DNA from: Tolypothrix sp. PCC 7910 | Lineage (GTDB): Bacteria > Cyanobacteriota > Cyanobacteriia > Cyanobacteriales > Nostocaceae | Reading direction: 5' to 3' | NCBI RefSeq assembly: GCF_011769525.1 | Contig: NZ_CP050440.1 | Span: 3,287,501-3,351,500, forward strand | DNA: 64,000 nucleotides | In this document: piece by piece, positions 1 to 64,000 of the stretch | Numbering within the stretch: the first letter of the stretch is position 1 | Layout: each line of letters starts with the position of its first letter | The notes under the pieces: model-generated | What the model was told of the DNA's origin: nothing | Seen by the model: the letters and a program-made list of their open reading frames with translations, nothing else | Databases searched by the model: none | Made by a program: the position numbers and the translations under genes

Positions 1-76
1 CACCTGTGATTGGTTGATTATTGGTTATTTTTGGTAGATTCATGATTTATATTGTTTCGGCAATCAGATTTCCAAT

Positions 77-1105
77 TTAAACAGTCCGCCAGAAGAAATC
101 TTGATCGATTTGTTGAGTGCGAATCAGATATTCTAGTTGTTTGAGGCGAGTAAAACCTCGAGACTCAAACACTTCTTTTGTCATGTCAATTTGTTTGAAG
201 ACATTATAGAGTTGTTGGGCACCAAGTTGGGCATCCCACTCACACTTGAATCCCGGCAAATTTTGATTAATTTTATCGAATGAAACTCGATAGCTACGGT
301 TGTCAGGATCATGTTTGCCAAAGCTTAATTGACAACCTGTAAACACATCTGCAACTATCTCAGCAATTTGTTTAACTTGATAGTTGCCATTTGTATCGCC
401 AACATTAAAAATTTGGTTGTGAATGACATCTCGGGGTGCTTCTAATGTAGAAATAATGGCTTTACAGATATCCAATATATGCACGAGAGGCCGCCAAGGT
501 GTGCCATCGCTATTCATCTTAATTTCTTTGATTGTCCATGCCCAACCTGATAGATTGTTCAAGACAATATCAAAGCGCATCCTCGGAGAAGCTCCATAGG
601 CTGTAGCATTCCGCAGAAATGTAGGAGAAAAGCTGTCATCAGCAAGCAGCTTCACGTCTTGTTCTACGAGACCTTTGCATTTGGCATAGGCGGTTTGAGG
701 ATTGATAGTAGACTCTTCATCAACATAATCTTCAGTAGCAAAGCCATAGACACTACATGAAGACGTGTACACAAAGCGTCTCACTCCTGCTTCCTTAGCC
801 AGCTTTGCTAAATGTACGGAACCTTTATGGTTGATATCGTAAGTGATAGTCGGGGCTAACTGACCTAAAGGATCGTTAGATAGTTCCGCCATGTGAACGA
901 TCGCATCAACTCCTTCGAGGTCGGAAGTCGTAATATTACGGATATCTTTATTTAAGGTTTTGGCAGTTAGCTCTGTGCCATTGTACAACCAACCTACCTT
1001 ATAAAAGCCCGTATCCACGGCAATAACTTCATAACCTTGTTGTATTAACAGGGGTGCTAATAACGAGCCGATATAACCTTCAGTTCCAGTTACAAGTACT
1101 TTCAT
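77..1105 (-). CDS. NAD-dependent epimerase/dehydratase (extended SDR)
   Basis: Probably interconverts or dehydrates a nucleotide sugar in the cytoplasm. The N-terminus has the Rossmann glycine motif in VTGTEGYIG, an acidic residue after the second strand (AVD), and the SDR active site as TSSCSVYG followed by YAKCK (Tyr-x-x-x-Lys). The length of about 342 residues fits the extended SDR family. An ATG at 1105 is preferred to the upstream ATG at 1162, because the first 19 residues of the longer frame do not resemble any SDR and the Rossmann strand starts right after 1105. The exact substrate cannot be read; the C-terminal part resembles UDP-glucose 4-epimerase-like proteins of surface polysaccharide clusters. 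No partner gene is visible beside it. Confidence 0.85.
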   Translation of the reverse strand: MKVLVTGTEGYIGSLLAPLLIQQGYEVIAVDTGFYKVGWLYNGTELTAKTLNKDIRNITTSDLEGVDAIVHMAELSNDPLGQLAPTITYDINHKGSVHLAKLAKEAGVRRFVYTSSCSVYGFATEDYVDEESTINPQTAYAKCKGLVEQDVKLLADDSFSPTFLRNATAYGASPRMRFDIVLNNLSGWAWTIKEIKMNSDGTPWRPLVHILDICKAIISTLEAPRDVIHNQIFNVGDTNGNYQVKQIAEIVADVFTGCQLSFGKHDPDNRSYRVSFDKINQNLPGFKCEWDAQLGAQQLYNVFKQIDMTKEVFESRGFTRLKQLEYLIRTQQIDQDFFWRTV

Positions 1106-2610
1106 TGTTAAAATTTTCAGCTGTAATTGCGGTTTGCCGATGCTTGGACTCAGTAGAAACACTAGCTAGGATACTTTTCCCTGAGGGCAAAAGCAATACT
1201 TTAAAGATAATTTCATGTTGTAAGAGCACTTCTTCATGTATGCTTTATCAAGCAAATAACTTTGCTACTGATGTAAAGAGAAATCTATTTTAAAAGCCTC
1301 TAAAATCAGATAAAAATACCCTTGCAAAATTGCCAGTCTTCAGGTTCATTCCTGAATTGCTTATAAAATAGTCAAAGCGTAAATAATAGCAATCCTGTAT
1401 TAGACAGAAATTGAAGCTAGCGATCGCCAGCTTCAACTTTCGTCTAAATCGCCAATTGCACGCAGCGACAATACATTGATTGAATTTTTACTTGTAAGTA
1501 GGCATTAATTTAAAATGCTAAGCAAATAATTTATTTATAGGGTTAGCATCGAATCATAAGTTCAACTTTATTCAAAGTATTTATAAACCCAAACTCCCTT
1601 CAATAATGTGGGTAAAAGTTTCATTATTTTGCTCAAGGTAATATCAAGGATATTTAACTAAATACGGCATTTTTTGTGTAAATAAACTGCCATCAGCTGA
1701 TGTTTTGTGGTGGTGCCGAGACAGCTAGAGAACTTATGATACACATCTACGAATTTTGGGTAAGTGCTGTATTTGCAACAATGTACAAGCGATCGCCAAG
1801 CTACTCCACATTTTTATACTACATACCCGAAGTACGGACATACTTGCTGAGACTTAGTGGATACTGTTCATGATGAGTCGTTTTTAACTAGTGTCAGTTG
1901 ATAAAGTGTCACTCACCACATTACTGATTTTGTCAGAGAAAAGATATTCTTAATTAGTGCAAGGAGTGATACCACTTCACAACATGTTTGTCACTAGTTA
2001 TCCTCGTAATGCCCCTCCTTCAGGGGTTATTGCGGATTTCAAATGTTGCATCAAACAAGTGGGTTGGTATAAAGTTATACGGGGAAGCGCTTGAGCTAGC
2101 AAAAATCTCAAGCGCTTTTTCGTGTATAAATAAAAAATTTTCTCTTTACCGTAAAATAAGTAGGTTTTTAAAAGCACACGATCGCCTCAAAGCATCATCC
2201 TAGAACTACCCCTAGATATTGCTTTTGTTCATTTCAATTGCAAACCACTCTCTAGTGATTCTCACTGAGATTCAGCGTTTAGGGGTTTTTGCGGAGATGC
2301 TATCCCATTACTAACAAAATATTTTTATGCACATAAGTTAAAACACATCTATAGGACTCATATTTTATTTTTGAAGTTCATGTAGGATGCGTTGGCAGCG
2401 AGAGTACGGCATCCGTACCAAAGCTTTTCGTGCGTTACAGCTTACTAAGATTTTTTCAGAAATCAAATCGGATTCCTATAAATTACATAACTACCCGTCA
2501 AGGTATCCCTTCGTCATTTGTATTTACATTGGACAAGGGACAAATCACAAATGACAGTCTCTGTGTGAGACTGTGCAACTTAAATGCACACCAAGAACAA
2601 GTATCTTGCC
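1106..2610. other. gene-poor intergenic region
   Basis: About 1.5 kb, AT-rich, with no convincing gene. Short frames at 1988-2203 and nearby lack a ribosome binding site and protein-like composition. It holds a terminator-like hairpin (2085-2120), two copies of a 15-base motif AGGGGTT(A/T)TTGCGGA at 2022-2036 and 2281-2295, and a palindromic GTGCGTTA-type repeat near 2383-2440. The promoter of the epimerase gene must lie at its left edge. Confidence 0.5.
2085..2120 (+). terminator. rho-independent terminator-like hairpin
   Basis: An 11-bp perfect stem, AAGCGCTTGAG (2085-2095) with CTCAAGCGCTT (2107-2117), is followed by a short T run to 2120. No gene ends upstream on this strand, so it may end an untranslated RNA starting somewhere after 1900. 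A small hairpin CCCCT/AGGGG lies at 2012-2026 in that candidate transcript. Confidence 0.5.
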
Positions 2611-2932
2611 TACTAAGTAAGCCAGTAGAAATAAACCAAACTATATTAAGAAACGTAAATAGGCTTGAAATCCTTACCAATGTCGCCACTTGCTTCTCCC
2701 AAGGGGAGACGCTACGCGAACAAGCCGGGGAACCCGTCCAACGCAGTGGCTCACCAATGACCAAGGACAAAGCGCAAAGTCGAGCCAGTCGTGTGGGCGG
2801 GTCTCCCGGCTTGAACGAACTGGCGTTGAGCGGAGGTTTCCTCCGTACACCGAAGGGGTTGCCGCAGGCATCAGAACTTTGTAAGAATGACAGCCACAGC
2901 CAGTTATCTTTGATTTCGCCGACCTACTTATA
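2611..2932 (+). repeat. MITE-like nested repeat, copy A
   Basis: Non-coding repeat of about 320 bp. A second copy lies at 33826-34095 in the opposite orientation. The ends are imperfect terminal inverted repeats: the right end read in reverse, TATAAGTAGGTCGGCG, resembles the left end of copy B read in reverse, ATAAGTAAGTCGGTGG. Copy A carries an extra insert of about 75 bp (around 2683-2757) with its own inverted ends GCCACT/AGTGGC. The frames running through it on both strands are repeat-derived and are not annotated as genes. There is no transposase, so any movement would need one in trans. Confidence 0.8.
2683..2757 (+). repeat. small repeat inserted inside the MITE-like copy A
   Basis: This segment is absent from copy B at the matching point (ACCAATGACCAAGGAC in A, AACAATGACTAAGGAC in B). 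It begins CGCCACTTGCT and ends CGCAGTGGCT, so the ends form a short inverted repeat. It contains CCAAGGGGAGACGCTACGCG, a sequence type widely dispersed in Nostoc-like genomes. Related pieces occur near 34168-34214 and 16640-16672. Confidence 0.7.
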
Positions 2933-2959
2933 GGTGTACCACACGCCTTCAAAAATATA

Positions 2960-2990
2960 AGGTGCGTTAGCCTACGGCATAACACACCCT
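2960..2990. repeat. small palindromic repeat
   Basis: AGGTGCGTTA and TAACACACCCT face each other around a 10-base centre. The same GTGCGTTA-type palindrome appears in degraded form near 2383-2440. It lies just past the 3' end of leuS and could also act as its terminator, though it has no clear T run on that strand. Confidence 0.5.
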
Positions 2991-3021
2991 AAAAAACTAA
3001 TAGCTGGTATTGTTGCGATTC

Positions 3022-5649
3022 TTAGCCAATGACAAAATTCACCAATTTTCCAGGTACAACAATCACCTTTTTAATTTCTTTGCCTTCAATGTAACGCTGA
3101 GCAACTTCTGATTCTCTGGCATATTTCTCTAAAGCAGCTTTATCTGCTTGCGATGGCACTTGAATTGCACCGCGAGTTTTACCCATGATTTGAATTACCA
3201 AAGTAATCTCATCAGCTACCAACGCCGCAGGATCAAAAGCTGGCCAAGTTTGGGTGTGGACAGAATCGCTGTTACCCAACAAATGCCACAATTCATCAGC
3301 AATATGTGGAGCAAAGGGAGCAAGCAATATCACTAAAGTCTCAATTCCTTCCGCATAGATTGGTGAAGTTTTACTGCTGCTATCAGTTAGCGCATTACTC
3401 AACTTCATCAATTCCGAAATAGCTGTATTGAATTGATATTCATCCTCTACATCTTCTGTAACTGCTTGGATAGCAGTGTGAATTGCTCGCCGTAATTCTT
3501 TTTCCGGCTTAGTCAAATTAGAGATATCGGCTTTCTTCTTCGATACCCCAGCGGCAATATAATCAGTTACCAAGCGCCAAACCCGATTCAAAAACCGGAA
3601 TTGCCCTTCTACATCAGCTTCATCCCATTCCAAATCTTTTTCTGGTGGCGCTTTAAACAAGATGAACATCCGCGCTGTGTCTATACCATATTTGCTAATT
3701 ACATCTTCTGGTGCAACACCATTACCTTTAGATTTAGACATGGTGGCATACAGACGTTGCAATGGTTCGCCTGTCTGAGGATCTCGCGGGTTAGCAGGAT
3801 CTACTAAATGAGAAGCAATCCATTTATCTTTGCCGCCCTTATTGGGATTCATGTAAGTTAAACCCTGAACCATCCCTTGAGTCAAGAGACGTTGGAAAGG
3901 TTCATCAAAGCTCAACAAGCCTCTATCTCGCAGCACCTTAGTAAAGAACCGCGAATACAACAAATGTAAAATTGCGTGTTCAATTCCACCCACATACTGA
4001 TCCACTGGCATCCAGTCGTTGGTTTGACTGGAATCAAACACCTGTTGTTCGTTTTTCGCGTCAGTAAACCGCAAGAAATACCACGAAGAATCAATAAAGG
4101 TATCCATCGTGTCCGTTTCTCGCTTCGCTGGAGTGCCACAAGTCGGACAAGGCACATTTACCCAACTTTCTAACTGAGTCAAAGGAGAACCACCACGTCC
4201 AGTAAATTCCACTTCTTCTGGTAACTGAACAGGTAAATCTTTGTCAGGAACTGGTACTATGCCACAGTTGGGACAGTGAATCACAGGGATTGGCGCACCC
4301 CAATACCGTTGCCGCGAAATTAACCAATCACGCAGGCGATATTGCACTCGTGCTTTGCCAAAACCTTGCTGTTCAGCATATTCAACGATTGCTTGCATGG
4401 CATCTGTAGAAGCCATGCCACTAAATTGACCAGAATTAATTAAAATTCCTGGTTCTGTATATGCTTCGTTGTATTCAACCTGAATAATGTTGGAGACTTC
4501 ACCGTCTTCATCCGGAGTTGTGGTATTGAAATCTTTATCTGCAACTGCCTCCGGTTCGACAATGACAAACTCAATTGGCAAATTATATTTATTGGCAAAC
4601 TTGAAATCTCGCGCATCGTGGGCAGGTACACCCATGACTGCACCTGTACCATACTCATACAGTACATAATCAGCGATCCAGATTGGCAGTTCTTCCCCAG
4701 TAAAGGGGTTAATGGCCTTACCGCCTGTAGGAATCCCACGCTTCGGTTTATCTTCCGCAGTCCGTTCCAATTCGCTTTGATTGGCAACTTCTTGCACAAA
4801 AACATCTACTGCTGCTTGCTGCTCTTTTTTGGTAACGCGCTTGGTTAAGGGATGCTCTGGTGCTAATACCAAATAGCTCACGCCATAAACTGTATCTGGG
4901 CGTGTAGTATAGACGCTAATTTTCTCATCTAACCCCACAATGGGAAACTCTAAATAGGCACCTGTAGATTTGCCAATCCAGTTAGCCTGCATCAATTTGA
5001 CACGTTCTGGCCAACCTGTCAGTTTATCCAGGTCATTGAGTAATTCTTCGGCGTAGTCAGTAATCTTGAAAAACCACTGCCTTAATAATTTACGCTCAAC
5101 TTTTGCCCCACTGCGCCAAGAACGCCCTTCATTATCAACTTGCTCGTTAGCCAATACAGTTTGATCGATGGGGTCCCAGTTAACAGCAGCTTCTTTTTGA
5201 TAAGCCAAGCCAGCTTGCAAAAATTGCAAGAAAATCCATTGTGTCCACTTGTAATAGTCTGGTGAACAGGTAGCAACTTCGCAATCCCAGTCAATAGACA
5301 ACCCAAGACGCTGCAATTGCTGTCGCATCTGGGAAATATTTTGATAAGTCCACTTGGCTGGCGGTACACCACGGTCAATAGCGGCGTTTTCTGCTGGTAA
5401 GCCAAAGGCATCCCAACCCATTGGATGGAGTACTCGATACCCTTGCATTCGCTTGAGGCGGGCGATCACATCAGTAATAGTATAATTACGAACGTGGCCC
5501 ATGTGTAGGCTACCCGATGGGTAGGGGAACATGGATAAAGCGTAGAACTTTGGCTTGGCGCTATTTGTAGGGGTTTTATCTAAGCCCAGTTCAGCCCATG
5601 TTTGTTGCCATTTTTCCTCAATTGCTGCGGGGTTATATCGGGAATCCAC
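3022..5649 (-). CDS. leuS: leucyl-tRNA synthetase
   Basis: Charges tRNA-Leu with leucine in the cytoplasm (class I aminoacyl-tRNA synthetase). The HIGH signature is HMGH near residue 50 in [15 protein letters not shown], and the KMSKS signature is MSKSK near residue 638. The CP1 editing domain lies between them ([13 protein letters not shown] near 250), and two CPxCG pairs of the zinc-binding insert are near 463 and 505. The length of 875 residues is normal for a bacterial LeuRS. The GTG at 5649 is chosen over the TTG one codon upstream, because AGGAG at 5659-5663 lies nine bases before it. It is divergent from the gene at 5737. Confidence 0.98.
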
Positions 5650-5736
5650 CAAAAAATGCTCCTACTGGAATCTTGTTCTATGTCTGCCTCCATATTGTAA
5701 TGGTAGGCAAACAATTTCAGTTGGGTAAAATAGGCT

Positions 5737-6189
5737 ATGACTGAATTAAAAATAAAATTTTCTGGAATTTTGCGTGTCTTTGTTTACGGCACTCTCAAAC
5801 CAGGTGAAGTTAATTATCAAAAATACTGTGCTGGCAAAGTCATAGATGCCAAAAGAGCTATAGCCCGAGGCAAACTATTTGCGCTACCAATGGGCTATCC
5901 TGCTATGACTTTAGAAGATAGCCAAGTTCAAGGATATTTACTTTCTTTTAAAGACTCAAAAGTTCTAAGTCAGCTAGATAATCTGGAAGATTACCAGCCG
6001 CAGCGACAAATATCGGAAAATCTCTATAATCGCCAGGAGATTGAGATTTTCAACCTCCAAGGCTTATCCTTGGGTTGGGCTTGGACTTATTTTATGTCGC
6101 CAGATCGGGTTCAGCAGCTAGGAGGTATTCTGCAACCTGATGGCTGGTGGACTGGCTGCGGTTTAACTGCCAGCGACCTGCCGTCATGA
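5737..6189 (+). CDS. gamma-glutamylcyclotransferase-like family protein
   Basis: A 150-residue protein of the GGCT/BtrG/AIG2-like fold. The hallmark substrate-loop motif is seen as VFVYGTLKPGEVNY near residues 15-28, and the second conserved block is LDNLEDYQP near residues 88-96. Members release 5-oxoproline from gamma-glutamyl amines or are of unknown substrate; the reaction here cannot be told from sequence alone. The gene converges on the anti-sigma factor gene, with only 28 bp between stop codons. No signal peptide or membrane segment is seen, so it should be cytoplasmic. Confidence 0.8.
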   Translation: MTELKIKFSGILRVFVYGTLKPGEVNYQKYCAGKVIDAKRAIARGKLFALPMGYPAMTLEDSQVQGYLLSFKDSKVLSQLDNLEDYQPQRQISENLYNRQEIEIFNLQGLSLGWAWTYFMSPDRVQQLGGILQPDGWWTGCGLTASDLPS

Positions 6190-6217
6190 CTTACCAATTA
6201 ACGGCTAAATTCAGTGA

Positions 6218-6838
6218 TTAGTTAATATTCTGCTCAAGATGTCCTTGTTTAGGTTGTTCTTGATGCACTGGTTTTGTCGGAGAGGCAATTGCTGCTTTAG
6301 GAATTTCAATAACTGGGTTATTGATGGCCACCATCAAAGGTGACTCGGGAACCACAGGTTCTGGTATGGCTTCTTGTCTAGGTTCTATGCGTTGTTGCGC
6401 TAGTTGCAAAGTCTTGGTGTCTCCACCTGGAATAATCCCAGCTAGTGAGCCAATGACAACAGCAGCAACAGTAGCACCGCCAAATGCCCAAGCTATCTTA
6501 GAACGTCGGCGGATACGTGTCATCACCTGCTCAACAGTTTTTTCTATCGGCTGTTCGCAGGACGGAACTGGCATTGCCCGCAAGCCTTGCCGTAGGGTTA
6601 ACAATCGCGAATACAAGCACTTAACGGCAGCATCGGTTGCTAGCCATTCTTCTACTTGCCTACGTTCAGCAGCTGTAACCTCTCCATCGAGGTAAGCACT
6701 TAATAACTCGAAGCGATCGCGCTTCACCATATCATCCATAGCACCCGTTGATTCATTGGTAGGCTTAGCCATTCCATCAGCTAACTCTTGATATATTTGC
6801 CAGCGAGAACGGTCATCAAACTGAGAATCAGTAGTCAT
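6218..6838 (-). CDS. membrane anti-sigma factor, probable SigG partner
   Basis: A 206-residue protein with an RseA/anti-sigma type N-terminal helical domain (FELLSAYLDGEVTAAERR near residues 43-60, where the xYLDGE motif is typical). One transmembrane segment follows (IAWAFGGATVAAVVIG, about 114-135), and then a Pro-rich extracytoplasmic tail. It lies 168 bp downstream of the ECF sigma factor gene in the same direction, the usual arrangement of a sigma/anti-sigma pair. The inferred role is to hold the sigma factor at the membrane until an envelope or redox signal releases it. No zinc-binding HxxxCxxC motif is seen, so this is not a ZAS-type anti-sigma factor. Confidence 0.8.
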   Translation of the reverse strand: MTTDSQFDDRSRWQIYQELADGMAKPTNESTGAMDDMVKRDRFELLSAYLDGEVTAAERRQVEEWLATDAAVKCLYSRLLTLRQGLRAMPVPSCEQPIEKTVEQVMTRIRRRSKIAWAFGGATVAAVVIGSLAGIIPGGDTKTLQLAQQRIEPRQEAIPEPVVPESPLMVAINNPVIEIPKAAIASPTKPVHQEQPKQGHLEQNIN

Positions 6839-7005
6839 CTTAACATTATTACCAATTCATACACGGGTAAAGACAGCGAATATTTTTGGGAAATTCATCA
6901 ATTTTCTTCCTAATGGCAGAGTGCCTTTAAAATTTCTACACACTTATTAATCTTTATTAATTAATACTTAAGTTCTGCCATTTGGCAGAGGAAAGATACT
7001 GTAAA

Positions 7006-7662
7006 TTAAGCATCTAGATAGTTTTGCAACTGAGCTTGCAATCTAGATCTAGCTCTAGCGATTCTTGACTTCACAGTTCCCAAAGAAACTCCAGTAATTT
7101 CGGCAATTTCTTCATATGCCAAACCTTCGATTTCTCTGAGCACAATTGTCGTGCGAAATACTTCGGGTAAATCCGCGATTGCTTCTCGTAGTTGCTCGTA
7201 AAATTCTCTAGTTGTCAGTTCTTCCTCTGGGCCTGGGGTATCTCCAGCAATTTCCCAATCCATCTCACCATCATCTACCGAGCGGGGAGCATCCAGGGAC
7301 AAGGGGCTAACAACCCGTTTGCGTTTGCGTAACTCGTCGTAAAACAAGTTTGTTGCAATCCGGCTTAACCAGCCCCGAAATTTAGATGGTTCTTGCAGTC
7401 GGTTAATATTCCGATATACGCGAATCCAAACTTCCTGAGCCAAATCAGCTCTGTCAGCCCAATCTGGTGCTAAGTGATATAACACCCTATCGACTTGAGT
7501 TTGATAGCGGCGCAGTAGTTCTGCAAACGCAGCACGATCAGGGCGCAGCCCGACTTGACAGCGCAGAATTAAATCGTGATTAGAGAGTTTGTCAACTTGC
7601 ACTGATGCTTCCGAAAAATTCGCATCAACCGTTGACCAGGATACAGTAATCGATTGACTCAT
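7006..7662 (-). CDS. sigG: ECF (group 3) RNA polymerase sigma factor, SigG-like
   Basis: A sigma-70 family protein of the ECF class with regions 2 and 4 only. Region 2 includes DLAQEVWIRVYRNINRL and WLSRIATNLFYDELRKRKR; region 4 ends in the helix-turn-helix YEEIAEITGVSLGTVKSRIAR. It directs RNA polymerase to a small regulon. The paired anti-sigma gene downstream and the overall sequence fit the cyanobacterial SigG type, which is a family-level judgement. The ATG at 7662 (MSQSITV) is preferred, but an in-frame ATG at 7686 adds eight residues and cannot be excluded, since neither has a good Shine-Dalgarno. The gene for an L,D-transpeptidase lies upstream on the other strand. Confidence 0.88.
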   Translation of the reverse strand: MSQSITVSWSTVDANFSEASVQVDKLSNHDLILRCQVGLRPDRAAFAELLRRYQTQVDRVLYHLAPDWADRADLAQEVWIRVYRNINRLQEPSKFRGWLSRIATNLFYDELRKRKRVVSPLSLDAPRSVDDGEMDWEIAGDTPGPEEELTTREFYEQLREAIADLPEVFRTTIVLREIEGLAYEEIAEITGVSLGTVKSRIARARSRLQAQLQNYLDA

Positions 7663-7686
7663 AGATCGTACTGGCTTGTAAATCAT

Positions 7687-8202
7687 CCCTTACTATTAGA
7701 CCTGGTAATTGCCAGGAAGTTCCGCAATTAGGGACGGATTTATTACTGGAACAATGAAGTGTATAAGTTTGAGCCAATATTAAGCAATGAAGAGAGCTTA
7801 TATTTGACTCAATTAATTGCAGGATAAAGGTTTCAGACAGAATTCGCTAAATGTTAAAGACACAGCAATGTTACTGACATTTGTGCAATTAGCGGCATCT
7901 GACCTCATACGCTTGACATAAATACTGAAGAGTGTGTAAAGCATATAAGGAAAATTGGGATTGGTGATTTTTACCTTATTGGCTCTGCTTCTTTATCGCC
8001 TTGTACCTTTACCTACTGGCTATTTAGAGCCAGCAAATTGCCATTGAAGCAGTGCAAGTCTTTAGGAATTAGGGGCGCGACTATTCTTCCCCAAAAAATC
8101 CTTGAAAAACTAAAATAGGCAAAGTTTTGAATATCAGCAACATTTTCCCTAGGGGCAAAATCATAATTTTCGCATTTTCAGATGTTGTAGCTGCTTGGAC
8201 TT
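7687..8202. other. intergenic region upstream of the sigma factor gene
   Basis: About 515 bp without a supportable gene. It should hold the sigma factor promoter. A TTGACA at 7914-7919 on the plus strand is the only clear -35-like hexamer, with no good -10 partner at the usual spacing. No repeat family member was recognised. Confidence 0.4.
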
Positions 8203-8355
8203 TTATTTATTTGGTGTTGTGACTAGAATTGTTGCTGATGTTTCTAGATGCGGCTGATAATTGGTACCTGTCTTTTGTTGATCTGGTACACGAACTTGCA
8301 AAAAGAAATTAAGGGAAAATGTGATTGTGATTGCTAGCAATAGTTTTTCAAACAT
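8203..8355 (-). CDS. small hypothetical membrane or exported peptide (50 aa)
   Basis: A short frame starting at an ATG at 8355 with an excellent ribosome binding site (GGGAGGAAGACC then ATG). The N-terminus, MFEKLLLAITITFSLNFFLQ, reads like a signal peptide or membrane anchor. The remaining 30 residues are polar, with Thr and Pro near the C-terminus. The frame stays open to 8493, but the segment before 8355 is not protein-like and the ribosome site favours the shorter form. Function is not recognised. It is divergent from the L,D-transpeptidase gene and may be an envelope peptide, but that is only positional inference. Confidence 0.5.
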   Translation of the reverse strand: MFEKLLLAITITFSLNFFLQVRVPDQQKTGTNYQPHLETSATILVTTPNK

Positions 8356-8592
8356 GGTCTTCCTCCCACCCACACCATTAATGATTGATTGCTGCACCTC
8401 AAAAGTTTCAAGGAGTGAAGTCTTGCATCTAAAAATTTGCTGGTTTAGACTTCCGCATAGCCTTAGTGTGCCCACTGGTATTTGTAAATTCATAAGGAAA
8501 TTAAGAAGTATTTATAAATTTTTGATGATTGGATGACTCAGTACATCTAATTAACCAACAGATATGTCAGGGATTAAAAATAGGTGGTGGCA

Positions 8593-9411
8593 ATGATAAG
8601 AAATGTAACTGTAACGCGGATAATCATGTGGCTCTGTTTTGGGACAGCAATCTTATCTCTGGCTGTCCATTGGCGCGTTATGTCCACAGGGCAACAGTTT
8701 GAGCCTTTAGCCTCCAGCAAGGATAATCAGGAAAAATTACCCAAAAGAGGTCTAGGAGCTACCGCGTTTGGTGCATCTGTACTTCCTGATGAATCTACTC
8801 AGAGGATGTCTATATCTAACCAATCCTCGACAACAAAGTTTCATAATACTAATTCGGGAACAGTCAATAAAAATGTAGCTAGAGCAACTGATGACTCCCA
8901 AAATACGCGGCTAGTGTCGCCAGAACAAAAAAAGAACTCTACTCTGTCTTTTCTGCCACAGTCTTTGTTACCGCAGGTTTTAGCTCAACCAAAATCATCT
9001 AATACTAATAAGTCGATATCTGGTGACAGAAAAGTAGTAGTTGATTTAAGCGATCGCCGCGCCTATGTTTACCGTTCAGATGTAGTTATAGCCAGCTATC
9101 CCATTGCAGTGGGTAAAAAGGGTTGGGATACGCCTACAGGTTCTTTCCAAGTGCATCATATGCAACATGACCCGATATGGCGACATCCAATTACTGATAA
9201 AGTGTTTGCAGCAGGCCCTGATAGCCCCCTGGGAGACCGATGGATTGGATTTTGGTCAGATGGACATAATGAAATTGGTTTTCACGGCACACCAGATACT
9301 AATGCTTTAGGAACTGCGATTTCTCACGGTTGTTTAAGAATGCGTAATCCTGATGTCCGTTTGCTTTATGAGCAAGTGAAGGTAGGGACACCAGTGATAG
9401 TACAAGATTGA
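8593..9411 (+). CDS. L,D-transpeptidase (YkuD domain), membrane-anchored
   Basis: Predicted periplasmic cross-linker of peptidoglycan (3-3 cross-links) or of proteins to peptidoglycan. The N-terminal membrane anchor is IIMWLCFGTAILSLAVHW, followed by a long Ser/Thr/Gln-rich linker of about 120 residues and a C-terminal YkuD domain. The catalytic signature is intact: FHGTPDTNALGTAISHGCLRM, giving the His, the second His and the nucleophile Cys. The ATG at 8593 is preferred over GTG codons at 8584 and 8587, because AGGTGG lies just ahead at 8582-8587. The envelope theme matches the M23 peptidase at 10241 and the nearby ECF sigma factor, which may control it. Confidence 0.88.
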   Translation: MIRNVTVTRIIMWLCFGTAILSLAVHWRVMSTGQQFEPLASSKDNQEKLPKRGLGATAFGASVLPDESTQRMSISNQSSTTKFHNTNSGTVNKNVARATDDSQNTRLVSPEQKKNSTLSFLPQSLLPQVLAQPKSSNTNKSISGDRKVVVDLSDRRAYVYRSDVVIASYPIAVGKKGWDTPTGSFQVHHMQHDPIWRHPITDKVFAAGPDSPLGDRWIGFWSDGHNEIGFHGTPDTNALGTAISHGCLRMRNPDVRLLYEQVKVGTPVIVQD

Positions 9412-9439
9412 TTTATTTAAGAGGAGGCATTGCAGTATT

Positions 9440-9476
9440 CTCCCTTGGCGCAGCGTCTCGTAGAGCAGGGGAGATA
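9440..9476. repeat. small hairpin repeat fragment
   Basis: TCTCCC and GGGGAGA enclose a core GCGCAGCGTCTCGTAGAGC. The core is related to the GGGAGACGCTACGCG piece inside the repeat at 2683-2757. It lies 30 bp past the L,D-transpeptidase stop and may also act as its terminator. Confidence 0.45.
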
Positions 9477-9576
9477 ACAAGGACAATGGGATTTCCCCAG
9501 ATCAAGCAGGTGATGTTCAAGAGTCAACGGTCAACTGAGCATTAACAGTTGACCTGGGACTGGAGACTCTTGAGCA

Positions 9577-10131
9577 TTAAGATTGGGCTTTTTGCTCGAA
9601 AGTGGGCGCGTAAACTTGGAGTAGGTTACTAACTTGGCGTAGAACTTCATTGCCTGTGCTTTTGCCCACGACTGGCGTTCTATTGTCATTGGGTTGATCA
9701 AGGTTACGACCGATCGCTTCACCTATTTGTAGGGCAATTAGTTCTTGAAGTTCTGCCTTGGCGCGTTGACGCTGGTAGTTAGCACCTTCTTCTGTAGTAG
9801 CGTATAGGGGTGGAAGTCGGTTGAGAGCATAAGCTGCAATATCGCCTACATCTAACGAGCTTTCACTAGTAGCTTCAATTTCTGCTACACGGGCGATCGC
9901 TTCTGTTAAGACTAACTCCTCCATGACGTTGATAAATTGTTTGCGAGGTACCGCCACAACTTCTCCAGTTAATAGCGCCCCCATTAATCTATCCAGCGCC
10001 ATATACTCTTCTATTGAGAGTTCCGAGGCGTTATCACAGATGCGCCCAACTTCTGCTTCCATTGCTGGTGTCAAATAACCATCCTGGAGAGCTTGTTCTA
10101 CAATTTTTTCAATACTCATAACGCTCATCAT
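9577..10131 (-). CDS. ComFB-domain protein, probable c-di-GMP receptor (CdgR-like)
   Basis: A 184-residue cytoplasmic protein whose central part matches the ComFB family: FINVMEELVLTEAIARV, then DVGDIAAYALNRLPPLY and an RAKAELQELIALQIGEAI helix. Cyanobacterial ComFB proteins, such as CdgR of Anabaena, bind c-di-GMP and influence cell size. The assignment to CdgR itself rests on family resemblance and on the neighbourhood of a SigG-type gene, not on alignment. Three in-frame ATGs compete (10131, 10128 and 10119); the last gives MSIEKIVEQALQ and is a reasonable true start. The N-terminal 60 residues form a helical extension beyond the minimal ComFB domain. Confidence 0.75.
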   Translation of the reverse strand: MMSVMSIEKIVEQALQDGYLTPAMEAEVGRICDNASELSIEEYMALDRLMGALLTGEVVAVPRKQFINVMEELVLTEAIARVAEIEATSESSLDVGDIAAYALNRLPPLYATTEEGANYQRQRAKAELQELIALQIGEAIGRNLDQPNDNRTPVVGKSTGNEVLRQVSNLLQVYAPTFEQKAQS

Positions 10132-10240
10132 CTTTTAGCCACCGAAGCAAGGTAGGGACGGTACCAATCTAGTCCATTTTGCCTAATTATAGGCAAAAAA
10201 ATATACAAATTATGTACAGTCTTGATCAATCTTATCTCTG

Positions 10241-11176
10241 TTATTCAACAACCTTAGTTCGCCAAGGCGTAGGATCAACCGATACACCATTAACATAAAG
10301 ACCCCAGTGCAAATGTGGGCCAGTAGCAGCACCCGTTGAACCAACTGCGCCAATTACTTGGCCAGCTTTGACAATATCGCCTTCTTTGACATTAATGCGA
10401 CTGAGGTGCATGAAAATACTGGTGACTCCTTGACCGTGATCGATGCCAATGACATTACCGTGAATCCGAAAACCTTGGGAAACTTTGCCGACTAAAGCAA
10501 CTTTTCCCGCAGCTGGAGCAACTACGGATGAACCCTCTGCACCAGCGTAGTCAACGCCACGATGATAATAATCATCTGCAAATTTACCATTATAGTAACG
10601 GCGAACACCATAAATTGTACTCACGCGCCCTTTGTTTGGCTGCAAAAAAGGGCCACTCCAGTACTTTTCGGGTGTTTGTAATGCCTTGAAAGCTGCCACA
10701 CGTTTTAGTTCTAGTTCTGTGGCTTCTACTCCAGCTTTCCCTGGTGGTAGATTTATTCGCTGTACAGGAAAGGTGCGTTTTTGCACTTGCACTGATAAGT
10801 TTTGCACCTGATCGTCCCCAGTAACTCGAAGTGTTCTATTGCCAGCCTTTTCTAGGGGACTTGTGGGAATAAAAGCCCGATATTGATTAGGTGCTATTTC
10901 AAACGCAGGGTAAGCCTTATCGCCACTCGTCACTGTGGGATTATTACCATTGGCGGGATTATCTACATTAATCACAACTGAGATTGTGTCACCCAACTTA
11001 GGACTATTAGGATTTACCTGTACCTGCAAAGCATCGACAGGCAATGCCAAGGCGACGGGAATCGCAGCAAACATCCCCATGAACAAATTTGTTGTTCGTC
11101 GCTGGGGTGTCAGACCTTTGATATTAAAACCAAGCCACTGAGTTTGAGAATTATTAGTGCGATTCTCGATAGTCAT
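10241..11176 (-). CDS. M23 family metallopeptidase (LytM/NlpD-like)
   Basis: Predicted exported peptidoglycan endopeptidase or an activator of amidases. The C-terminal LytM domain has the zinc ligands in HRGVDYAG (HxxxD) and HLHWGLYV (HxH). The N-terminal part, after a hydrophobic export segment (MGMFAAIPVALALPVDA), is an immunoglobulin-like beta domain (PNSPKLGDTISVVINVDNP) seen in many cyanobacterial M23 proteins. The ATG at 11176 (MTIENR) is chosen over the ATG at 11209, whose 11 extra residues look non-coding. With the L,D-transpeptidase at 8593 it makes a small cell-wall neighbourhood next to the sigma factor. Confidence 0.88.
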   Translation of the reverse strand: MTIENRTNNSQTQWLGFNIKGLTPQRRTTNLFMGMFAAIPVALALPVDALQVQVNPNSPKLGDTISVVINVDNPANGNNPTVTSGDKAYPAFEIAPNQYRAFIPTSPLEKAGNRTLRVTGDDQVQNLSVQVQKRTFPVQRINLPPGKAGVEATELELKRVAAFKALQTPEKYWSGPFLQPNKGRVSTIYGVRRYYNGKFADDYYHRGVDYAGAEGSSVVAPAAGKVALVGKVSQGFRIHGNVIGIDHGQGVTSIFMHLSRINVKEGDIVKAGQVIGAVGSTGAATGPHLHWGLYVNGVSVDPTPWRTKVVE

Positions 11177-11478
11177 AGAGCCACAAAAAAACCTAACTTC
11201 TGTGGACAACAGACTAGCTTACTATTACTAGTGTTTCCTCATAGAAGTAAATATTCTCTAAAAAGATAAATCTTTTTAAATTGTCCAGAGGTTAAACTCT
11301 AATTGCCTGTTTGTCAAGAATCGGGAACCAAAAATTATTTTAAATCTTTTGGCTAGCTGAAATAAATCACAGTTTAGCCATCAAGGAAAGAAGAATTTAG
11401 GGAATTACGGATAGTTTAACTGTATTTCTAGTTTATTTTAGCGATCGCAGACAATTATTTTTATACTGTTACAAAATT

Positions 11479-12435
11479 TTAGCTAAACCAAGCTAGCCAC
11501 AGAGGAAGTACTAGAAGCAATCCGACAAAAGTTAAGGCAATACTGCTGGCTAGCAAGTTTCGGTCTAATTCATAAACTTCTGCCAAAATCAGTACTGAAA
11601 GTCCTGTAGGTGTCCCAGACATCAGTACTAGTACTAACCTTGGTTCACCAATCACACCTACATAAGTAGCACCTAAACCCACCAACAAAGGCACTATCAA
11701 AACTTTCAGCAGACTGGCAACTACAGCCATTTTCAAACTATTTCCAATTTTGATAGCTGTCATTCGCAAGCCCACCAACAACAAAGCAAAAGCTATCACT
11801 ACCCAAACAGCTTGTTCTAGACCTGACTCAACGACTGGGGGCAATTTGATAAATTGCGTATTTAACCCAATAAAAAATGCCCACAAACTCGGAACAGTTA
11901 TTAAATCCCGGACTTGAATCCACCAATGGTTTTTGATTTCTCTGTTACCAAAATAGCTGGCAATTAAAACAGCAATGCCGTAGGTGCCTATAACATTGTT
12001 AGTAACGCTGAATAATACTGCCCAGTCCATATTGCTAGGGCCAGTTAACACCTGTGCGAGTGTCAAGCCGACAAAGCCTGTGTTGCCTAAAATCGTAGCT
12101 AAAATAAAACTGCCTAAACTGGCTCGCACCACAGGATCGTCAAATGAATTTTCTGCTTGCAGTTTGGGACTAGCGCTGACTCGTAATCCCCACCAAAATA
12201 ACAGCGCGAAAACCATACTCAGCATTAATACTCCGATGGCGATCGCAGGTATTAGTCCCCCATGAGATAAATCAGTGTGACGTGCTAAAACAAAAAGTTG
12301 CAGGGGAACTCCTACCCAATAAAGCCCATACCCCAGTAATTTGAGAAAACTATCGGGGATAAACCGAGATAGTAATAGTCCTAGCCCTATCCAGGTCAAT
12401 AGAGGAGTGTAAGCATGGAAAAGGTTTTCAATCAT
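11479..12435 (-). CDS. AEC family transporter (auxin efflux carrier-like permease)
   Basis: An integral membrane protein of about 318 residues with some ten hydrophobic segments, beginning PLLTWIGLGLLLSRFIPDSF. It shows the AEC hallmark of two five-helix halves and a C-terminal block VLMSGTPTGLSVLILAEVYELDRNLLASSIALT. Bacterial AEC members carry organic acids such as malate or malonate; the substrate here cannot be read. An ATG at 12435 is taken as the start; a TTG two codons upstream is less likely. A small hairpin GGCACC/GGTGTC lies at 12445-12464 in its leader. It is not obviously linked to the devBCA operon downstream of the 235-bp gap. Confidence 0.85.
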   Translation of the reverse strand: MIENLFHAYTPLLTWIGLGLLLSRFIPDSFLKLLGYGLYWVGVPLQLFVLARHTDLSHGGLIPAIAIGVLMLSMVFALLFWWGLRVSASPKLQAENSFDDPVVRASLGSFILATILGNTGFVGLTLAQVLTGPSNMDWAVLFSVTNNVIGTYGIAVLIASYFGNREIKNHWWIQVRDLITVPSLWAFFIGLNTQFIKLPPVVESGLEQAVWVVIAFALLLVGLRMTAIKIGNSLKMAVVASLLKVLIVPLLVGLGATYVGVIGEPRLVLVLMSGTPTGLSVLILAEVYELDRNLLASSIALTFVGLLLVLPLWLAWFS

Positions 12436-12676
12436 TGTCAAATTGGCACCTTTATTCAGGTGTCAGCAGGATTGCTGTGAACAGCACTTTCCTATTGTCA
12501 AACTGTTACGACTTTTTACTTATTGCTTTACAAAATTTAAAATACTTGACGTTTAGCCCTAAGAGTTAGTAGCCAAAGCTTAAGAAAACCTTTATTTTTG
12601 GGACTTCTAGGTAACTGGCAATAGTTTTTCTTGGAAATAAATAATTTATAAGATAAAAAACTTTAAATTGAATTAT

Positions 12677-13366
12677 TTAATTGATAACTTTAACTTTTGA
12701 CTTTAATTGACCGTCTTCGAGATGCACAATGCGATCGCCTATATCGAGAATACGGTTGTCATGAGTCACCATGAGGATAGTACAGCCTTGTTCCTTTGCC
12801 AATTTTTGCATGAGGTTGACGACATCTCGCCCAGATTGACCATCAAGCGCAGCAGTAGGTTCATCAGCTAGAACAATTTGCGGATGACTGACTAAAGCAC
12901 GGGCGATCGCAACTCGCTGTTTTTGCCCCCCTGATAATTGATCGGGGTAGTAATGCAAGCAATTTTCTAAGCCTACTTGCTCTAACATCTGAGCTGAACG
13001 CCTATGCATTTCGTCTAATTCAATATGCTGGTGGAATTCCAAACCCATTTTGACGTTCTGGAGTGCCGTCAAGCTACCGTGTAAATTATGCGCTTGGAAA
13101 ATATAACCGTTACGTCGTCGTGACTCTATTAATTGTTGGCGACTAGCAGCGCAAAGTTCTCGTCCTAAAACCTGCAAACTACCAAATTGGGCAGAACGCA
13201 ACCCACCCACCAAGGTAAGAAGTGTTGTCTTCCCAGAACCAGAGGGCCCAGTCATGAAAACTATTTCACCACTGTAAATCTCCAGGTTGATATTAAATAA
13301 AACTTGCTTGCGGAGTTGACCGTGACCAAAATAGTGGTCGAGATTGCGGATCGAGATCACTGGCAT
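12677..13366 (-). CDS. devA: DevA-type ABC exporter ATP-binding protein
   Basis: ATPase of a MacB/DevBCA-type exporter. It has Walker A GPSGSGKTTLL, the signature LSGGQKQRVAIARAL, Walker B IVLADEPTAALD and the H-loop VTHD. The ATG at 13366 (MPVISIRNLDHYFG) is the start; the upstream in-frame extension is made of translated tandem repeats and is not real. It is the last gene of the devB-devC-devA order, 116 bp after devC, with a heptamer repeat array in the gap. The DevBCA-TolC system of Anabaena exports heterocyst glycolipids, but heterocyst-forming genomes hold several paralogous operons, and which one this is cannot be told here. Confidence 0.9.
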   Translation of the reverse strand: MPVISIRNLDHYFGHGQLRKQVLFNINLEIYSGEIVFMTGPSGSGKTTLLTLVGGLRSAQFGSLQVLGRELCAASRQQLIESRRRNGYIFQAHNLHGSLTALQNVKMGLEFHQHIELDEMHRRSAQMLEQVGLENCLHYYPDQLSGGQKQRVAIARALVSHPQIVLADEPTAALDGQSGRDVVNLMQKLAKEQGCTILMVTHDNRILDIGDRIVHLEDGQLKSKVKVIN

Positions 13367-13401
13367 AGTGGGGGATGAGGAAGATGAGGAGGATGAGGGA
13401 A

Positions 13402-13481
13402 AATGACAAATGACAAATGACCAATGACCAATGACAAATAACCAATGACAAATGACCAATGACCAATGACCAATGACAAAT
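13402..13481. repeat. heptamer tandem repeat array (STRR) between devC and devA
   Basis: About eleven consecutive seven-base units of the type ATGACAA or ATGACCA. The array begins one base past the devC stop codon (on the minus strand) and fills most of the gap to devA. It has no internal stops in one frame, which creates a false extension of devA. Confidence 0.85.
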
Positions 13482-13482
13482 G

Positions 13483-14658
13483 CTAAAACATATCAGCGGG
13501 GTCAGCAGATTGGAGTTTGCGGGTGGCGATCGCACCGGAAATAGTACACATGATTATGGTGAGCAATAGCACTTGTAAAGCTCTGACTACAGTCATGTAA
13601 ATTGGTAAATTTGTGGCATTGCGCGTGAGATAATAAAGCCCTAAAGAGGCTGCTGTACCTGGAATAAAGCCTAACATCGCCAAAATTACTGCTTCTTCAA
13701 AAACTACACATAGCAGGTATAAATTGCGATAACCCATAGCTTTAAAGGTGGCATATTCTCTAACATGGGCATTCACATCTGTAGACAGGACTTGATAAAC
13801 CAGAATTACCCCTACAGAAAAACCCATTGAGACACCGAGATTAAAAATAAATCCTATTGGGGAGTTGCGGCTCCAAAAATCATTTTCAAATTGAATAAAT
13901 TGTTCATGAGTCAGGACTTTGACTTCGTTTCCTAAATGAGATTTTAATCCTGCTACTACTTGTTGAATGTCAGCATCGGGTTGTACCTGAATCAAGCCGA
14001 CACTGATATTGGCTGCTGGTTGGTGTGGAAATAGCCGCAGAAAGTTCTCATCGCTAGTCATTAAAGTGCCGTCAGCACCAAAAGAAGCCCCGACTTTAAA
14101 TAAACCACTAATAGTTACCGTTCGGCGTTCAATTTCAGTCTTCACAGGCTTACCCTGTTCTAGTTGGGCAATTGTTTCTTGATATTCGCCCCTAGCGCCA
14201 CGGTCGAACAAGACGGTATATGGTTGTTTAATTGTCTGTAATTGTTGGTTAACTTCTGGTAAATCGAAAGTTGGTTTATCTGGGTTGAAGCCAATGACGA
14301 GAATTTCTGTGTCACGTCTGGTTTGGGGATTCTTCCAGATCATTGTGCCGATATAAATCCCTTCAGCTGACTTTACCCCTGGTATATCCATCGCTTGATA
14401 AAGTCGCCGCCGAGAAAAGGTAGATATTCTTTGCAGGTTACGGGTTTGGGAACCAATAACAACGATGTCTGAAAGTAAACTGTGATGCAGTCTGGTGTTA
14501 CTGTCATATAAAGCACTCTGAAAGCCAAACTGCATAAACATCAGAACATCAGCAAAAGCGATGCCTGATAATGCTACCAGCAGCCGACTTTTTTCATGAC
14601 TTAGTTGCAGCCATCCTAAAGGTGTTCGTCGTCGCAGTTGTTGCAGAATTCCCATCAT
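13483..14658 (-). CDS. devC: DevC-type ABC exporter permease
   Basis: Membrane subunit of the exporter, 391 residues. One transmembrane segment lies near the N-terminus (SGIAFADVLMFMQFGF), followed by a large periplasmic domain (about 45-265). Three C-terminal membrane segments follow (IFNLGVSMGFSVGVILVYQ, LLCVVFEEAVILAMLGFIPG and VLLLTIIMCTISGAIA). The order of segments and the start GWLQLSHEKSRLLVALSGIAFADVLMFMQ are typical of DevC. Two adjacent ATGs (14658 and 14655) could serve as start. It is separated by 97 bp from devB upstream. Confidence 0.92.
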   Translation of the reverse strand: MMGILQQLRRRTPLGWLQLSHEKSRLLVALSGIAFADVLMFMQFGFQSALYDSNTRLHHSLLSDIVVIGSQTRNLQRISTFSRRRLYQAMDIPGVKSAEGIYIGTMIWKNPQTRRDTEILVIGFNPDKPTFDLPEVNQQLQTIKQPYTVLFDRGARGEYQETIAQLEQGKPVKTEIERRTVTISGLFKVGASFGADGTLMTSDENFLRLFPHQPAANISVGLIQVQPDADIQQVVAGLKSHLGNEVKVLTHEQFIQFENDFWSRNSPIGFIFNLGVSMGFSVGVILVYQVLSTDVNAHVREYATFKAMGYRNLYLLCVVFEEAVILAMLGFIPGTAASLGLYYLTRNATNLPIYMTVVRALQVLLLTIIMCTISGAIATRKLQSADPADMF

Positions 14659-14755
14659 TGAAAGTGGTGAGTAAAGTCAAGAGTCACGGAGACGCGATGA
14701 ATCACGTCTGTACAAAAGAGCCAGTTATTTTTGATATCTTCCTAATCCCCAGTCC

Positions 14756-15979
14756 CTAGTCCCCAATCCCCAATTTCTTTGATAGTTGAATAACTACTTT
14801 GACTTGCATATTGGTAAACTTGGCAGCTTTTTGGCTGGAGTCTGGCTCTAGACGTACATGAACTTCAATAACTCGGCTATCAATGTTGCTAGCTGGATCG
14901 GTATTGATGACATTTTGGCGGCGTACTTGTAAGCCAATCCAATCGACAGTTCCCTGCAATTCATGGGGGAGAAATTCATTAACTACCCGCACTCTTTGTC
15001 CTGGATGGACTTTGCTGATATCGCTTTCGTAAACTTCGGCTACTGCATACATCTGGCTGGTTTGTCCAAGATTGGCGATACCATCATCTGAAACTATTTC
15101 TCCCGGACGGCTGTGAATCTCAAATACTTGTCCGTCTTGAGGCGATCGCACGTAAGCTTGTTGTAAGTTTGCTTGTGCTAAATTCATTGCTGCTATGGCG
15201 CGATCTACTTCTGCTTTAGCTGCTGCAACATCTACGCTGCGAACCTCGCTAATTTGATCTAGGTTAGCTGCAGCTTCTTTGAGTTGTTGCTGGCTGGCTG
15301 ATTGGATTTGCTGTAACTGTGCTTGCGCTTGTTGGAGATTTTTGCGCGCGCTTTCTAAGGTGAGGCGTTTACTGTCTTTTTGGGAGGCGGAAATTGCACC
15401 TTGTTCATACAACTGTTGATAGCGGCTGTTTTCAACTGAGGCGTTATCAACTTGAGCCTGTAAACCTTCAACTGTAGCGATTTGTGCCGCAATATTGCCT
15501 TTGCGTTCTGCTGCTAAACGTGCGATCGCAGCTTGTTGAGCGAGGATTTCACCACGTTTCGCGCCAGCTTGGGTTTTGGCGAGGTTCGCCTGGGCAACTT
15601 TAACCTGTTCTTGGGCTTCTTTCAATGCTGCTTGTAGGCGATCGCGACTGTCTAAAATGGCTATGATTTGACCTTTTTTAACTCTATCTCCTTCCTTAAT
15701 CAACAACTGCTCTACCCGGCTTCCTTGTGTAGAAACAGTAGCAGAAAGTTTAATTATCTCTCCCTTTGGCTCAAGTCTTCCTAAGGCTGTTACCGTTGTG
15801 ATTTCAGGTAATTTTTTCGCTGCGACTTTTGTATCTAAATTACCAGAATATTGCAACCGTTTTACTGTATAAAAGCTGATGCTGCCAACCAATAAAGATG
15901 CAATTATACTGATAAAAACAGATAGACGCAGAATCGATTTAGGGGACAATTTGTACCCTAACTTTGAGTTTTGCACCAT
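14756..15979 (-). CDS. devB: DevB-type membrane fusion protein (HlyD family)
   Basis: Periplasmic adaptor linking the DevCA pump to a TolC-type outer membrane channel. It has an N-terminal membrane anchor (ILRLSVFISIIASLLVGSIS), a lipoyl-like half motif before and after a long Gln/Ala-rich coiled-coil hairpin (about residues 115-250), and a beta-barrel end (GQRVRVVNEFLP). The start ATG at 15979 has AGAGGT six bases ahead. The last residues (LGIGD) and the stop codon are encoded by a short tandem repeat (TTGGGGATTGGGGACTAGGG), so the natural C-terminus appears to have been altered by the repeat. It is first in the operon devB-devC-devA. Confidence 0.92.
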   Translation of the reverse strand: MVQNSKLGYKLSPKSILRLSVFISIIASLLVGSISFYTVKRLQYSGNLDTKVAAKKLPEITTVTALGRLEPKGEIIKLSATVSTQGSRVEQLLIKEGDRVKKGQIIAILDSRDRLQAALKEAQEQVKVAQANLAKTQAGAKRGEILAQQAAIARLAAERKGNIAAQIATVEGLQAQVDNASVENSRYQQLYEQGAISASQKDSKRLTLESARKNLQQAQAQLQQIQSASQQQLKEAAANLDQISEVRSVDVAAAKAEVDRAIAAMNLAQANLQQAYVRSPQDGQVFEIHSRPGEIVSDDGIANLGQTSQMYAVAEVYESDISKVHPGQRVRVVNEFLPHELQGTVDWIGLQVRRQNVINTDPASNIDSRVIEVHVRLEPDSSQKAAKFTNMQVKVVIQLSKKLGIGD

Positions 15980-16566
15980 ACATTACCTCTTACTGGTGGC
16001 GCATAAAATCTATTTTGCCAGCTATGTTTTTTTTGGCACCCTGAGTAACTTATACCAAGTCATAATGTCTAATTAAGAATTTCAGATTTAATTTTGTTGC
16101 TGAATTTAAATTTGTGATTGCATTTTAGACAATTAGCGTGACAAGTAAGAGCTGATTCGCTTATCTAGCCCTTAAATATTTTGTATTAAGTCAGTCGATG
16201 CTGAGGATTTTTATTGTATAACTTCTATCTCCATGAAAAAATTACAAGTTTTAACAAACTACGTAACTAACATAGCAATGCGTCAGGATATAAACAAAAC
16301 AAGCAAATTTTAAGCATAAAAAACTTATGCTTAAGTAAGCTACTTGTGTTTTGTTAAGGTCTGGAAGTATATTAGAAGCTTTCAATGTGATGGGCTGTAA
16401 CAGCGCCAACAATCACAGGCAAATAACTATATATCTTGACAAAAAAGGATAAATGACAAAAACCAAAAAAAGTAAAGGTTTTGATAGGAATGCTCTAAAA
16501 TCTAGGCACAGATATCAACTCAGAATCTTAAATCTAATCTAACTGTCTTCATTAAAAGATACAAAT

Positions 16567-16616
16567 TATAGCGGTTCCCATATTGGTGAGAGACAGCAAT
16601 ATGGGAACCACCTATA
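16567..16616. repeat. long perfect hairpin
   Basis: A 13-bp perfect stem GGTTCCCATATTG (16573-16585) with CAATATGGGAACC (16597-16609) around an 11-base loop. It is extended outward by TATAG/CTATA after a one- or two-base bulge. It has no T run, so it is more like a dispersed palindromic repeat than a terminator, although it lies 3' of the gene that ends at 16741. Confidence 0.7.
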
Positions 16617-16632
16617 GAAGAGGATCAACGCA

Positions 16633-16692
16633 GGGAAAAGTTGAGCCAGTGCGGTGGACGGGTTCCCCGGCGCAAAACTTTTCAAGACAGAT
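16633..16692 (-). repeat. modular small repeat
   Basis: Begins GAAAAGTTGAGCC and ends CAAAACTTTTCAAGAC, with a core GGTGGACGGGTTCCCCGGC. The core is the reverse complement of a piece within the insert at 2683-2757. The ends match the element at 52078-52130, where the order is inverted. Confidence 0.65.
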
Positions 16693-16740
16693 ACACGTCG
16701 ATAAATTTTTACTCTACTAGACTCAGAAACGCTATACCTA

Positions 16741-18006
16741 TTACTTCCGAATACCATCATTATCAATTGCGCTGTAACTGTCATTACTCATCAATCCCAA
16801 CCAAGGATCGGAATTAGGAGTTAAAAACAATTCAGCGTAAACTTTTTCATTTAATTTATTCACATTATTTGTGGCGTTACCCTGCATAAACCACTGATGA
16901 ATTTGGTTATGCAGCGTATATTGATTCCTAATAGAATCTAATGCCATGACATTTTCAAAATTGCCCACAACTCGCTGTAAATTATCAACTTTATTACCTA
17001 GAAACCGTTTGTTACGTATTAATGCCACACTGTTATTATCTAATTTGGCATCTGCGGTGTAGAGTTGAGCAATTCGCTGCCATGTTTCTGAGTCAGTAAT
17101 ATCTTGAAGTGCTGTTTGATTGCTACTAGCAATATTAATATCTCGCAACAAAGGAGATTCAACTCGCATTTTACTCACAGCTATAGTACCAGCTACCGCT
17201 GCACTAGGTGTTTCACTATTATTAGCAGGTATTTCCACAAGACGAGGAAGATTTTTAATACCTAGTTTTGCTAAATCTGCTCCCCATTGACGTTGGCTAG
17301 ATGATAATTGTTGACGATGGTACTCTTGCAAAAAACCAGCGCGGGCTACACCTTTAGAATTAGTATATTCTTTAACTGCTTTTTCTCCAGCTACTAACTG
17401 ACGCAGGAATGCTTGCGGCCCATATAACCCAGGAATTGCATCAACCGGTTCACCAGAACTATCTAGGATGTAGTGAATACTATTACCTGTAATGGTGCGT
17501 TCTAGCTTGCGTCCATCACCAAAATCTATGGTAACTTTGGGTACAGGACGTACAGATTGCCAGTGGAGAATATAGCGATCGCGTAGGAATTTGGAAATTT
17601 CTGCATTGGGATATAATGCTACGCGGAAAAAGCGACTATTGGCACAGCTTAAATCTTGGTCAAGATTTCCTAACAAACGTAATGAAAGTATAGGTTTATT
17701 ACTAGCTTTAGCAGCGGCTTTTGCTTGTTCTAAATCGGTGTACCAATAAAGTTTAGAAGCATAGCAATCTCGTTGCTGACAAAGTTTATCTAACGCTTCT
17801 TTTATTTGTGGCGAAGGGTTTTTTAATTCTTGTGCATGAATATTAAGAAATGTCTCTAAACCTTTTGGCCCTTGGGGACGAAGTGATGCAACTTGCTGTG
17901 TAAGTTGTGCGTTATTTGCGCTGGGGGTTTGAGTATGAGCAGTTTGCGAAAATCCTACACTAATCAGCGATAAAGCGATCGCAGTTTTAATAGACCTAAC
18001 TTTCAT
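16741..18006 (-). CDS. exported thioredoxin-fold-like protein of unknown function
   Basis: A 421-residue protein with a signal peptide (MKVRSIKTAIALSLISVGFSQTAHTQ). Residues about 70-210 look like a thioredoxin-like or DUF255-like region: a dleqAkaaAkaSNKPILSL strand-helix pattern, then DLSCANSRFF where a CxxC pair might be expected but only one Cys (C-A-N-S) is present. After it come a strand (IHYILDSSGEPVDAIPGLYGP) and an all-helical C-terminal half. Because the second active-site Cys is missing, normal dithiol exchange is unlikely. I do not recognise a named family. It stands alone, convergent with nothing and not linked to devBCA. Confidence 0.6.
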   Translation of the reverse strand: MKVRSIKTAIALSLISVGFSQTAHTQTPSANNAQLTQQVASLRPQGPKGLETFLNIHAQELKNPSPQIKEALDKLCQQRDCYASKLYWYTDLEQAKAAAKASNKPILSLRLLGNLDQDLSCANSRFFRVALYPNAEISKFLRDRYILHWQSVRPVPKVTIDFGDGRKLERTITGNSIHYILDSSGEPVDAIPGLYGPQAFLRQLVAGEKAVKEYTNSKGVARAGFLQEYHRQQLSSSQRQWGADLAKLGIKNLPRLVEIPANNSETPSAAVAGTIAVSKMRVESPLLRDINIASSNQTALQDITDSETWQRIAQLYTADAKLDNNSVALIRNKRFLGNKVDNLQRVVGNFENVMALDSIRNQYTLHNQIHQWFMQGNATNNVNKLNEKVYAELFLTPNSDPWLGLMSNDSYSAIDNDGIRK

Positions 18007-18082
18007 ATTGGAACTAATTTAATAAAAAAAATTAGACGTTTTCTTGAGTAATTAGTTCCTGATGAAAGTTAGGGACATGAAG

Positions 18083-18122
18083 TGGACAAATAACAAATGA
18101 CAAACGACAAATGACAAACGAC
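18083..18122. repeat. short tandem repeat array (STRR)
   Basis: Five to six seven-base units of the type ACAAATG/ACAAACG between two genes on the minus strand. It ends seven bases before the stop codon of the channel gene at 18129. Confidence 0.75.
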
Positions 18123-18128
18123 CACCAA

Positions 18129-19820
18129 TCAACTTACCATTACTTGCGATCGCCCATCTCGCCATAATTCATATAATCTATTTGCAGGCATTGTTAAATA
18201 TAAAATATCGCCTGGACTGAGTTGAGTTTCTAATAAATCCCAGCCGTGAAATGTTTGGCAACTTGCTTCTACATACAAAGGGACAAAATCAGCCGACATC
18301 GCAGCATCTTTGACTAATTCACCGCAAAATGGATGTGCTGGTGTAATCATCGTAGCGAAGGCTACCCACAAACTATCGGCGGTAATCCCATTACCTAAGA
18401 TGCGTCCCCCTAATGCAGCCGCAGCAAAAGCTGGTGCAGCTAATTCTGCAGGACTGAGTACGGCTTCAAAATCAAATACTTGTTGTGCCATCCCTGCAAA
18501 ATCTGGGTCAGCATAATGGACAATGACAGGAATAGTGGGTGATAATCCTTTGGCTTTTAGGGCAATTTCTAAATTAATCGCATCGTTGCTAGTCACAGCT
18601 AACACAGCCGCAGCATTATCAATATTACTAGCTTGGAGAATAGCGCGGAAACTGGCATCACCTTGAATTACGGGAATACCTAAGCCGCGGGTTGTATTTA
18701 CAAATCTGTTGTTGCTATCGGTTTCAATTACTACCACCTCATGTCCACTTGCATGAAGTTCTTGGACAATCCTCACACCAATACCACTCAATCCGCAGAC
18801 TATGTAATGATGTCGCTGCGGAATGCGAGCTGCATCCCAAAATTGCTTGAAGCGGTTACCTAAAATAAAATCGGTGAGCATGGCATACCAAATACCAATT
18901 ACTGCTGCACCAACTAACATCATCACAACAGTAAATAATTTAATACTGCTGGGAGCATTTTCAACTATTTTGTCATTACCACCTGCTCCCGTAATCATGC
19001 CGACTGCAAAATATAAAGCATCGATAAAAGAGATATTTAAACTAGCAGAAACATAGGTAAGTGTAGCCATCAAAATAATGGCAAATAACACCATTGCCAT
19101 CGCTACAACTGATTGAGCGTGTTTTTGAAATTGCTGCAAACTAGTGAGAACTTTGAGGAATTTTCTTACCCATGATTTGCGGATAGGACGAACGCGAGGT
19201 TGGATACCAACAATTAAGCGATCGCCTACTTTTAATTCTTGTCCTGATAGCACTGCCGCGACTAAATCTAAATCACCTTCTACAGGTAAGTAATAGATTA
19301 ACATTCGCGACCTATCTTCCCATAAATCGCCTAATTTACGACCTAACCAAGGATGATATTCGTCAATATATTCTTCTTGAATCGGCCAAGTTTGTTGAAA
19401 TAATTTAATTTGTCCGATCGCTTTATTACCCAGTGCTGCAAAAGTAAATACTGGTGCTGCCAAACCCACCACACTCATACTTAAATGGTCTGGCAAAGTA
19501 TGATCGAGACGTTCTGCCAAACTATTATTATAAAAGCGGTTGATAATGCGGATATGCGGATTTAGTATCCGCGCTTGCATCATAATTGCTAAATTGCGCG
19601 CATCATCAGAGCTAGCAATGACTAAAGTGTGGGATTCCTCAATTCCAGCGGCTTTGAGGGTAGCCGCTGTATGTAAATCGCCAATAATCACATCTCCTGC
19701 GGTTTCGCCAGGGATAGGCTTGTGATGAATACCAACTACAAACGCACCCTGTTGTCGCAGCAGACGAAAGACTTTATATCCAGTCCGTCCTAAGCCACAA
19801 ACTATAATTCGAGGTTTCAT
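18129..19820 (-). CDS. double-RCK cation channel / TrkA-N protein with atypical pore
   Basis: A 563-residue membrane protein. It has an N-terminal TrkA-N (RCK) Rossmann domain (IIVCGLGRTGYKVFRLL, residues 4-20), a TrkA-C-like part (about 150-215), a two-helix pore module and a second TrkA-N domain (HYIVCGLSGIGVRIVQEL near 340), then a C-terminal TrkA-C. The pore module has TM1 (VVAMAMVLFAIILMATLTYVS), a pore helix (FIDALYFAVGMITGAGGND) and TM2 (LFTVVMMLVGAAVIGIWYAM). The loop reads TGAGG where K+ channels have TVGYG, so K+ selectivity is doubtful. RCK domains on both sides of the pore suggest nucleotide or ion gating. A HIP1-type octamer lies inside the gene. Confidence 0.82.
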   Translation of the reverse strand: MKPRIIVCGLGRTGYKVFRLLRQQGAFVVGIHHKPIPGETAGDVIIGDLHTAATLKAAGIEESHTLVIASSDDARNLAIMMQARILNPHIRIINRFYNNSLAERLDHTLPDHLSMSVVGLAAPVFTFAALGNKAIGQIKLFQQTWPIQEEYIDEYHPWLGRKLGDLWEDRSRMLIYYLPVEGDLDLVAAVLSGQELKVGDRLIVGIQPRVRPIRKSWVRKFLKVLTSLQQFQKHAQSVVAMAMVLFAIILMATLTYVSASLNISFIDALYFAVGMITGAGGNDKIVENAPSSIKLFTVVMMLVGAAVIGIWYAMLTDFILGNRFKQFWDAARIPQRHHYIVCGLSGIGVRIVQELHASGHEVVVIETDSNNRFVNTTRGLGIPVIQGDASFRAILQASNIDNAAAVLAVTSNDAINLEIALKAKGLSPTIPVIVHYADPDFAGMAQQVFDFEAVLSPAELAAPAFAAAALGGRILGNGITADSLWVAFATMITPAHPFCGELVKDAAMSADFVPLYVEASCQTFHGWDLLETQLSPGDILYLTMPANRLYELWRDGRSQVMVS

Positions 19821-19994
19821 GAAAGAGCCGCAATATTGCGATGAGGCTGCATTCTCAAGTAATTATTAACATTCTTGCCTGAATTAGTTGTGTAGAACTG
19901 TAACTGACAACACGGTAATCTTAAATAAGATGGCACTTTTGCAATATTTTGCGAGTCAATATTAATTAGATAGCTTTAATTGAAAGAAATCTAT

Positions 19995-20489
19995 ATGAAT
20001 ACTTGGATAAAATTAACAACTCTTGCTGTAATTGTCTCTCCCTTAGCCGTAGTAGGAACACTTTTTACTAAAGCACAAGCACAACCAGAATCAGCACCAG
20101 GGCCAATTTCTACACCAAATGTCAAATTAAATATCCAAAGTACTGCGGGTACTTGTCCTGAATCAGTTGGTTTATGGTGGTTGACACTACCTTATGAAGG
20201 TGGTGCTGAACATACAGTAATTGCTGATACTAGACCATTTTCTAACACTACAAAGTTAGTTTCATCTAATAAGCAGGTTGTAGAATATGTTGCCAACTTA
20301 AACGATAAATATGCTTCTTGTGTTGGTCAAACACAAAACAAAGAATACACATTTTACAATGTGCAATTTAAGAATAAGCAAGCATATTTCCGTGTAGATT
20401 TACGAAAAATTCAGGCAAATGCTAAGGAAATTACCTACAAGACTGTAGCGGCTTCTCGTCCTTATGTCAGGTGGGCGATCGCGGATTGA
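19995..20489 (+). CDS. small exported protein of unknown function
   Basis: A 164-residue protein with a signal peptide ending AKAQAQ (WIKLTTLAVIVSPLAVVG as hydrophobic core). The mature part is rich in beta-strand patterns (VGLWWLTLPYEGGAEHTVIADTR and EYTFYNVQFKNKQAYFRVDL), with two cysteines (TCPES and ASCVG) that may pair. ATG at 19995 is preferred over TTG at 19980. No family is recognised. It is divergent from the RCK channel gene. The stop codon is followed at once by a tandem repeat (20490-20566). Confidence 0.6.
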   Translation: MNTWIKLTTLAVIVSPLAVVGTLFTKAQAQPESAPGPISTPNVKLNIQSTAGTCPESVGLWWLTLPYEGGAEHTVIADTRPFSNTTKLVSSNKQVVEYVANLNDKYASCVGQTQNKEYTFYNVQFKNKQAYFRVDLRKIQANAKEITYKTVAASRPYVRWAIAD

Positions 20490-20566
20490 TGGGAATTGGG
20501 TATTGGGAACTGGGGACTGGGAGAAATTACTATTACCTATTACCAATTACCCATTACCAAACACCA
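20490..20566. repeat. short tandem repeat array (STRR)
   Basis: Units of the type TGGGTATTGGGAACTGGGGAC followed by the opposite-sense type TTACCTATTACCAATTACCC, so the two halves can pair. It starts at the base after the stop codon of the small exported protein and ends four bases before the stop codon of larE. Confidence 0.7.
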
Positions 20567-20570
20567 ATCC

Positions 20571-21401
20571 TTAACCTTTAACACTTAAGGCTTGCGGCTG
20601 CAAAACTTGATTTAACTTACCGCTGCGATAGCCTTCCAAATCTAGTGTTACATAGATAAAACCAAATTCTTGAAAAGCAGACACTACTTGCGGTAAATCT
20701 GCTGTCAACACAAACTCTTTGATTTGTTCTGGTGGTAATTCAATCCTTGCTGTATCGCCTTCGGAACGCACGCGCAAATTCTTTAACCCCAGCTTTCGCA
20801 AGTGAATTTCTGCTCTACCGACGCGTTGTAACTTAGTAACAGTAATCTCTTCACCGTAGGGAAAACGGGAACTAAGACAAGGTTGAGCAGGTTTATCCCA
20901 CCAAGGTAAACCGAGTTCTTGTGAAAGCTGGCGGACTTCCATTTTCGTAACACCAACTTCTGCTAAAGGCGATCGCGCACCTCGTTCTTTAGCTGCTTGA
21001 ATTCCTGGGCGATAATCGTGTAAATCATCAGCGTTGACTCCATCTACTACATAGGGATAACCCAACTCTCTGGCTAAAGGTTTGAGAGTGTCATGCAATT
21101 CACTTTTGCAGAAATAGCAGCGGTTGACAGGATTAGAAGTGTAATTGGGATTGTCCATTTCGTTTGTCTGGACAATTTGATGAGGAATCCCAATAGTTGC
21201 TGCTTGAATTTCCGCATCTTCCAATTCTTCCGGCAATAGCGAAGGTGAAACAGCCGTCACAGCCAAAGCACGATCGCCTAAAACATCATACGCAATCTTG
21301 GCAACCAAAGTACTATCCACACCCCCAGAGTAAGCAATTAGCGCCTGCTCCATTTCTGCGAATATCGCTTTTAGTTGCTCAAGTTTTTCTATTAGTTTCA
21401 T
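20571..21401 (-). CDS. larE: ATP-dependent sacrificial sulfur transferase LarE
   Basis: A PP-loop enzyme that donates sulfur from its own cysteine to pyridinium bis-carboxylate when the nickel-pincer cofactor is made. The PP-loop is YSGGVDSTL near residues 24-32. The conserved CYFCK is near 95, and the C-terminal WWDKPAQPCLSSRFPYGE block is typical. The 276-residue length is right for the family. Cyanobacterial LarE versions with three cysteines can act catalytically rather than sacrificially; here CYFC plus the PCLSSR Cys would give that three-Cys set. No larB, larC or larA gene lies nearby. Confidence 0.9.
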   Translation of the reverse strand: MKLIEKLEQLKAIFAEMEQALIAYSGGVDSTLVAKIAYDVLGDRALAVTAVSPSLLPEELEDAEIQAATIGIPHQIVQTNEMDNPNYTSNPVNRCYFCKSELHDTLKPLARELGYPYVVDGVNADDLHDYRPGIQAAKERGARSPLAEVGVTKMEVRQLSQELGLPWWDKPAQPCLSSRFPYGEEITVTKLQRVGRAEIHLRKLGLKNLRVRSEGDTARIELPPEQIKEFVLTADLPQVVSAFQEFGFIYVTLDLEGYRSGKLNQVLQPQALSVKG

Positions 21402-21546
21402 TTTCTAGTCCTACCGCAATCCATAGCACCCAACAAATTCTATTGTAGTAACTGGTAACAAGTAACCAGCGAGTAGTCTATTGATAGAGAATTAGGAATG
21501 AGGTATGAGGCAGACGCGGAACAAAGGCTTCACGTTAAGTTGACAC

Positions 21547-22320
21547 TTATGATTGTGCGTTCGTCGCAGACGTTGGCGCAGCCATCGCCTCTACATCCAA
21601 ACCTGTAACCCTCGCCACCTCTTCCACTGTCATCCCACTTGCTAGTAAATTACGTGCTGTTTGCAACAACTGCGCCTCAGCTCTATCTGCTCGTTGGCGT
21701 TCTTGTTCTTCAGGGGTTGGTAGTAATTCTCCCTCTAAAGTCGCCCAGCGTAACCAAGTCGCATCAATTCCTTTGTAATTTCCCTGCCAAGGTTGCAAAG
21801 CTAATCCTAAAGATTCACTTACTAATTGATTACGTTCATTAGGAATCAGAGGTTGGTAAACTCTTTGTTGAATCGAAAAACCCGCCCAATCATCTGGGTT
21901 AAACGGGTCATACCAGAAATATTCTGGTACACGCATTTGATTTTGATAGATTAGTTTTTTCTCGTTTTTGTCTGCGGCGGCTGTACTTTCAGAAAGTAAC
22001 TCAATCACAACATCCGGTGCTTTTCCTTCTTCCCAAACTACCCAACTTTTACGTTCCCCTTTGGGGACCCCCAACACCACAAAAAAGTCTGGGCCTTTAA
22101 AGTCTTTGTTTCGCACCTGCGCCAAACTGTAGTAGACAAACATATTGCCACCTACAAACCCATCTTCTCGGTGTGACAACCAAGGAATTAAAGCATCTAT
22201 CAGCAAGTCCATTTGGGCTTTATGCCTTGCGCTTTCCATTGGGACACCATCATCAAAGGGAAGTTCGGCTTGGGTGGGAGGAATTTCAAATAGGGTTACA
22301 GGTAAAATACTTTCTGACAT
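21547..22320 (-). CDS. Uma2 family protein (PD-(D/E)XK nuclease-like)
   Basis: A 257-residue protein of the Uma2 family, very abundant in filamentous cyanobacteria and of unknown biological role. The nuclease-like core is visible as GPDFFVVLGV, then KAPDVVIELLSESTAAADKNEKKLIYQ with the acidic residue and Lys of the restriction-fold motif. The C-terminal third is a charged region with TPEEQERQRADRAEAQLL. The final residues (MAAPTSATNAQS) are encoded by a small dispersed repeat (GTTCGTCGCAGACGTTGGCG), so the C-terminus was probably extended or replaced by repeat insertion. There is no linked antitoxin or partner. Confidence 0.88.
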   Translation of the reverse strand: MSESILPVTLFEIPPTQAELPFDDGVPMESARHKAQMDLLIDALIPWLSHREDGFVGGNMFVYYSLAQVRNKDFKGPDFFVVLGVPKGERKSWVVWEEGKAPDVVIELLSESTAAADKNEKKLIYQNQMRVPEYFWYDPFNPDDWAGFSIQQRVYQPLIPNERNQLVSESLGLALQPWQGNYKGIDATWLRWATLEGELLPTPEEQERQRADRAEAQLLQTARNLLASGMTVEEVARVTGLDVEAMAAPTSATNAQS

Positions 22321-22437
22321 GGCTGTTCACCAGTGGGGTAGCCCGCAGCAAATATATCTATAGTACTAGAAATAATCGGCTTGGCACCTTCACATGGTTT
22401 GATCCCAAGTCTCTAAAATTTAATTAAAAATTACTAA

Positions 22438-24237
22438 TTACTGCGGCTTACTATATTTAGCTACCAAACTAGCTAACAATGGTAAATCAATAGGTTTAGA
22501 AATATAATCATTCACTCCAGCTGCCAGACAAATGTCGCGATCGCCTTTCATTGCCATTGCTGTTTGGGCAATTATTGGAGTCATCTGATATTGCGTATTT
22601 TCTCGCAATTGCTGCACTAAGTTTAGACCATTATCATCCGGCAGATTGATATCCATTAAAATTACTGCTGGGTTAATATCTTTCAATGCTGCCCACATTT
22701 CAGCAGCATTCTTTGCCACAGTTATTTGATAGCCTAGTTTTTCTAAATAAATTTGCATCAACTTAGCGTTGTTTAAGTCGTTTTCTACAAGCAAAATTTC
22801 TAAAAAACAGCTAGGAGCAATGTCTAAAGGTGGTGAAGCGGATGCAGAAGCAATGTTACCCTCAATTCCTGTTAATTCTCCCACAGGATTTAAGGGAAGT
22901 ATGATAGTAAAACGCGAGCCACAATCAACTTTAGATTCGACTTCTATACAACCACCATGAACTTCAGCGAGTTTACGAGTTACAGCTAAACCTAACCCAG
23001 TACCTTCATTACGGTTAACTGTAGAATTAGAAATTTGGAAGTAGGGTTGAAAAAGTTTTGCTTGGTCTGTTGGAGAAATACCTGTACCAGTATCCCAAAC
23101 TGTAAAATGCAAAAAGCTCCCTTTATCGACTACCTGTAAACCCACAGTTCCTGTAGTTGTAAACTTGAGGGCGTTGAAAAGTAAATTTAATAACATTTGT
23201 TTGAGCCGTAAAGGATCGGCAACTATCGTTGTTACCTCCGGCTCAATATCTAACAGCAGTTTTAAACCTTTATTAGCGGCTTTTTCTTTTACAAGTGCCA
23301 AAACATTACGACACAAGGTAGATACATTTACTATTTCCCACTGGACATCTAGTTGATTAGCTTCAATTTTAGAAAGATCCAAAATATCATTTATTAGTGC
23401 TAGCAAATGCTTGCTACTGGATTGAATAATATTTAAATATTCTTGATGACGTTCTCTAGTCGGATCGTAACCTTGCGCCAATAGCAGATGAGTGAAGCCG
23501 ATAATCGAACTCAGCGGTGTGCGAATTTCGTGACTGGTATTTGCCAAAAACTGATTTTTCAGTTGATTAGTACGCTCTAGTTCTCGATTAGAACTACCTA
23601 AATATTGCGACTTTTGTTGCCAGGATTGGATTTGTCTGAGTTTTGCCAAGGCTACAGAGCAGTATTTCACAGCCCGTGCGATAAATTGCGATCGCAGTTC
23701 CACTTCTGCTGTGTTACATAACTCCGAATCACCTCTTACAGGCGCTGTCGCTACAATTAACCAAGCGGTTATCCCACCACAATCATTGGCCAATTGCCAA
23801 GCGCTAGGCGTTTCTTGATTTTCCAGGTGATGTAAATCCTCAAGTTCTATCACCTCATCCAATTTCAGGCGTAACTTTTTACCTTTTTTGGATAACGCTT
23901 CTAGGTGTAGAAGTTGTGAGCGTCGGGCGGGGGATGGTGGAACATAAAAAATTTTACCAGTTGTTTCTTGCGATTGTAACAGCGCGATCGCCACCTTACT
24001 ACTGTTTAAAGCATGGCTAATCTCGTTGACCAAAATTTGGAAAATTTCTGCTTCTGTAGCTCTTGGCTGTGGCAAGGTGGTACAAGCAGAAAGCAAGCAA
24101 TCATTGAGATGGCTTTGCAACTGGTTCAAGCCGCCTTCCAGCCACAACTCGGCTCGAAGTTGCTGTATTGTGGTCAAAAGTGTTTGGGTTGTATCTATCT
24201 GTGAGTTCTGTTCTGGTAAGCTTGAATACTGCTGCAT
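22438..24237 (-). CDS. GAF-containing hybrid sensor histidine kinase/response regulator
   Basis: A soluble two-component sensor of about 599 residues. It has a GAF-like sensory region (about 60-200), a HisKA domain with phospho-acceptor His in SHEIRTPLSSIIGF (near residue 235), and a HATPase domain with N box NLLFNALKF and G boxes DTGTGIS and GTGLGLA. A C-terminal receiver has ILLVENDLNNAK, phospho-acceptor Asp in LMDINLPDDNG and Lys in YISKP. ATG at 24237 is the start; a TTG two codons upstream is less likely. No output gene is adjacent, so the partner is probably a His-phosphotransfer protein elsewhere. The signal is unknown. Confidence 0.92.
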   Translation of the reverse strand: MQQYSSLPEQNSQIDTTQTLLTTIQQLRAELWLEGGLNQLQSHLNDCLLSACTTLPQPRATEAEIFQILVNEISHALNSSKVAIALLQSQETTGKIFYVPPSPARRSQLLHLEALSKKGKKLRLKLDEVIELEDLHHLENQETPSAWQLANDCGGITAWLIVATAPVRGDSELCNTAEVELRSQFIARAVKYCSVALAKLRQIQSWQQKSQYLGSSNRELERTNQLKNQFLANTSHEIRTPLSSIIGFTHLLLAQGYDPTRERHQEYLNIIQSSSKHLLALINDILDLSKIEANQLDVQWEIVNVSTLCRNVLALVKEKAANKGLKLLLDIEPEVTTIVADPLRLKQMLLNLLFNALKFTTTGTVGLQVVDKGSFLHFTVWDTGTGISPTDQAKLFQPYFQISNSTVNRNEGTGLGLAVTRKLAEVHGGCIEVESKVDCGSRFTIILPLNPVGELTGIEGNIASASASPPLDIAPSCFLEILLVENDLNNAKLMQIYLEKLGYQITVAKNAAEMWAALKDINPAVILMDINLPDDNGLNLVQQLRENTQYQMTPIIAQTAMAMKGDRDICLAAGVNDYISKPIDLPLLASLVAKYSKPQ

Positions 24238-24420
24238 GGTCAACTAGACCGCTGAACAAGTGGAGCTTCGCACAAAAGTGCGAACAGGATTCTATGTATA
24301 TTAGCGCACAATTCCTGCTTCTTTATAAAGCATAACCTATAGTGTCGAATGTGACGATGATCCCACCAATTTAATGTATGAAATCACTAACTAGTAATTT
24401 CTTAAGAGCTGCTTAACACT

Positions 24421-25287
24421 ATGGATATACAACTTGCTCAATTAATTATTAATGGAATTGCCGTAGGGAGTATTATTGCTCTGGGTGCAGTCGGACTTAC
24501 CCTTACCTATGGGATTTTACGGTTGTCTAATTTTGCCCACGGTGATTTTCTGACTTTGGGAGCTTATCTAACGCTGCTGGTAAATAGTGCTGGTGTAAAT
24601 ATCTGGCTGTCAATGGTACTGGCCGCAGCAGGAACAGTGGTAATGATGCTGATATCAGAAAAATTACTGTGGTCAAGAATGCGTAGTCTTCGTGCTACTT
24701 CCACGACGCTAATTATTATTTCCATTGGATTGGCCTTATTCCTCCGCAATGGCATTATCTTCATCTGGGGTGGTAAGAACCAAAACTATAATTTACCTGT
24801 TACCCCAGCTTTAGATCTATTCGGCTTAAAGGTACCACAAAATCAGTTGTTAGTGTTGGGGTTAGCAGTACTGGCGATTTTGGCACTGCATTACCTACTG
24901 CAAAATACAAAAATTGGCAAGGCAATGCGAGCAGTTGCTGACGATTTAGATTTAGCTAGAGTTTCGGGCATTAATGTAGAGCAAGTAATTCTCTGGACAT
25001 GGCTAATAGCTGGCACACTCACGTCTTTGGGTGGCAGTATGTACGGGTTAATTACAGCAGTGCGGCCAAATATGGGGTGGTTTTTGATTCTGCCCTTATT
25101 TGCCTCTGTCATTTTGGGGGGAATTGGTAATCCTTATGGTGCGATCGCTGCTGCTTTTATCATTGGCATAGTGCAAGAAGTCAGCACCCCTTTGCTAGGT
25201 TCTCAGTATAAACAAGGAGTAGCGCTCTTAATGATGATTTTGGTGCTGCTCATTCGTCCCAAGGGTTTATTTAAAGGCACGATTTGA
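24421..25287 (+). CDS. branched-chain/neutral amino acid ABC permease, LivH/NatD type
   Basis: A 288-residue integral membrane protein with eight or so helices, beginning IDIQLAQLIINGIAVGSII and containing the LivH signature LTYGILRLSNFAHGDFL near residues 27-43. It has the transporter EAA-like loop AVADDLDLARVSGINVEQVI. It should form a channel with a LivM-type partner and LivF/LivG ATPases. None of these is next to it, as is usual for the scattered nat genes of Nostoc-type genomes (NatD is the LivH member there). The start ATG is at 24421. Confidence 0.9.
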   Translation: MDIQLAQLIINGIAVGSIIALGAVGLTLTYGILRLSNFAHGDFLTLGAYLTLLVNSAGVNIWLSMVLAAAGTVVMMLISEKLLWSRMRSLRATSTTLIIISIGLALFLRNGIIFIWGGKNQNYNLPVTPALDLFGLKVPQNQLLVLGLAVLAILALHYLLQNTKIGKAMRAVADDLDLARVSGINVEQVILWTWLIAGTLTSLGGSMYGLITAVRPNMGWFLILPLFASVILGGIGNPYGAIAAAFIIGIVQEVSTPLLGSQYKQGVALLMMILVLLIRPKGLFKGTI

Positions 25288-25305
25288 GCAGCACCAATCA
25301 GCTAA

Positions 25306-25443
25306 TTACTCGATGATATGGAAGTAGTAAGCTGCAACTAAGAAGTTGATCGCTAATAATAATAATGCCCAACCAGTACGGAAAGGATAGGGGGGTTTAG
25401 CTCCACTATCTGCTACTGGTGAACTTTTGCTTTTAGCAGTCAT
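25306..25443 (-). CDS. psaX: photosystem I subunit X
   Basis: A 45-residue photosystem I subunit with one membrane helix, which binds carotenoid and chlorophyll at the edge of the complex. The reading is MTAKSKSSPVADSG, then KPPYPFRTGWALLLLAINFL and VAAYYFHIIE. This matches the Thermosynechococcus PsaX pattern (FRTFWAVLLLAINFLVAAYYF). AGGAGA lies seven bases before the ATG. It lies on the strand opposite the NatD-type permease, 18 bp from its stop codon, and downstream of lipA, separated by a tandem repeat. It is below the usual minimum size for gene finders. Confidence 0.92.
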   Translation of the reverse strand: MTAKSKSSPVADSGAKPPYPFRTGWALLLLAINFLVAAYYFHIIE

Positions 25444-25529
25444 TGGCTGTTCTCCTAAATTTCAGGACTGTTTAAGAAATACCAAACAGAGGTACCGATT
25501 AGCCAGTTTCTTTAAAAATATTTGTGTGA

Positions 25530-25645
25530 ATGTTGGGGATTGGGGAACTCGGGGCCCCCTCTGGGGATAAGGGGTAATGGGGACTGGGGATTGGGTATTG
25601 GGTATTGGGTATTTATCCTCCTCATCTCCCTTATCTCCCTCATCC
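25530..25645. repeat. short tandem repeat array (STRR)
   Basis: Two kinds of unit: GGGGACTGGGGATTGGGTATT in the left part and TCCTCATCTCCCTTATCTCC in the right part. The array runs up to the 3' end of lipA; its last codons (GGGGAGGAT then TGA) sit at the edge of the array. Confidence 0.75.
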
Positions 25646-25648
25646 CCC

Positions 25649-26557
25649 TCAATCCTCCCCTGCATGATAGGAACTCCGAACCAGAGGCCCAGAACGGACG
25701 TGGCTAAATCCCATTTGCCATGCTATTGTACCCAGTTGATTAAATTCCTCTGGAGTCCAGTATTTTTGAACTGGCAGATGTTCTAGGGAAGGTCGCATAT
25801 ACTGACCAATAGTTAAGCGATCGCATCCAACTGCTCTTAAATCTTTCATCGCTTCCATGACTTCCTCAAAGGTTTCGCCATGTCCCAGCATTAAACCAGA
25901 TTTGGTGGGGATAGAAGAGTCGATTTCTTTGACGAGTGCAAGTACATCCAGTGAGCGATCGTATTTTGCTCCCCGGCGCACTGGCCCAGTTAAGCGTCTT
26001 ACTGTCTCAATATTGTGGTTAAAACAAGCAGGCTTTGCCTTGACAATCATCGCTATCCTTTGGCGTTGTCCTTCTTCCCCAGCACCGATACCGCCCCAAA
26101 AATCTGGTGTCAGCACTTCTATTTGAGTTTCTGGGTTCAACTGGCGGATAGTTTCCATCGTTTGGACAAAATGTCCTGCTCCCTGGTCTGTCAAGTCATC
26201 ACGGGCGACAGAAGTCAGTACCACATAACGTAAACCCAAAAGCTGTACAGCTTCTGCCACCTTTTGCGGTTCCTCTAGGTCCAGGGGCATTGGTGCATGA
26301 CCTTTATCTACTTGACAAAATGCACAAGAACGAGTGCAAGTAGGGCCCATTAGCAGAAAAGTAGCAGTTTTTTGGGCATAGCACTCCCCCCGGTTGGGGC
26401 AACGTCCTTCTTCGCAAATTGTATGAATTTGGCGCTGCTTAATAATGCGTTGTACGGTAGAGATTTCGCTAGCTTTGCCGATAGAACGACGTAACCAGCT
26501 GGGCATTGCCATTATTTCTGACTTGAGTTGGGCTTGTTGTGACGAAGTCATAGACAT
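25649..26557 (-). CDS. lipA: lipoyl synthase
   Basis: Radical SAM enzyme that inserts two sulfur atoms into octanoyl groups on lipoyl-dependent proteins. The auxiliary iron-sulfur ligands are in [12 protein letters not shown], and the radical SAM triad is CTRSCAFC. The C-terminal RSSYHA motif, whose Ser ligates the auxiliary cluster, is present. The length of about 302 residues is right. ATG at 26557 is preferred over the TTG at 26572, and ATG 26551 is also possible. The usual cyanobacterial pair of lipA genes may exist elsewhere in the genome. psaX follows downstream after a repeat array. Confidence 0.95.
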
Positions 26558-26810
26558 CCACGCGAGATCCAAAGGTACTGTGGAGCAAATTCTCTATGCT
26601 CTAGAGCAAGGTTAAAGCCTTAAATATTACCATGACATAAATTGACCGGAACACGGGCAGAGGTTCTAGAAAACACATCCTCGAAAATCACTTATACCGA
26701 AAATATACTCTCCCCCAATCAAGATAAATGTTGGATATAGTAAGAGCATTCTCAATGTCAATGGGCATAATAGCCATCTACACCTATAGTTTCTGTTAGA
26801 GTAATAAGTC

Positions 26811-27446
26811 GTGGCAAGTAACAAAATTCTAGTTATTGATGACACCACAGTTGTCAGGGTAAAAGTACGAGAGATGTTGCCGCCTGGCAATTTCGAGGTA
26901 GTAGAAGCAAAAGACGGCTTAGAAGGACTAAATTACATCCTCAAAGAAAAATTTAGTTTGATCATGTTAGATTTTCTCTTACCTAAAATGAGTGGTTGGG
27001 AAGTTTTCCAGCAAATTCAAGCCCAGCCGGAGTTAAGGAAGATCCCTCTAGTAATGATGTCTGGTCGTAAGGAAGAGGTAACTGAAAAAATTTCCGAACC
27101 CTTTGAATATTTTGAATTTCTTGGCAAGCCTTTTGACCAGAAGCAACTCATTGGTGCCATTAAGTCAGCAATGACAAAAGCTAAACAGGTACGCCCAGAA
27201 CCGGCTCTAGTTGGAGCAGGCGTTGCTGTTAGTAATGGCGCAACTGCAACTTCTAGTCATAGTTTTGCCACAGCTCCAGCGGCTGTAAATAGCAATGCTA
27301 CAGTTCCACCTCCAAGCGTTGCAACCGCATCTTCTGGAGAAATTGAGCTTTTAAATGAAAAAATTGCCAAGATGCAAGCAGAAATAGAGAGCTTGAAGAA
27401 ACAGCTAACTCAAGTTGTGACCTTCATTAAGCAGAAAGTCAAATAG
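26811..27446 (+). CDS. single-domain response regulator with coiled-coil tail
   Basis: A CheY-like receiver of about 125 residues (KILVIDDTTVVRVKV at the start, phospho-acceptor Asp in LIMLDFLLPKMSGWE, Lys in FLGKPFD). It is followed by an Ala/Ser/Thr-rich linker and a C-terminal helix likely to form a coiled coil (EIELLNEKIAKMQAEIESL). It has no DNA-binding domain, so it should act by protein contacts, in a manner like PilG/PilH or Pat-type regulators. The start is a GTG at 26811. A hairpin terminator lies at 27659-27696. It precedes the large kinase cluster at 28.1-39.2 kb and may belong to its circuit; that is positional inference. Confidence 0.85.
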   Translation: MASNKILVIDDTTVVRVKVREMLPPGNFEVVEAKDGLEGLNYILKEKFSLIMLDFLLPKMSGWEVFQQIQAQPELRKIPLVMMSGRKEEVTEKISEPFEYFEFLGKPFDQKQLIGAIKSAMTKAKQVRPEPALVGAGVAVSNGATATSSHSFATAPAAVNSNATVPPPSVATASSGEIELLNEKIAKMQAEIESLKKQLTQVVTFIKQKVK

Positions 27447-27658
27447 TTGTCATCAAATGCGTATAACAATAACGCATGAAAGAAAGACTAAGAACTAGTA
27501 CAATACGGCATAAATAAAGTAACCATTTCAACTAGCCAAAAGCCTTGATATAGAAACTTTTTGACTTTTGTCTTACGCGTAGCATTGTAGACGGGAATAA
27601 ATAGGCTCTTAATTTGATCAAAGTAAGGCAGTTCCAAGAAATAAATTATTTTGTAGAG

Positions 27659-27696
27659 TGAGCCAAACAGTCCATCTATGGTATTGGCTCATTTTT
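27659..27696 (+). terminator. rho-independent terminator
   Basis: TGAGCCA (27659-27665) pairs with TGGCTCA (27685-27691) and is followed by TTTTT. It is the nearest terminator 3' of the response regulator, 213 bp past its stop. Confidence 0.7.
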
Positions 27697-27871
27697 ACTT
27701 TTGCCTAGTTGTACTAGTATAACTATGCTGAAATTTATAGACGTGCAACGGTGTATGAAAGTAAGAAATATATGATGTAAATCTTTTATTGATTTATAAT
27801 GCTAGCTTTATTTACGCCTCGGTTTACTAGTGTTATAGCTAATGAGATAGCTATTTAATAATATAAAAATA

Positions 27872-27916
27872 CTTGCCAGTATTCAGATCTTTATCAGGAA
27901 TCAAGGCAAGTTTTTT
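27872..27916 (+). terminator. terminator-like hairpin
   Basis: CTTGCC (27872-27877) pairs with GGCAAG (27905-27910), with partial inner pairing, followed by six T. No gene ends just upstream. Confidence 0.6.
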
Positions 27917-28118
27917 ATATTTGCTATCGGCGAATTTCTAGCATTTTTATATCAGAGATTGGAAGCTTTACATGGTTTTGATAAGAAGCGCAAACATAAA
28001 ATATTGCATTTTTTAGCAAAAGCTATATATTTCACATAATTTTCCCATTATTTTATGCTAATTCCAGCTTTGTCCTGGGAATAATATTCATAGATTAAAA
28101 TTATGAGCATCAGCTTCC

Positions 28119-31100
28119 ATGCTACTTGTATCAGATACACTATCTCCTATAATTGGCTATCGCATTACTGAACAACTCTATTCAGGTAAAAAAACCTTAG
28201 TTTATAGAGGTATTAGAGAAAAAGACCAGCAATCGGTCATCCTAAAACTGATGCGAAATGAATATCCTACCTTTGCAGAACTTAAGCAATTTCGTAATCA
28301 ATATACTATTACCCAAAATCTAGAAATTCCGGGGATAATCAAACATTTCAGCTTAGAGAATTATGGCAATTGTTATGTCTTAGTTATGGAAGATTATGAA
28401 GCTATATCCCTCAAGGATTGGCAAAAAAATCAACGATACCAAGGTAATAATTTTGTCTCATTAAAAGAATTTTTTCAGATAGCGCTGGCAATTTGCTTTA
28501 CTTTGGAACAGCTACATAACCATCGCATAATTCATAAAGATATTAAACCTGCAAATATTCTAATTCATCCTGCAAATAGTGAAATTAAGCTAATCGATTT
28601 TAGTCTTGCTACTTTATTACCAAAAGAAATTCAATTTATTACAAATCCTCACGTTTTAGAAGGAACTCTAGCTTATATTTCTCCTGAACAAACAGGACGC
28701 ATGAACCGATGTATTGATTACCGTACAGATTTTTATTCTTTGGGTATTACCTTTTTTGAACTCCTTACTGGACAGTTACCCTTCAATACTACTGAACCAA
28801 TGGAGTTAGTCTATGCTCACATTGCTAAAGAAGCACCAAAAGCTAGTCGCATTAATTCCAAAATTCCCTCAATTTTAGCTGATATTATCAGTAAGCTGAT
28901 GGCGAAAAATGCCGAAGATAGATATCAAAGTATGTATGGACTAAGATATGACTTAGAAAATTGCCAGAAGCAATGGGAAGAAAAAGGAAATATTACAGCA
29001 TTTCAATTTGGCTCTCGGGATATCTCAAATCATTTTGCCATTTCTGAAAAACTTTATGGTCGCCAGCAAGAAATTGAAACTTTACTCACTACTTTTGAAA
29101 GAGTAACAAGCGGTAAAACAGAAATGATTTTAGTTTCTGGTTCCTCTGGTGTTGGCAAAACTGCGGTAGTTAACGAACTACATAAACCCATTACGCGACA
29201 ACGTAGTTACTTCATCAAAGGCAAATTTGACCATTTTCAACGTGATATTCCATTGTCAGGCTGGGTACAAGCTCTACGAAATTTAATTGGGCAAATACTT
29301 TTGGAAACAGATGCCCAAATTCAAGAATGGAAAGCCAAAATTACATCAGCATTGGGTACACAATGCCAGGTAATTACTGATGTAATTCCTGAACTTGAAA
29401 GAATTATTGGGCAACAACCTGCTGTAGCTGAACTTGCTGGTATTGCTGCCCAAAATCGGTTTCATTTATTGCTGCAAAGATTTATTCAAGTATCTACTAG
29501 CAAAGAACATCCTTTAGTCATCTTTCTCGATGATTTGCAATGGGCAGATACGGTTTCTTTGAAATTTATCCAGTTATTAATGAGCGAAACTGCTTCTATA
29601 GTTGCAGGTGAGGCAGAAGAATTATCTGAAACTAAAGGTAGTTTACTACTAATTGGTGCCTATAGAGATAATGAAGTCTCTAATCTACATCCATTGAATT
29701 TAACATTACAGGAAATTTTAAAAAATAGAGCAATAGTTAATACAATTAAGTTTTCACCTCTTAGCCAGGTTGATTTAAACAATTTAATTACTGATACGCT
29801 TCATTGCCGTGAAGTAATTGCTGTTCCTCTAACCCAAATGGTATTTGCAAAATCTAAAGGTAACCCCTTATTTGCATCACAATTTCTCAAGTCATTACAT
29901 GAGAACGAACTTATAAAATTAAATTTTGATGTTGGTTATTGGCAATATGATATTGCCAAAATCAAAATGTTATCTCTTACAGATGATGTTGTAGAGTTGA
30001 TGGGCATACAAATAGGAAAGCTGCCCATCAATACACAAAATATTTTAAAACTAGCTGCTTGTATTGGAAATGAATTTGATTTAAAAACTTTAGCTATCGT
30101 CAATGAAAAGTCTGTAATCGATACAGCATCAGACTTATGGCAAGCATTATTTCAAGGGCTAATCTTACCTCTAAATAATGGTTACAATTTTATCCCAATA
30201 GATGACGGAGAAGAATCCAATAATTTACCAATTAGTAGTTACCAACTACCTAAATATAAATTTGTACATGATCAAGTACAGCAAGCTGCTTATTCTCTAA
30301 TCCCTGAAGTACAGAGAAAGCCAATCCACTTAAGAATTGCTTTACTACTGTTAAGTAATATCCCAGTAGCACAAAGGGAAGACAAGATTTTTGAGCTTGT
30401 CAGTCAGTTCAATGTTGCACTTGAATTCATCACTGAGCAAGCTAAACGTGATGATCTGGCTATGATGAATTTGACTGCTGGACGTAAAGCTTTGATATCA
30501 ACAGCTTACTCATCGGCGCTCAAGTACTTAACTACAGGAATCGAGTTGCTGTCAGATAATTCTTGGGATACTAAATATGAGTTAACCTTGGCTTTGTATG
30601 AAACAGCAGCAGAAGCAGCATACTTAGCAGGTAAATTTGAGCAGATGGAGAAATTAGTAGAGGTCGTGTTGCTAAAAGCTAATACACTGCTAGAAAAAGC
30701 CAAAGTTTATGAAGTAATAATTCAGGCTTATGGGGCACAAGGTAAAGAGATAGATGCTATCAATATTTTCCTAGATTTTTTGAAAATGTTTGGTGTTGAT
30801 TTCCCAGAAAGACCCAGCCAATTTTATGTTCAGCAGGAAATAAACAGAACAGCTTTAAATTTAACAAATAAGCGTATTGAAGATTTAATTGATTTACCTG
30901 AAATGAGAGAAGCTAAAGCAATAGCGATTATGCGTATCTTAGCTATTGGAATGACTTTTACTTCTCAATCTGTTCCAGAACTAATGCCGTTAATTTGCTT
31001 AAAACAAATCAATTTATCGCTCGAACATGGTAACTCTCGCTCGTCTGCTCTTGCATATGTTGGTTACGGATTAATACTCTGTAATGTAATGGGAGATATT

Positions 31101-33719
31101 GAATCTGGCTATAAATTTTGCTACTTGGCTTTAAATTTAGTAGATAAGTTTAATGCCCAAGAATTTAAAGCTAAAATACTTGATACATTTAATCGATGTA
31201 TTAGGCATTTACTGGAGCATATAAGAGAAAGTATTAATCCTTTATTAGAAGCTTACACTGCCGGATTAGAAACCAGAGATTTAGAGTATGCTGCTTATTC
31301 AATTAATGCTTATTCATACTATTTATATTTTAGTGGTAAAGATTTAAGCTACCTCAAACAGGAAATAGGAACATACAGCCAAGCTATATATAAAATTAAT
31401 CAAGAAAGAATATTTAACTACAACGAAATCTACCACCAGGTAGTCTTAAATTTAATAGATTCTGTTGAAAAGCCTTGTTGTTTAATCGGCGATGCTTATG
31501 ATGAACATACAATGTTGCCATTTCTCCTTCAAGCCAACGATACTATCGGGCTTCTATATTTATATATTAGTAAACTACATCTCTGCTATCTATTCAATGA
31601 TTTCTCTCAAGCATTTGAAAATTCAACTCTGGCAGAAAAGTATTTAAATGCGGGGATAGGGCAAATAGTTGTTCCTGTTTTTTATTTATACGATTCGCTA
31701 TCCAAGCTAGCAGTTTATCATCATGTTGATGAATCTGAGCAAAAAGCGGTGCTCCAAAAAGTAATAGAAAATCAGCAGAAAATGAAAAAATGGGCAGATT
31801 CTGCACCCATGAATTATCTACATAAATTTTATTTAGTAGAGGCTGAGCAGTCTCGAGTTATAGGTCAATATGTTGAAGCAATAGATTATTATGAGTGTGC
31901 TATAAATCTCGCCAAAGAACATGGCTATATCAATGAAGAAGCTCTTGCTTACGAATTAGCAGCTAAATTTTATCTCGAATGGGGAAAACAAAAAATTGCC
32001 CAAACCTACCTTATTGATGCTTATTATGGCTATGTTAGCTGGGGTGCAAAAGCCAAAGTTAATGACTTAAAAAAACGCTATCCTCAACTACTTACACCTA
32101 TTCTTCAGCAGGAAAAATTTAATCGCTCTTCTAGAGATAATAACTCCCCAGAACTGAGCATAAACTTATCTACAGCTAGTAATCAATCTACTCTAGCAAC
32201 GAATGAAACTATTCTTGGTTCTAACACCAGCATTTCAGATATGCTGGATTTAGCATCTGTAATCAAAGCTTCTCAAGCAGTCGCCGGAGAAATTGAGCTA
32301 CAAGAACTGCTTTCTACTTTGATGCAAGTGGTAATGGAGAATGCGGGAGCATCTAAATGTGTACTGATTTTGAGTGAATTTAATAACTTAGATTTAACTA
32401 TTACTGCAGTCAGTTCCAATGGAAATTTTGCAGACAGTTATACAGAGTTTTTATCTATTCCTTTAGAGTCTAACGATCATGTTCCCACCACTTTGATTAA
32501 TTACGTCAAACGCACCCAAGAAATATTAGTTATTGATGATATCAAAGCTCAAGCTTCCTTTGCATTAGATATCTACATTAAGCGTGAGCAACCAAAAAGT
32601 ATATTATGTATCCCCATTCTTAATCAAAGCAAATTTTTAGGTATTATTTACCTAGAAAATAATTTAACTACGGAAGCTTTTACAAGCAGTCGCTTAGAAG
32701 TTTTAAAGCTCATTATTACCCAAGCCGCAATTTCATTAGAGAATGCTCTTCTCTATCAAAATCTAGAAAAAGCAAATCAAGAATTGGCAGAATACAATCA
32801 TAATCTAGAGACAAAAGTAGCAGAAAGAACACAAGAATTTAACCAAAAAAACACTCGATTACAACAAACTCTAGCCCAATTAAAAAGTACCCAAAGCCAG
32901 TTAATTCAAAGTGAAAAAATGTCTTCTTTAGGGCAAATGGTAGCAGGAATTGCTCATGAGATTAATAATCCTATCAATTTTATTCATGGTAATATTACTC
33001 ATGCTCATGAATATGTTCAGGACTTGCTAGATTTAGTAAGTATTTATCAGCAAGAATACCCTAAAACTTCGTCTTTAATAAAGAACAAGGTGGCAGAAAT
33101 TGATTTAGATTTCCTAGCAGAAGATTTACCTAAAGTTCTTGATTCTATGAAGCTTGGTAGTTCGCGGATCCGCAATATTATTTTGGGTTTACGCAACTTC
33201 TCGCGTCTAGATGAATCGGAAATGAAGCCTGTAAATATACATGAAGGAATTGATAGCACCTTGATGATTTTGCAGCATCGACTGCAAGAAAATAGTAATC
33301 GCTCCGAAATTCAGGTCATCAAAGAATATCAACAATTACCAGAGGTGAATTGCTATGCTGGTCAACTCAATCAGGTATTTATGAATATTTTAAGTAATGC
33401 GATTGATGCCTTGGATGAGTGCAAGAATCAGGGTGATTCTTTAAGACACAATCCCCAGATTCGCATTCGCACTGAACTAAAAGATGCGAAAACCCTGATG
33501 ATTAGGATTGCTGATAATGGTCATGGTATGACTGCACAGGTACAGCAGAAAATTTTTGACCCATTTTTTACCACTAAAGTTGTAGGAAGTGGTACAGGCT
33601 TGGGGTTGTCAATTAGCTATCAAGTTATAGTGGACAAACATAAAGGTCAGTTAAGGTGTGATTCTCTACTAGGAAAAGGGACTGAGTTTGTGATTGAGAT
33701 ACCGATGCAACAGACCTAA
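28119..33719 (+). CDS. giant Ser/Thr kinase - AAA ATPase - GAF - histidine kinase (HstK-like)
   Basis: A 1866-residue signalling protein in the HstK class of filamentous cyanobacteria. The domains in order are: Ser/Thr kinase (about 12-280) with catalytic loop IIHKDIKPANIL and GTLAYISPEQTGRMN; AAA/STAND ATPase with Walker A GSSGVGKT (near 340) and Walker B LVIFLDDLQWAD; a long TPR-like helical region (about 700-1330); GAF (about 1380-1545); a coiled coil; and HisKA with GIAHEINNP (His near 1613) and HATPase with DNGHGMT and GTGLGLS. The kinase Mg-binding DFG reads DFS. It has no transmembrane segments. It heads a cluster with two more kinases downstream. The input signal is unknown. Confidence 0.93.
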   Translation: MLLVSDTLSPIIGYRITEQLYSGKKTLVYRGIREKDQQSVILKLMRNEYPTFAELKQFRNQYTITQNLEIPGIIKHFSLENYGNCYVLVMEDYEAISLKDWQKNQRYQGNNFVSLKEFFQIALAICFTLEQLHNHRIIHKDIKPANILIHPANSEIKLIDFSLATLLPKEIQFITNPHVLEGTLAYISPEQTGRMNRCIDYRTDFYSLGITFFELLTGQLPFNTTEPMELVYAHIAKEAPKASRINSKIPSILADIISKLMAKNAEDRYQSMYGLRYDLENCQKQWEEKGNITAFQFGSRDISNHFAISEKLYGRQQEIETLLTTFERVTSGKTEMILVSGSSGVGKTAVVNELHKPITRQRSYFIKGKFDHFQRDIPLSGWVQALRNLIGQILLETDAQIQEWKAKITSALGTQCQVITDVIPELERIIGQQPAVAELAGIAAQNRFHLLLQRFIQVSTSKEHPLVIFLDDLQWADTVSLKFIQLLMSETASIVAGEAEELSETKGSLLLIGAYRDNEVSNLHPLNLTLQEILKNRAIVNTIKFSPLSQVDLNNLITDTLHCREVIAVPLTQMVFAKSKGNPLFASQFLKSLHENELIKLNFDVGYWQYDIAKIKMLSLTDDVVELMGIQIGKLPINTQNILKLAACIGNEFDLKTLAIVNEKSVIDTASDLWQALFQGLILPLNNGYNFIPIDDGEESNNLPISSYQLPKYKFVHDQVQQAAYSLIPEVQRKPIHLRIALLLLSNIPVAQREDKIFELVSQFNVALEFITEQAKRDDLAMMNLTAGRKALISTAYSSALKYLTTGIELLSDNSWDTKYELTLALYETAAEAAYLAGKFEQMEKLVEVVLLKANTLLEKAKVYEVIIQAYGAQGKEIDAINIFLDFLKMFGVDFPERPSQFYVQQEINRTALNLTNKRIEDLIDLPEMREAKAIAIMRILAIGMTFTSQSVPELMPLICLKQINLSLEHGNSRSSALAYVGYGLILCNVMGDIESGYKFCYLALNLVDKFNAQEFKAKILDTFNRCIRHLLEHIRESINPLLEAYTAGLETRDLEYAAYSINAYSYYLYFSGKDLSYLKQEIGTYSQAIYKINQERIFNYNEIYHQVVLNLIDSVEKPCCLIGDAYDEHTMLPFLLQANDTIGLLYLYISKLHLCYLFNDFSQAFENSTLAEKYLNAGIGQIVVPVFYLYDSLSKLAVYHHVDESEQKAVLQKVIENQQKMKKWADSAPMNYLHKFYLVEAEQSRVIGQYVEAIDYYECAINLAKEHGYINEEALAYELAAKFYLEWGKQKIAQTYLIDAYYGYVSWGAKAKVNDLKKRYPQLLTPILQQEKFNRSSRDNNSPELSINLSTASNQSTLATNETILGSNTSISDMLDLASVIKASQAVAGEIELQELLSTLMQVVMENAGASKCVLILSEFNNLDLTITAVSSNGNFADSYTEFLSIPLESNDHVPTTLINYVKRTQEILVIDDIKAQASFALDIYIKREQPKSILCIPILNQSKFLGIIYLENNLTTEAFTSSRLEVLKLIITQAAISLENALLYQNLEKANQELAEYNHNLETKVAERTQEFNQKNTRLQQTLAQLKSTQSQLIQSEKMSSLGQMVAGIAHEINNPINFIHGNITHAHEYVQDLLDLVSIYQQEYPKTSSLIKNKVAEIDLDFLAEDLPKVLDSMKLGSSRIRNIILGLRNFSRLDESEMKPVNIHEGIDSTLMILQHRLQENSNRSEIQVIKEYQQLPEVNCYAGQLNQVFMNILSNAIDALDECKNQGDSLRHNPQIRIRTELKDAKTLMIRIADNGHGMTAQVQQKIFDPFFTTKVVGSGTGLGLSISYQVIVDKHKGQLRCDSLLGKGTEFVIEIPMQQT

Positions 33720-33825
33720 GCTTAGCTTTGTAAAAGATGATTTAAGTAGCCGTCATGAACTGGGTACACCAGAACACATGAAAAATTCATTAATCCCCCT
33801 TGCTCCCTGCCCCCTGCTTTTTCAA

Positions 33826-34095
33826 GTCAGGTCGGCGGAATTAAAGATAACTGGCTGAGGCTGTCATTCTTGCAAAGTTCTGTTCGTCGGAGACGTTGGC
33901 GAAGCCAGACGCTCCTTCGTCACTAACGCTTCGCTAACGCCGGAAGCCGGCGCTCAACGCCAGTTCGTTCAAGTCGGGAGACCCACCCACACGACTGGCT
34001 CGACTTTTCGCTTTGTCCTTAGTCATTGTTAAGGATTTCAAACCTGTTTACGTTTATTAAAATGGGTTGGTTTATTTCCACCGACTTACTTATAA
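33826..34095 (-). repeat. MITE-like nested repeat, copy B
   Basis: Inverse copy of the repeat at 2611-2932. In reverse orientation it starts ATAAGTAAGTCGGTGG and ends TTCCGCCGACCTGA, with the shared core AGTCGAGCCAGTCGTGTGGG. The middle differs from copy A: here a segment of about 65 bp with TCGCCAACGTCTCCGACGAA replaces the A segment with a CGGAGGTTTCCTCCG palindrome. It lies about 110 bp past the stop of the giant kinase. Confidence 0.8.
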
Positions 34096-34167
34096 AGTGA
34101 CGCACCATCTTTATCGGTTCCCTGCAGCTAATTATCACTCTCTGAAGTTCCGAAATCCTTGCACAGC

Positions 34168-34214
34168 CGTAACACAACGCCACTTGCTACAACACTCTTA
34201 ACCCGCGCAACGCA
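34168..34214 (+). repeat. fragment of the small inserted repeat
   Basis: Begins CGCCACTTGCT and ends CGCAGTGGTT, like the insert at 2683-2757, but with a shorter, different centre (ACAACACTCTTAACCCGC). It lies just outside MITE copy B. Confidence 0.55.
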
Positions 34215-34412
34215 GTGGTTCCGCTATTTAATATTTAGTAAGAGGGGTAATGAAAACTTTAAAAACTAGATATTTATTGATAATTATTTATCCAGCGATC
34301 GCCTTGAGATCCCAAATGATCTAATCTGATGATATCAACGCCAGGAGAATGGGCAAACTAATGCAGGTAAGAGTTTACTCTGCATTTAGCAAACTGCTCA
34401 AAACTGTAAACT

Positions 34413-34769
34413 ATGATATATACTGGTGTTTATTATTACCAAAAATTATGCTTGCGGCTAATACTTTTTGTACCCTTCATGAGCCAAATCTTCACCGCAG
34501 TAGGATTTATAGGGTATCTCTGCTTTACAAATAGACAGAAGGTAGTAAACAACCTTGCTGAACAGTTGACAGCTAAAGTTCATCAGGTAGGATTTCTAAA
34601 TTTACTAAATTTTCGAGGCTCAGGGCGCTATTTTTACCAAGCAATACAGATATTTAAGGATATTGGCTACAAAGACTATATTTTTACAAAGAGTGAAGCC
34701 GTAGGTGTGAGAGATGGGTATGAGGATATTGTTAAATTCATTAATCTTTATATGATCAAGGAAAAATAG
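34413..34769 (+). pseudogene. decayed N-terminus of a dCache sensor kinase
   Basis: The translation contains CLRLILFVPFMSQIFTAVGF, then LCFTNRQKVVNNLAEQL. This lines up with the start of the intact sensor at 35117 (PLRLILILPFVIQIFTAVSL and VNDLANQLIKKV). Further on, YFYQAIQIFKDIGY and SEAVGVRDGYEDIVKFIN line up with YFFKQMQVLNIGY and GEFIGIERLDNGNLLIN. About 35 residues between the two blocks are missing, and nothing follows. No credible ribosome binding site is seen. It is a remnant of a tandem paralogue with an internal deletion and lost kinase part. Confidence 0.7.
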
Positions 34770-35116
34770 TTTTTCTGAAAGATTAGTAATAGTTTATAAA
34801 CTGACTATCATAATAGTCACATAAAACTCTATTTTAATCTTTGCTCTAATAAGAAATAATATTAAAGATAGACAATTCTTTATCACCAAATATTTTGTTA
34901 AAGAAAATAAATTCAAGTTATAAGCTATTAGCAAATCATGTAGATGCTTATGGTGTAAACATAAAGTTACATTTTGTATCAAGTATGGTTATAAATTTGC
35001 TATCGCTATCCTTAGGCAGCAGATTAAACCAGGATTTTAGCTGATGCGATAATAATAAATATTTAATTATTTATATTTTTAAATTTTATCCTATAAATAT
35101 TATATGGCTTAGGCTT
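34770..35116. other. AT-rich gap between the remnant and the dCache kinase
   Basis: About 350 bp, very AT-rich, with no frame that looks coding. It is probably decayed sequence of the lost paralogue plus the promoter of the kinase at 35117. Confidence 0.4.
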
Positions 35117-37918
35117 ATGAATAATTTTATCTTAAAAAATTCTCACAAGATTCCCCTCAGGCTGATTCTGATTCTACCCTTTGTAATTCAGATATTTACT
35201 GCTGTGAGTCTGGTGGGATATCTTTCTTTTAGAAATGGTGAGAGAGCAGTAAATGACCTGGCGAATCAGTTAATAAAAAAAGTTGGTAGTCTGGTCGACC
35301 AGCACCTTGATACATATTTATCTACTCCTCCACATATGAATCAGATCAATACTGATGCTATTAAGCTTGGATTAATTGATTTAAATAAGTTGGAGATGAT
35401 ATCCAATTACTTTTTTAAACAAATGCAAGTGTTGAATATTGGATACATTAACTTTGCTAATACCAAAGGTGAATTTATCGGTATTGAACGCTTAGATAAT
35501 GGCAATCTTTTAATCAATGAAGTTGACCAAAAGCGGCAGATTGGTCAACTTTATATTTATTCTACAGACAATCAAGGAAATCGTAAAAAATTAATAAATA
35601 TTAAAAGAGATTATGACCCCCGCTTAGAAGCTTGGTATGCAGATGCCATCAAAATGGGGAAACCTTTATGGACTCAAATTTATCAATGGGAAGATAAACC
35701 AGAAATTTTTTCTATTTCTTCAAGTTTTCCTCTTTATAATCACAATAATCAACCAATAGGGGTAATTGGTATTGATTTAATATTATCGCAAATTAGTAAT
35801 TTTTTAGCTAATTTAAAAGTTGGAGAAAAAGGGAAAATACTAATTGTAGAGCGTTCTGGATTAATCGTAGCTTCTTCTAATAATGAACGTCCATATAATA
35901 TTATTAATGGTAAAGCAGAACGGCTCTCAGTATTTAATAGTAATGATATTTTAATTAAAACAACAGCAGATTATTTAAAGGAAAAATTTGGTGGTTTTGA
36001 GCCTATTCAAGATAGTCAAGAGCTAAGTTTTACCTTAAAAGGTGAGAAACAATTTGTTCATATTAATCCTTGGCGTGACAAATTTGGTCTGGATTGGTTA
36101 GTAGTTGTGGTTGTGCCAGAATCAGAATTTATGGCACAAATTAATGAAAATACCCACACCAGCATCATTTTATGTTTAGTAGCCTTGGCATGGGCCACTG
36201 TTATGGGTATTTTCACATCCCGGTGGATTACACAACCAATTTTAAGTTTACAGGCTGCGAGTTTAGCGATCGCTTCCGGAAAACTCGACCAGAAAGTCGA
36301 AATTAAAGGTATAGATGAGCTAGAAAGTTTGGCACAATCTTTTAATCAAATGGCTACACAGTTAGCAACTGCTTTTATCGAACTAGAAGCTAGGGTTGAG
36401 GAACGTACCGCCGAGTTAAAAGCAGCTAAAGAAATTGCTGACAGTGCAAACAACGCCAAAAGCGAATTTCTGGCAAATATGAGCCATGAACTTCGCACAC
36501 CACTCAACGGTATTTTGGGATATGCTCAGATTCTTGACATGGAAGACGATGTTACTCCTAAGCAAAAGGAGGGACTTGATATTATTTACCAATGTGGTTC
36601 TCATTTACTGACACTAATCAACGATATTCTGGATATATCAAAAATTGAGGCACGTAAGCTGGAGTTATTTCCCCACGATTTTCACTTCGCTAATTTCCTC
36701 AAAAGCATTTTTGAACTCTGCCGCATCAAAGCTGAACAAAAAGAAATTGGCTTCACTTACCAAGAACTTAATCAACTTCCTACAGCTCTATTTGCTGATG
36801 AAAAACGTTTACGTCAAGTTTTGCTGAATTTATTAGGTAATGCCATCAAATTTACAGATGCTGGTCAAGTAATATTCAAAATCGATGTACTGAGTAATTC
36901 GGCTAACTTTGACAATTTGTCAAACCATATAGCGATAGAAGGTGCAGGCAATAGCCACCATAAACAATTACCTATAATTAAAATTAGATTTCAAATTGAA
37001 GATACAGGCGTAGGCATGAGTCCAGAACAATTACACAAAATCTTCCTTCCTTTTGAACAAGTGGGCAATAAACAGCGTATGGCAGAGGGAACTGGACTCG
37101 GGCTAGCTATCAGCCAGCAAATTGTGCAAATGATGGGTAGTGAAATTCATGTAGAGAGTACTGTAAGCCAAGGTAGTAAGTTTTGGTTTGATGTGGACTT
37201 ACAAGTATCACAGCAATGGATTGATTTAGCTGCTAAGAAAATTACTAATAACATTGTTGGCTATGAAGGTAATAACCCCATCAAGGTTCTAGTTATAGAT
37301 GACCGATGGGAAAATCGCTCTGTGATTGTTAATTTTTTAGCACCTCTCGGTTTTACACTCATGGAAGCATCCAATGGGCAAGAGGGATTAGAGAAAGCTT
37401 TGGCTTGGAGTCCTAACTTAATCATTACGGACATCGTAATGCCTTTAGTGAATGGTTGGGAAATGACACAAAATTTACGCTCTCAACAACAATTTTCCGA
37501 CCTCATAATCATTGCGTCTTCAGCCAATGTATCTCATGTTGACCGACAAAAAAGTTATGATTCTGGCTGCAATGATTTTCTCTCTAAACCTGTGCAAGCG
37601 GAAGAATTATTAGCCAAAGTTCAGGAGCATTTAGGGCTAATTTGGATTTATCAAGAAACTAGTCATACTATTCCGAAATCAGCAATTTTTAGCCAAGATT
37701 CTCCTACTGAATGGGTATTTCCTACCAACGAGGAATTACAAAATTTGGTGAATGCCGCCACAATTGGCGATATTACAGGAGTTGAGCAGGAAGCTCAAAG
37801 ACTACAAAATTTAGATAATAAATATTTACCTTTTACCGCCAAACTTCTAGAACTGACTCAAAATCTTGATGAAGAAGCAATTATTAAACTAGTCAAACAG
37901 TACATTGGTCAAATGTAA
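35117..37918 (+). CDS. dCache-HAMP hybrid sensor histidine kinase/response regulator
   Basis: A 933-residue membrane sensor. TM1 is IPLRLILILPFVIQIFTAVS (about 12-32). The periplasmic dCache domain spans about 40-340 and includes WYADAIKMGKPLWTQIYQW and GVIGIDLILSQIS, the usual Cache substrate-side motifs. TM2 is near 350, and HAMP is near 370-425 (LESLAQSFNQMA). HisKA has SHELRTPLNGILGYAQIL (His near 457), and HATPase has NLLGNAIKF, DTGVGMS and GTGLGLA. The receiver has Asp in IITDIVMPLVNGWE (near 771) and Lys in LSKPV. A helical C-terminal extension follows. It lies 2 bp ahead of the next kinase gene, so they form an operon. Confidence 0.94.
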   Translation: MNNFILKNSHKIPLRLILILPFVIQIFTAVSLVGYLSFRNGERAVNDLANQLIKKVGSLVDQHLDTYLSTPPHMNQINTDAIKLGLIDLNKLEMISNYFFKQMQVLNIGYINFANTKGEFIGIERLDNGNLLINEVDQKRQIGQLYIYSTDNQGNRKKLINIKRDYDPRLEAWYADAIKMGKPLWTQIYQWEDKPEIFSISSSFPLYNHNNQPIGVIGIDLILSQISNFLANLKVGEKGKILIVERSGLIVASSNNERPYNIINGKAERLSVFNSNDILIKTTADYLKEKFGGFEPIQDSQELSFTLKGEKQFVHINPWRDKFGLDWLVVVVVPESEFMAQINENTHTSIILCLVALAWATVMGIFTSRWITQPILSLQAASLAIASGKLDQKVEIKGIDELESLAQSFNQMATQLATAFIELEARVEERTAELKAAKEIADSANNAKSEFLANMSHELRTPLNGILGYAQILDMEDDVTPKQKEGLDIIYQCGSHLLTLINDILDISKIEARKLELFPHDFHFANFLKSIFELCRIKAEQKEIGFTYQELNQLPTALFADEKRLRQVLLNLLGNAIKFTDAGQVIFKIDVLSNSANFDNLSNHIAIEGAGNSHHKQLPIIKIRFQIEDTGVGMSPEQLHKIFLPFEQVGNKQRMAEGTGLGLAISQQIVQMMGSEIHVESTVSQGSKFWFDVDLQVSQQWIDLAAKKITNNIVGYEGNNPIKVLVIDDRWENRSVIVNFLAPLGFTLMEASNGQEGLEKALAWSPNLIITDIVMPLVNGWEMTQNLRSQQQFSDLIIIASSANVSHVDRQKSYDSGCNDFLSKPVQAEELLAKVQEHLGLIWIYQETSHTIPKSAIFSQDSPTEWVFPTNEELQNLVNAATIGDITGVEQEAQRLQNLDNKYLPFTAKLLELTQNLDEEAIIKLVKQYIGQM

Positions 37919-37920
37919 AT

Positions 37921-39195
37921 ATGCTTAGTGATAAACAAAATTTGATTATGATTGTTGAGGATAATCCAGTCAATGCCAAGGTACTGTTTGAGTTTTTACA
38001 AGCATCAGGTTTTCGAGTTTTAGTTGCTAAAAATGGCGAGAGTGCACTGGAAAAATTACAACTAGTGTCTCCAGACCTGATATTATTAGATATTATGATG
38101 CCGGGAATCGATGGCTTTGAAACTTGCCGCCGATTAAAGGAAGAAAAATCTACCCGCGATATTCCAGTCATTTTTATGACTGCTTTATCAGATGTAGTAG
38201 ATAAAGTAAAAGGTTTAACTCTTGGTGCTGTAGATTATATTACCAAGCCATTTCAACCGGAAGATGTACTAGCTCGTGTGAATGTGCATCTTAAGCTTTG
38301 TCACCTCAACCAAAAGCTAGAACAACGAGCAGCAGAGCTAACTGCTACTGTAGCGCAGCTAAAACATTCCCAGCAACGCTTAGTAGAGAGTGAAAAAATG
38401 TCTTCTTTAGGACAGTTAGTTGCAGGAATTGCTCATGAAATTAATAATCCGGCTGGTTTTATTGAGGGCAATCTCACCTATGCTCAGAAATATATGCAAG
38501 ACCTGATAGACCACATCCACCTTTATAAAAATCAGGCTTCGACACCAGAAATTGCCCAACATGCCAAAAAAATTGACTTAGATTTTCTCCTAGAGGACTT
38601 CCCGCACATACTTACTTCTATGCAGCAGGGAGTAGAAAGAATATCTGATATTAGTGTTTCTCTTCGCACTTTTGCTCGTGCAGATAGCACTGTCAAAATT
38701 CCTTTTAATATTCATGATGGTATCGACAGCACAATCTTAATTCTTAAGCATAGATTGAAAGCTTGTGAGACTCGTCCTGCTATTGAAGTTATTCGTAATT
38801 ACGGTAATTTACCCGAAGTTAAATGTTTTGCTGGACAACTCAATCAGGTATTTATGAATCTTTTAGCTAATGCTATTGATGCTTTAGAAGAGTCTAATGA
38901 GGGGCGTAGTTATCAAGAAATAGAAAAAAATCCTAATTATATTAAAGTTAAAACTAATGTAACCGAAGATAAAAATTTTATTTCAATTAAGATTAAAGAT
39001 AATGGTTTAGGTATTCCTGATGAAATTAAATCAAAAATATTTGAGCATTTATTCACAACTAAAGCTGTGGGTAAAGGTACAGGCTTAGGTTTATCGATTA
39101 CTCATCAAATAATTGTGGAAAATCATGGGGGGAGTATAGAGGTAAATTCTTTACAAGGTCATGGTTCGGAATTTGTGATTACTTTGCCTATATAA
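37921..39195 (+). CDS. REC-histidine kinase
   Basis: A 424-residue soluble protein: N-terminal receiver ([15 protein letters not shown], Asp in [15 protein letters not shown], Lys in YITKPF), a short coiled coil, and then HisKA with [17 protein letters not shown] (His near 176) and HATPase with [17 protein letters not shown] and GTGLGLS. Its kinase half is closely related to that of the giant kinase at 28119 ([20 protein letters not shown], [14 protein letters not shown]), so both arose from one module. The start ATG at 37921 is only 2 bp after the stop of the dCache kinase. A likely scheme is a phosphorelay from the dCache kinase receiver or His to this receiver. Confidence 0.92.
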
Positions 39196-39265
39196 GGTGT
39201 TTGGTGTTTTGTAAAAAAATTAGGGCTTTTACTATGTTGCTTAAAGGATTTTTTAAAAGTCCTCT

Positions 39266-40180
39266 GAGAGCATGTTTGAAAAGTTAGCAGTTGAGTAAAA
39301 AAAGCTCTCAGGGCATAAGCTGTAAATACGTACATACAGCACCATTGAGAGCGATGAGTAAAGCATACTCCAGTAATCTGACCCAAGACCAGTGGGAATT
39401 ATTAGAACCGTTAATTCCAGTAGCCAAAACAGGTGGTCGTCCAAGAGTGGTAGAGATGTGGCAAGTTATCAACGCAATTTTTTATGTATTGACTCAGGGA
39501 TGTACATGGCGAAATTTACCAGGGGACTTTCCCAATTGGCAAACTGTGTACACTTATTTTCGGAATTGGCGTGCTGACGGAACATGGGTGAGCATCCATG
39601 AACAACTTAGAGCCTGGGTAAGAGTGGACAATGAACGAGCTGTTAGCCCATCAGAAGCGATAATCGATAGTCAAAGTGTGAAAACTGCGGCGATGGTTAG
39701 CCAAGATGTGGGTTACGATGCTGGGAAAAAAATCAGAGGACGCAAGCGGTTTTTGACAGTAGATACCTTGGGTTTAGTACTGCGAGTATTGGTGTGTGCA
39801 GCCAGTGTGGACGAACGCAATGGCGGTAAACAAGTACTCAAAAGAGTCAAACAGATGGGGAACAAGGTTTCACGTCTTTCTACCATTTGGGTTGATGGTG
39901 GTTACGATGGCAACCCGTTCATGCAGTGGGTGATGGATTTATACCGAGTACCAGTGCAAGTTGTACTGCGACCACATGAACGCAAGGGTTTTGTTTTGTT
40001 GCCTAAACGTTGGGTGGTAGAAAGAACTTTTGGTTGGTTGACTGGGTGTAGGCGTTTGAACAAAGACTATGAATTATTAGCCCAAACCTCGGAGACTTTT
40101 ATCTATCTTGCTATGATTCGCATCATGGTAAGGCGTTTGGCATAAAATCTTACCTCTGATTACTTTTCAAACAACCTCTG
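39266..40180 (+). mobile_element. IS5-family insertion sequence
   Basis: Element of about 0.9 kb with one transposase gene. The left end GAGAGCATGTTTGAAAAG and the right end, read in reverse, CAGAGGTTGTTTGAAAAG match in 15 of 18 bases, which gives approximate boundaries. Both ends are next to the sequence CCTCTGA (39261-39267 and 40175-40181), so the exact target duplication cannot be set by eye. It lies 70 bp past the REC-kinase and looks intact. Confidence 0.8.
39354..40145 (+). CDS. IS5-family transposase
   Basis: A DDE transposase of about 263 residues in one open frame: an N-terminal DUF4096-like part (LTQDQWELLEPLIP, GCTWRNLPGDFPNW), first Asp in AIIDSQSVKTA, second Asp in TIWVDGGYDG, and the Glu in VVERTFGWL followed by the CRRLNKDYE signature. 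The ATG at 39354 is used; an upstream in-frame ATG at 39291 would start inside the terminal inverted repeat. No frameshift is seen, so it may be active. Confidence 0.9.
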   Translation: MSKAYSSNLTQDQWELLEPLIPVAKTGGRPRVVEMWQVINAIFYVLTQGCTWRNLPGDFPNWQTVYTYFRNWRADGTWVSIHEQLRAWVRVDNERAVSPSEAIIDSQSVKTAAMVSQDVGYDAGKKIRGRKRFLTVDTLGLVLRVLVCAASVDERNGGKQVLKRVKQMGNKVSRLSTIWVDGGYDGNPFMQWVMDLYRVPVQVVLRPHERKGFVLLPKRWVVERTFGWLTGCRRLNKDYELLAQTSETFIYLAMIRIMVRRLA

Positions 40181-40215
40181 ATTGGTAGCAGAAGGTTTTA
40201 TATTCCCCTAAATCC

Positions 40216-40260
40216 CCCTTAAAAAGGGGGACTTTAAGAACTTTTCCCCCTTTTTAAGGG
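40216..40260. terminator. long hairpin, likely ndhB terminator or palindromic repeat
   Basis: CCCTTAAAAAGGGGGA (40216-40231) is perfectly complementary to TCCCCCTTTTTAAGGG (40245-40260). It lies 24 bp past the ndhB stop on the minus strand. The sequence type (AAATCCCCCTTAAAAAGGGG) is a common dispersed repeat of cyanobacteria. Confidence 0.65.
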
Positions 40261-40283
40261 AGGGGGGATAAAGATGAGGAAAT

Positions 40284-41846
40284 TTATAAATCTTCTGGTT
40301 GCTTGAGAGCAACTGCACTTGCTGGAGAGCTGACAATTGTAGCTGTTTGCAATATGGCAGTATGAGCAACTGAATTGTTAGCTAAGGTAAATAGGGGATT
40401 TGACAAAATCCCAGCAATGGTAGTAGCGATTAAAGTCACTACCAAGCCTACCTGCAAAGGTCTAAAGCCTGGTAAATTCCAATTGATGGCGGGGTAATTT
40501 TTTACCACTTCAGACATTTCTTGAGGTTCTTTGACTACCATCATCTTGACTACGCGGATGTAGTAGTAGATGGAGACAACGCTAGTAACTAAGCCTAACA
40601 AAACTAGCCAGTAAAGGCCTGCTTGCCAACCAGCCCAGAATAGGTAAATTTTCCCGAAGAATCCGGCTAGTGGAGGAATACCGCCTAAAGACAGCAGGGA
40701 AATGCTTAAACCCAAGGTGAGCAGTGGGTCTTTTTGATACAAACCAGAGTATTCGGCAATCTGGTCGGTTCCTGTCCGGAGGGAGAACAGAATAATGCAG
40801 GTAAAGCCGCACAGGTTCATGAACAGATAGACCAGTAAGTAAAATATCATACTGGCGTATCCGGCTTCAGTACCAGCAATCAAGCCAAGCATCACAAACC
40901 CAGCTTGGGCAATAGATGAATAAGCCAGCATCCGTTTCATGCTGGTTTGTGCTAGGGCAACTACGTTACCCAAAATCATGCTAAGAACAGCAAGGGCTGT
41001 GAAGACAAATCTCCACTCGTCAGCAACCAAGGGGAAGACGGTGGTGAGTAAGCGGATAGCTAAGGCAAAACCTGCTGCTTTGGAACCGACAGATAAAAAG
41101 GCAATCACTGGGGTGGGAGCGCCTTCGTAAACATCTGGAGTCCATTGGTGGAAGGGTGCAGCAGAAATTTTAAAGCCAATACCAGCAATGACAAACACCA
41201 GGGCAATCACTATACCTAATGATTGACCAATGTGAGCTGTAGCAATGCCATTAGCGATCGCACTCAGTTCTGTTTGTCCACCTGATAAGCCATACAGCAG
41301 CGATACGCCATATAAAAATACTGCTGTACTGGAAGCACCAATCAACAGATATTTCAGCGCCGCTTCATTAGAGCGCGGGTCACGCTTGGTATAACCGGTT
41401 AACAAATAAGAGGAAATACTCAGGGTTTCTAGGGAGATGAAAATCATCACCAACTCGCTAGCCCCAGACAAGAACATTCCTCCTAGGGTAGCGGTAAGCA
41501 AAATCGCAATGAATTCTGCTAAAGCTGTGCCACTCTGTTCCACGTAGCGAATGGACATTAAGATGGTGACTACGGCAGATAAGGCAATAATACCGCGGAA
41601 GACCAAACTGAGGTCGTCACTATTAAAGCCACCGCTAAAGGAAATGGGATTGGTAGCATCCCATTGAAAATACAGGGCGACAATCGAAGCAAGTAAACCT
41701 GCGATCGCTAGATACCCAATCCAGCGCGAAGATGTACGCCCTAAAATCAAATCAACAATCAAAACCCCCAAGAGGGTAAGAATGACAATCCCCTCTGGTA
41801 AAATCGTTCCAGCATTTAACTGGGATGCAAGATTAGCAAAATCCAT
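40284..41846 (-). CDS. ndhB: NAD(P)H-quinone oxidoreductase subunit 2
   Basis: Membrane-arm proton-pumping subunit of the NDH-1 complex in thylakoids (respiration and cyclic electron flow). The 520-residue length and some 14 hydrophobic segments fit. The antiporter-like core is seen as [42 protein letters not shown] and [18 protein letters not shown], with the Lys and His residues of the family. The start is at 41846 ([13 protein letters not shown]). The STRR array at 41952-42015 lies upstream. Confidence 0.97.
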
Positions 41847-41951
41847 GAGTTGTATAGGTTTTGGCGATTAGACATCAAGGCTAACTTTGTTCATTCTATC
41901 TATTGTTCTGAACTAAAGTTCCATAAACCTTTCTGTCGGTTTCCATAGAGT

Positions 41952-42015
41952 AAGCATTAGGGATTGGGGACTGGGGATTGGGTAATGGGGATTGGGTAAT
42001 GGGTAATGGGTGTTT
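41952..42015. repeat. short tandem repeat array (STRR)
   Basis: Units of GGGGATTGGGTAATGGGGATT and GGGTAATGG type, in the 283-bp gap between ndhB and the sugar permease gene. It lies in the leader region of both divergent genes. Confidence 0.75.
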
Positions 42016-42129
42016 TGTGTTGGTAATTTCCCCTTGTCCCCTTGTCCCCCTCATAAGCAGTACGATCAATAATTATGCACAACCATTCGCTACAGCTGGG
42101 TTGATGAGAGATTCAGGGGGAGGTTAATT

Positions 42130-43038
42130 GTGTTTGGAGTTAGGAGACTGCAGAGAAATCCCAGGTGGAGTATGACGGAAAACCTGGCTGGATATCTATT
42201 TATGATGCCCACCATTTTAGTTTTGGGCATTTTTGTGATTCTGCCGATTCTCTATGCTGTCTTTCTTTCCTTGCACAAAGTTCAGCTGCTTGGTGGTATT
42301 GAGTACCAGTTTATCGGCTTTCGCAATTTCTCACGCTTGGTTGAAGATGAGCGCGTTGGGATTGCTTTAAGAAATACAGCAGAATATGTTGCGATCGTCG
42401 TTCCTAGCCAAACTATCCTGGCTTTAATTTTAGCGGTTACGCTGAATTCTGGCATTAGGGGAAAAAATTGGTGGCGTATCCTTTATTTTTTACCAACGGT
42501 CACATCTTCAGCGGTACTAACGCTGATTTTTATGTGGATTTACAATACCGATGGGCTATTAAATGATTTTCTCGCTGCTTTGGGATTACCTACATATAAC
42601 TGGCTAGGAGATCCAGCAGTCGCCCTCAAAGGCATCATGATTATGAATATTTGGTCTACAGCGCCGTTTTACATGGTGATTTACCTAGCGGCGTTGCAGG
42701 ATATTCCCCAATCACTTTACGAAGCCGCAGAACTGGATGGGGCGAATGGTTGGCAAAAATTGATCCATGTAACTATCCCCATACTCAAGCCAGTTACCTT
42801 CTTTGTTGTCGCTATGGGGATAATTGGCACGTTTCAATTATTCGATCAGTCTTATATCTTCTCTGGCGGGACTGGCGGCCCAAATAATGCCACCCTGACT
42901 GTTGTACTGTTAATCTACCAAGCTGTATTTCGGAATTTACAGATGGGTTATGCAGCTGCGATCGCTTTTTTGCTAGCAGCAATTATTATTGCGATGACTT
43001 TGATTCAGCAGCGATTGTTTGGAGGTGACAGAATTTGA
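42130..43038 (+). CDS. carbohydrate ABC transporter permease, MalF/UgpA-like
   Basis: A 302-residue inner membrane permease of the sugar ABC family with six or so helices (NLAGYLFMMPTILVLGIFVILP at the N-terminus). The cytoplasmic EAA loop reads LYEAAELDGANGWQKLIHVTIP, which docks the ATPase. The start is a GTG at 42130 with GGGGGAGG six bases ahead. It overlaps the next permease gene by 4 bp, so the two are translated together. No ATPase or binding protein gene is beside them; the shared MsmK/GlsC-type ATPase probably lies elsewhere. The sugar is unknown. Confidence 0.88.
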   Translation: MFGVRRLQRNPRWSMTENLAGYLFMMPTILVLGIFVILPILYAVFLSLHKVQLLGGIEYQFIGFRNFSRLVEDERVGIALRNTAEYVAIVVPSQTILALILAVTLNSGIRGKNWWRILYFLPTVTSSAVLTLIFMWIYNTDGLLNDFLAALGLPTYNWLGDPAVALKGIMIMNIWSTAPFYMVIYLAALQDIPQSLYEAAELDGANGWQKLIHVTIPILKPVTFFVVAMGIIGTFQLFDQSYIFSGGTGGPNNATLTVVLLIYQAVFRNLQMGYAAAIAFLLAAIIIAMTLIQQRLFGGDRI

Positions 43039-43871
43039 GTAAAATCTTGCGCTTTCCCTGCCTGAGAATACTTCTCTATGCCTTACTCACACTCTATGCT
43101 GTTATCACCTTAATTCCTTTTTTATGGGCACTTTCAGCCTCATTTAAGCCGCTATCAGAAATTGTTGGTGGCGAACCAAGTTTATTACCACAAAATTTTA
43201 CTTTTGACAACTACAAGCAAATATTCTTACAAGAACCACTATTTTGGCGTTGGCTATTCAACAGTGTGCTAATTGCCTTTAGCGTCACAATTTTAAATTT
43301 ACTGCTGAACTCAATGGCAGGTTATGCCTTAGCTAGACTGCGCTTTGCGGGGAAACGCTTCTGGTTCTTGCTGATTTTAGCCGTGTTAGCAGTTCCTGCT
43401 CAAATTACCTTGATTCCTACCTTTTTAATTTTAAAAGCGATCGGCTGGCTAAATACTTACCAAGGCATGATTGTGCCCAGTATGGTTAATGCCACTTTCA
43501 TTTTTATGATGCGGCAGTTTTTTATTAATTTTCCTAAAGAACTAGAAGAGGCGGCACAACTTGATGGGTTGAATACGTTACAGATTTTCCGGCATATTGT
43601 CTTACCATTAGCCAAACCAGCCCTTGCAGCCCAAGCAGTTTTTGTATTCATGGGTAGCTGGAATAATTTTTTGCTACCTGTAGTGATTTTATTCGACCCA
43701 GAAATGTTTACCCTCCCCTTAGGGCTAAACACCTTCAAAGGTCAATACATCAGCTATTGGAACTACATCATGGCAGCTTCGATGGTATTCACCTTACCAG
43801 CTTTAGGAATTTACGCCTTTTTCAACCGTTACTTTATTCAAAGTGTCACATTTACTGGGGGGAAGGGGTAA
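43035..43871 (+). CDS. carbohydrate ABC transporter permease, MalG/UgpE-like
   Basis: The 278-residue partner of the upstream permease. It begins FPCLRILLYALLTLYAVITL and has the EAA loop LEEAAQLDGLNTLQIFRHIVLP, with a Gly close to the end of the loop as usual. The TTG at 43035 overlaps the upstream stop (TTGA), with GGAGG at 43021-43025 nine bases ahead, which supports translational coupling. The stop codon (43869-43871) is followed directly by a tandem repeat array. Confidence 0.88.
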   Translation: MSKILRFPCLRILLYALLTLYAVITLIPFLWALSASFKPLSEIVGGEPSLLPQNFTFDNYKQIFLQEPLFWRWLFNSVLIAFSVTILNLLLNSMAGYALARLRFAGKRFWFLLILAVLAVPAQITLIPTFLILKAIGWLNTYQGMIVPSMVNATFIFMMRQFFINFPKELEEAAQLDGLNTLQIFRHIVLPLAKPALAAQAVFVFMGSWNNFLLPVVILFDPEMFTLPLGLNTFKGQYISYWNYIMAASMVFTLPALGIYAFFNRYFIQSVTFTGGKG

Positions 43872-43940
43872 GGTGTTTGTCATTGGTCATTGGTCATTTG
43901 TCGTTTGTCATTGGGTAATTGGTAATTGGTAATGGATTTT
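43872..43940. repeat. short tandem repeat array (STRR)
   Basis: Units of TTTGTCATTGGTCATTGGTC type, then GGTAATTGGTAATTGGTAA. It starts at the base after the permease stop. The small open frame across 43919-44125 is made of repeat-like sequence and is not a gene. Confidence 0.75.
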
Positions 43941-44091
43941 GTGATTACTCCTCTACTCCCTCGTCCCCCTCATCCCCCCAGTCCCCGATCCCCACTAGAA
44001 GCCGAACAGTATTTTGGGCGACAAATTGCACTCTTAACGTGATATTGGTATTACAGCGACTCAATCTCTATATATCAGTTAAGAAAACATT

Positions 44092-44307
44092 ATGGGTTTT
44101 GCAGACCTATGGATCGCAGAGATAGCAGCAGACTACAGTATTCCTGTGGATAAAGGGTTTTCTCTGTACAACCACCTCTTAATTGCCGATAAACACCAAA
44201 AGACCCATTTGGCGTTGGCGGCTGCAAAGGCAATTATTTCCGACATATTGTCTAAGAAATTTCCAAGAAGTACTAGCGGCTTGTTGGTTAACACTAAAGC
44301 CACCTGA
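44092..44307 (+). CDS. small protein of unknown family (71 aa)
   Basis: Reads MGFADLWIAEIAADYSIPVD, then YKHQKT-type and LALAAAKAIISDIL segments, which resemble small cyanobacterial proteins with an IF-2 N-terminal-like helical fold. It contains a plausible helix-rich core but lacks a clear ribosome binding site. The tail is basic and less protein-like. It may be a degraded copy of that family. It lies 83 bp before psbV. Confidence 0.4.
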   Translation: MGFADLWIAEIAADYSIPVDKGFSLYNHLLIADKHQKTHLALAAAKAIISDILSKKFPRSTSGLLVNTKAT

Positions 44308-44414
44308 AGGGCTTTCTTGCTGGGGCTTTGGCTAATGGCAATGAACAAATAGCAACATGGAGATTGAGTCAAGCTAAATAGCTGTGTTGAGTGTCAAAAT
44401 CTTTAAGGGGAAAC

Positions 44415-44906
44415 ATGTTTAGAAGATTAATTGGCGTTGTTGTAGCTACTGTTTTATTAACGTTTCAGTTGCTTGTCGGTAGCGCGACAGCCGTAGAACT
44501 GGATAAAGCCACCCGGACAGTACCATTAAACGATCAGGGTGATACAGTTGTATTGAGCTTGAAGCAAGTCAAAGAAGGTAAACGCTTATTTAACTACGCT
44601 TGCGCTCAATGTCATGCTGGGGGCGTAACTAAAACTAACCAAAACGTGGGACTTGAACCAGAATCACTAGCATTGGCTACACCAAACCGTAACAATATTG
44701 AAGGTTTGGTGGACTACCTCAAGAATCCTACTACTTATGACGGTGAAGAGGAAATTTCGGAAATACACCCCAGCATCAAGAGTGCAGATATTTTCACAGA
44801 AATGAGAAATCTGACTGATGAAGACTTAACAGCGATCGCTGGTCATATTCTCTTACAACCCAAAGTTGTTGGCGCGAAGTGGGGCGGCGGTAAGATTTAT
44901 TACTAA
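44415..44906 (+). CDS. psbV: photosystem II cytochrome c-550
   Basis: Lumenal extrinsic subunit of photosystem II that stabilises the oxygen-evolving cluster. It has an Ala-x-Ala signal peptide (about 26 residues, ending GSATA), mature start VELDKATRTVPL, c-type haem site CAQCH (residues 63-67), and the second axial ligand His in SEIHPS (residue 118, that is mature 92). The C-terminus AKWGGGKIYY is typical. The ATG at 44415, with AAGGGG four bases ahead, is chosen over the GTG at 44391. It lies 153 bp ahead of the psbV2-like gene. Confidence 0.97.
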   Translation: MFRRLIGVVVATVLLTFQLLVGSATAVELDKATRTVPLNDQGDTVVLSLKQVKEGKRLFNYACAQCHAGGVTKTNQNVGLEPESLALATPNRNNIEGLVDYLKNPTTYDGEEEISEIHPSIKSADIFTEMRNLTDEDLTAIAGHILLQPKVVGAKWGGGKIYY

Positions 44907-45059
44907 ATCCAGTCATTAGTGCTGAGGTCTGGGTGCTGAGTTCTGAAACTTAGGGACTAGGGATTTATGATTACCCGCTAATTCCCTTCCTAAAAGACTC
45001 AGGACTGAGAATCTAGATCTCAGTACCTTTGCACCACACTCACAATATGCTGCTTGCGG

Positions 45060-45557
45060 ATGTTGTACAAATTTTTCGCTCGTTGTTTTTTCCTGGCTTT
45101 GGTGATTTTCTTCACTTTCTACGACACCAGTAGCTTCATAGCTCACGCTGTCAATATTGACCCTTACATAGGTAGATATTTACACGTCACCGAGCAAATT
45201 GCCCTGGAAATGGATAAACAGGGTAATACGCGTCTGTTTTCACCTGTAGAATTATCTGTGGGCAAAAAACTGTTTGAAGCTAACTGTATTAATTGTCATG
45301 TTGGTGGTGCAACTTTGCCCGATCCACAAGTATCGCTGGCGCTAACGACACTCAAGGGTGCGAATCCACCACGCGATCGCATTAATGCCCTGGTGGACTT
45401 TATGCGACAACCTATGACCTATGATGGTAGTCAAGAAACTTATTGGTGTCGGCAGTTAACCCCTAATTTTCTACCACAACAGCAAGTAGAAAGTTTAGCT
45501 GCTTTTGTTCTCACTGCAGCAAAAAAAGCTCCAGGTTGGGGTCAAGAAGATTTTTAA
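45060..45557 (+). CDS. psbV2: cytochrome c-550-like protein PsbV2
   Basis: Paralogue of PsbV that follows it in the same direction. It has a hydrophobic export segment (YKFFARCFFLALVIFFTFY) and the haem site CINCH (residues 76-80 from the ATG). The sequence after DFMRQPMTYDGSQETYWC has a Cys where PsbV has its second His ligand (SEIHPS). In Thermosynechococcus PsbV2, a Cys was reported as axial ligand, and this sequence agrees with that. Function beyond electron transfer or photosystem II assembly is not known. The ATG at 45060 is preferred to the TTG two codons upstream; neither has a strong ribosome binding site. Confidence 0.88.
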   Translation: MLYKFFARCFFLALVIFFTFYDTSSFIAHAVNIDPYIGRYLHVTEQIALEMDKQGNTRLFSPVELSVGKKLFEANCINCHVGGATLPDPQVSLALTTLKGANPPRDRINALVDFMRQPMTYDGSQETYWCRQLTPNFLPQQQVESLAAFVLTAAKKAPGWGQEDF

Positions 45558-45958
45558 ACAGTGATCCAAACATCCTAAAAAAATATAAAATTTTTCTCTT
45601 GCTTTTATCTTTTATTGATATTGAAAATTTTTCATATGCAGATGTCTTGCTATATGTCAATCTAGTATTTATTCTTGAATACACAACTTTTTCTGATTGT
45701 GTATTCAGAGGACTGATGCAAGAAATCTCTAAAATTCTTATTCCTGAGTCTTCTATGGGTCATATAGGGTAGGAAACTGGTAATTTCTCTTTGCTATCCT
45801 GCGGTAAGCCTTTCCAAGTTTACATTTTTTCAAATTTTGCGTCAGTATTAGTTGGCGATTTTTTACAAAAAAAATTATCTATGACAGTTTGTCGTATTTG
45901 GCGTTATTTGTATTTAAAATAGGAAAGAGAAAACAAAAACTGTTTGTTAGGAGAAGCC
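45558..45958. other. petE upstream region
   Basis: About 400 bp, AT-rich, without a supportable gene. It contains the petE promoter, which in related species responds to copper. No clear operator palindrome was found by eye. Confidence 0.4.
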
Positions 45959-46375
45959 ATGAAATTGATTGCAGCAAGCTGGCGGCGTTTTAGCCTAGCT
46001 GTATTGACAATTCTTTTAGTAGTGAGCAGCTTTGCTGTTTTTACTCCCAGCGCATCTGCTGAAACATACCAAGTCAAGCTAGGGACTGATAAAGGACTGC
46101 TAGCATTTGAACCCAAAAAAGTTTCCATTAAAGCTGGCGACACCATTGAATGGGTAAATAACAAAGTTCCTCCCCACAACGTTGTGTTTGATGCTGGTCT
46201 AAACCCTGCAAAGAGCGCTGATTTAGCTAAATCCTTGTCTCACAAGCAGTTGTTGATGACCCCTGGTCAAAAGCAAACCACCACCTTCCCCGCAGACGCA
46301 CCTGCTGGTGAATACACCTTCTACTGTGAACCTCACCGTGGCGCTGGTATGGTTGGCAAAATCGTTGTTGAATAA
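45959..46375 (+). CDS. petE: plastocyanin
   Basis: Soluble copper protein of the thylakoid lumen that carries electrons from cytochrome b6f to photosystem I or cytochrome oxidase. It has a 34-residue signal peptide ending PSASA, mature start ETYQVKLGTDKGLLAFEP, and copper ligands His in VPPHNVVF plus Cys, His and Met in YCEPHRGAGM. ATG at 45959 has AGGAGA five bases ahead; the in-frame upstream TTG is not used. A good hairpin follows at 46487-46525 and another at 46605-46635. Confidence 0.98.
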   Translation: MKLIAASWRRFSLAVLTILLVVSSFAVFTPSASAETYQVKLGTDKGLLAFEPKKVSIKAGDTIEWVNNKVPPHNVVFDAGLNPAKSADLAKSLSHKQLLMTPGQKQTTTFPADAPAGEYTFYCEPHRGAGMVGKIVVE

Positions 46376-46486
46376 TTAGCAACAATTGTGAAACCAGATA
46401 ATTTTCTTTGCTGTTGAACAAAATTATCCAAGAAGCAACAGACTATAGTTGAGATTGTAACAATGGGGATATCTGGTAGCCCCAAA

Positions 46487-46525
46487 ACTGGAGAGTCAAG
46501 CAATTAAAGGAATTGACCCTCCAGT
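46487..46525 (+). terminator. hairpin after petE
   Basis: ACTGGAGAGTCAA (46487-46499) and TTGACCCTCCAGT (46513-46525) pair with one mismatch around a 13-base loop. It lies 112 bp past petE and probably ends the petE message, but it has no long T run. Confidence 0.5.
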
Positions 46526-46604
46526 GCCATATTTTCCATCCCCGGTAGGGGAATAAGTTATACGATATCAATTTGTTGCGCGAAGCTTACTTTCGCGAAA
46601 TTTA

Positions 46605-46635
46605 GAGGCCGGACTTTTTGAAAAAGTCCGGTCTC
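46605..46635. terminator. strong bidirectional terminator between petE and glgA
   Basis: GAGGCCGGACTTTTT (46605-46619) and AAAAAGTCCGGTCTC (46621-46635) form a 15-bp stem with one mismatch. It works in both directions between two converging genes. Confidence 0.7.
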
Positions 46636-46717
46636 TTTACAAAACAGACTTATTTAAATTTTGGATTTTGATTCCATCCAAAATCCAAAATTTAAAATCT
46701 AAAATTCAGTGATTAAC

Positions 46718-48196
46718 TTACCACTTGTGTTTGATCCAGTCGTAAATTTCTATATATTCTCCTCCTGGAATATTCCACGAGTAGTCATACTCCATACCCT
46801 GAATAGCTAATTGGCGAAACTCTTCAGGCGAGTAATTCCACAAATCAATTGCCCGATTCATTGCTGATTCCAGCGCCTGATTATCGCTTTGATAGAACAC
46901 AAAACCATTGCGTTTTTCTGGTGGTAGATTTTCGTCGTAGTTACGGTCAAATACTGTATTTACTAATCCACCTACACCGCGCACAATGGGTACAGTGCCG
47001 TACTTCAAGCCAATCATTTGAGTTAACCCACAGGGTTCGTAATTACTGGGGACAACAATCATATCTGCCCCAGCATAAATTAAGTGGGATAATTCTTCGT
47101 TAAAGCCCAGTTCTAAATGTACATCTGGGTTGTTATTTAAAAATTGTTTCTCATGCTGGAATTTAGCGTTAATTGCTGGTTCTGTTGCTGAACCGAGTAA
47201 TACAAATTGCGCTCCTTTATTGAGAGCATAATAAATAGCGTGATGTACAAGATGCACGCCTTTTTGATTATCTAAGCGACCAATGTAAGCAACAATTGGT
47301 TTATCTTCTTGGCGGAGTAAAAGCCGCTCTTGCAAAGCTTTTTTGTTATCAAATTTTTTTTCAAAATCTTCTTTGCTATAGTGAGCCGGAATGTAGCGGT
47401 CGATTTCTGGATTCCAAAAATCGTAATCAATACCGTTCAGCACTCCACGGAATTTATCTCTATGTAAATGCAAAGTATGACCCAAGCCACAACCTACCTC
47501 GGTATTACTAGCTTCCCAAGCATGATTGGGTGAAACTGTGGTGACAGCATTAGAGTAGACAATACCCGCCTTCATAAAATTAATGGCAAAGGGATTGAAG
47601 TTGTCACGCAGTTTATCGTATTGGAAGTAATATTCTGGTCGATTTAAACCTGTGGCTTGGAGAGTTTCGATTCCACCCATTCCCTGATGCTTAAAGTTGT
47701 GGATGGTGTAACAAGCGCGCTGATACTCCATGCCATAGTATTTGTACATTTCATGGAGCATAACTGGTACTAAACCTGTTTGCCAGTCATGACAATGGAT
47801 GACATCAGGACGCTTATTGCTTTGTAGTAAAAACTCCAAAGCGGCTTTGCTAAAAAATGCAAAGCGCATATTATCATCATCGCAACCGTAATAACAGCCG
47901 CGATTGAAGAAATTATCTTGAGAGTGGGGTTCAATAAAGAAACACACTCGTCCGTGTACCCAACCGCAGTATACCGAGCAGTTAATTGCCCCACCATACC
48001 AGGGTACAGATAAATTACGATAGGCATCGTGCATACCCCAAATATGGTCATAGCGCATACAGTCATATTTGGGCAAAATTAGCTCGACGCAATGTCCTCG
48101 AATCTCTAATTCCCGACTTAGTCCGTAGACAACATCCCCTAATCCTCCTGCTTTAATTACAGGAGCACATTCCGAGGCAATCTGTACAATGTACAT
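46718..48196 (-). CDS. glgA: glycogen (starch) synthase
   Basis: GT5 family glucosyltransferase that extends alpha-1,4-glucan chains from ADP-glucose. The ADP-binding KxGGL motif is in VIKAGGLGDVVYGLSREL at the N-terminus. The C-terminal GT-B half has YIGRLDNQKGVHL and the conserved EPCGLTQMIGLKYG. The length of 492 residues is normal. The ATG at 48196 (MYIVQIASECAP) is chosen over the ATG at 48214, whose six extra residues are not conserved in style. It is monocistronic and convergent with petE. Confidence 0.95.
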   Translation of the reverse strand: MYIVQIASECAPVIKAGGLGDVVYGLSRELEIRGHCVELILPKYDCMRYDHIWGMHDAYRNLSVPWYGGAINCSVYCGWVHGRVCFFIEPHSQDNFFNRGCYYGCDDDNMRFAFFSKAALEFLLQSNKRPDVIHCHDWQTGLVPVMLHEMYKYYGMEYQRACYTIHNFKHQGMGGIETLQATGLNRPEYYFQYDKLRDNFNPFAINFMKAGIVYSNAVTTVSPNHAWEASNTEVGCGLGHTLHLHRDKFRGVLNGIDYDFWNPEIDRYIPAHYSKEDFEKKFDNKKALQERLLLRQEDKPIVAYIGRLDNQKGVHLVHHAIYYALNKGAQFVLLGSATEPAINAKFQHEKQFLNNNPDVHLELGFNEELSHLIYAGADMIVVPSNYEPCGLTQMIGLKYGTVPIVRGVGGLVNTVFDRNYDENLPPEKRNGFVFYQSDNQALESAMNRAIDLWNYSPEEFRQLAIQGMEYDYSWNIPGGEYIEIYDWIKHKW

Positions 48197-48308
48197 CCCT
48201 AGTCCTCGCTTCACAAAAGTTCATTTTTACTATATTCTTATCAGTACATGAAAAATGTACTCATTGACACCTGATTGGTTGAATGATAAGTAAAAAAAGT
48301 TAAACACC

Positions 48309-48599
48309 CATCTAACAATAATTAAATCTATTAGCATTGATGCAAAATTATGCAATTTGCAAGATGCAATATATGCCTATGGATATGCTAGATAATTGTC
48401 AGGAATTGCTTACATTTTAGGTGTCACTGGTAAAGATATAGAAGATAACGCTTACCAGGGAATAGAGACACAATTACTTGTAGTTCAACAATCCAATGAA
48501 CTCGGATAATTTTCAATATTTAGTTTGTATGGTTGGGGCGAAAAGATACCTAAGTCACAACATTTACTATTTGCAGATGCGTTACTAAGTGAACTTTAA
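48309..48599 (+). pseudogene. degenerate gene with two in-frame stops, family unknown
   Basis: One reading frame gives protein-like text broken by two TAA codons (48393-48395 and 48507-48509): NLQDAIYAYGYAR, then SGIAYILGVTGKDIEDNAYQ and GIETQLLVVQQSNELG, then GWGEKIPKSQHLLFADALLS and a final stop at 48597-48599. The three parts stay in the same frame, and the composition looks like a soluble protein. No good ribosome binding site or start is visible. I do not recognise the family. It is likely a decayed accessory gene between glgA and the cyclase. Confidence 0.5.
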
Positions 48600-48660
48600 A
48601 AATCAAATATGAATTTTATAGTTTTTAATATTATTATAAAATTATCAAAAAATTCTTAAC

Positions 48661-48691
48661 TACGAATTACGAATTACGAATTACGAATTAC
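48661..48691. repeat. heptamer tandem array overlapping the cyclase stop
   Basis: Four and a half units of TACGAAT. The stop codon of the cyclase (48681-48683) and its last residues (GNS) lie inside it, so the repeat supplies the gene's end. Confidence 0.85.
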
Positions 48692-50306
48692 CTTGCATTT
48701 TTGTTTGATAAACCTTCACTAGACGATTAATACCTTTGAAGGTGTAACTACCCATTTCATGAAAGTCTATAGGTTGGGAAAGCATATTGTAAGTTTCTTC
48801 ACTAATTACGCATTCACCAGTGGGACAAATTGGTTCCATACGGGCGGCGAGGTTAATAGTAGCGCCTAAAGCTGTATACTCTACCCGTTGAGAACTGCCA
48901 ACATCTCCCACAACTGCCTTACCGCTATTCACAGCGATGCGTAATTGTAGCGGTTCTTGCCAAAAACCATTGAGATTAAGACGTTCTAAGCGAGTTAGCA
49001 TCCCTTTAGCCGCTGCAGTGGCGCGCTCGGCATGATCTGGTTGTGGTTCTGGAGCGCCAAAGAACGCCATAATACAATCACCAATATATTTATCTAAAGT
49101 GCCGCCATAGGTAAATACCTCTTGTAGCATTTCTTCAAATAAGCTATTAAGTAATTGCGCGATCGCAGTTGGTGTGACTCTTTCCGAAATAGCGGTGAAA
49201 CCTACCAAATCTGCGAATAAAATGCTAATTTCGCTTTCTTCGGGGGGTAAACGTCCATCTGGTAATTTACCTACAGAAATTAACTGCTGAACCACAGCCG
49301 GGGAATGATAACGTTCTAATCTGTGCCGAATTACTTCTTCTTGTTTGAGTCTATCTAGCAATAGCCAGCGTTGGACGCTAGAAGCCACAAGGTTGGCTAA
49401 AGCCGAAAAAAAGCTGAGTTCTTCTTCACCTTCATTCGCCCAATGGTAAGAAGAAAGATGAGCATCAGCGTAGAGAACGCCCACTACTTTATTTTCATCC
49501 CATAAAGGCACCGCCATCACACTGCGAATACCTTTTACTAAAATGCTGTGTTCTCCAGCAAAGCGTTCATCTTTATGGGTATCAGCAGATTGAATAACAA
49601 CTTTTTCTTCAAATACTTTTTGACAGATACTACGGCTGATCCAACTACCGTCAGGTGGAAGATTTTCCTGTTGGGTGATGTTGCGAGTCGCAGCATTGAT
49701 TAACTCTAGATTACCGCAGCCACTGACATCTATTAATAATGCCAAGCGATCAATACTATCTAGGTAACGGAAAACGACTTGTTGTACCTGGAAGAAAATC
49801 TCTTCTATGGAAGTGGCTGCACAGAGATTTTTGGCAATATCTACCAAATCTTTCAACCTAGCAATGGTTTTATCCTTATTATTAATATCGCCATCTTTGC
49901 TATCAGCTTCTATCCATTGCTGTCGTAGTTGCTTGACGTTACGTAATATGGTTTTTTGATCGGCATCATTTGTAGTTGGACTCTGCTCAATTACTGACTC
50001 TGTATGAGGAGTGATCAACAACACTACTAAACTCACATTACCCAACCAAACAACGTCTCCGTGATGCAGCTGTTGCGGACGAGTCAGCAAACGTTCATTT
50101 ACCTGTGTGCCATTTTTGCTACCCAAATCCTCAATAGTCCACACATCATCACCCGTTTTCACAATTTGAGCATGAGTCCGGGAAACTCCGCCAGAAGGCA
50201 AGTATAAGTTACATTCTGGTAACCTGCCGATAGTAAATACATCTTGATCCACTGAAACAACGGTTTCAGTATCTCCATCTTGTAGACGTAGTTTGAGTTC
50301 AGTCAT
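48681..50306 (-). CDS. FHA-GAF-adenylate cyclase
   Basis: A class III nucleotide cyclase of 541 residues. The FHA domain (about 15-100) has FTIGRLPECNLYLPSGGVSR and NGTQVNERL; it binds phosphothreonine. GAF spans about 170-320. The cyclase domain (about 355-535) has metal-binding Asp in LFADLVGF and the second Asp in DKYIGDCIMAFFG, then YTALGATINLAARM. The Lys in DKYIGD and the Thr in VEYTALG are the adenine-selective pair of bacterial adenylate cyclases. The start ATG at 50306 is preferred to the ATG at 50372. It is divergent from a Ser/Thr kinase gene, a plausible phosphothreonine source. The C-terminus is set by a tandem repeat. Confidence 0.9.
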   Translation of the reverse strand: MTELKLRLQDGDTETVVSVDQDVFTIGRLPECNLYLPSGGVSRTHAQIVKTGDDVWTIEDLGSKNGTQVNERLLTRPQQLHHGDVVWLGNVSLVVLLITPHTESVIEQSPTTNDADQKTILRNVKQLRQQWIEADSKDGDINNKDKTIARLKDLVDIAKNLCAATSIEEIFFQVQQVVFRYLDSIDRLALLIDVSGCGNLELINAATRNITQQENLPPDGSWISRSICQKVFEEKVVIQSADTHKDERFAGEHSILVKGIRSVMAVPLWDENKVVGVLYADAHLSSYHWANEGEEELSFFSALANLVASSVQRWLLLDRLKQEEVIRHRLERYHSPAVVQQLISVGKLPDGRLPPEESEISILFADLVGFTAISERVTPTAIAQLLNSLFEEMLQEVFTYGGTLDKYIGDCIMAFFGAPEPQPDHAERATAAAKGMLTRLERLNLNGFWQEPLQLRIAVNSGKAVVGDVGSSQRVEYTALGATINLAARMEPICPTGECVISEETYNMLSQPIDFHEMGSYTFKGINRLVKVYQTKMQGNS

Positions 50307-50568
50307 GTGTGAGATATCTATCCTGGTATCTGGGGTCAAGCATTTTTGGGCCAGGGTATACCCAAGGGTCATCTGTGGGCTTTATATTTATGACACTGTT
50401 ATTAGCATTCCGACAACTATATGTACAACTTTATGTCCTGAATATAGTGAATATTCCGAAACAATTATATTCAGATATACATCAGTGTTAAGGGGAAAAT
50501 CGTAATTAACTTCTTCATTTAGGAAAAAGTGTATTCTAGTTAACAGTTAACCGCAGCCCAGCTATACC

Positions 50569-52047
50569 ATGATCGGCAGATTACTAGACCAGCGTTACCA
50601 AGTGGTCGAATTATTAGGCAAAGGCGGATTTGGTCATACTTATGTAGCCTTAGACACTCGCCGTCCTGGAAACCCCACTTGTATTGTCAAACATCTCAAA
50701 CCTATTAGTAGCGATCGCGAATTCTTGCTAACGGCGAGACATTTGTTTAATAGGGAAGCTGAAAGTTTAGAAAATCTCGGTCATCATGACCAAATTCCTC
50801 GGCTTTTAGCTTACTTTGAGGAAGAAGAAGAATTCTATTTAGTACAGGAATTGATTGCTGGCAATCCACTGTCATCGGAAATGGCAGCAGGTAGGTGGAA
50901 TGAAGCGCAGGTAATTCAACTGCTACAAGATGTTTTACCTATTTTAGAATTTATACATAATCAAGGTGTAATTCACCGAGATATAAAACCAGATAACTTA
51001 ATCCGCCGTACTGCTGACAATAAAATAGTATTGGTTGATTTTGGCGCAGTCAAGCAAGTAAAAAGCTACTCACTGATGACTCCAGAGCAGCTACAAAATG
51101 ATACAGTTGCAGTTGGTACTCCTGGGTATATGCCGAGTGAACAAGGGCAAGGTAGACCGCGTCCTTGTAGTGACATTTATGCACTAGGCATGACTTGCAT
51201 TCAAGCGCTGACAGGCTTAAATCCGAAGCAATTTGGCGAAGACGCGACTAGTGGCGAAATATTATGGCAGCATCACGCCCAAGTTAGTGAGCAATTAGCA
51301 TCTGTGTTAAATAAAATGGTGCGGCATTACTTTAAATTCCGTTACCAATCAGCCACCGAAGCACTGCAAGCAGTGGCTACAATTACCAATGCTAATACAC
51401 CCGCAGCTGTAGCAGCTGTCGTAGGTCAAGTGATGGGTCACTATTTAAAAGATGGCTATGTGACTGCAACCAAAGTCATGCACTATCTGCAAGAACTGGC
51501 TAAACCTAGCTATACTCCCCCAGCTAACGGTACAAATAGCGCTACACCACAAGCATTTACAAATGCTTCTACTTTACGTGCCCCTGAGGCAGAGCATCAA
51601 CTTTCAACTACTACTTTAAATAATCCCACGCGATCGCCTAGCAGTTTACAACCAGGCTGGGGTTCTGTAGCTCAATCACCCAAAAAATTGCGCTGGCTGA
51701 TTGGTTCTGGTGCTGCGATCGCATTAGTTGCTATGGGGATTGTATCGGCTAATAACTCCCAAAAAGCTGCCTCCAAGCCTGCTCACAATGAAGTTCAGCC
51801 AGTCGCAAATGCAAAGACTCCCACAAATAAACCTGCTGCTGAACAGAAACAAGGCTGTCTAGTAATTGTGAGTTCCTCAAACTTACGTTCTTTATCTGGT
51901 TCCGGACAGCGCAAAACAGGGAAAGTAGTAAAAGCTGGTACTCAGGTAACAACCACTGGGAGAACCGAAGGTGGCTGGATAGAAATTAATTCTCCCGAAC
52001 CTGGCTGGATTTGGAAAAGCCGCACGCGGGATAGTTGTAGGAAGTAG
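50569..52047 (+). CDS. membrane Ser/Thr protein kinase with C-terminal SH3 domain
   Basis: A 492-residue eukaryotic-type kinase. The Gly-rich loop is LLGKGGFGHTYVALD, with Lys in CIVKHLK, catalytic loop VIHRDIKPDNLI, DFG in LVDFGAVKQV and the GTPGYMPSEQ activation end. After the kinase (to about 280) comes a Thr/Pro/Ser-rich linker, one transmembrane helix (LIGSGAAIALVAMGIVSA, about 377-394) and a bacterial SH3 domain (NLRSLSGSGQ, GWIEINSPEPGWIWK) outside the cytoplasm. SH3b domains often bind peptidoglycan peptides, so a wall signal is a reasonable guess. It lies 262 bp from the divergent FHA cyclase gene. Confidence 0.92.
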   Translation: MIGRLLDQRYQVVELLGKGGFGHTYVALDTRRPGNPTCIVKHLKPISSDREFLLTARHLFNREAESLENLGHHDQIPRLLAYFEEEEEFYLVQELIAGNPLSSEMAAGRWNEAQVIQLLQDVLPILEFIHNQGVIHRDIKPDNLIRRTADNKIVLVDFGAVKQVKSYSLMTPEQLQNDTVAVGTPGYMPSEQGQGRPRPCSDIYALGMTCIQALTGLNPKQFGEDATSGEILWQHHAQVSEQLASVLNKMVRHYFKFRYQSATEALQAVATITNANTPAAVAAVVGQVMGHYLKDGYVTATKVMHYLQELAKPSYTPPANGTNSATPQAFTNASTLRAPEAEHQLSTTTLNNPTRSPSSLQPGWGSVAQSPKKLRWLIGSGAAIALVAMGIVSANNSQKAASKPAHNEVQPVANAKTPTNKPAAEQKQGCLVIVSSSNLRSLSGSGQRKTGKVVKAGTQVTTTGRTEGGWIEINSPEPGWIWKSRTRDSCRK

Positions 52048-52077
52048 GGATTGGGGACAAATCAATTCAAAATTCGT

Positions 52078-52130
52078 CTTGAAAAGTTTGCTCAACGGGG
52101 GGAACCCCCGCACGCAACTTTTCGCAAAAT
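52078..52130 (+). repeat. modular small repeat
   Basis: Starts CTTGAAAAGTTTGCTCAAC and ends GCAACTTTTCGC around a GGGGGGAACCCCCG core. It is related in inverted order to the element at 16633-16692. Confidence 0.65.
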
Positions 52131-52189
52131 TCAAAATTCAAAATTAAAGAACTCCTGGGGATGAGGGAGATGAGGGGACAAGGGGACAA

Positions 52190-52259
52190 GGGGAAATCAC
52201 AAACACCCATTACCCATTACCCATTACCAAATGACAAAGGACAAATGACAAATGACAAA
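52190..52259. repeat. short tandem repeat array (STRR)
   Basis: CCATTACCCATTACCCATTACC and then ACAAATGACAAATGACAAAT-type units. The array ends exactly where the stop codon of the DCC gene begins (52260). Confidence 0.8.
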
Positions 52260-52733
52260 TTACCGACAACGCCCTTCGGTATTACAGGCAATTTTTTGTT
52301 GACGTTGGGTGATGATTGTTTTTAAGTTAGGTCTTCCTGTGACAGCTAGTCGCCAGTTTGCCCAAATTCCATAGAGAAAATCTGCGATCGCGCCAATTAG
52401 CGGTAACTTAGTGAGGCTATATACCCAGCCCATACCTAAAATTTCGTAAATACGGCGAAATACTTCTACATTTTTCACCAGTGTGCCATCTGGTAATACT
52501 GCATGGATGCGACCCATTGCGGTTTCATAATCAACTCCACCATGCACTTTGGGGTTGTAGTTATCGTCTGCAATATCTACAAAGTTCACCAATCCTCGCC
52601 CCGCATCACGTTTTTGCAGAAAATTCACTTCGCGCATACACAAAGGACAGTCACCGTCATACAGCAGTTCGATTTGCCATGAAGGTGAAGCCACTGCATC
52701 ATAACTGTGAGTTTGGATATTAGGTGAGGGCAT
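52260..52733 (-). CDS. DCC family thiol-disulfide oxidoreductase-like protein
   Basis: A 157-residue protein of the DCC (DUF393) family, thioredoxin-like proteins with an N-terminal DxxCxxC site. The motif is seen as LLYDGDCPLCMREVNFLQKRD near residues 24-44, with the two Cys in CPLC. Later blocks YETAMGRIHAVLPDGTLVKN and VEVFRRIYEILGMGWVYSLTKLPLI are typical. The C-terminal Cys residues (ACNTEGRCR) end at the stop codon, which touches a tandem repeat array. The physiological role is not known. It is divergent from ndhD across 206 bp. Confidence 0.85.
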   Translation of the reverse strand: MPSPNIQTHSYDAVASPSWQIELLYDGDCPLCMREVNFLQKRDAGRGLVNFVDIADDNYNPKVHGGVDYETAMGRIHAVLPDGTLVKNVEVFRRIYEILGMGWVYSLTKLPLIGAIADFLYGIWANWRLAVTGRPNLKTIITQRQQKIACNTEGRCR

Positions 52734-52939
52734 AGAGTATTCTTTATCAAGATTTGTATACTTAACATATTTTAAAAAACTTTTCTACATTTCATGTATT
52801 GATTATTTTTTGATTATTTTGACAACCATCAATAGAATGTAGATTTATCTATGCCTAAAGAAGTAAATACTTATTCATATTTGTTAACAAAGCCTAGTAG
52901 AATAGCTTTATTCACAGATAAGTATTTTTTCTCATTGAC

Positions 52940-54628
52940 ATGATAGCGGATCAATTTCCTTGGCTTACCGCGATTGTCCTACTACCGCTGGTTGCTTCCC
53001 TGCTCATCCCTGTGCTGCCTGATAAAGATGGCAAGCGCGTGCGGTGGTATGCCCTAGGTGTAGGTATCGCAGATTTTGTTTTGATGTGCTACGCCTTTTG
53101 GAAGCATTACGATACCAGTAGTGCTAGTTTTCAACTCGTGGAAAGTTATGCCTGGATGCCGCAGTTAGGCCTTAGCTGGGCTGTATCGGTCGATGGGTTA
53201 TCATTCCCGTTGGTCTTGCTAGCAGGCTTTGTCACAACACTGTCAATGTTTTCCGCTTGGCGAGTTGATCGCAGACCCAAGTTATTTTACTTTCTAATGC
53301 TGGTGTTGTATGCAGCACAGATAGGGGTATTTGTTGCTAAAGACTTGCTACTGTTTTTCATCATGTGGGAAGTCGAGTTAATTCCTGTCTATCTACTCGT
53401 CTGCATTTGGGGTGGACAGAAGCGTCGTTACGCAGCCACAAAATTCTTACTTTATACAGCAGCTGCTTCTATATTTATTCTCGTGGCAGCGCTAGCAATG
53501 GCGCTCTACGGTGGCGGTACAATGACCTTTGATATCACCGCCTTGGGGATGAAAGATTACCCAATCGCTCTAGAATTACTGTTATATGCAGGATTGTTAA
53601 TTGCTTTTGGTGTCAAACTGGCTATTTTCCCGATGCACACTTGGTTGCCTGATGCTCACGGTGAAGCATCTGCGCCTGTATCGATGATTTTGGCAGGTGT
53701 GCTGTTGAAAATGGGCGGTTATGGATTAATTCGCTTAAATCTTGAGCTTTTACCCAATGCCCACGTCTACTTTGCACCAGTAATTGCCATTCTTGGTGTA
53801 GTCAACATTATTTATGGTGCGTTGAATTCCTTTGCCCAAACAAATATGAAGCGTCGCTTGGCGTACTCTTCAATTTCTCACATGGGTTTTGTCTTGCTGG
53901 GAATTGCATCCTTCACCGATTTGGGAATCAACGGTGCGATGTTACAGATGATTTCCCACGGTTTGATTGCATCGCTGTTATTCTTCCTAGCAGGGGTAAC
54001 TTATGACCGTACCCACACAATGGCGATGAACGAGATGGGTGGTATGGGTCAAGCAATGCCCAAAGTATTTGCTTTAATCACTATCGGTGCGATGGCTTCC
54101 TTGGCGCTTCCGGGTATGAGTGGTTTTGCTGGTGAACTATCGGTGTTCTTGGGTGTGACAACTAGCGATGTTTACAGTTCTACCTTCTGCACAGTTACAG
54201 TTTTCTTGGCTGCAGTAGGGGTGATCCTCACACCAATTTATCTGCTTTCCATGTTGCGCCAAGTGTTCTATGGCACTGGTAAAGCGCTTACCTGCGACCT
54301 AACAGATGCAGGCTTTAAGAATCAGGAAGCAGATGAAGCGGTTTGTTTTGGTACAGATTGTGTTCTACCTACTGAAGCAGTATATAGAGATGCTAATCTG
54401 CGCGAAGTGTTTATTGCTGCTTGCTTTATAGTGCTGATTGTTGGGATTGGCTTCTATCCCAAGGTAGCTATGCAAATGTACGATGTGAAGACTGTAGCAG
54501 TGAATACTCAGGTTCGCCAATCTTATACCATCATCTCACAAGCTAACCCCCGAATTTATGCTAGTGGATTGTTAGCACCTAGTATTGCAGAACCTGAGGT
54601 AGCTCCTGTTTTGGCAACGATGAAGTAA
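52940..54628 (+). CDS. ndhD: NAD(P)H-quinone oxidoreductase subunit 4
   Basis: Proton-pumping membrane-arm subunit of NDH-1, about 14 helices. The conserved Glu of the first helices is in [21 protein letters not shown]. The antiporter-like core includes [21 protein letters not shown] and [21 protein letters not shown]. The 562-residue length is slightly long for NdhD, owing to a loop near 450-485 ([20 protein letters not shown]). Cyanobacteria carry several ndhD paralogues; this resembles the respiratory/cyclic type rather than the CO2-uptake types, but this is a judgement by eye. A terminator follows at 54660-54690. Confidence 0.94.
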
Positions 54629-54659
54629 GCTTTCCCACCTAGATTATCTGTCGAAGCGT

Positions 54660-54695
54660 AGCGATCGCTCTTTTGGAGGGCGATCGCTTTTATTT
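54660..54695 (+). terminator. ndhD terminator formed by HIP1 octamers
   Basis: AGCGATCGC (54660-54668) pairs with GCGATCGCT (54680-54688) around 11 bases, followed by TTTATTT. Two HIP1-type octamers form the stem arms. Confidence 0.7.
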
Positions 54696-54769
54696 GGGGA
54701 CTGGGGATTGGGGACTGGGTATTGGTGACTGGGGACTGGGGAACTAACCATTACCAATTACCCATTACC
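54690..54769. repeat. short tandem repeat array (STRR)
   Basis: GGGGACTGGGGATTGGGGAC-type units followed by the opposite-sense type ACCATTACCAATTACCC. It ends right at the gatB stop codon (54770). Confidence 0.8.
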
Positions 54770-56245
54770 CTAAGAGTTTAACGCTTTCTCAACCAATTCA
54801 TTAGTCAGCTTTGGATCAGCGCGTTTTTCGGTCTTTTTCAGAACTTGTCCTACAAAGAAGCCTTTGAGGTTCACATTACCGTTGCGGTATTTTTCCAGTT
54901 CTTTGGGATTGGCGGCGATCACTTCATCAACGATAGGTTGTAACACAGCTGGATCACCGATCAGTTCTTGTCCCGCAAAAGCTTTTTCTGGAGGAACACC
55001 ATTGAGCAAATCTGGTAACTTTTGTTTAGCTTGAGCGTTGCTGATTTTACCTTTTTCAATGCGAACAATCACATCAGCGAGACTTTGGGGAGTCAAAGCA
55101 ATTTCGCTAATGCTGAGTTTTTGCTTATTCAAATAAGCTGCAATATCTTGAGTAATCCAGTTTGCTGCGGCTTTAGCATTTGCACCAGCTGCGATCGCAG
55201 CTTCAAAATAGTCAGCTACAGGACGATCCTCTGTCAATACTCTGGTATCGTAAGCCGAAAGCCCTAACTCACTTTCATAACGATGGCGTTTTTGCGCGGG
55301 TAGTTCGGGAAGTTCGCTGCGCCAACCATCTAATTGTTCGTTAGAAACCTCAATCGGTGCTAAATCTGGTTCGGGGAAATAGCGGTAATCGCTAGAACCT
55401 TCCTTAGTCCGCATACTAATTGTACGTTGCGAACCTTCTTCCCACAGCCGAGTTTCTTGAATAATGCGTTCGCCTGCTTCTACAGCAGCAATTTGGCGTT
55501 CAATTTCGTATTCAATCGCCCTTTGGATGGCGTTGAATGAGTTCATGTTTTTAATCTCTACTTTTGTGCCAAACTCTTTTTGTCCTACGGGACGGACAGA
55601 GATGTTGACATCGCAACGTAGAGAACCTTCTTGCATATTGCCATCACTTACGCCCAGATACCGTAAAACCCGACGTAATTCTTGAGCATATTCTGCGGCT
55701 TCTTGTCCAGTACGTAAATCAGGTTCCGAAACAATTTCTACCAAGGGTACACCCGCGCGATTGTAATCTACCAAGGAATAGGTAGAACCGGAAAGGCGCT
55801 CACTCCCAGCGTGTACTAATTTACCTGCATCTTCTTCCATATGCAGCCGTGTAATCCCAATCCGTTTGCGAGTGGGGTTACCATCAGCATCTACCAATTC
55901 AATTTCTAACCAACCATGTTCAGCGATTGGTAAGTCATATTGCGATATTTGGTAATTTTTGGGTAAATCTGGATAAAAATACTGTTTACGGTCAAATTTG
56001 CTATATTTGGCGATTTGGCAATTCAATGCCAAACCTGCTTTGACAGCATATTCTAGTACTTTTTGGTTGAGTACAGGTAAAACCCCAGGTAAACCCATAC
56101 AAATCGGGTCAATGTTAGTATTGGGGTCACCACCGAATGCTGTAGAGCTGCTAGAGAAAATCTTGGTGTTGGTACTCAGCTGACAATGGGTTTCTAAACC
56201 AATAATCGCTTCGTATTCAGTTTTTACAGTTGTAGCAGAAGTCAT
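54770..56245 (-). CDS. gatB: aspartyl/glutamyl-tRNA amidotransferase subunit B
   Basis: Subunit of GatCAB that turns Glu-tRNA-Gln (and Asp-tRNA-Asn) into Gln-tRNA-Gln. It has the GatB signature EAIIGLETHCQLSTNTKIFS at the N-terminus, then LPGVLPVLN and DYNRAGVPLVEIVSEPDL. The C-terminal YqeY-like helical part has ITQDIAAYLN and the tail KGFFVGQVLKKTEKRADPKL. The length of 491 residues is normal. The stop codon touches a tandem repeat array. gatA and gatC are not near. Confidence 0.97.
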   Translation of the reverse strand: MTSATTVKTEYEAIIGLETHCQLSTNTKIFSSSSTAFGGDPNTNIDPICMGLPGVLPVLNQKVLEYAVKAGLALNCQIAKYSKFDRKQYFYPDLPKNYQISQYDLPIAEHGWLEIELVDADGNPTRKRIGITRLHMEEDAGKLVHAGSERLSGSTYSLVDYNRAGVPLVEIVSEPDLRTGQEAAEYAQELRRVLRYLGVSDGNMQEGSLRCDVNISVRPVGQKEFGTKVEIKNMNSFNAIQRAIEYEIERQIAAVEAGERIIQETRLWEEGSQRTISMRTKEGSSDYRYFPEPDLAPIEVSNEQLDGWRSELPELPAQKRHRYESELGLSAYDTRVLTEDRPVADYFEAAIAAGANAKAAANWITQDIAAYLNKQKLSISEIALTPQSLADVIVRIEKGKISNAQAKQKLPDLLNGVPPEKAFAGQELIGDPAVLQPIVDEVIAANPKELEKYRNGNVNLKGFFVGQVLKKTEKRADPKLTNELVEKALNS

Positions 56246-56547
56246 AAAATCAAAAATCGGTCATAATCCTACTTTAGGGTACTATTGTACCTGCGTTATC
56301 AGTTGCTCTGAAGCCGGAAACAGTACTGATTGCTGAGTCAACTGGATAGGGATTGCCGATCTGAGGTGAAAGGGAACAAGCAACAGTCAAGAGTTATTTT
56401 CCTTTCCCTCATTCTTAATTACCTATGAGAAAACTCGTAGCCTAATTGTTAAAACTAAATATTGAATAAGGTATAAATATTACACGTGGCAAAATCAGGT
56501 GCTACGGTAAAACACTTCAAAATCCTTAATAAAAGGTTTTTAGATGG
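56246..56547. other. intergenic region between divergent gatB and TPR-CHAT genes
   Basis: About 300 bp with no gene. It must hold both promoters. No repeat or operator was recognised. Confidence 0.4.
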
Positions 56548-59500
56548 ATGTTTATGCTCAGTATGATGACAATTATTTTAACATTTACACATAAAATTTT
56601 ACTTATGCAACTACGTTTAATTGCTGCAAGCCTACTACTGACTTTAACTCCGCCATCTTTGCTCTTTTATACTGCAACATCAATTCTCGCTCAAGCACCA
56701 ACACCAACTGCAGAAGAAAAGATTACAGAGGCGATTACGCTGAATAATAACGGTGAAGGTATCGTATATAAAGATTTAGTCGGTTTAAGTGACTTACAAG
56801 CCGGGTTAGAACAGTTCCAGCAAGCGTTGGCTATTTTCAAAAAATATAATGCAAAAGCTGGGGAAGCTAACAGTCTGACCAATATTGGCTATGTTTATTT
56901 ACGTAAAGGCGAATATTCCAAGGCGTTAGATTTTTTGCAACAGTCTTTGGCTATTCGTAAACAAACACGCGATCGCCAAAATGAATGGATACCTCTGTCC
57001 TATATAGGTGAAGCATATATTAATCTGGGTCAATATCCCAAGGCGCTAGATGCTTATCAATCAACTTTAACTATTCTCAAAGAACTCCGCGCCGCTAACC
57101 CCAAGGATTCCAGCTACTCTACCAGTCAGAAAGGAATGTTGGCTAATACAGGGGCATTGTATTTCAGGATGGGTCAATATCAAAAGGCACTGGAGCTTTA
57201 TCAACAAACCTTAGCAATCCAAAAAGCAGATAGCGATCGCATTGGTAGCGCTGATACTCTCAATAATATGGGAGTTGTTTACATCAATTTAGGCAACTAC
57301 ACTCAAGCGCTAGATTCCTACCAACAAGCTTTAACCACTGTTCAAGACTTCTGCTATAAAGAAAAATTAACTTGCTATTACGGTAGCGAAGCCGCAATTT
57401 TAAATAATCTTTCCAGTGCTTACTTTAGTTTAGGGCAATATCAAAAATCCTTAGAGTTAGCGGATAAATCTGCGAATATTTACAAAAAATTCCGCACTGG
57501 GGAATATAAAGGAACAAATAAACAAGATATCCAGTTACTCTACGACGCTTTAGGACAAAATCCCCAAGCTTTGCAACAAATTACCAGCCGCGCGGTTGTT
57601 GGCGATGCATTTGGTAAGGATTCTTTTCAATTCCAAGGCGAAGCACTCAACCTGAATAACATCGGACAAATTTACTTTAGCCAAGGTAAATATGACCAAG
57701 CGCTGAAACTATATCAACAAGCTTTAGATATTTACAAACAAAACAATTATCCTGCAGGTATTGCGGTCACACAAAATAATATTGGCAATATTTACGCCAA
57801 TACAGGCAAATATGCCCCAGCAATCGAATCGAACCAGCAAGCTTTGACTAATTATAGAGCAGTAGGCGATCGCACTGGTGAAGGGGTGACATTCAGCAAT
57901 CTGGGACAGATTTACCAAAAACAAAACCAATACGACAAGGCTTTAGGACTTTATCAGCAAGCTTTGGCTATACACCGGGAAGTTAGCGATCAAGTCAGTG
58001 AAACCGCTACTCTGAAATATCTTGGTGATGTACTCGCACAACAAAATCAACCACAATTAGCGATCGCATTCTACAAACAATCAGTCAACCTTACCGAAAC
58101 CATTCGCCAAAGTCTGCGTGTCGTTCCCACAGATATCCAAAAGTCATATACCGAAACTGTTGCTGACAGATATCGCCGTTTAGCCGATTTATTACTCAAA
58201 CAAAATCGCTCATCCGAAGCACAACAAGTTTTAGATTTATTAAAAATACAGGAAGTTAAAGATTTTATTGGCAATAGTACAGTAAATAGCCCAAAAATTG
58301 TCAATAATCCCCCTAAAATCACCAATCCTCAACGCGGGATAGGTAATAACGATTTGCAGACAGCGCAAAACTTACCTCTCAAACCCCAAGAACAAGAAAT
58401 ATCGCAAAAATATACTGCTATTCAAGATAAAGTGATTCTTTTAGGTAAAGAACTCACAAGTCTGCGGAAAATTAATCCTAAAGAACGCACATCTGCTCAA
58501 GAAAAACGGATTGCTGAACTGGTGAAACTTGAGCAGGATAGTACTGCTGAGTTCAATAAATTTATCAAAAACCCGGCTGTGGTAGCGCTGGTGCAACAAT
58601 TATCTGTAACTTCCAACCAAGAAAATCTGAATTTACGACAACTCAATGCTATTCGAGATAACTTGCGCCAGTTACATCATAAAGCTGTATTACTTTATCC
58701 CTTGGTTTTAGAAGATAGATTAGAGTTAGTCATTGTCACTGCAGATGCACCACCGATACATCGCACAGTTAAAGTTACACAAGCAGAGTTAAATAAAACA
58801 ATTGAAGAGTATCGCAAAACAATAGTAGTTACCCACAAAAATATTAAAGAACCTGCGCTGAAACTATATAACTGGTTAATTAAGCCCATAGAAAATGACT
58901 TAAAGCAAGCCGATGCTAAATCAATTATTTATGCTCCTGATGGACAGCTGAGATATATTCCTTTAGCAGCACTATATGATGGTAAAGATTGGCTAGTACA
59001 ACGTTTTGTAGTTAATAACATCACATCAGCTAGCCTCACCAAATTTGACAACAAACCAGCGAACAATATTAACGTTCTAGCTGCTGCTTTTACTAAAGGC
59101 GAATATACAGTCAAAGTTGCCAGCCGCGACGAGAATTTTAGTGGTTTGGAGTTTGCTAAAGTAGAAGTAGAAAACTTAGCTAAGACAATTCCTGGTACTA
59201 AGATATTATTAGATAATCTTTTTAGCCCCGCCGCCACAATTCCTCAGATGAATGATTACAAAATTGTGCATTTGGCAACACATGGGCTACTAGTTAAAGA
59301 TAATCCAGAAGATTCATTTATTCTCTTTGGTAATGGACAACAGGTAACTCTACGCGAGATAGAAAATTGGTCTTTACCAAATGTTGATTTAGTCGTTTTG
59401 AGCGCTTGTCAAACAGGCTTGGGCGATAAATTAGGTAATGGACAAGAAATTCTAGGATTAGGATATCAGTTTCAACTCACGGGCGCAAAAGCTTCTATAG

Positions 59501-59769
59501 CTTCATTATGGTCTGTATCTGATGGTGGTACACAAGCTTTAATGAATGTTTTTTATCAAGTTTTGCGATCGGGTAATCTCACCAAAGCTGAAGCTTTACA
59601 AAAAGCCCAAATTGCCTTAATCACAGGTAATTATGCTGGACTGAATAAAACCACAGAAATAGCTAGCGTACGAAATAAAAGTAGTCGTAATTTAAGTGCT
59701 GGCTCGAAGAGTGAATTCAGCCATCCCTTTTATTGGGCACCCTTTATCCTAATTGGTAATGGACTGTAA
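56548..59769 (+). CDS. exported TPR-CHAT domain protein
   Basis: A 1073-residue protein with a hydrophobic export segment (LRLIAASLLLTLTPPSLLFY then ATSILAQA). It has about ten TPR repeats (about 60-520, units of the type ALNLNNIGQIYFSQGKYDQA and LKLYQQALDIYKQNNY), a helical stretch and a C-terminal CHAT domain (about 790-1073). The caspase-like dyad is complete: His in VHLATHG (near 910) and Cys in LSACQTGLG (near 952), so it is a candidate protease acting outside the cytoplasm. The ATG at 56548 or the ATG at 56605 could be the start. Role in Nostoc-type bacteria is unknown; such proteins are common there. It has no linked target gene. Confidence 0.88.
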   Translation: MFMLSMMTIILTFTHKILLMQLRLIAASLLLTLTPPSLLFYTATSILAQAPTPTAEEKITEAITLNNNGEGIVYKDLVGLSDLQAGLEQFQQALAIFKKYNAKAGEANSLTNIGYVYLRKGEYSKALDFLQQSLAIRKQTRDRQNEWIPLSYIGEAYINLGQYPKALDAYQSTLTILKELRAANPKDSSYSTSQKGMLANTGALYFRMGQYQKALELYQQTLAIQKADSDRIGSADTLNNMGVVYINLGNYTQALDSYQQALTTVQDFCYKEKLTCYYGSEAAILNNLSSAYFSLGQYQKSLELADKSANIYKKFRTGEYKGTNKQDIQLLYDALGQNPQALQQITSRAVVGDAFGKDSFQFQGEALNLNNIGQIYFSQGKYDQALKLYQQALDIYKQNNYPAGIAVTQNNIGNIYANTGKYAPAIESNQQALTNYRAVGDRTGEGVTFSNLGQIYQKQNQYDKALGLYQQALAIHREVSDQVSETATLKYLGDVLAQQNQPQLAIAFYKQSVNLTETIRQSLRVVPTDIQKSYTETVADRYRRLADLLLKQNRSSEAQQVLDLLKIQEVKDFIGNSTVNSPKIVNNPPKITNPQRGIGNNDLQTAQNLPLKPQEQEISQKYTAIQDKVILLGKELTSLRKINPKERTSAQEKRIAELVKLEQDSTAEFNKFIKNPAVVALVQQLSVTSNQENLNLRQLNAIRDNLRQLHHKAVLLYPLVLEDRLELVIVTADAPPIHRTVKVTQAELNKTIEEYRKTIVVTHKNIKEPALKLYNWLIKPIENDLKQADAKSIIYAPDGQLRYIPLAALYDGKDWLVQRFVVNNITSASLTKFDNKPANNINVLAAAFTKGEYTVKVASRDENFSGLEFAKVEVENLAKTIPGTKILLDNLFSPAATIPQMNDYKIVHLATHGLLVKDNPEDSFILFGNGQQVTLREIENWSLPNVDLVVLSACQTGLGDKLGNGQEILGLGYQFQLTGAKASIASLWSVSDGGTQALMNVFYQVLRSGNLTKAEALQKAQIALITGNYAGLNKTTEIASVRNKSSRNLSAGSKSEFSHPFYWAPFILIGNGL

Positions 59770-60187
59770 TAGTAACCATAGAACGCTTTAATGAAGTGTA
59801 ATGTAGCAAGGATAAGATAATGGCAACTAATTACGCTATAATCACTTTTTAGAAACTGTATATAAGTAGCGGGATTTATCTTAATTCCATCACAAAAAGC
59901 AGACATATATGAAGATATATTATGAGATTTACATCTCATGATTTTACCTGTTTAGTGGCGTAACACATCTTACTGTAAATCAGGGATATTTGTGGTAAAT
60001 AAACCTCAAAAGTGATATTTATTACAGAACTTATCCTGGGGATTTGTTAACAAATGTATCAACAAAGAGGTGAATAGCTATCTCACTAAAAATGTAGAAC
60101 CAAATTTTTTCTGGTGTTTTTTTAGAGTTGCTTTTCTTTGATGCTAGGATCTACGACAATAAATATTGGGAGAAAAGTGCTATAGCT
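59770..60187. other. intergenic region upstream of the XRE regulator
   Basis: About 420 bp, AT-rich. No gene or clear hairpin is visible; it holds the regulator's promoter. Confidence 0.4.
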
Positions 60188-60529
60188 GTGAAACAAAAAG
60201 CAAAACCAAGGATCGCTTTGCTTCGTGAAAAGGCAGGGCTAACCCAGCTTGAGTTGTCGCGTCTTGTTGGCGTGACTGAAAGCACTATCCAGAACTGGGA
60301 AAGTGGCAGGACTGGAACGGATCATATTGAAAGAATTGTTAGGTTTTGTAAGGCTCTTAATTGCCAAGTAGAAGACCTAATTGAGTATATGAGCGAGTCA
60401 CCAGAAACATCCGGCGCTCCACCAAGTTCGTTAAGTCAAATACACAATCTCTTAGGAACTGAGAACCCTGCCCCTACTCTCAGTTCTAATGCTGAAGTTG
60501 CACCAACGCAACACGCTACAAGTAGCTGA
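60188..60529 (+). CDS. XRE family helix-turn-helix regulator
   Basis: A 113-residue DNA-binding protein. The HTH is read as LLREKAGLTQLELSRLVGVT, then ESTIQNWESGRTGTDHIER, the cyanobacterial type with a short domain (about residues 7-65), followed by a Ser/Pro/Thr-rich tail. The GTG at 60188 (MKQKAKPRIALL) is preferred to an upstream ATG at 60128, whose 20 residues are not typical. It has no adjacent toxin-like gene, so it is not an obvious antitoxin. Target genes cannot be read here. Confidence 0.85.
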   Translation: MKQKAKPRIALLREKAGLTQLELSRLVGVTESTIQNWESGRTGTDHIERIVRFCKALNCQVEDLIEYMSESPETSGAPPSSLSQIHNLLGTENPAPTLSSNAEVAPTQHATSS

Positions 60530-60643
60530 AATCTATCTTCAGCTAACTAGACGCTATAGCAAGATAACTCTAGCTGCATTGGTAAAATTCTCATACCATG
60601 TGTAGCTATTTTCCTAACTCTTTCACTTTTTTCTTAAGAGGTT

Positions 60644-60743
60644 ATACCAATTCAAATAATGTCTGCGACACACCAATATATTCTAGAGGTCAAGGCATTG
60701 CCTTGCCCCTACAATCTGTCGCATTCTTTTTTCAAATTGGTAT
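60644..60743. repeat. MITE-like inverted-repeat element of 100 bp
   Basis: Ends ATACCAATT (60644-60652) and AATTGGTAT (60735-60743) are perfect inverse copies, with inner partial pairing CTGCGAC/GTCGCA. The centre has CAAGGCATTGCCTTG, a known type of dispersed palindrome in filamentous cyanobacteria. Confidence 0.7.
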
Positions 60744-60755
60744 TAGTTAAATGTT

Positions 60756-60814
60756 AGGGTGGGCAAGATTAATCATCAGGGTTTACACAAAATATTTCGC
60801 AATACCCACCCTAT
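60756..60814. repeat. small inverted repeat
   Basis: TAGGGTGGG (60756-60764) and CCCACCCTA (60806-60814) are perfect inverse copies around 41 bp. It lies between the 100-bp element and the deacetylase gene. Confidence 0.6.
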
Positions 60815-60867
60815 AACTTACTTATCGATAAGGTAATTAATTTTCAATTTTCAATTTTGAATTACGC

Positions 60868-61542
60868 TTAGGGATTGGCTTGCTGCCACATAGTATCCAC
60901 AGTCACAAATTGATAGCCTTGCTGTAATAATTGGGGAATCAAAATTTGGATTGTAGCAGCAACATCTTGACCGCCATCATAACCATCATGCAAGACAATC
61001 AGCGAGCCGTTTTGTACTTGCTGAAGAACCCGTTGCACTACGGTATTAACGCCAGGTCGTACCCAGTCTTCTGGGACAACACTCCACATGACTGGGCGAT
61101 AATTCCACTCAAAAAATAATTTTAAAGTTTGCGGTGTAAAAAAACCGTTGGGAGGCCGGACATCCCTGACTTGTTCCGGTGGAAGATTGCACGCACTATA
61201 AATTGCAGCTTGGGTTTTTGCCAAACTTTCTCTCATCGCCGTTGGGGATAGCATGGGGAAAGAACGATGATCGTACCCATGCAATCCAATCCAATGTCCG
61301 CGATCGCATACTGCTTTAGCTATCTGTGGTGAACGATTGACACAAGCACCTAACCAAAAAAAACTCGCTGGAATCTGATAACGGTCTAAAACTGCCAATA
61401 CTTCGGGTGTGTATTGGGGATGAGGCCCGTCATCAAACGTGAGTGCGATCGCTTTGCGGTGGCGATCGCCATTCCACAGACATTTAGGAAATGTCGGTTG
61501 CAGAAGGCGATAGATAATCGGAAACAAGGGAGCAAATTGCAT
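60868..61542 (-). CDS. polysaccharide deacetylase (NodB-like, CE4)
   Basis: A 224-residue protein with the full CE4 set: ALTFDDGPHPQYTPEV (catalytic and metal Asp), GLHGYDHRSFPML (metal His residues), RPPNGFFTP and LIVLHDGYDG. Members remove N- or O-acetyl groups from peptidoglycan, chitin-like or exopolysaccharide chains. There is no clear signal peptide (MQFAPLFPIIYRLLQPTFP may be an anchor). It is monocistronic; no sugar gene cluster is adjacent. Confidence 0.9.
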   Translation of the reverse strand: MQFAPLFPIIYRLLQPTFPKCLWNGDRHRKAIALTFDDGPHPQYTPEVLAVLDRYQIPASFFWLGACVNRSPQIAKAVCDRGHWIGLHGYDHRSFPMLSPTAMRESLAKTQAAIYSACNLPPEQVRDVRPPNGFFTPQTLKLFFEWNYRPVMWSVVPEDWVRPGVNTVVQRVLQQVQNGSLIVLHDGYDGGQDVAATIQILIPQLLQQGYQFVTVDTMWQQANP

Positions 61543-62202
61543 TTTGATTTATGGGAACTAGTGCTGAGTCAAAAATACTCGTCTCTAGTCCCTAGCCTAG
61601 CCCTTATGACTCTCTTGTGAAGAAACCATAGCACAAGTTAAACAGGCTTGTTTGCCCACTACAAATTGACAGACAAGGGTGAACTTAATACCAAGTCTTT
61701 CCTTTTATCTTGGCTCATGACAAAAACGCCGCTACACAGATTGAAAATACTCTATGAGAAGTCAGCTTATAGATTTCTACAAAATTTATAATTCAAAAAC
61801 CAATGAATATAAGCTTTTCAGCCATTTTCATCTAGGTTTCGGTATATGAGTATGGATGGGCCTGGTAAATGACTTGAACTGGAACAGAATTAGAAACCCT
61901 TGATCTCAACCGATAACCTTATATCAAATTCTGGCGATAACAGGAGTTAGAAGCAGTAAGCGTGGCTTTTGAGGAGTTGGTGATGCGATTAATACAGGAG
62001 CCTGGTTGGTGTACATTCTAAACCTCAGGGTTTAATCAGATTATGTATACACACCTTACGGAGCAAATACTGGGCAAATGCTGAGTTAATATGTGTATGC
62101 ACTGTGCTATCTTTACTAAGAAATTTATGTAAAGTATGTGAAGCACGACACCTTATTTGTCTGTAATTTAACTCCCCGAAGACAAAAAAAATTGCTGGAT
62201 TT
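61543..62202. other. intergenic region between the deacetylase and patX
   Basis: About 660 bp without a supportable gene. A short frame at 62025-62222 on the minus strand overlaps the 3' end of patX and looks spurious. Unlike most gaps in the window, no tandem repeat array is present. Confidence 0.4.
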
Positions 62203-62439
62203 TCAAACGGCAGGATGAACATTTTTGTAGGATTCGATCAGTTCTCTACGCCCACTACCACGATGCGGTACAGGTTTTTCTGGCTGGTTAGGCTTGGGCT
62301 TGGGTCTGGCTGAGAGCAAGTGTTCTGAACCAGATGAGGATGGTAACAAACGTGAGAATTGATTGATCGTAGCTTGACAGTTGATAGCAAAGGAAACAGC
62401 TACCAAACTAGAGGCTAAAAGTGAAACTACAGCACGCAT
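62203..62439 (-). CDS. patX: PatX, HRGSGR heterocyst-patterning precursor peptide
   Basis: A 78-residue exported precursor. The N-terminal signal peptide is VVSLLASSLVAVSFAINCQA (about residues 1-23), followed by a Pro/Lys-rich linker and the motif HRGSGRR at residues 59-65, then a 13-residue tail. PatX proteins of filamentous cyanobacteria carry this HRGSGR peptide, which is thought to act like PatS RGSGR: it binds HetR and stops neighbouring cells from differentiating. It is translated from an ATG at 62439 without a close Shine-Dalgarno; a GGAGG about 32 bases upstream is too far. A DIF+-type TCCGGA lies 58 bp upstream. Confidence 0.85.
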   Translation of the reverse strand: MRAVVSLLASSLVAVSFAINCQATINQFSRLLPSSSGSEHLLSARPKPKPNQPEKPVPHRGSGRRELIESYKNVHPAV

Positions 62440-62496
62440 AGCAGATGTTTATTTTAAAACTGTCTTATTACCTCCTACTTAGTTTTTATTACTGCA

Positions 62497-62502
62497 TCCG
62501 GA
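62497..62502 (-). promoter_or_regulatory. DIF+-like TCCGGA motif upstream of patX
   Basis: TCCGGA is the DIF+ core found around -35 of promoters active in differentiating Anabaena cells. Here it lies 58 to 63 bases upstream of the patX ATG, in the only intergenic context for this hexamer noticed in the window. A convincing -10 box at the standard distance was not found. Confidence 0.6.
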
Positions 62503-62540
62503 CAAATCCCTAAAACGTGTTTTTTTTTACTGAATAAAAA

Positions 62541-64000
62541 TCAACTTGATTCAATCACAAGATGTTCTACTAGCAACCAATTACCAGCCGAGTTCAAGCG
62601 ACTGTCAACGGTTACCAATTGCCCATCTAGACAAGCTTTTAGTTGTTCATCAATGTGCGATCGCAAGGTTACAAGCTGCCAAATCTGCTTTTGATGCGTT
62701 GTTGGTGTCATAATGCTGAATCTGTAATCTTGCTGATGTAAGCGATGAAATACACCTGTAAAGCAATTACTCAACCGTGATAATACTGGATTTACAGATT
62801 CGTAATTACACGTAGATGATATTAAGCCAGGACAGTTACCATCAAGCGGATAGCTGGCAGGATTGTTGAGATAATTTATTTGCGACCGTATCCACTGAGG
62901 ATGAGCAAGTGTTGAATTGAACAATGGAATAATTGCCGCAGGCGATCGCTTGTCTTCTAATAAAGCCATTTGTAGCGCCCTCGCTGGTAAATCCCGCGGT
63001 TGACAGTTCAATTCAACGCACATAGCCGCAGCCATTCCCGCAGCTTGACCAATACCCATCACCACAGGTTGCAATCGAGTTGCACCATTAGCAATATGGG
63101 AAACGGAAATATTCTTTTCGCAAACTAAAAAGCCGTCTATAGTTGCAGGAATCAGGCTACTGTAGGGAATTGTGAAGGGTGTCCCTGTCCAGCGTCCGCC
63201 CCAACGAATCGATTTAGGTTGCAGGGGAAAGTTAAAGCCTGGGTAATGGTGGTCGTTAGGATAGTTAGCGATCGCGATTGCATCTATATTTAATGATGCT
63301 ACCTGACCCCCAGACACAGGTAAGATATTCTGTTCGGTAATTGTTGTCATTCCCACCAAGCGCCGACTTTCCCGGTAATAAGGATGCAGTGCAAAAGCTG
63401 TGGGTGAATGAGGAAATACCTGTGTTGCTAAACCGTAGCGCCTACCAACCTGATTTTGGATGTAATGGGCAAAATTTTGGCTATGCCAGCGAGATTCTTG
63501 AATATACTCATCTCTACTGGCTTTTGAACCTAGAAGCCGTCCTAAACCTTCACCATAGTCATTACCGCATATAGGCCAATTGAGCATCAATAGACCCCCA
63601 GGTAAGCGTCCATAATTCAAAAATTGTTCCGCACCATAACCATCCCAAGCACCTGCAAATTTCGATGGATCGTAATTCGGCGCTGGGGGAATTTCTGGGG
63701 CGATATCTGTACCAAAATCTTGCATTAGCACAACCCCAGTTGGCGCTTGTACAGGGTATTTTTCCGTGAGAGGATTAGGAGATTCTGGGGCGCTAGGTTC
63801 TCCCCATTGCGATCGCCATTCCCAACCCCAACGAAAAGGTATTTCCGCCAAAGCCAATAAATCGCCTAACTCTGTCCCATCGAGGGTAATTTTAGCTTTC
63901 ACAATAAAATCACTAAACCGAACCCCAGTTACACAACTTCCTTCGCGAAAAACCTCTAAGGGAACTTCCCCTACAATCCAATGCAGATTTGCTAACTCGT
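62541..64000 (-). CDS. FAD-dependent oxidoreductase, 5' end beyond the window
   Basis: Partial gene: the frame is open from its stop at 62541 to the window edge, with no need for a start at 63902. The last part before the edge reads VTGVRFSDFIVKAKITLDGT followed by ELGDLLALAE, which is the end of an FAD-binding fold (the IDATGdGDL-type block of the FAD_oxidored family). Further on come NISVSHIANGATRLQPVVMG and IGQAAGMAAAMCVELNC, the typical C-terminal FAD-domain block. Related proteins are flavin oxidoreductases of unknown substrate, often called xanthan lyase-like in error. Its stop is 101 bp from the patX start, same strand, so patX has its own promoter region. Confidence 0.85.
   Translation of the reverse strand, partial: ELANLHWIVGEVPLEVFREGSCVTGVRFSDFIVKAKITLDGTELGDLLALAEIPFRWGWEWRSQWGEPSAPESPNPLTEKYPVQAPTGVVLMQDFGTDIAPEIPPAPNYDPSKFAGAWDGYGAEQFLNYGRLPGGLLMLNWPICGNDYGEGLGRLLGSKASRDEYIQESRWHSQNFAHYIQNQVGRRYGLATQVFPHSPTAFALHPYYRESRRLVGMTTITEQNILPVSGGQVASLNIDAIAIANYPNDHHYPGFNFPLQPKSIRWGGRWTGTPFTIPYSSLIPATIDGFLVCEKNISVSHIANGATRLQPVVMGIGQAAGMAAAMCVELNCQPRDLPARALQMALLEDKRSPAAIIPLFNSTLAHPQWIRSQINYLNNPASYPLDGNCPGLISSTCNYESVNPVLSRLSNCFTGVFHRLHQQDYRFSIMTPTTHQKQIWQLVTLRSHIDEQLKACLDGQLVTVDSRLNSAGNWLLVEHLVIESS

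Follow-up and report, generated by a model that had tools for sequence, protein, structure and literature searches.

A short open frame near one end of the window (the whole 64,000-nucleotide stretch of Tolypothrix sp. PCC 7910 DNA that was analysed) raises two questions: whether it encodes PatX, and what PatX might do in a genome with both hetR and a PatS-like gene. PatX is a small exported protein of filamentous cyanobacteria. It carries a peptide that inhibits HetR, the master regulator in the formation of nitrogen-fixing heterocysts, and that lies at the heart of one of the simplest patterning systems in biology; three sources of this peptide are known, and in the model strain PatS conceals the part played by PatX. 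The defining PatX paper is reportedly that of Elhai and Khudyakov in 2018 (Mol Microbiol). A sequence-only reading had proposed a patX with an HRGSGRR motif and an upstream DIF+-like element. Its main point was right: the gene is an ordinary, well-conserved patX.

Identity and conservation of the gene

The coding sequence (62203..62439) lies on the minus strand, which the sequence-only reading had not given, with its ATG start at 62439 and the end of its stop at 62203. The 78-residue product matches the equivalog model NF047413 of NCBIfam (heterocyst_PatX) at 85.6 bits, against a cut-off of 30 (E 2.9e-24), over residues 1-66. Because the match to this curated model extends well beyond the pentapeptide, we identify the product as PatX, as the profile search recommended at the outset was meant to decide. 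A Pfam search of the same product returned no family at E 0.01. The architecture described earlier is likewise present: the N-terminus is hydrophobic (mean hydropathy 2.25 for the best stretch of 12 residues, in windows stepped by two), and a linker rich in Pro and Lys leads to HRGSGRR, after which 13 residues remain as a tail. Residues 1-23 (62371..62439, minus strand; boundary set by eye) form a putative Sec signal peptide. Comparison of the eight members of the window's genus gave pS 0.343 and pN 0.113 over 28 non-independent pairs, with zero non-synonymous differences in the seven HRGSGRR codons; patX is thus under purifying selection. The nearest proteins among the relatives listed, which may not include the window's own record, are those of Nostoc linckia FACHB-104 (99%), N. 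carneum NIES-2107 (97%), and Calothrix membranacea FACHB-236 (96%), from which the product differs only in scattered residues.

Across the family, the PatX model matched 210 of 217 genomes (209 above cut-off); in 14 control genomes it matched nothing. HetR was found in 214 of the 217. For comparison of loci, we read 166 patX loci, drawn from 86 family genomes (the window's own included) and from 80 contigs of named relatives (the best 80 of 103). Of the 86, 30 were the best matches, and the other 56 were picked by place among the higher-scoring of the 210 matched genomes. When the DNA surrounding the start is compared, the 166 loci collapse to 125 distinct ones, a sample that leans to high-scoring matches, with lower-scoring patX nearly absent, and whose counts are not independent since the loci are related. 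The gene for an FAD-dependent oxidoreductase (PF12831; 62541..63998, minus strand, continuing past the window) is the same-strand upstream neighbour in 118 of the 125, separated here from patX by a 101-bp gap. A polysaccharide deacetylase was rejected as a conserved downstream partner, occurring in only 10 of the 125 loci (a lower bound, as flank lengths vary).

Five near-complete genomes with HetR gave no match to the PatX model: G002 and G003 of one genus (g3) and G032, G033, and G034 of another (g10). An alignment search and a loose profile search for PatX in these five found nothing convincing, and 12 of the 14 controls also matched in the loose search, which marks such matches as noise. 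Genus g3 has a PatS-like gene preceded by TCCGGA at a distance of about 660 bp. The three g10 genomes lack the PatS-like pattern; searching with the HRG[ST]GR pattern gave one HRGSGR in frame in each of them, within short frames (28-47 codons) that have no signal-like start in frame and no TCCGGA in the preceding 420 bp. One published account states that PatX is present in all HetR-containing cyanobacteria (PMC7761841); another puts genomes with patP and hetR yet without patX at 12% (PMC12756182). Thirteen genomes have two PatX-model matches each (G094, G099, G103, G111, G112, G119, G124, G132, G133, G141, G151, G165, and G198; G094 is listed at 38% contamination), which suggests paralogues.

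The HRGSGRR motif (residues 59-65; 62245..62265, minus strand) is the probable source of the HetR-binding peptide. It recurs as HRGSGRR in 97 of the 125 distinct loci, as HRGSGRK in 13, and with HRGTGR in three, an invariance that comes in part from the choice of loci for RG[ST]GR. Beyond it lies the C-terminal tail ELIESYKNVHPAV (residues 66-78; 62206..62244, minus strand). Exactly 14 residues follow RG[ST]GR in 84 of the 125 loci, the window's patX among them; other loci have 2-13 or 15-43, so the 14-residue length cannot be strictly required. Among the 118 distinct proteins, 78 have 14 residues after RG[ST]GR, of which the first is R/K in all, the second E/D in 76, and the last V/I in 66. 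The mean top-residue frequency is 0.45 in the tail, against 0.83 in residues 1-23 (over the 118) and 0.99 in HRGSGR. This tail is therefore of the most frequent kind in the loci read and is weakly conserved, and its shared length rules it out as a special feature of this protein.

The sequence-only reading suggested that the tail could affect processing. In Anabaena PCC 7120, the hexapeptide HRGTGR is reported to bind HetR at 88 nM, whereas PatX without its signal sequence gave no interaction in the two-hybrid test described, and a cut was identified 27 residues before the motif (PMC12756182). The binding of the hexapeptide alongside the lack of interaction of signal-less PatX makes it plausible that removal of the tail is part of maturation; nothing about this particular tail departs from the usual form of the family.

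Four PatX variants (loci L052, L067, L068, and L219, from G069, G170, G174, and G001, respectively) carry RGSGR far upstream; in the first three it stands 37-43 residues from the end. At the usual place of the motif, all four have a second, degenerate copy (GGSRR, GGERR, GGDNRR) followed by the tail, which looks like a duplication of the motif with decay of the original.

The promoter region of patX

Within the intergenic gap, TCCGGA lies 63 bp before the ATG (62497..62502, minus strand), so that the interval 62203-62502 singled out by the sequence-only reading corresponds to the gene plus this motif. By itself the hexamer is uninformative, as it occurs five times in the window where about nine occurrences would be expected from base composition (a hand estimate). 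Its fixed place is informative: among the 125 distinct loci, all of which begin with ATG, it stands at -63 in 107, at -62 in 14, and at -66 in one, making 122, and the remaining three have TCCGGG instead. It is at -63 as well in two patX genes with lower scores that do not belong to this set (in G001 and G183). The proposal that it is a DIF+ (DIF1) element is supported by this position together with the dependence of the patX DIF1 promoter on hetZ reported for PCC 7120 (PMC7377430). The DIF1 of PatX genes is defined as centred near -35 of the transcript; our positions are relative to the ATG.

Farther upstream, 28 bp from the DIF motif, is the place of an NtcA-type box (62517..62530, minus strand), which here reads GTAN8CAC. 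We take GTAN8TAC to be the NtcA consensus. Of the 122 loci with DIF, 87 have this perfect form at a distance of 27-30 bp (28 bp in 81), and 118 have the looser GTN10AC. A single GTAN8TAC is not significant, since there are 16 in the window; the fixed spacing is. The altered half-site is shared by the window and four other members of the genus (G013-G016), and occurs at one locus outside the genus (L050), while the three other genus members keep GTAN8TAC. The box is unlikely to be a remnant of the upstream FAD gene, because GTN10AC is present in all seven of the 125 loci in which no such gene was found upstream. NtcA is reported to control patX in PCC 7120 (PMC7476756 and PMC12756182).

The 24 bases directly before the ATG (62440..62463, minus strand) are also conserved, with a mean of 1.69 bits per column in 107 related loci; the first 60 coding bases average 1.59, and the DNA 100-250 bp upstream 0.88-0.90. 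No conserved RNA structure was found in the 5' region: for 20 diverse loci, the alifold energy gave z = -0.09 when set against 100 shuffles of the alignment columns.

The inhibitor circuit in this genome and its genus

Other parts of the circuit are present in the same genome. hetR (624.9 bits against a cut-off of 489) lies 9631 bp from patX, 8 kb past the end of the window; six of the eight genus members have a gap of 9.5-10.2 kb and G012 one of 85 kb, and in G017 the two genes are on different contigs. In PCC 7120, to judge by its locus tag (alr2339), hetR presumably lies a few genes from patX. There are two nifH matches above cut-off, a cut-off that 3 of the 14 controls also pass, and a PatS-like frame ending in DERGSGR-stop at C1:7307357-7307380. 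Like PatX, PatS is a source of RGSGR for HetR inhibition; it differs in ending in RGSGR and in occupying a separate locus, whereas the window's product does not end there, having 14 further residues and a hydrophobic N-terminus. No motif-bearing HetN was recognised among the 11 in-frame RGSGR sites of the genome (out of 37 pattern matches), as all 11 frames are of at most 144 codons. PatX also occurs in non-heterocystous species (PMC11298460), so it is no marker of a heterocyst former on its own, as the sequence-only reading had made it; taken with hetR, two nifH, the PatS-like gene, and the Nostoc relatives, the organism is likely a heterocyst former.

The circuit of PCC 7120 offers the closest comparison. 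There, PatX (Asl2332) is, as here, a precursor with RG(S/T)GR; it has a DIF1 promoter and is exported, as is putatively the case here (PMC12756182, PMC7761841, and PMC7377430). The motif is HRGTGR in that protein and HRGSGR in this one. A second difference concerns the other two genes: patS and hetR of PCC 7120 are reported to have DIF1 promoters (PMC7377430), whereas here TCCGGA was not found upstream of either the PatS-like gene or hetR. To place this in the family, PatS-like genes were collected by the pattern DERGSGR or NERGSGR followed by stop, giving 66 sites in 65 of the 217 genomes, all with upstream DNA read. TCCGGA occurs within 1 kb upstream at 44 of the 66, in 37 of those at 620-690 bp. 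The 22 sites without it include all eight of the window's genus (G017 gave only 329 bp), two in g22, one each in g23 and g34, eight in g47, and two matches that look spurious (G025 and one of two in G092). Widening the search to 1.5 kb added one occurrence each in G071 (1411 bp) and G073 (1233 bp); the seven genus members with a sequence of that length gained none. Aligned by eye, the patS upstream DNA of G012 and G018 seems to retain parts of the region without TCCGGA, and that of the window's genome, G013, and G015 (three of the five subclade members) does not align there.

Upstream of hetR, where only exact TCCGGA was scored, the motif lies within 1.2 kb in 8 of 40 genomes; five of the 40 belong to the genus (979 bp of sequence in one case), and none of these has it. 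The window's genome is without it, as are G012 and G018 over longer stretches. Because the motif is missing at hetR in most genomes outside the genus too, this absence is not peculiar to the genus. patX keeps TCCGGA in eight of eight genus members, and so, among the three genes, it is the only one found with the exact motif in this genus; the patX promoters of g47, which also lacks the motif at patS, lay outside the comparison. We put this contrast forward without claiming that it is unpublished. A stretch of G012:C1 about 8 kb from hetR (L100:53-1653) has nine TCCGGA, several of them 133-143 bp apart; it looks repetitive and is probably a repetitive gene rather than a set of promoters.

The contrast may reflect a genus-level shift, in which patS and hetR are without DIF1 and patX alone has it, PatX rather than PatS would be the early diffusible inhibitor that sets the pattern, and in the subclade the patX promoter would also have moved away from the perfect NtcA-type box, which would relax its direct control by nitrogen. 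As these are motifs and not expression, and as patS may use another promoter, we offer this functional switch tentatively and consider it less likely than not. A reading to which we give roughly even chances is that PatX, though real, serves here only as a backup, as it does in PCC 7120, and that PatS sets the early pattern, using a promoter free of TCCGGA. It is favoured by the retention of the PatS-like frame ending in DERGSGR in all eight genus members, and by the report that inactivation of patX in PCC 7120 caused no visible change in nitrogen-depleted medium (PMC7761841). Weighing against it are the absence of TCCGGA from the 1.5 kb before the PatS-like gene in all seven genus members with so long a sequence, and the upstream DNA of the three aligned subclade members, which by eye does not match the DIF-bearing patS promoters.

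A model for PatX action and its significance

By homology to PCC 7120, nitrogen starvation would lead to activation of NtcA and HetR/HetZ, and the DIF1 promoter of patX would then fire in prospective heterocysts. The precursor would be exported via its signal peptide and trimmed by the periplasmic peptidase PatP, with removal of the tail presumably needed to yield a hexapeptide, and the freed HRGSGR-containing peptide would enter neighbouring cells, bind HetR, and stop it from binding DNA. This genome supplies the gene, its profile match, the motif, the promoter geometry, and the accompanying HetR and PatS-like gene; export (in an E. coli assay), processing by PatP (Alr1666), HetR binding, and hetZ dependence come from work by others in PCC 7120 alone (PMC12756182, PMC7761841, PMC7377430, and PMC7476756). 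The altered NtcA-type half-site of the window's subclade counts against the mechanism, as do the seemingly HetR-independent patX effects in Leptolyngbya BL0902 (PMC11298460) and the report that PCC 7120 showed no visible change in nitrogen-depleted medium once patX was inactivated (PMC7761841). On balance, that the gene is patX and works as its homologue in PCC 7120 is very probable.

It is most improbable that PatX here acts chiefly on a target other than HetR: mutant transcriptomes of Leptolyngbya BL0902 (PMC11298460) pointed to patX effects that looked HetR-independent, but that organism forms no heterocysts, whereas here HRGSGR is retained and the genome has HetR. An open frame that arose by chance and happens to contain RGSGR, for which it might be said that most of the 11 in-frame sites of this genome are without a plausible gene, has a negligible probability, being refuted by the profile match, the occurrence in 210 of 217 genomes, and the conserved promoter and neighbour.

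The main value of the locus is the contrast between the patX and patS promoters in the genus. A genus that has the differentiation promoter element at patX and not at patS or hetR would allow a direct test of the role of PatX. More generally, such a genus would show promoter rewiring in a patterning circuit.
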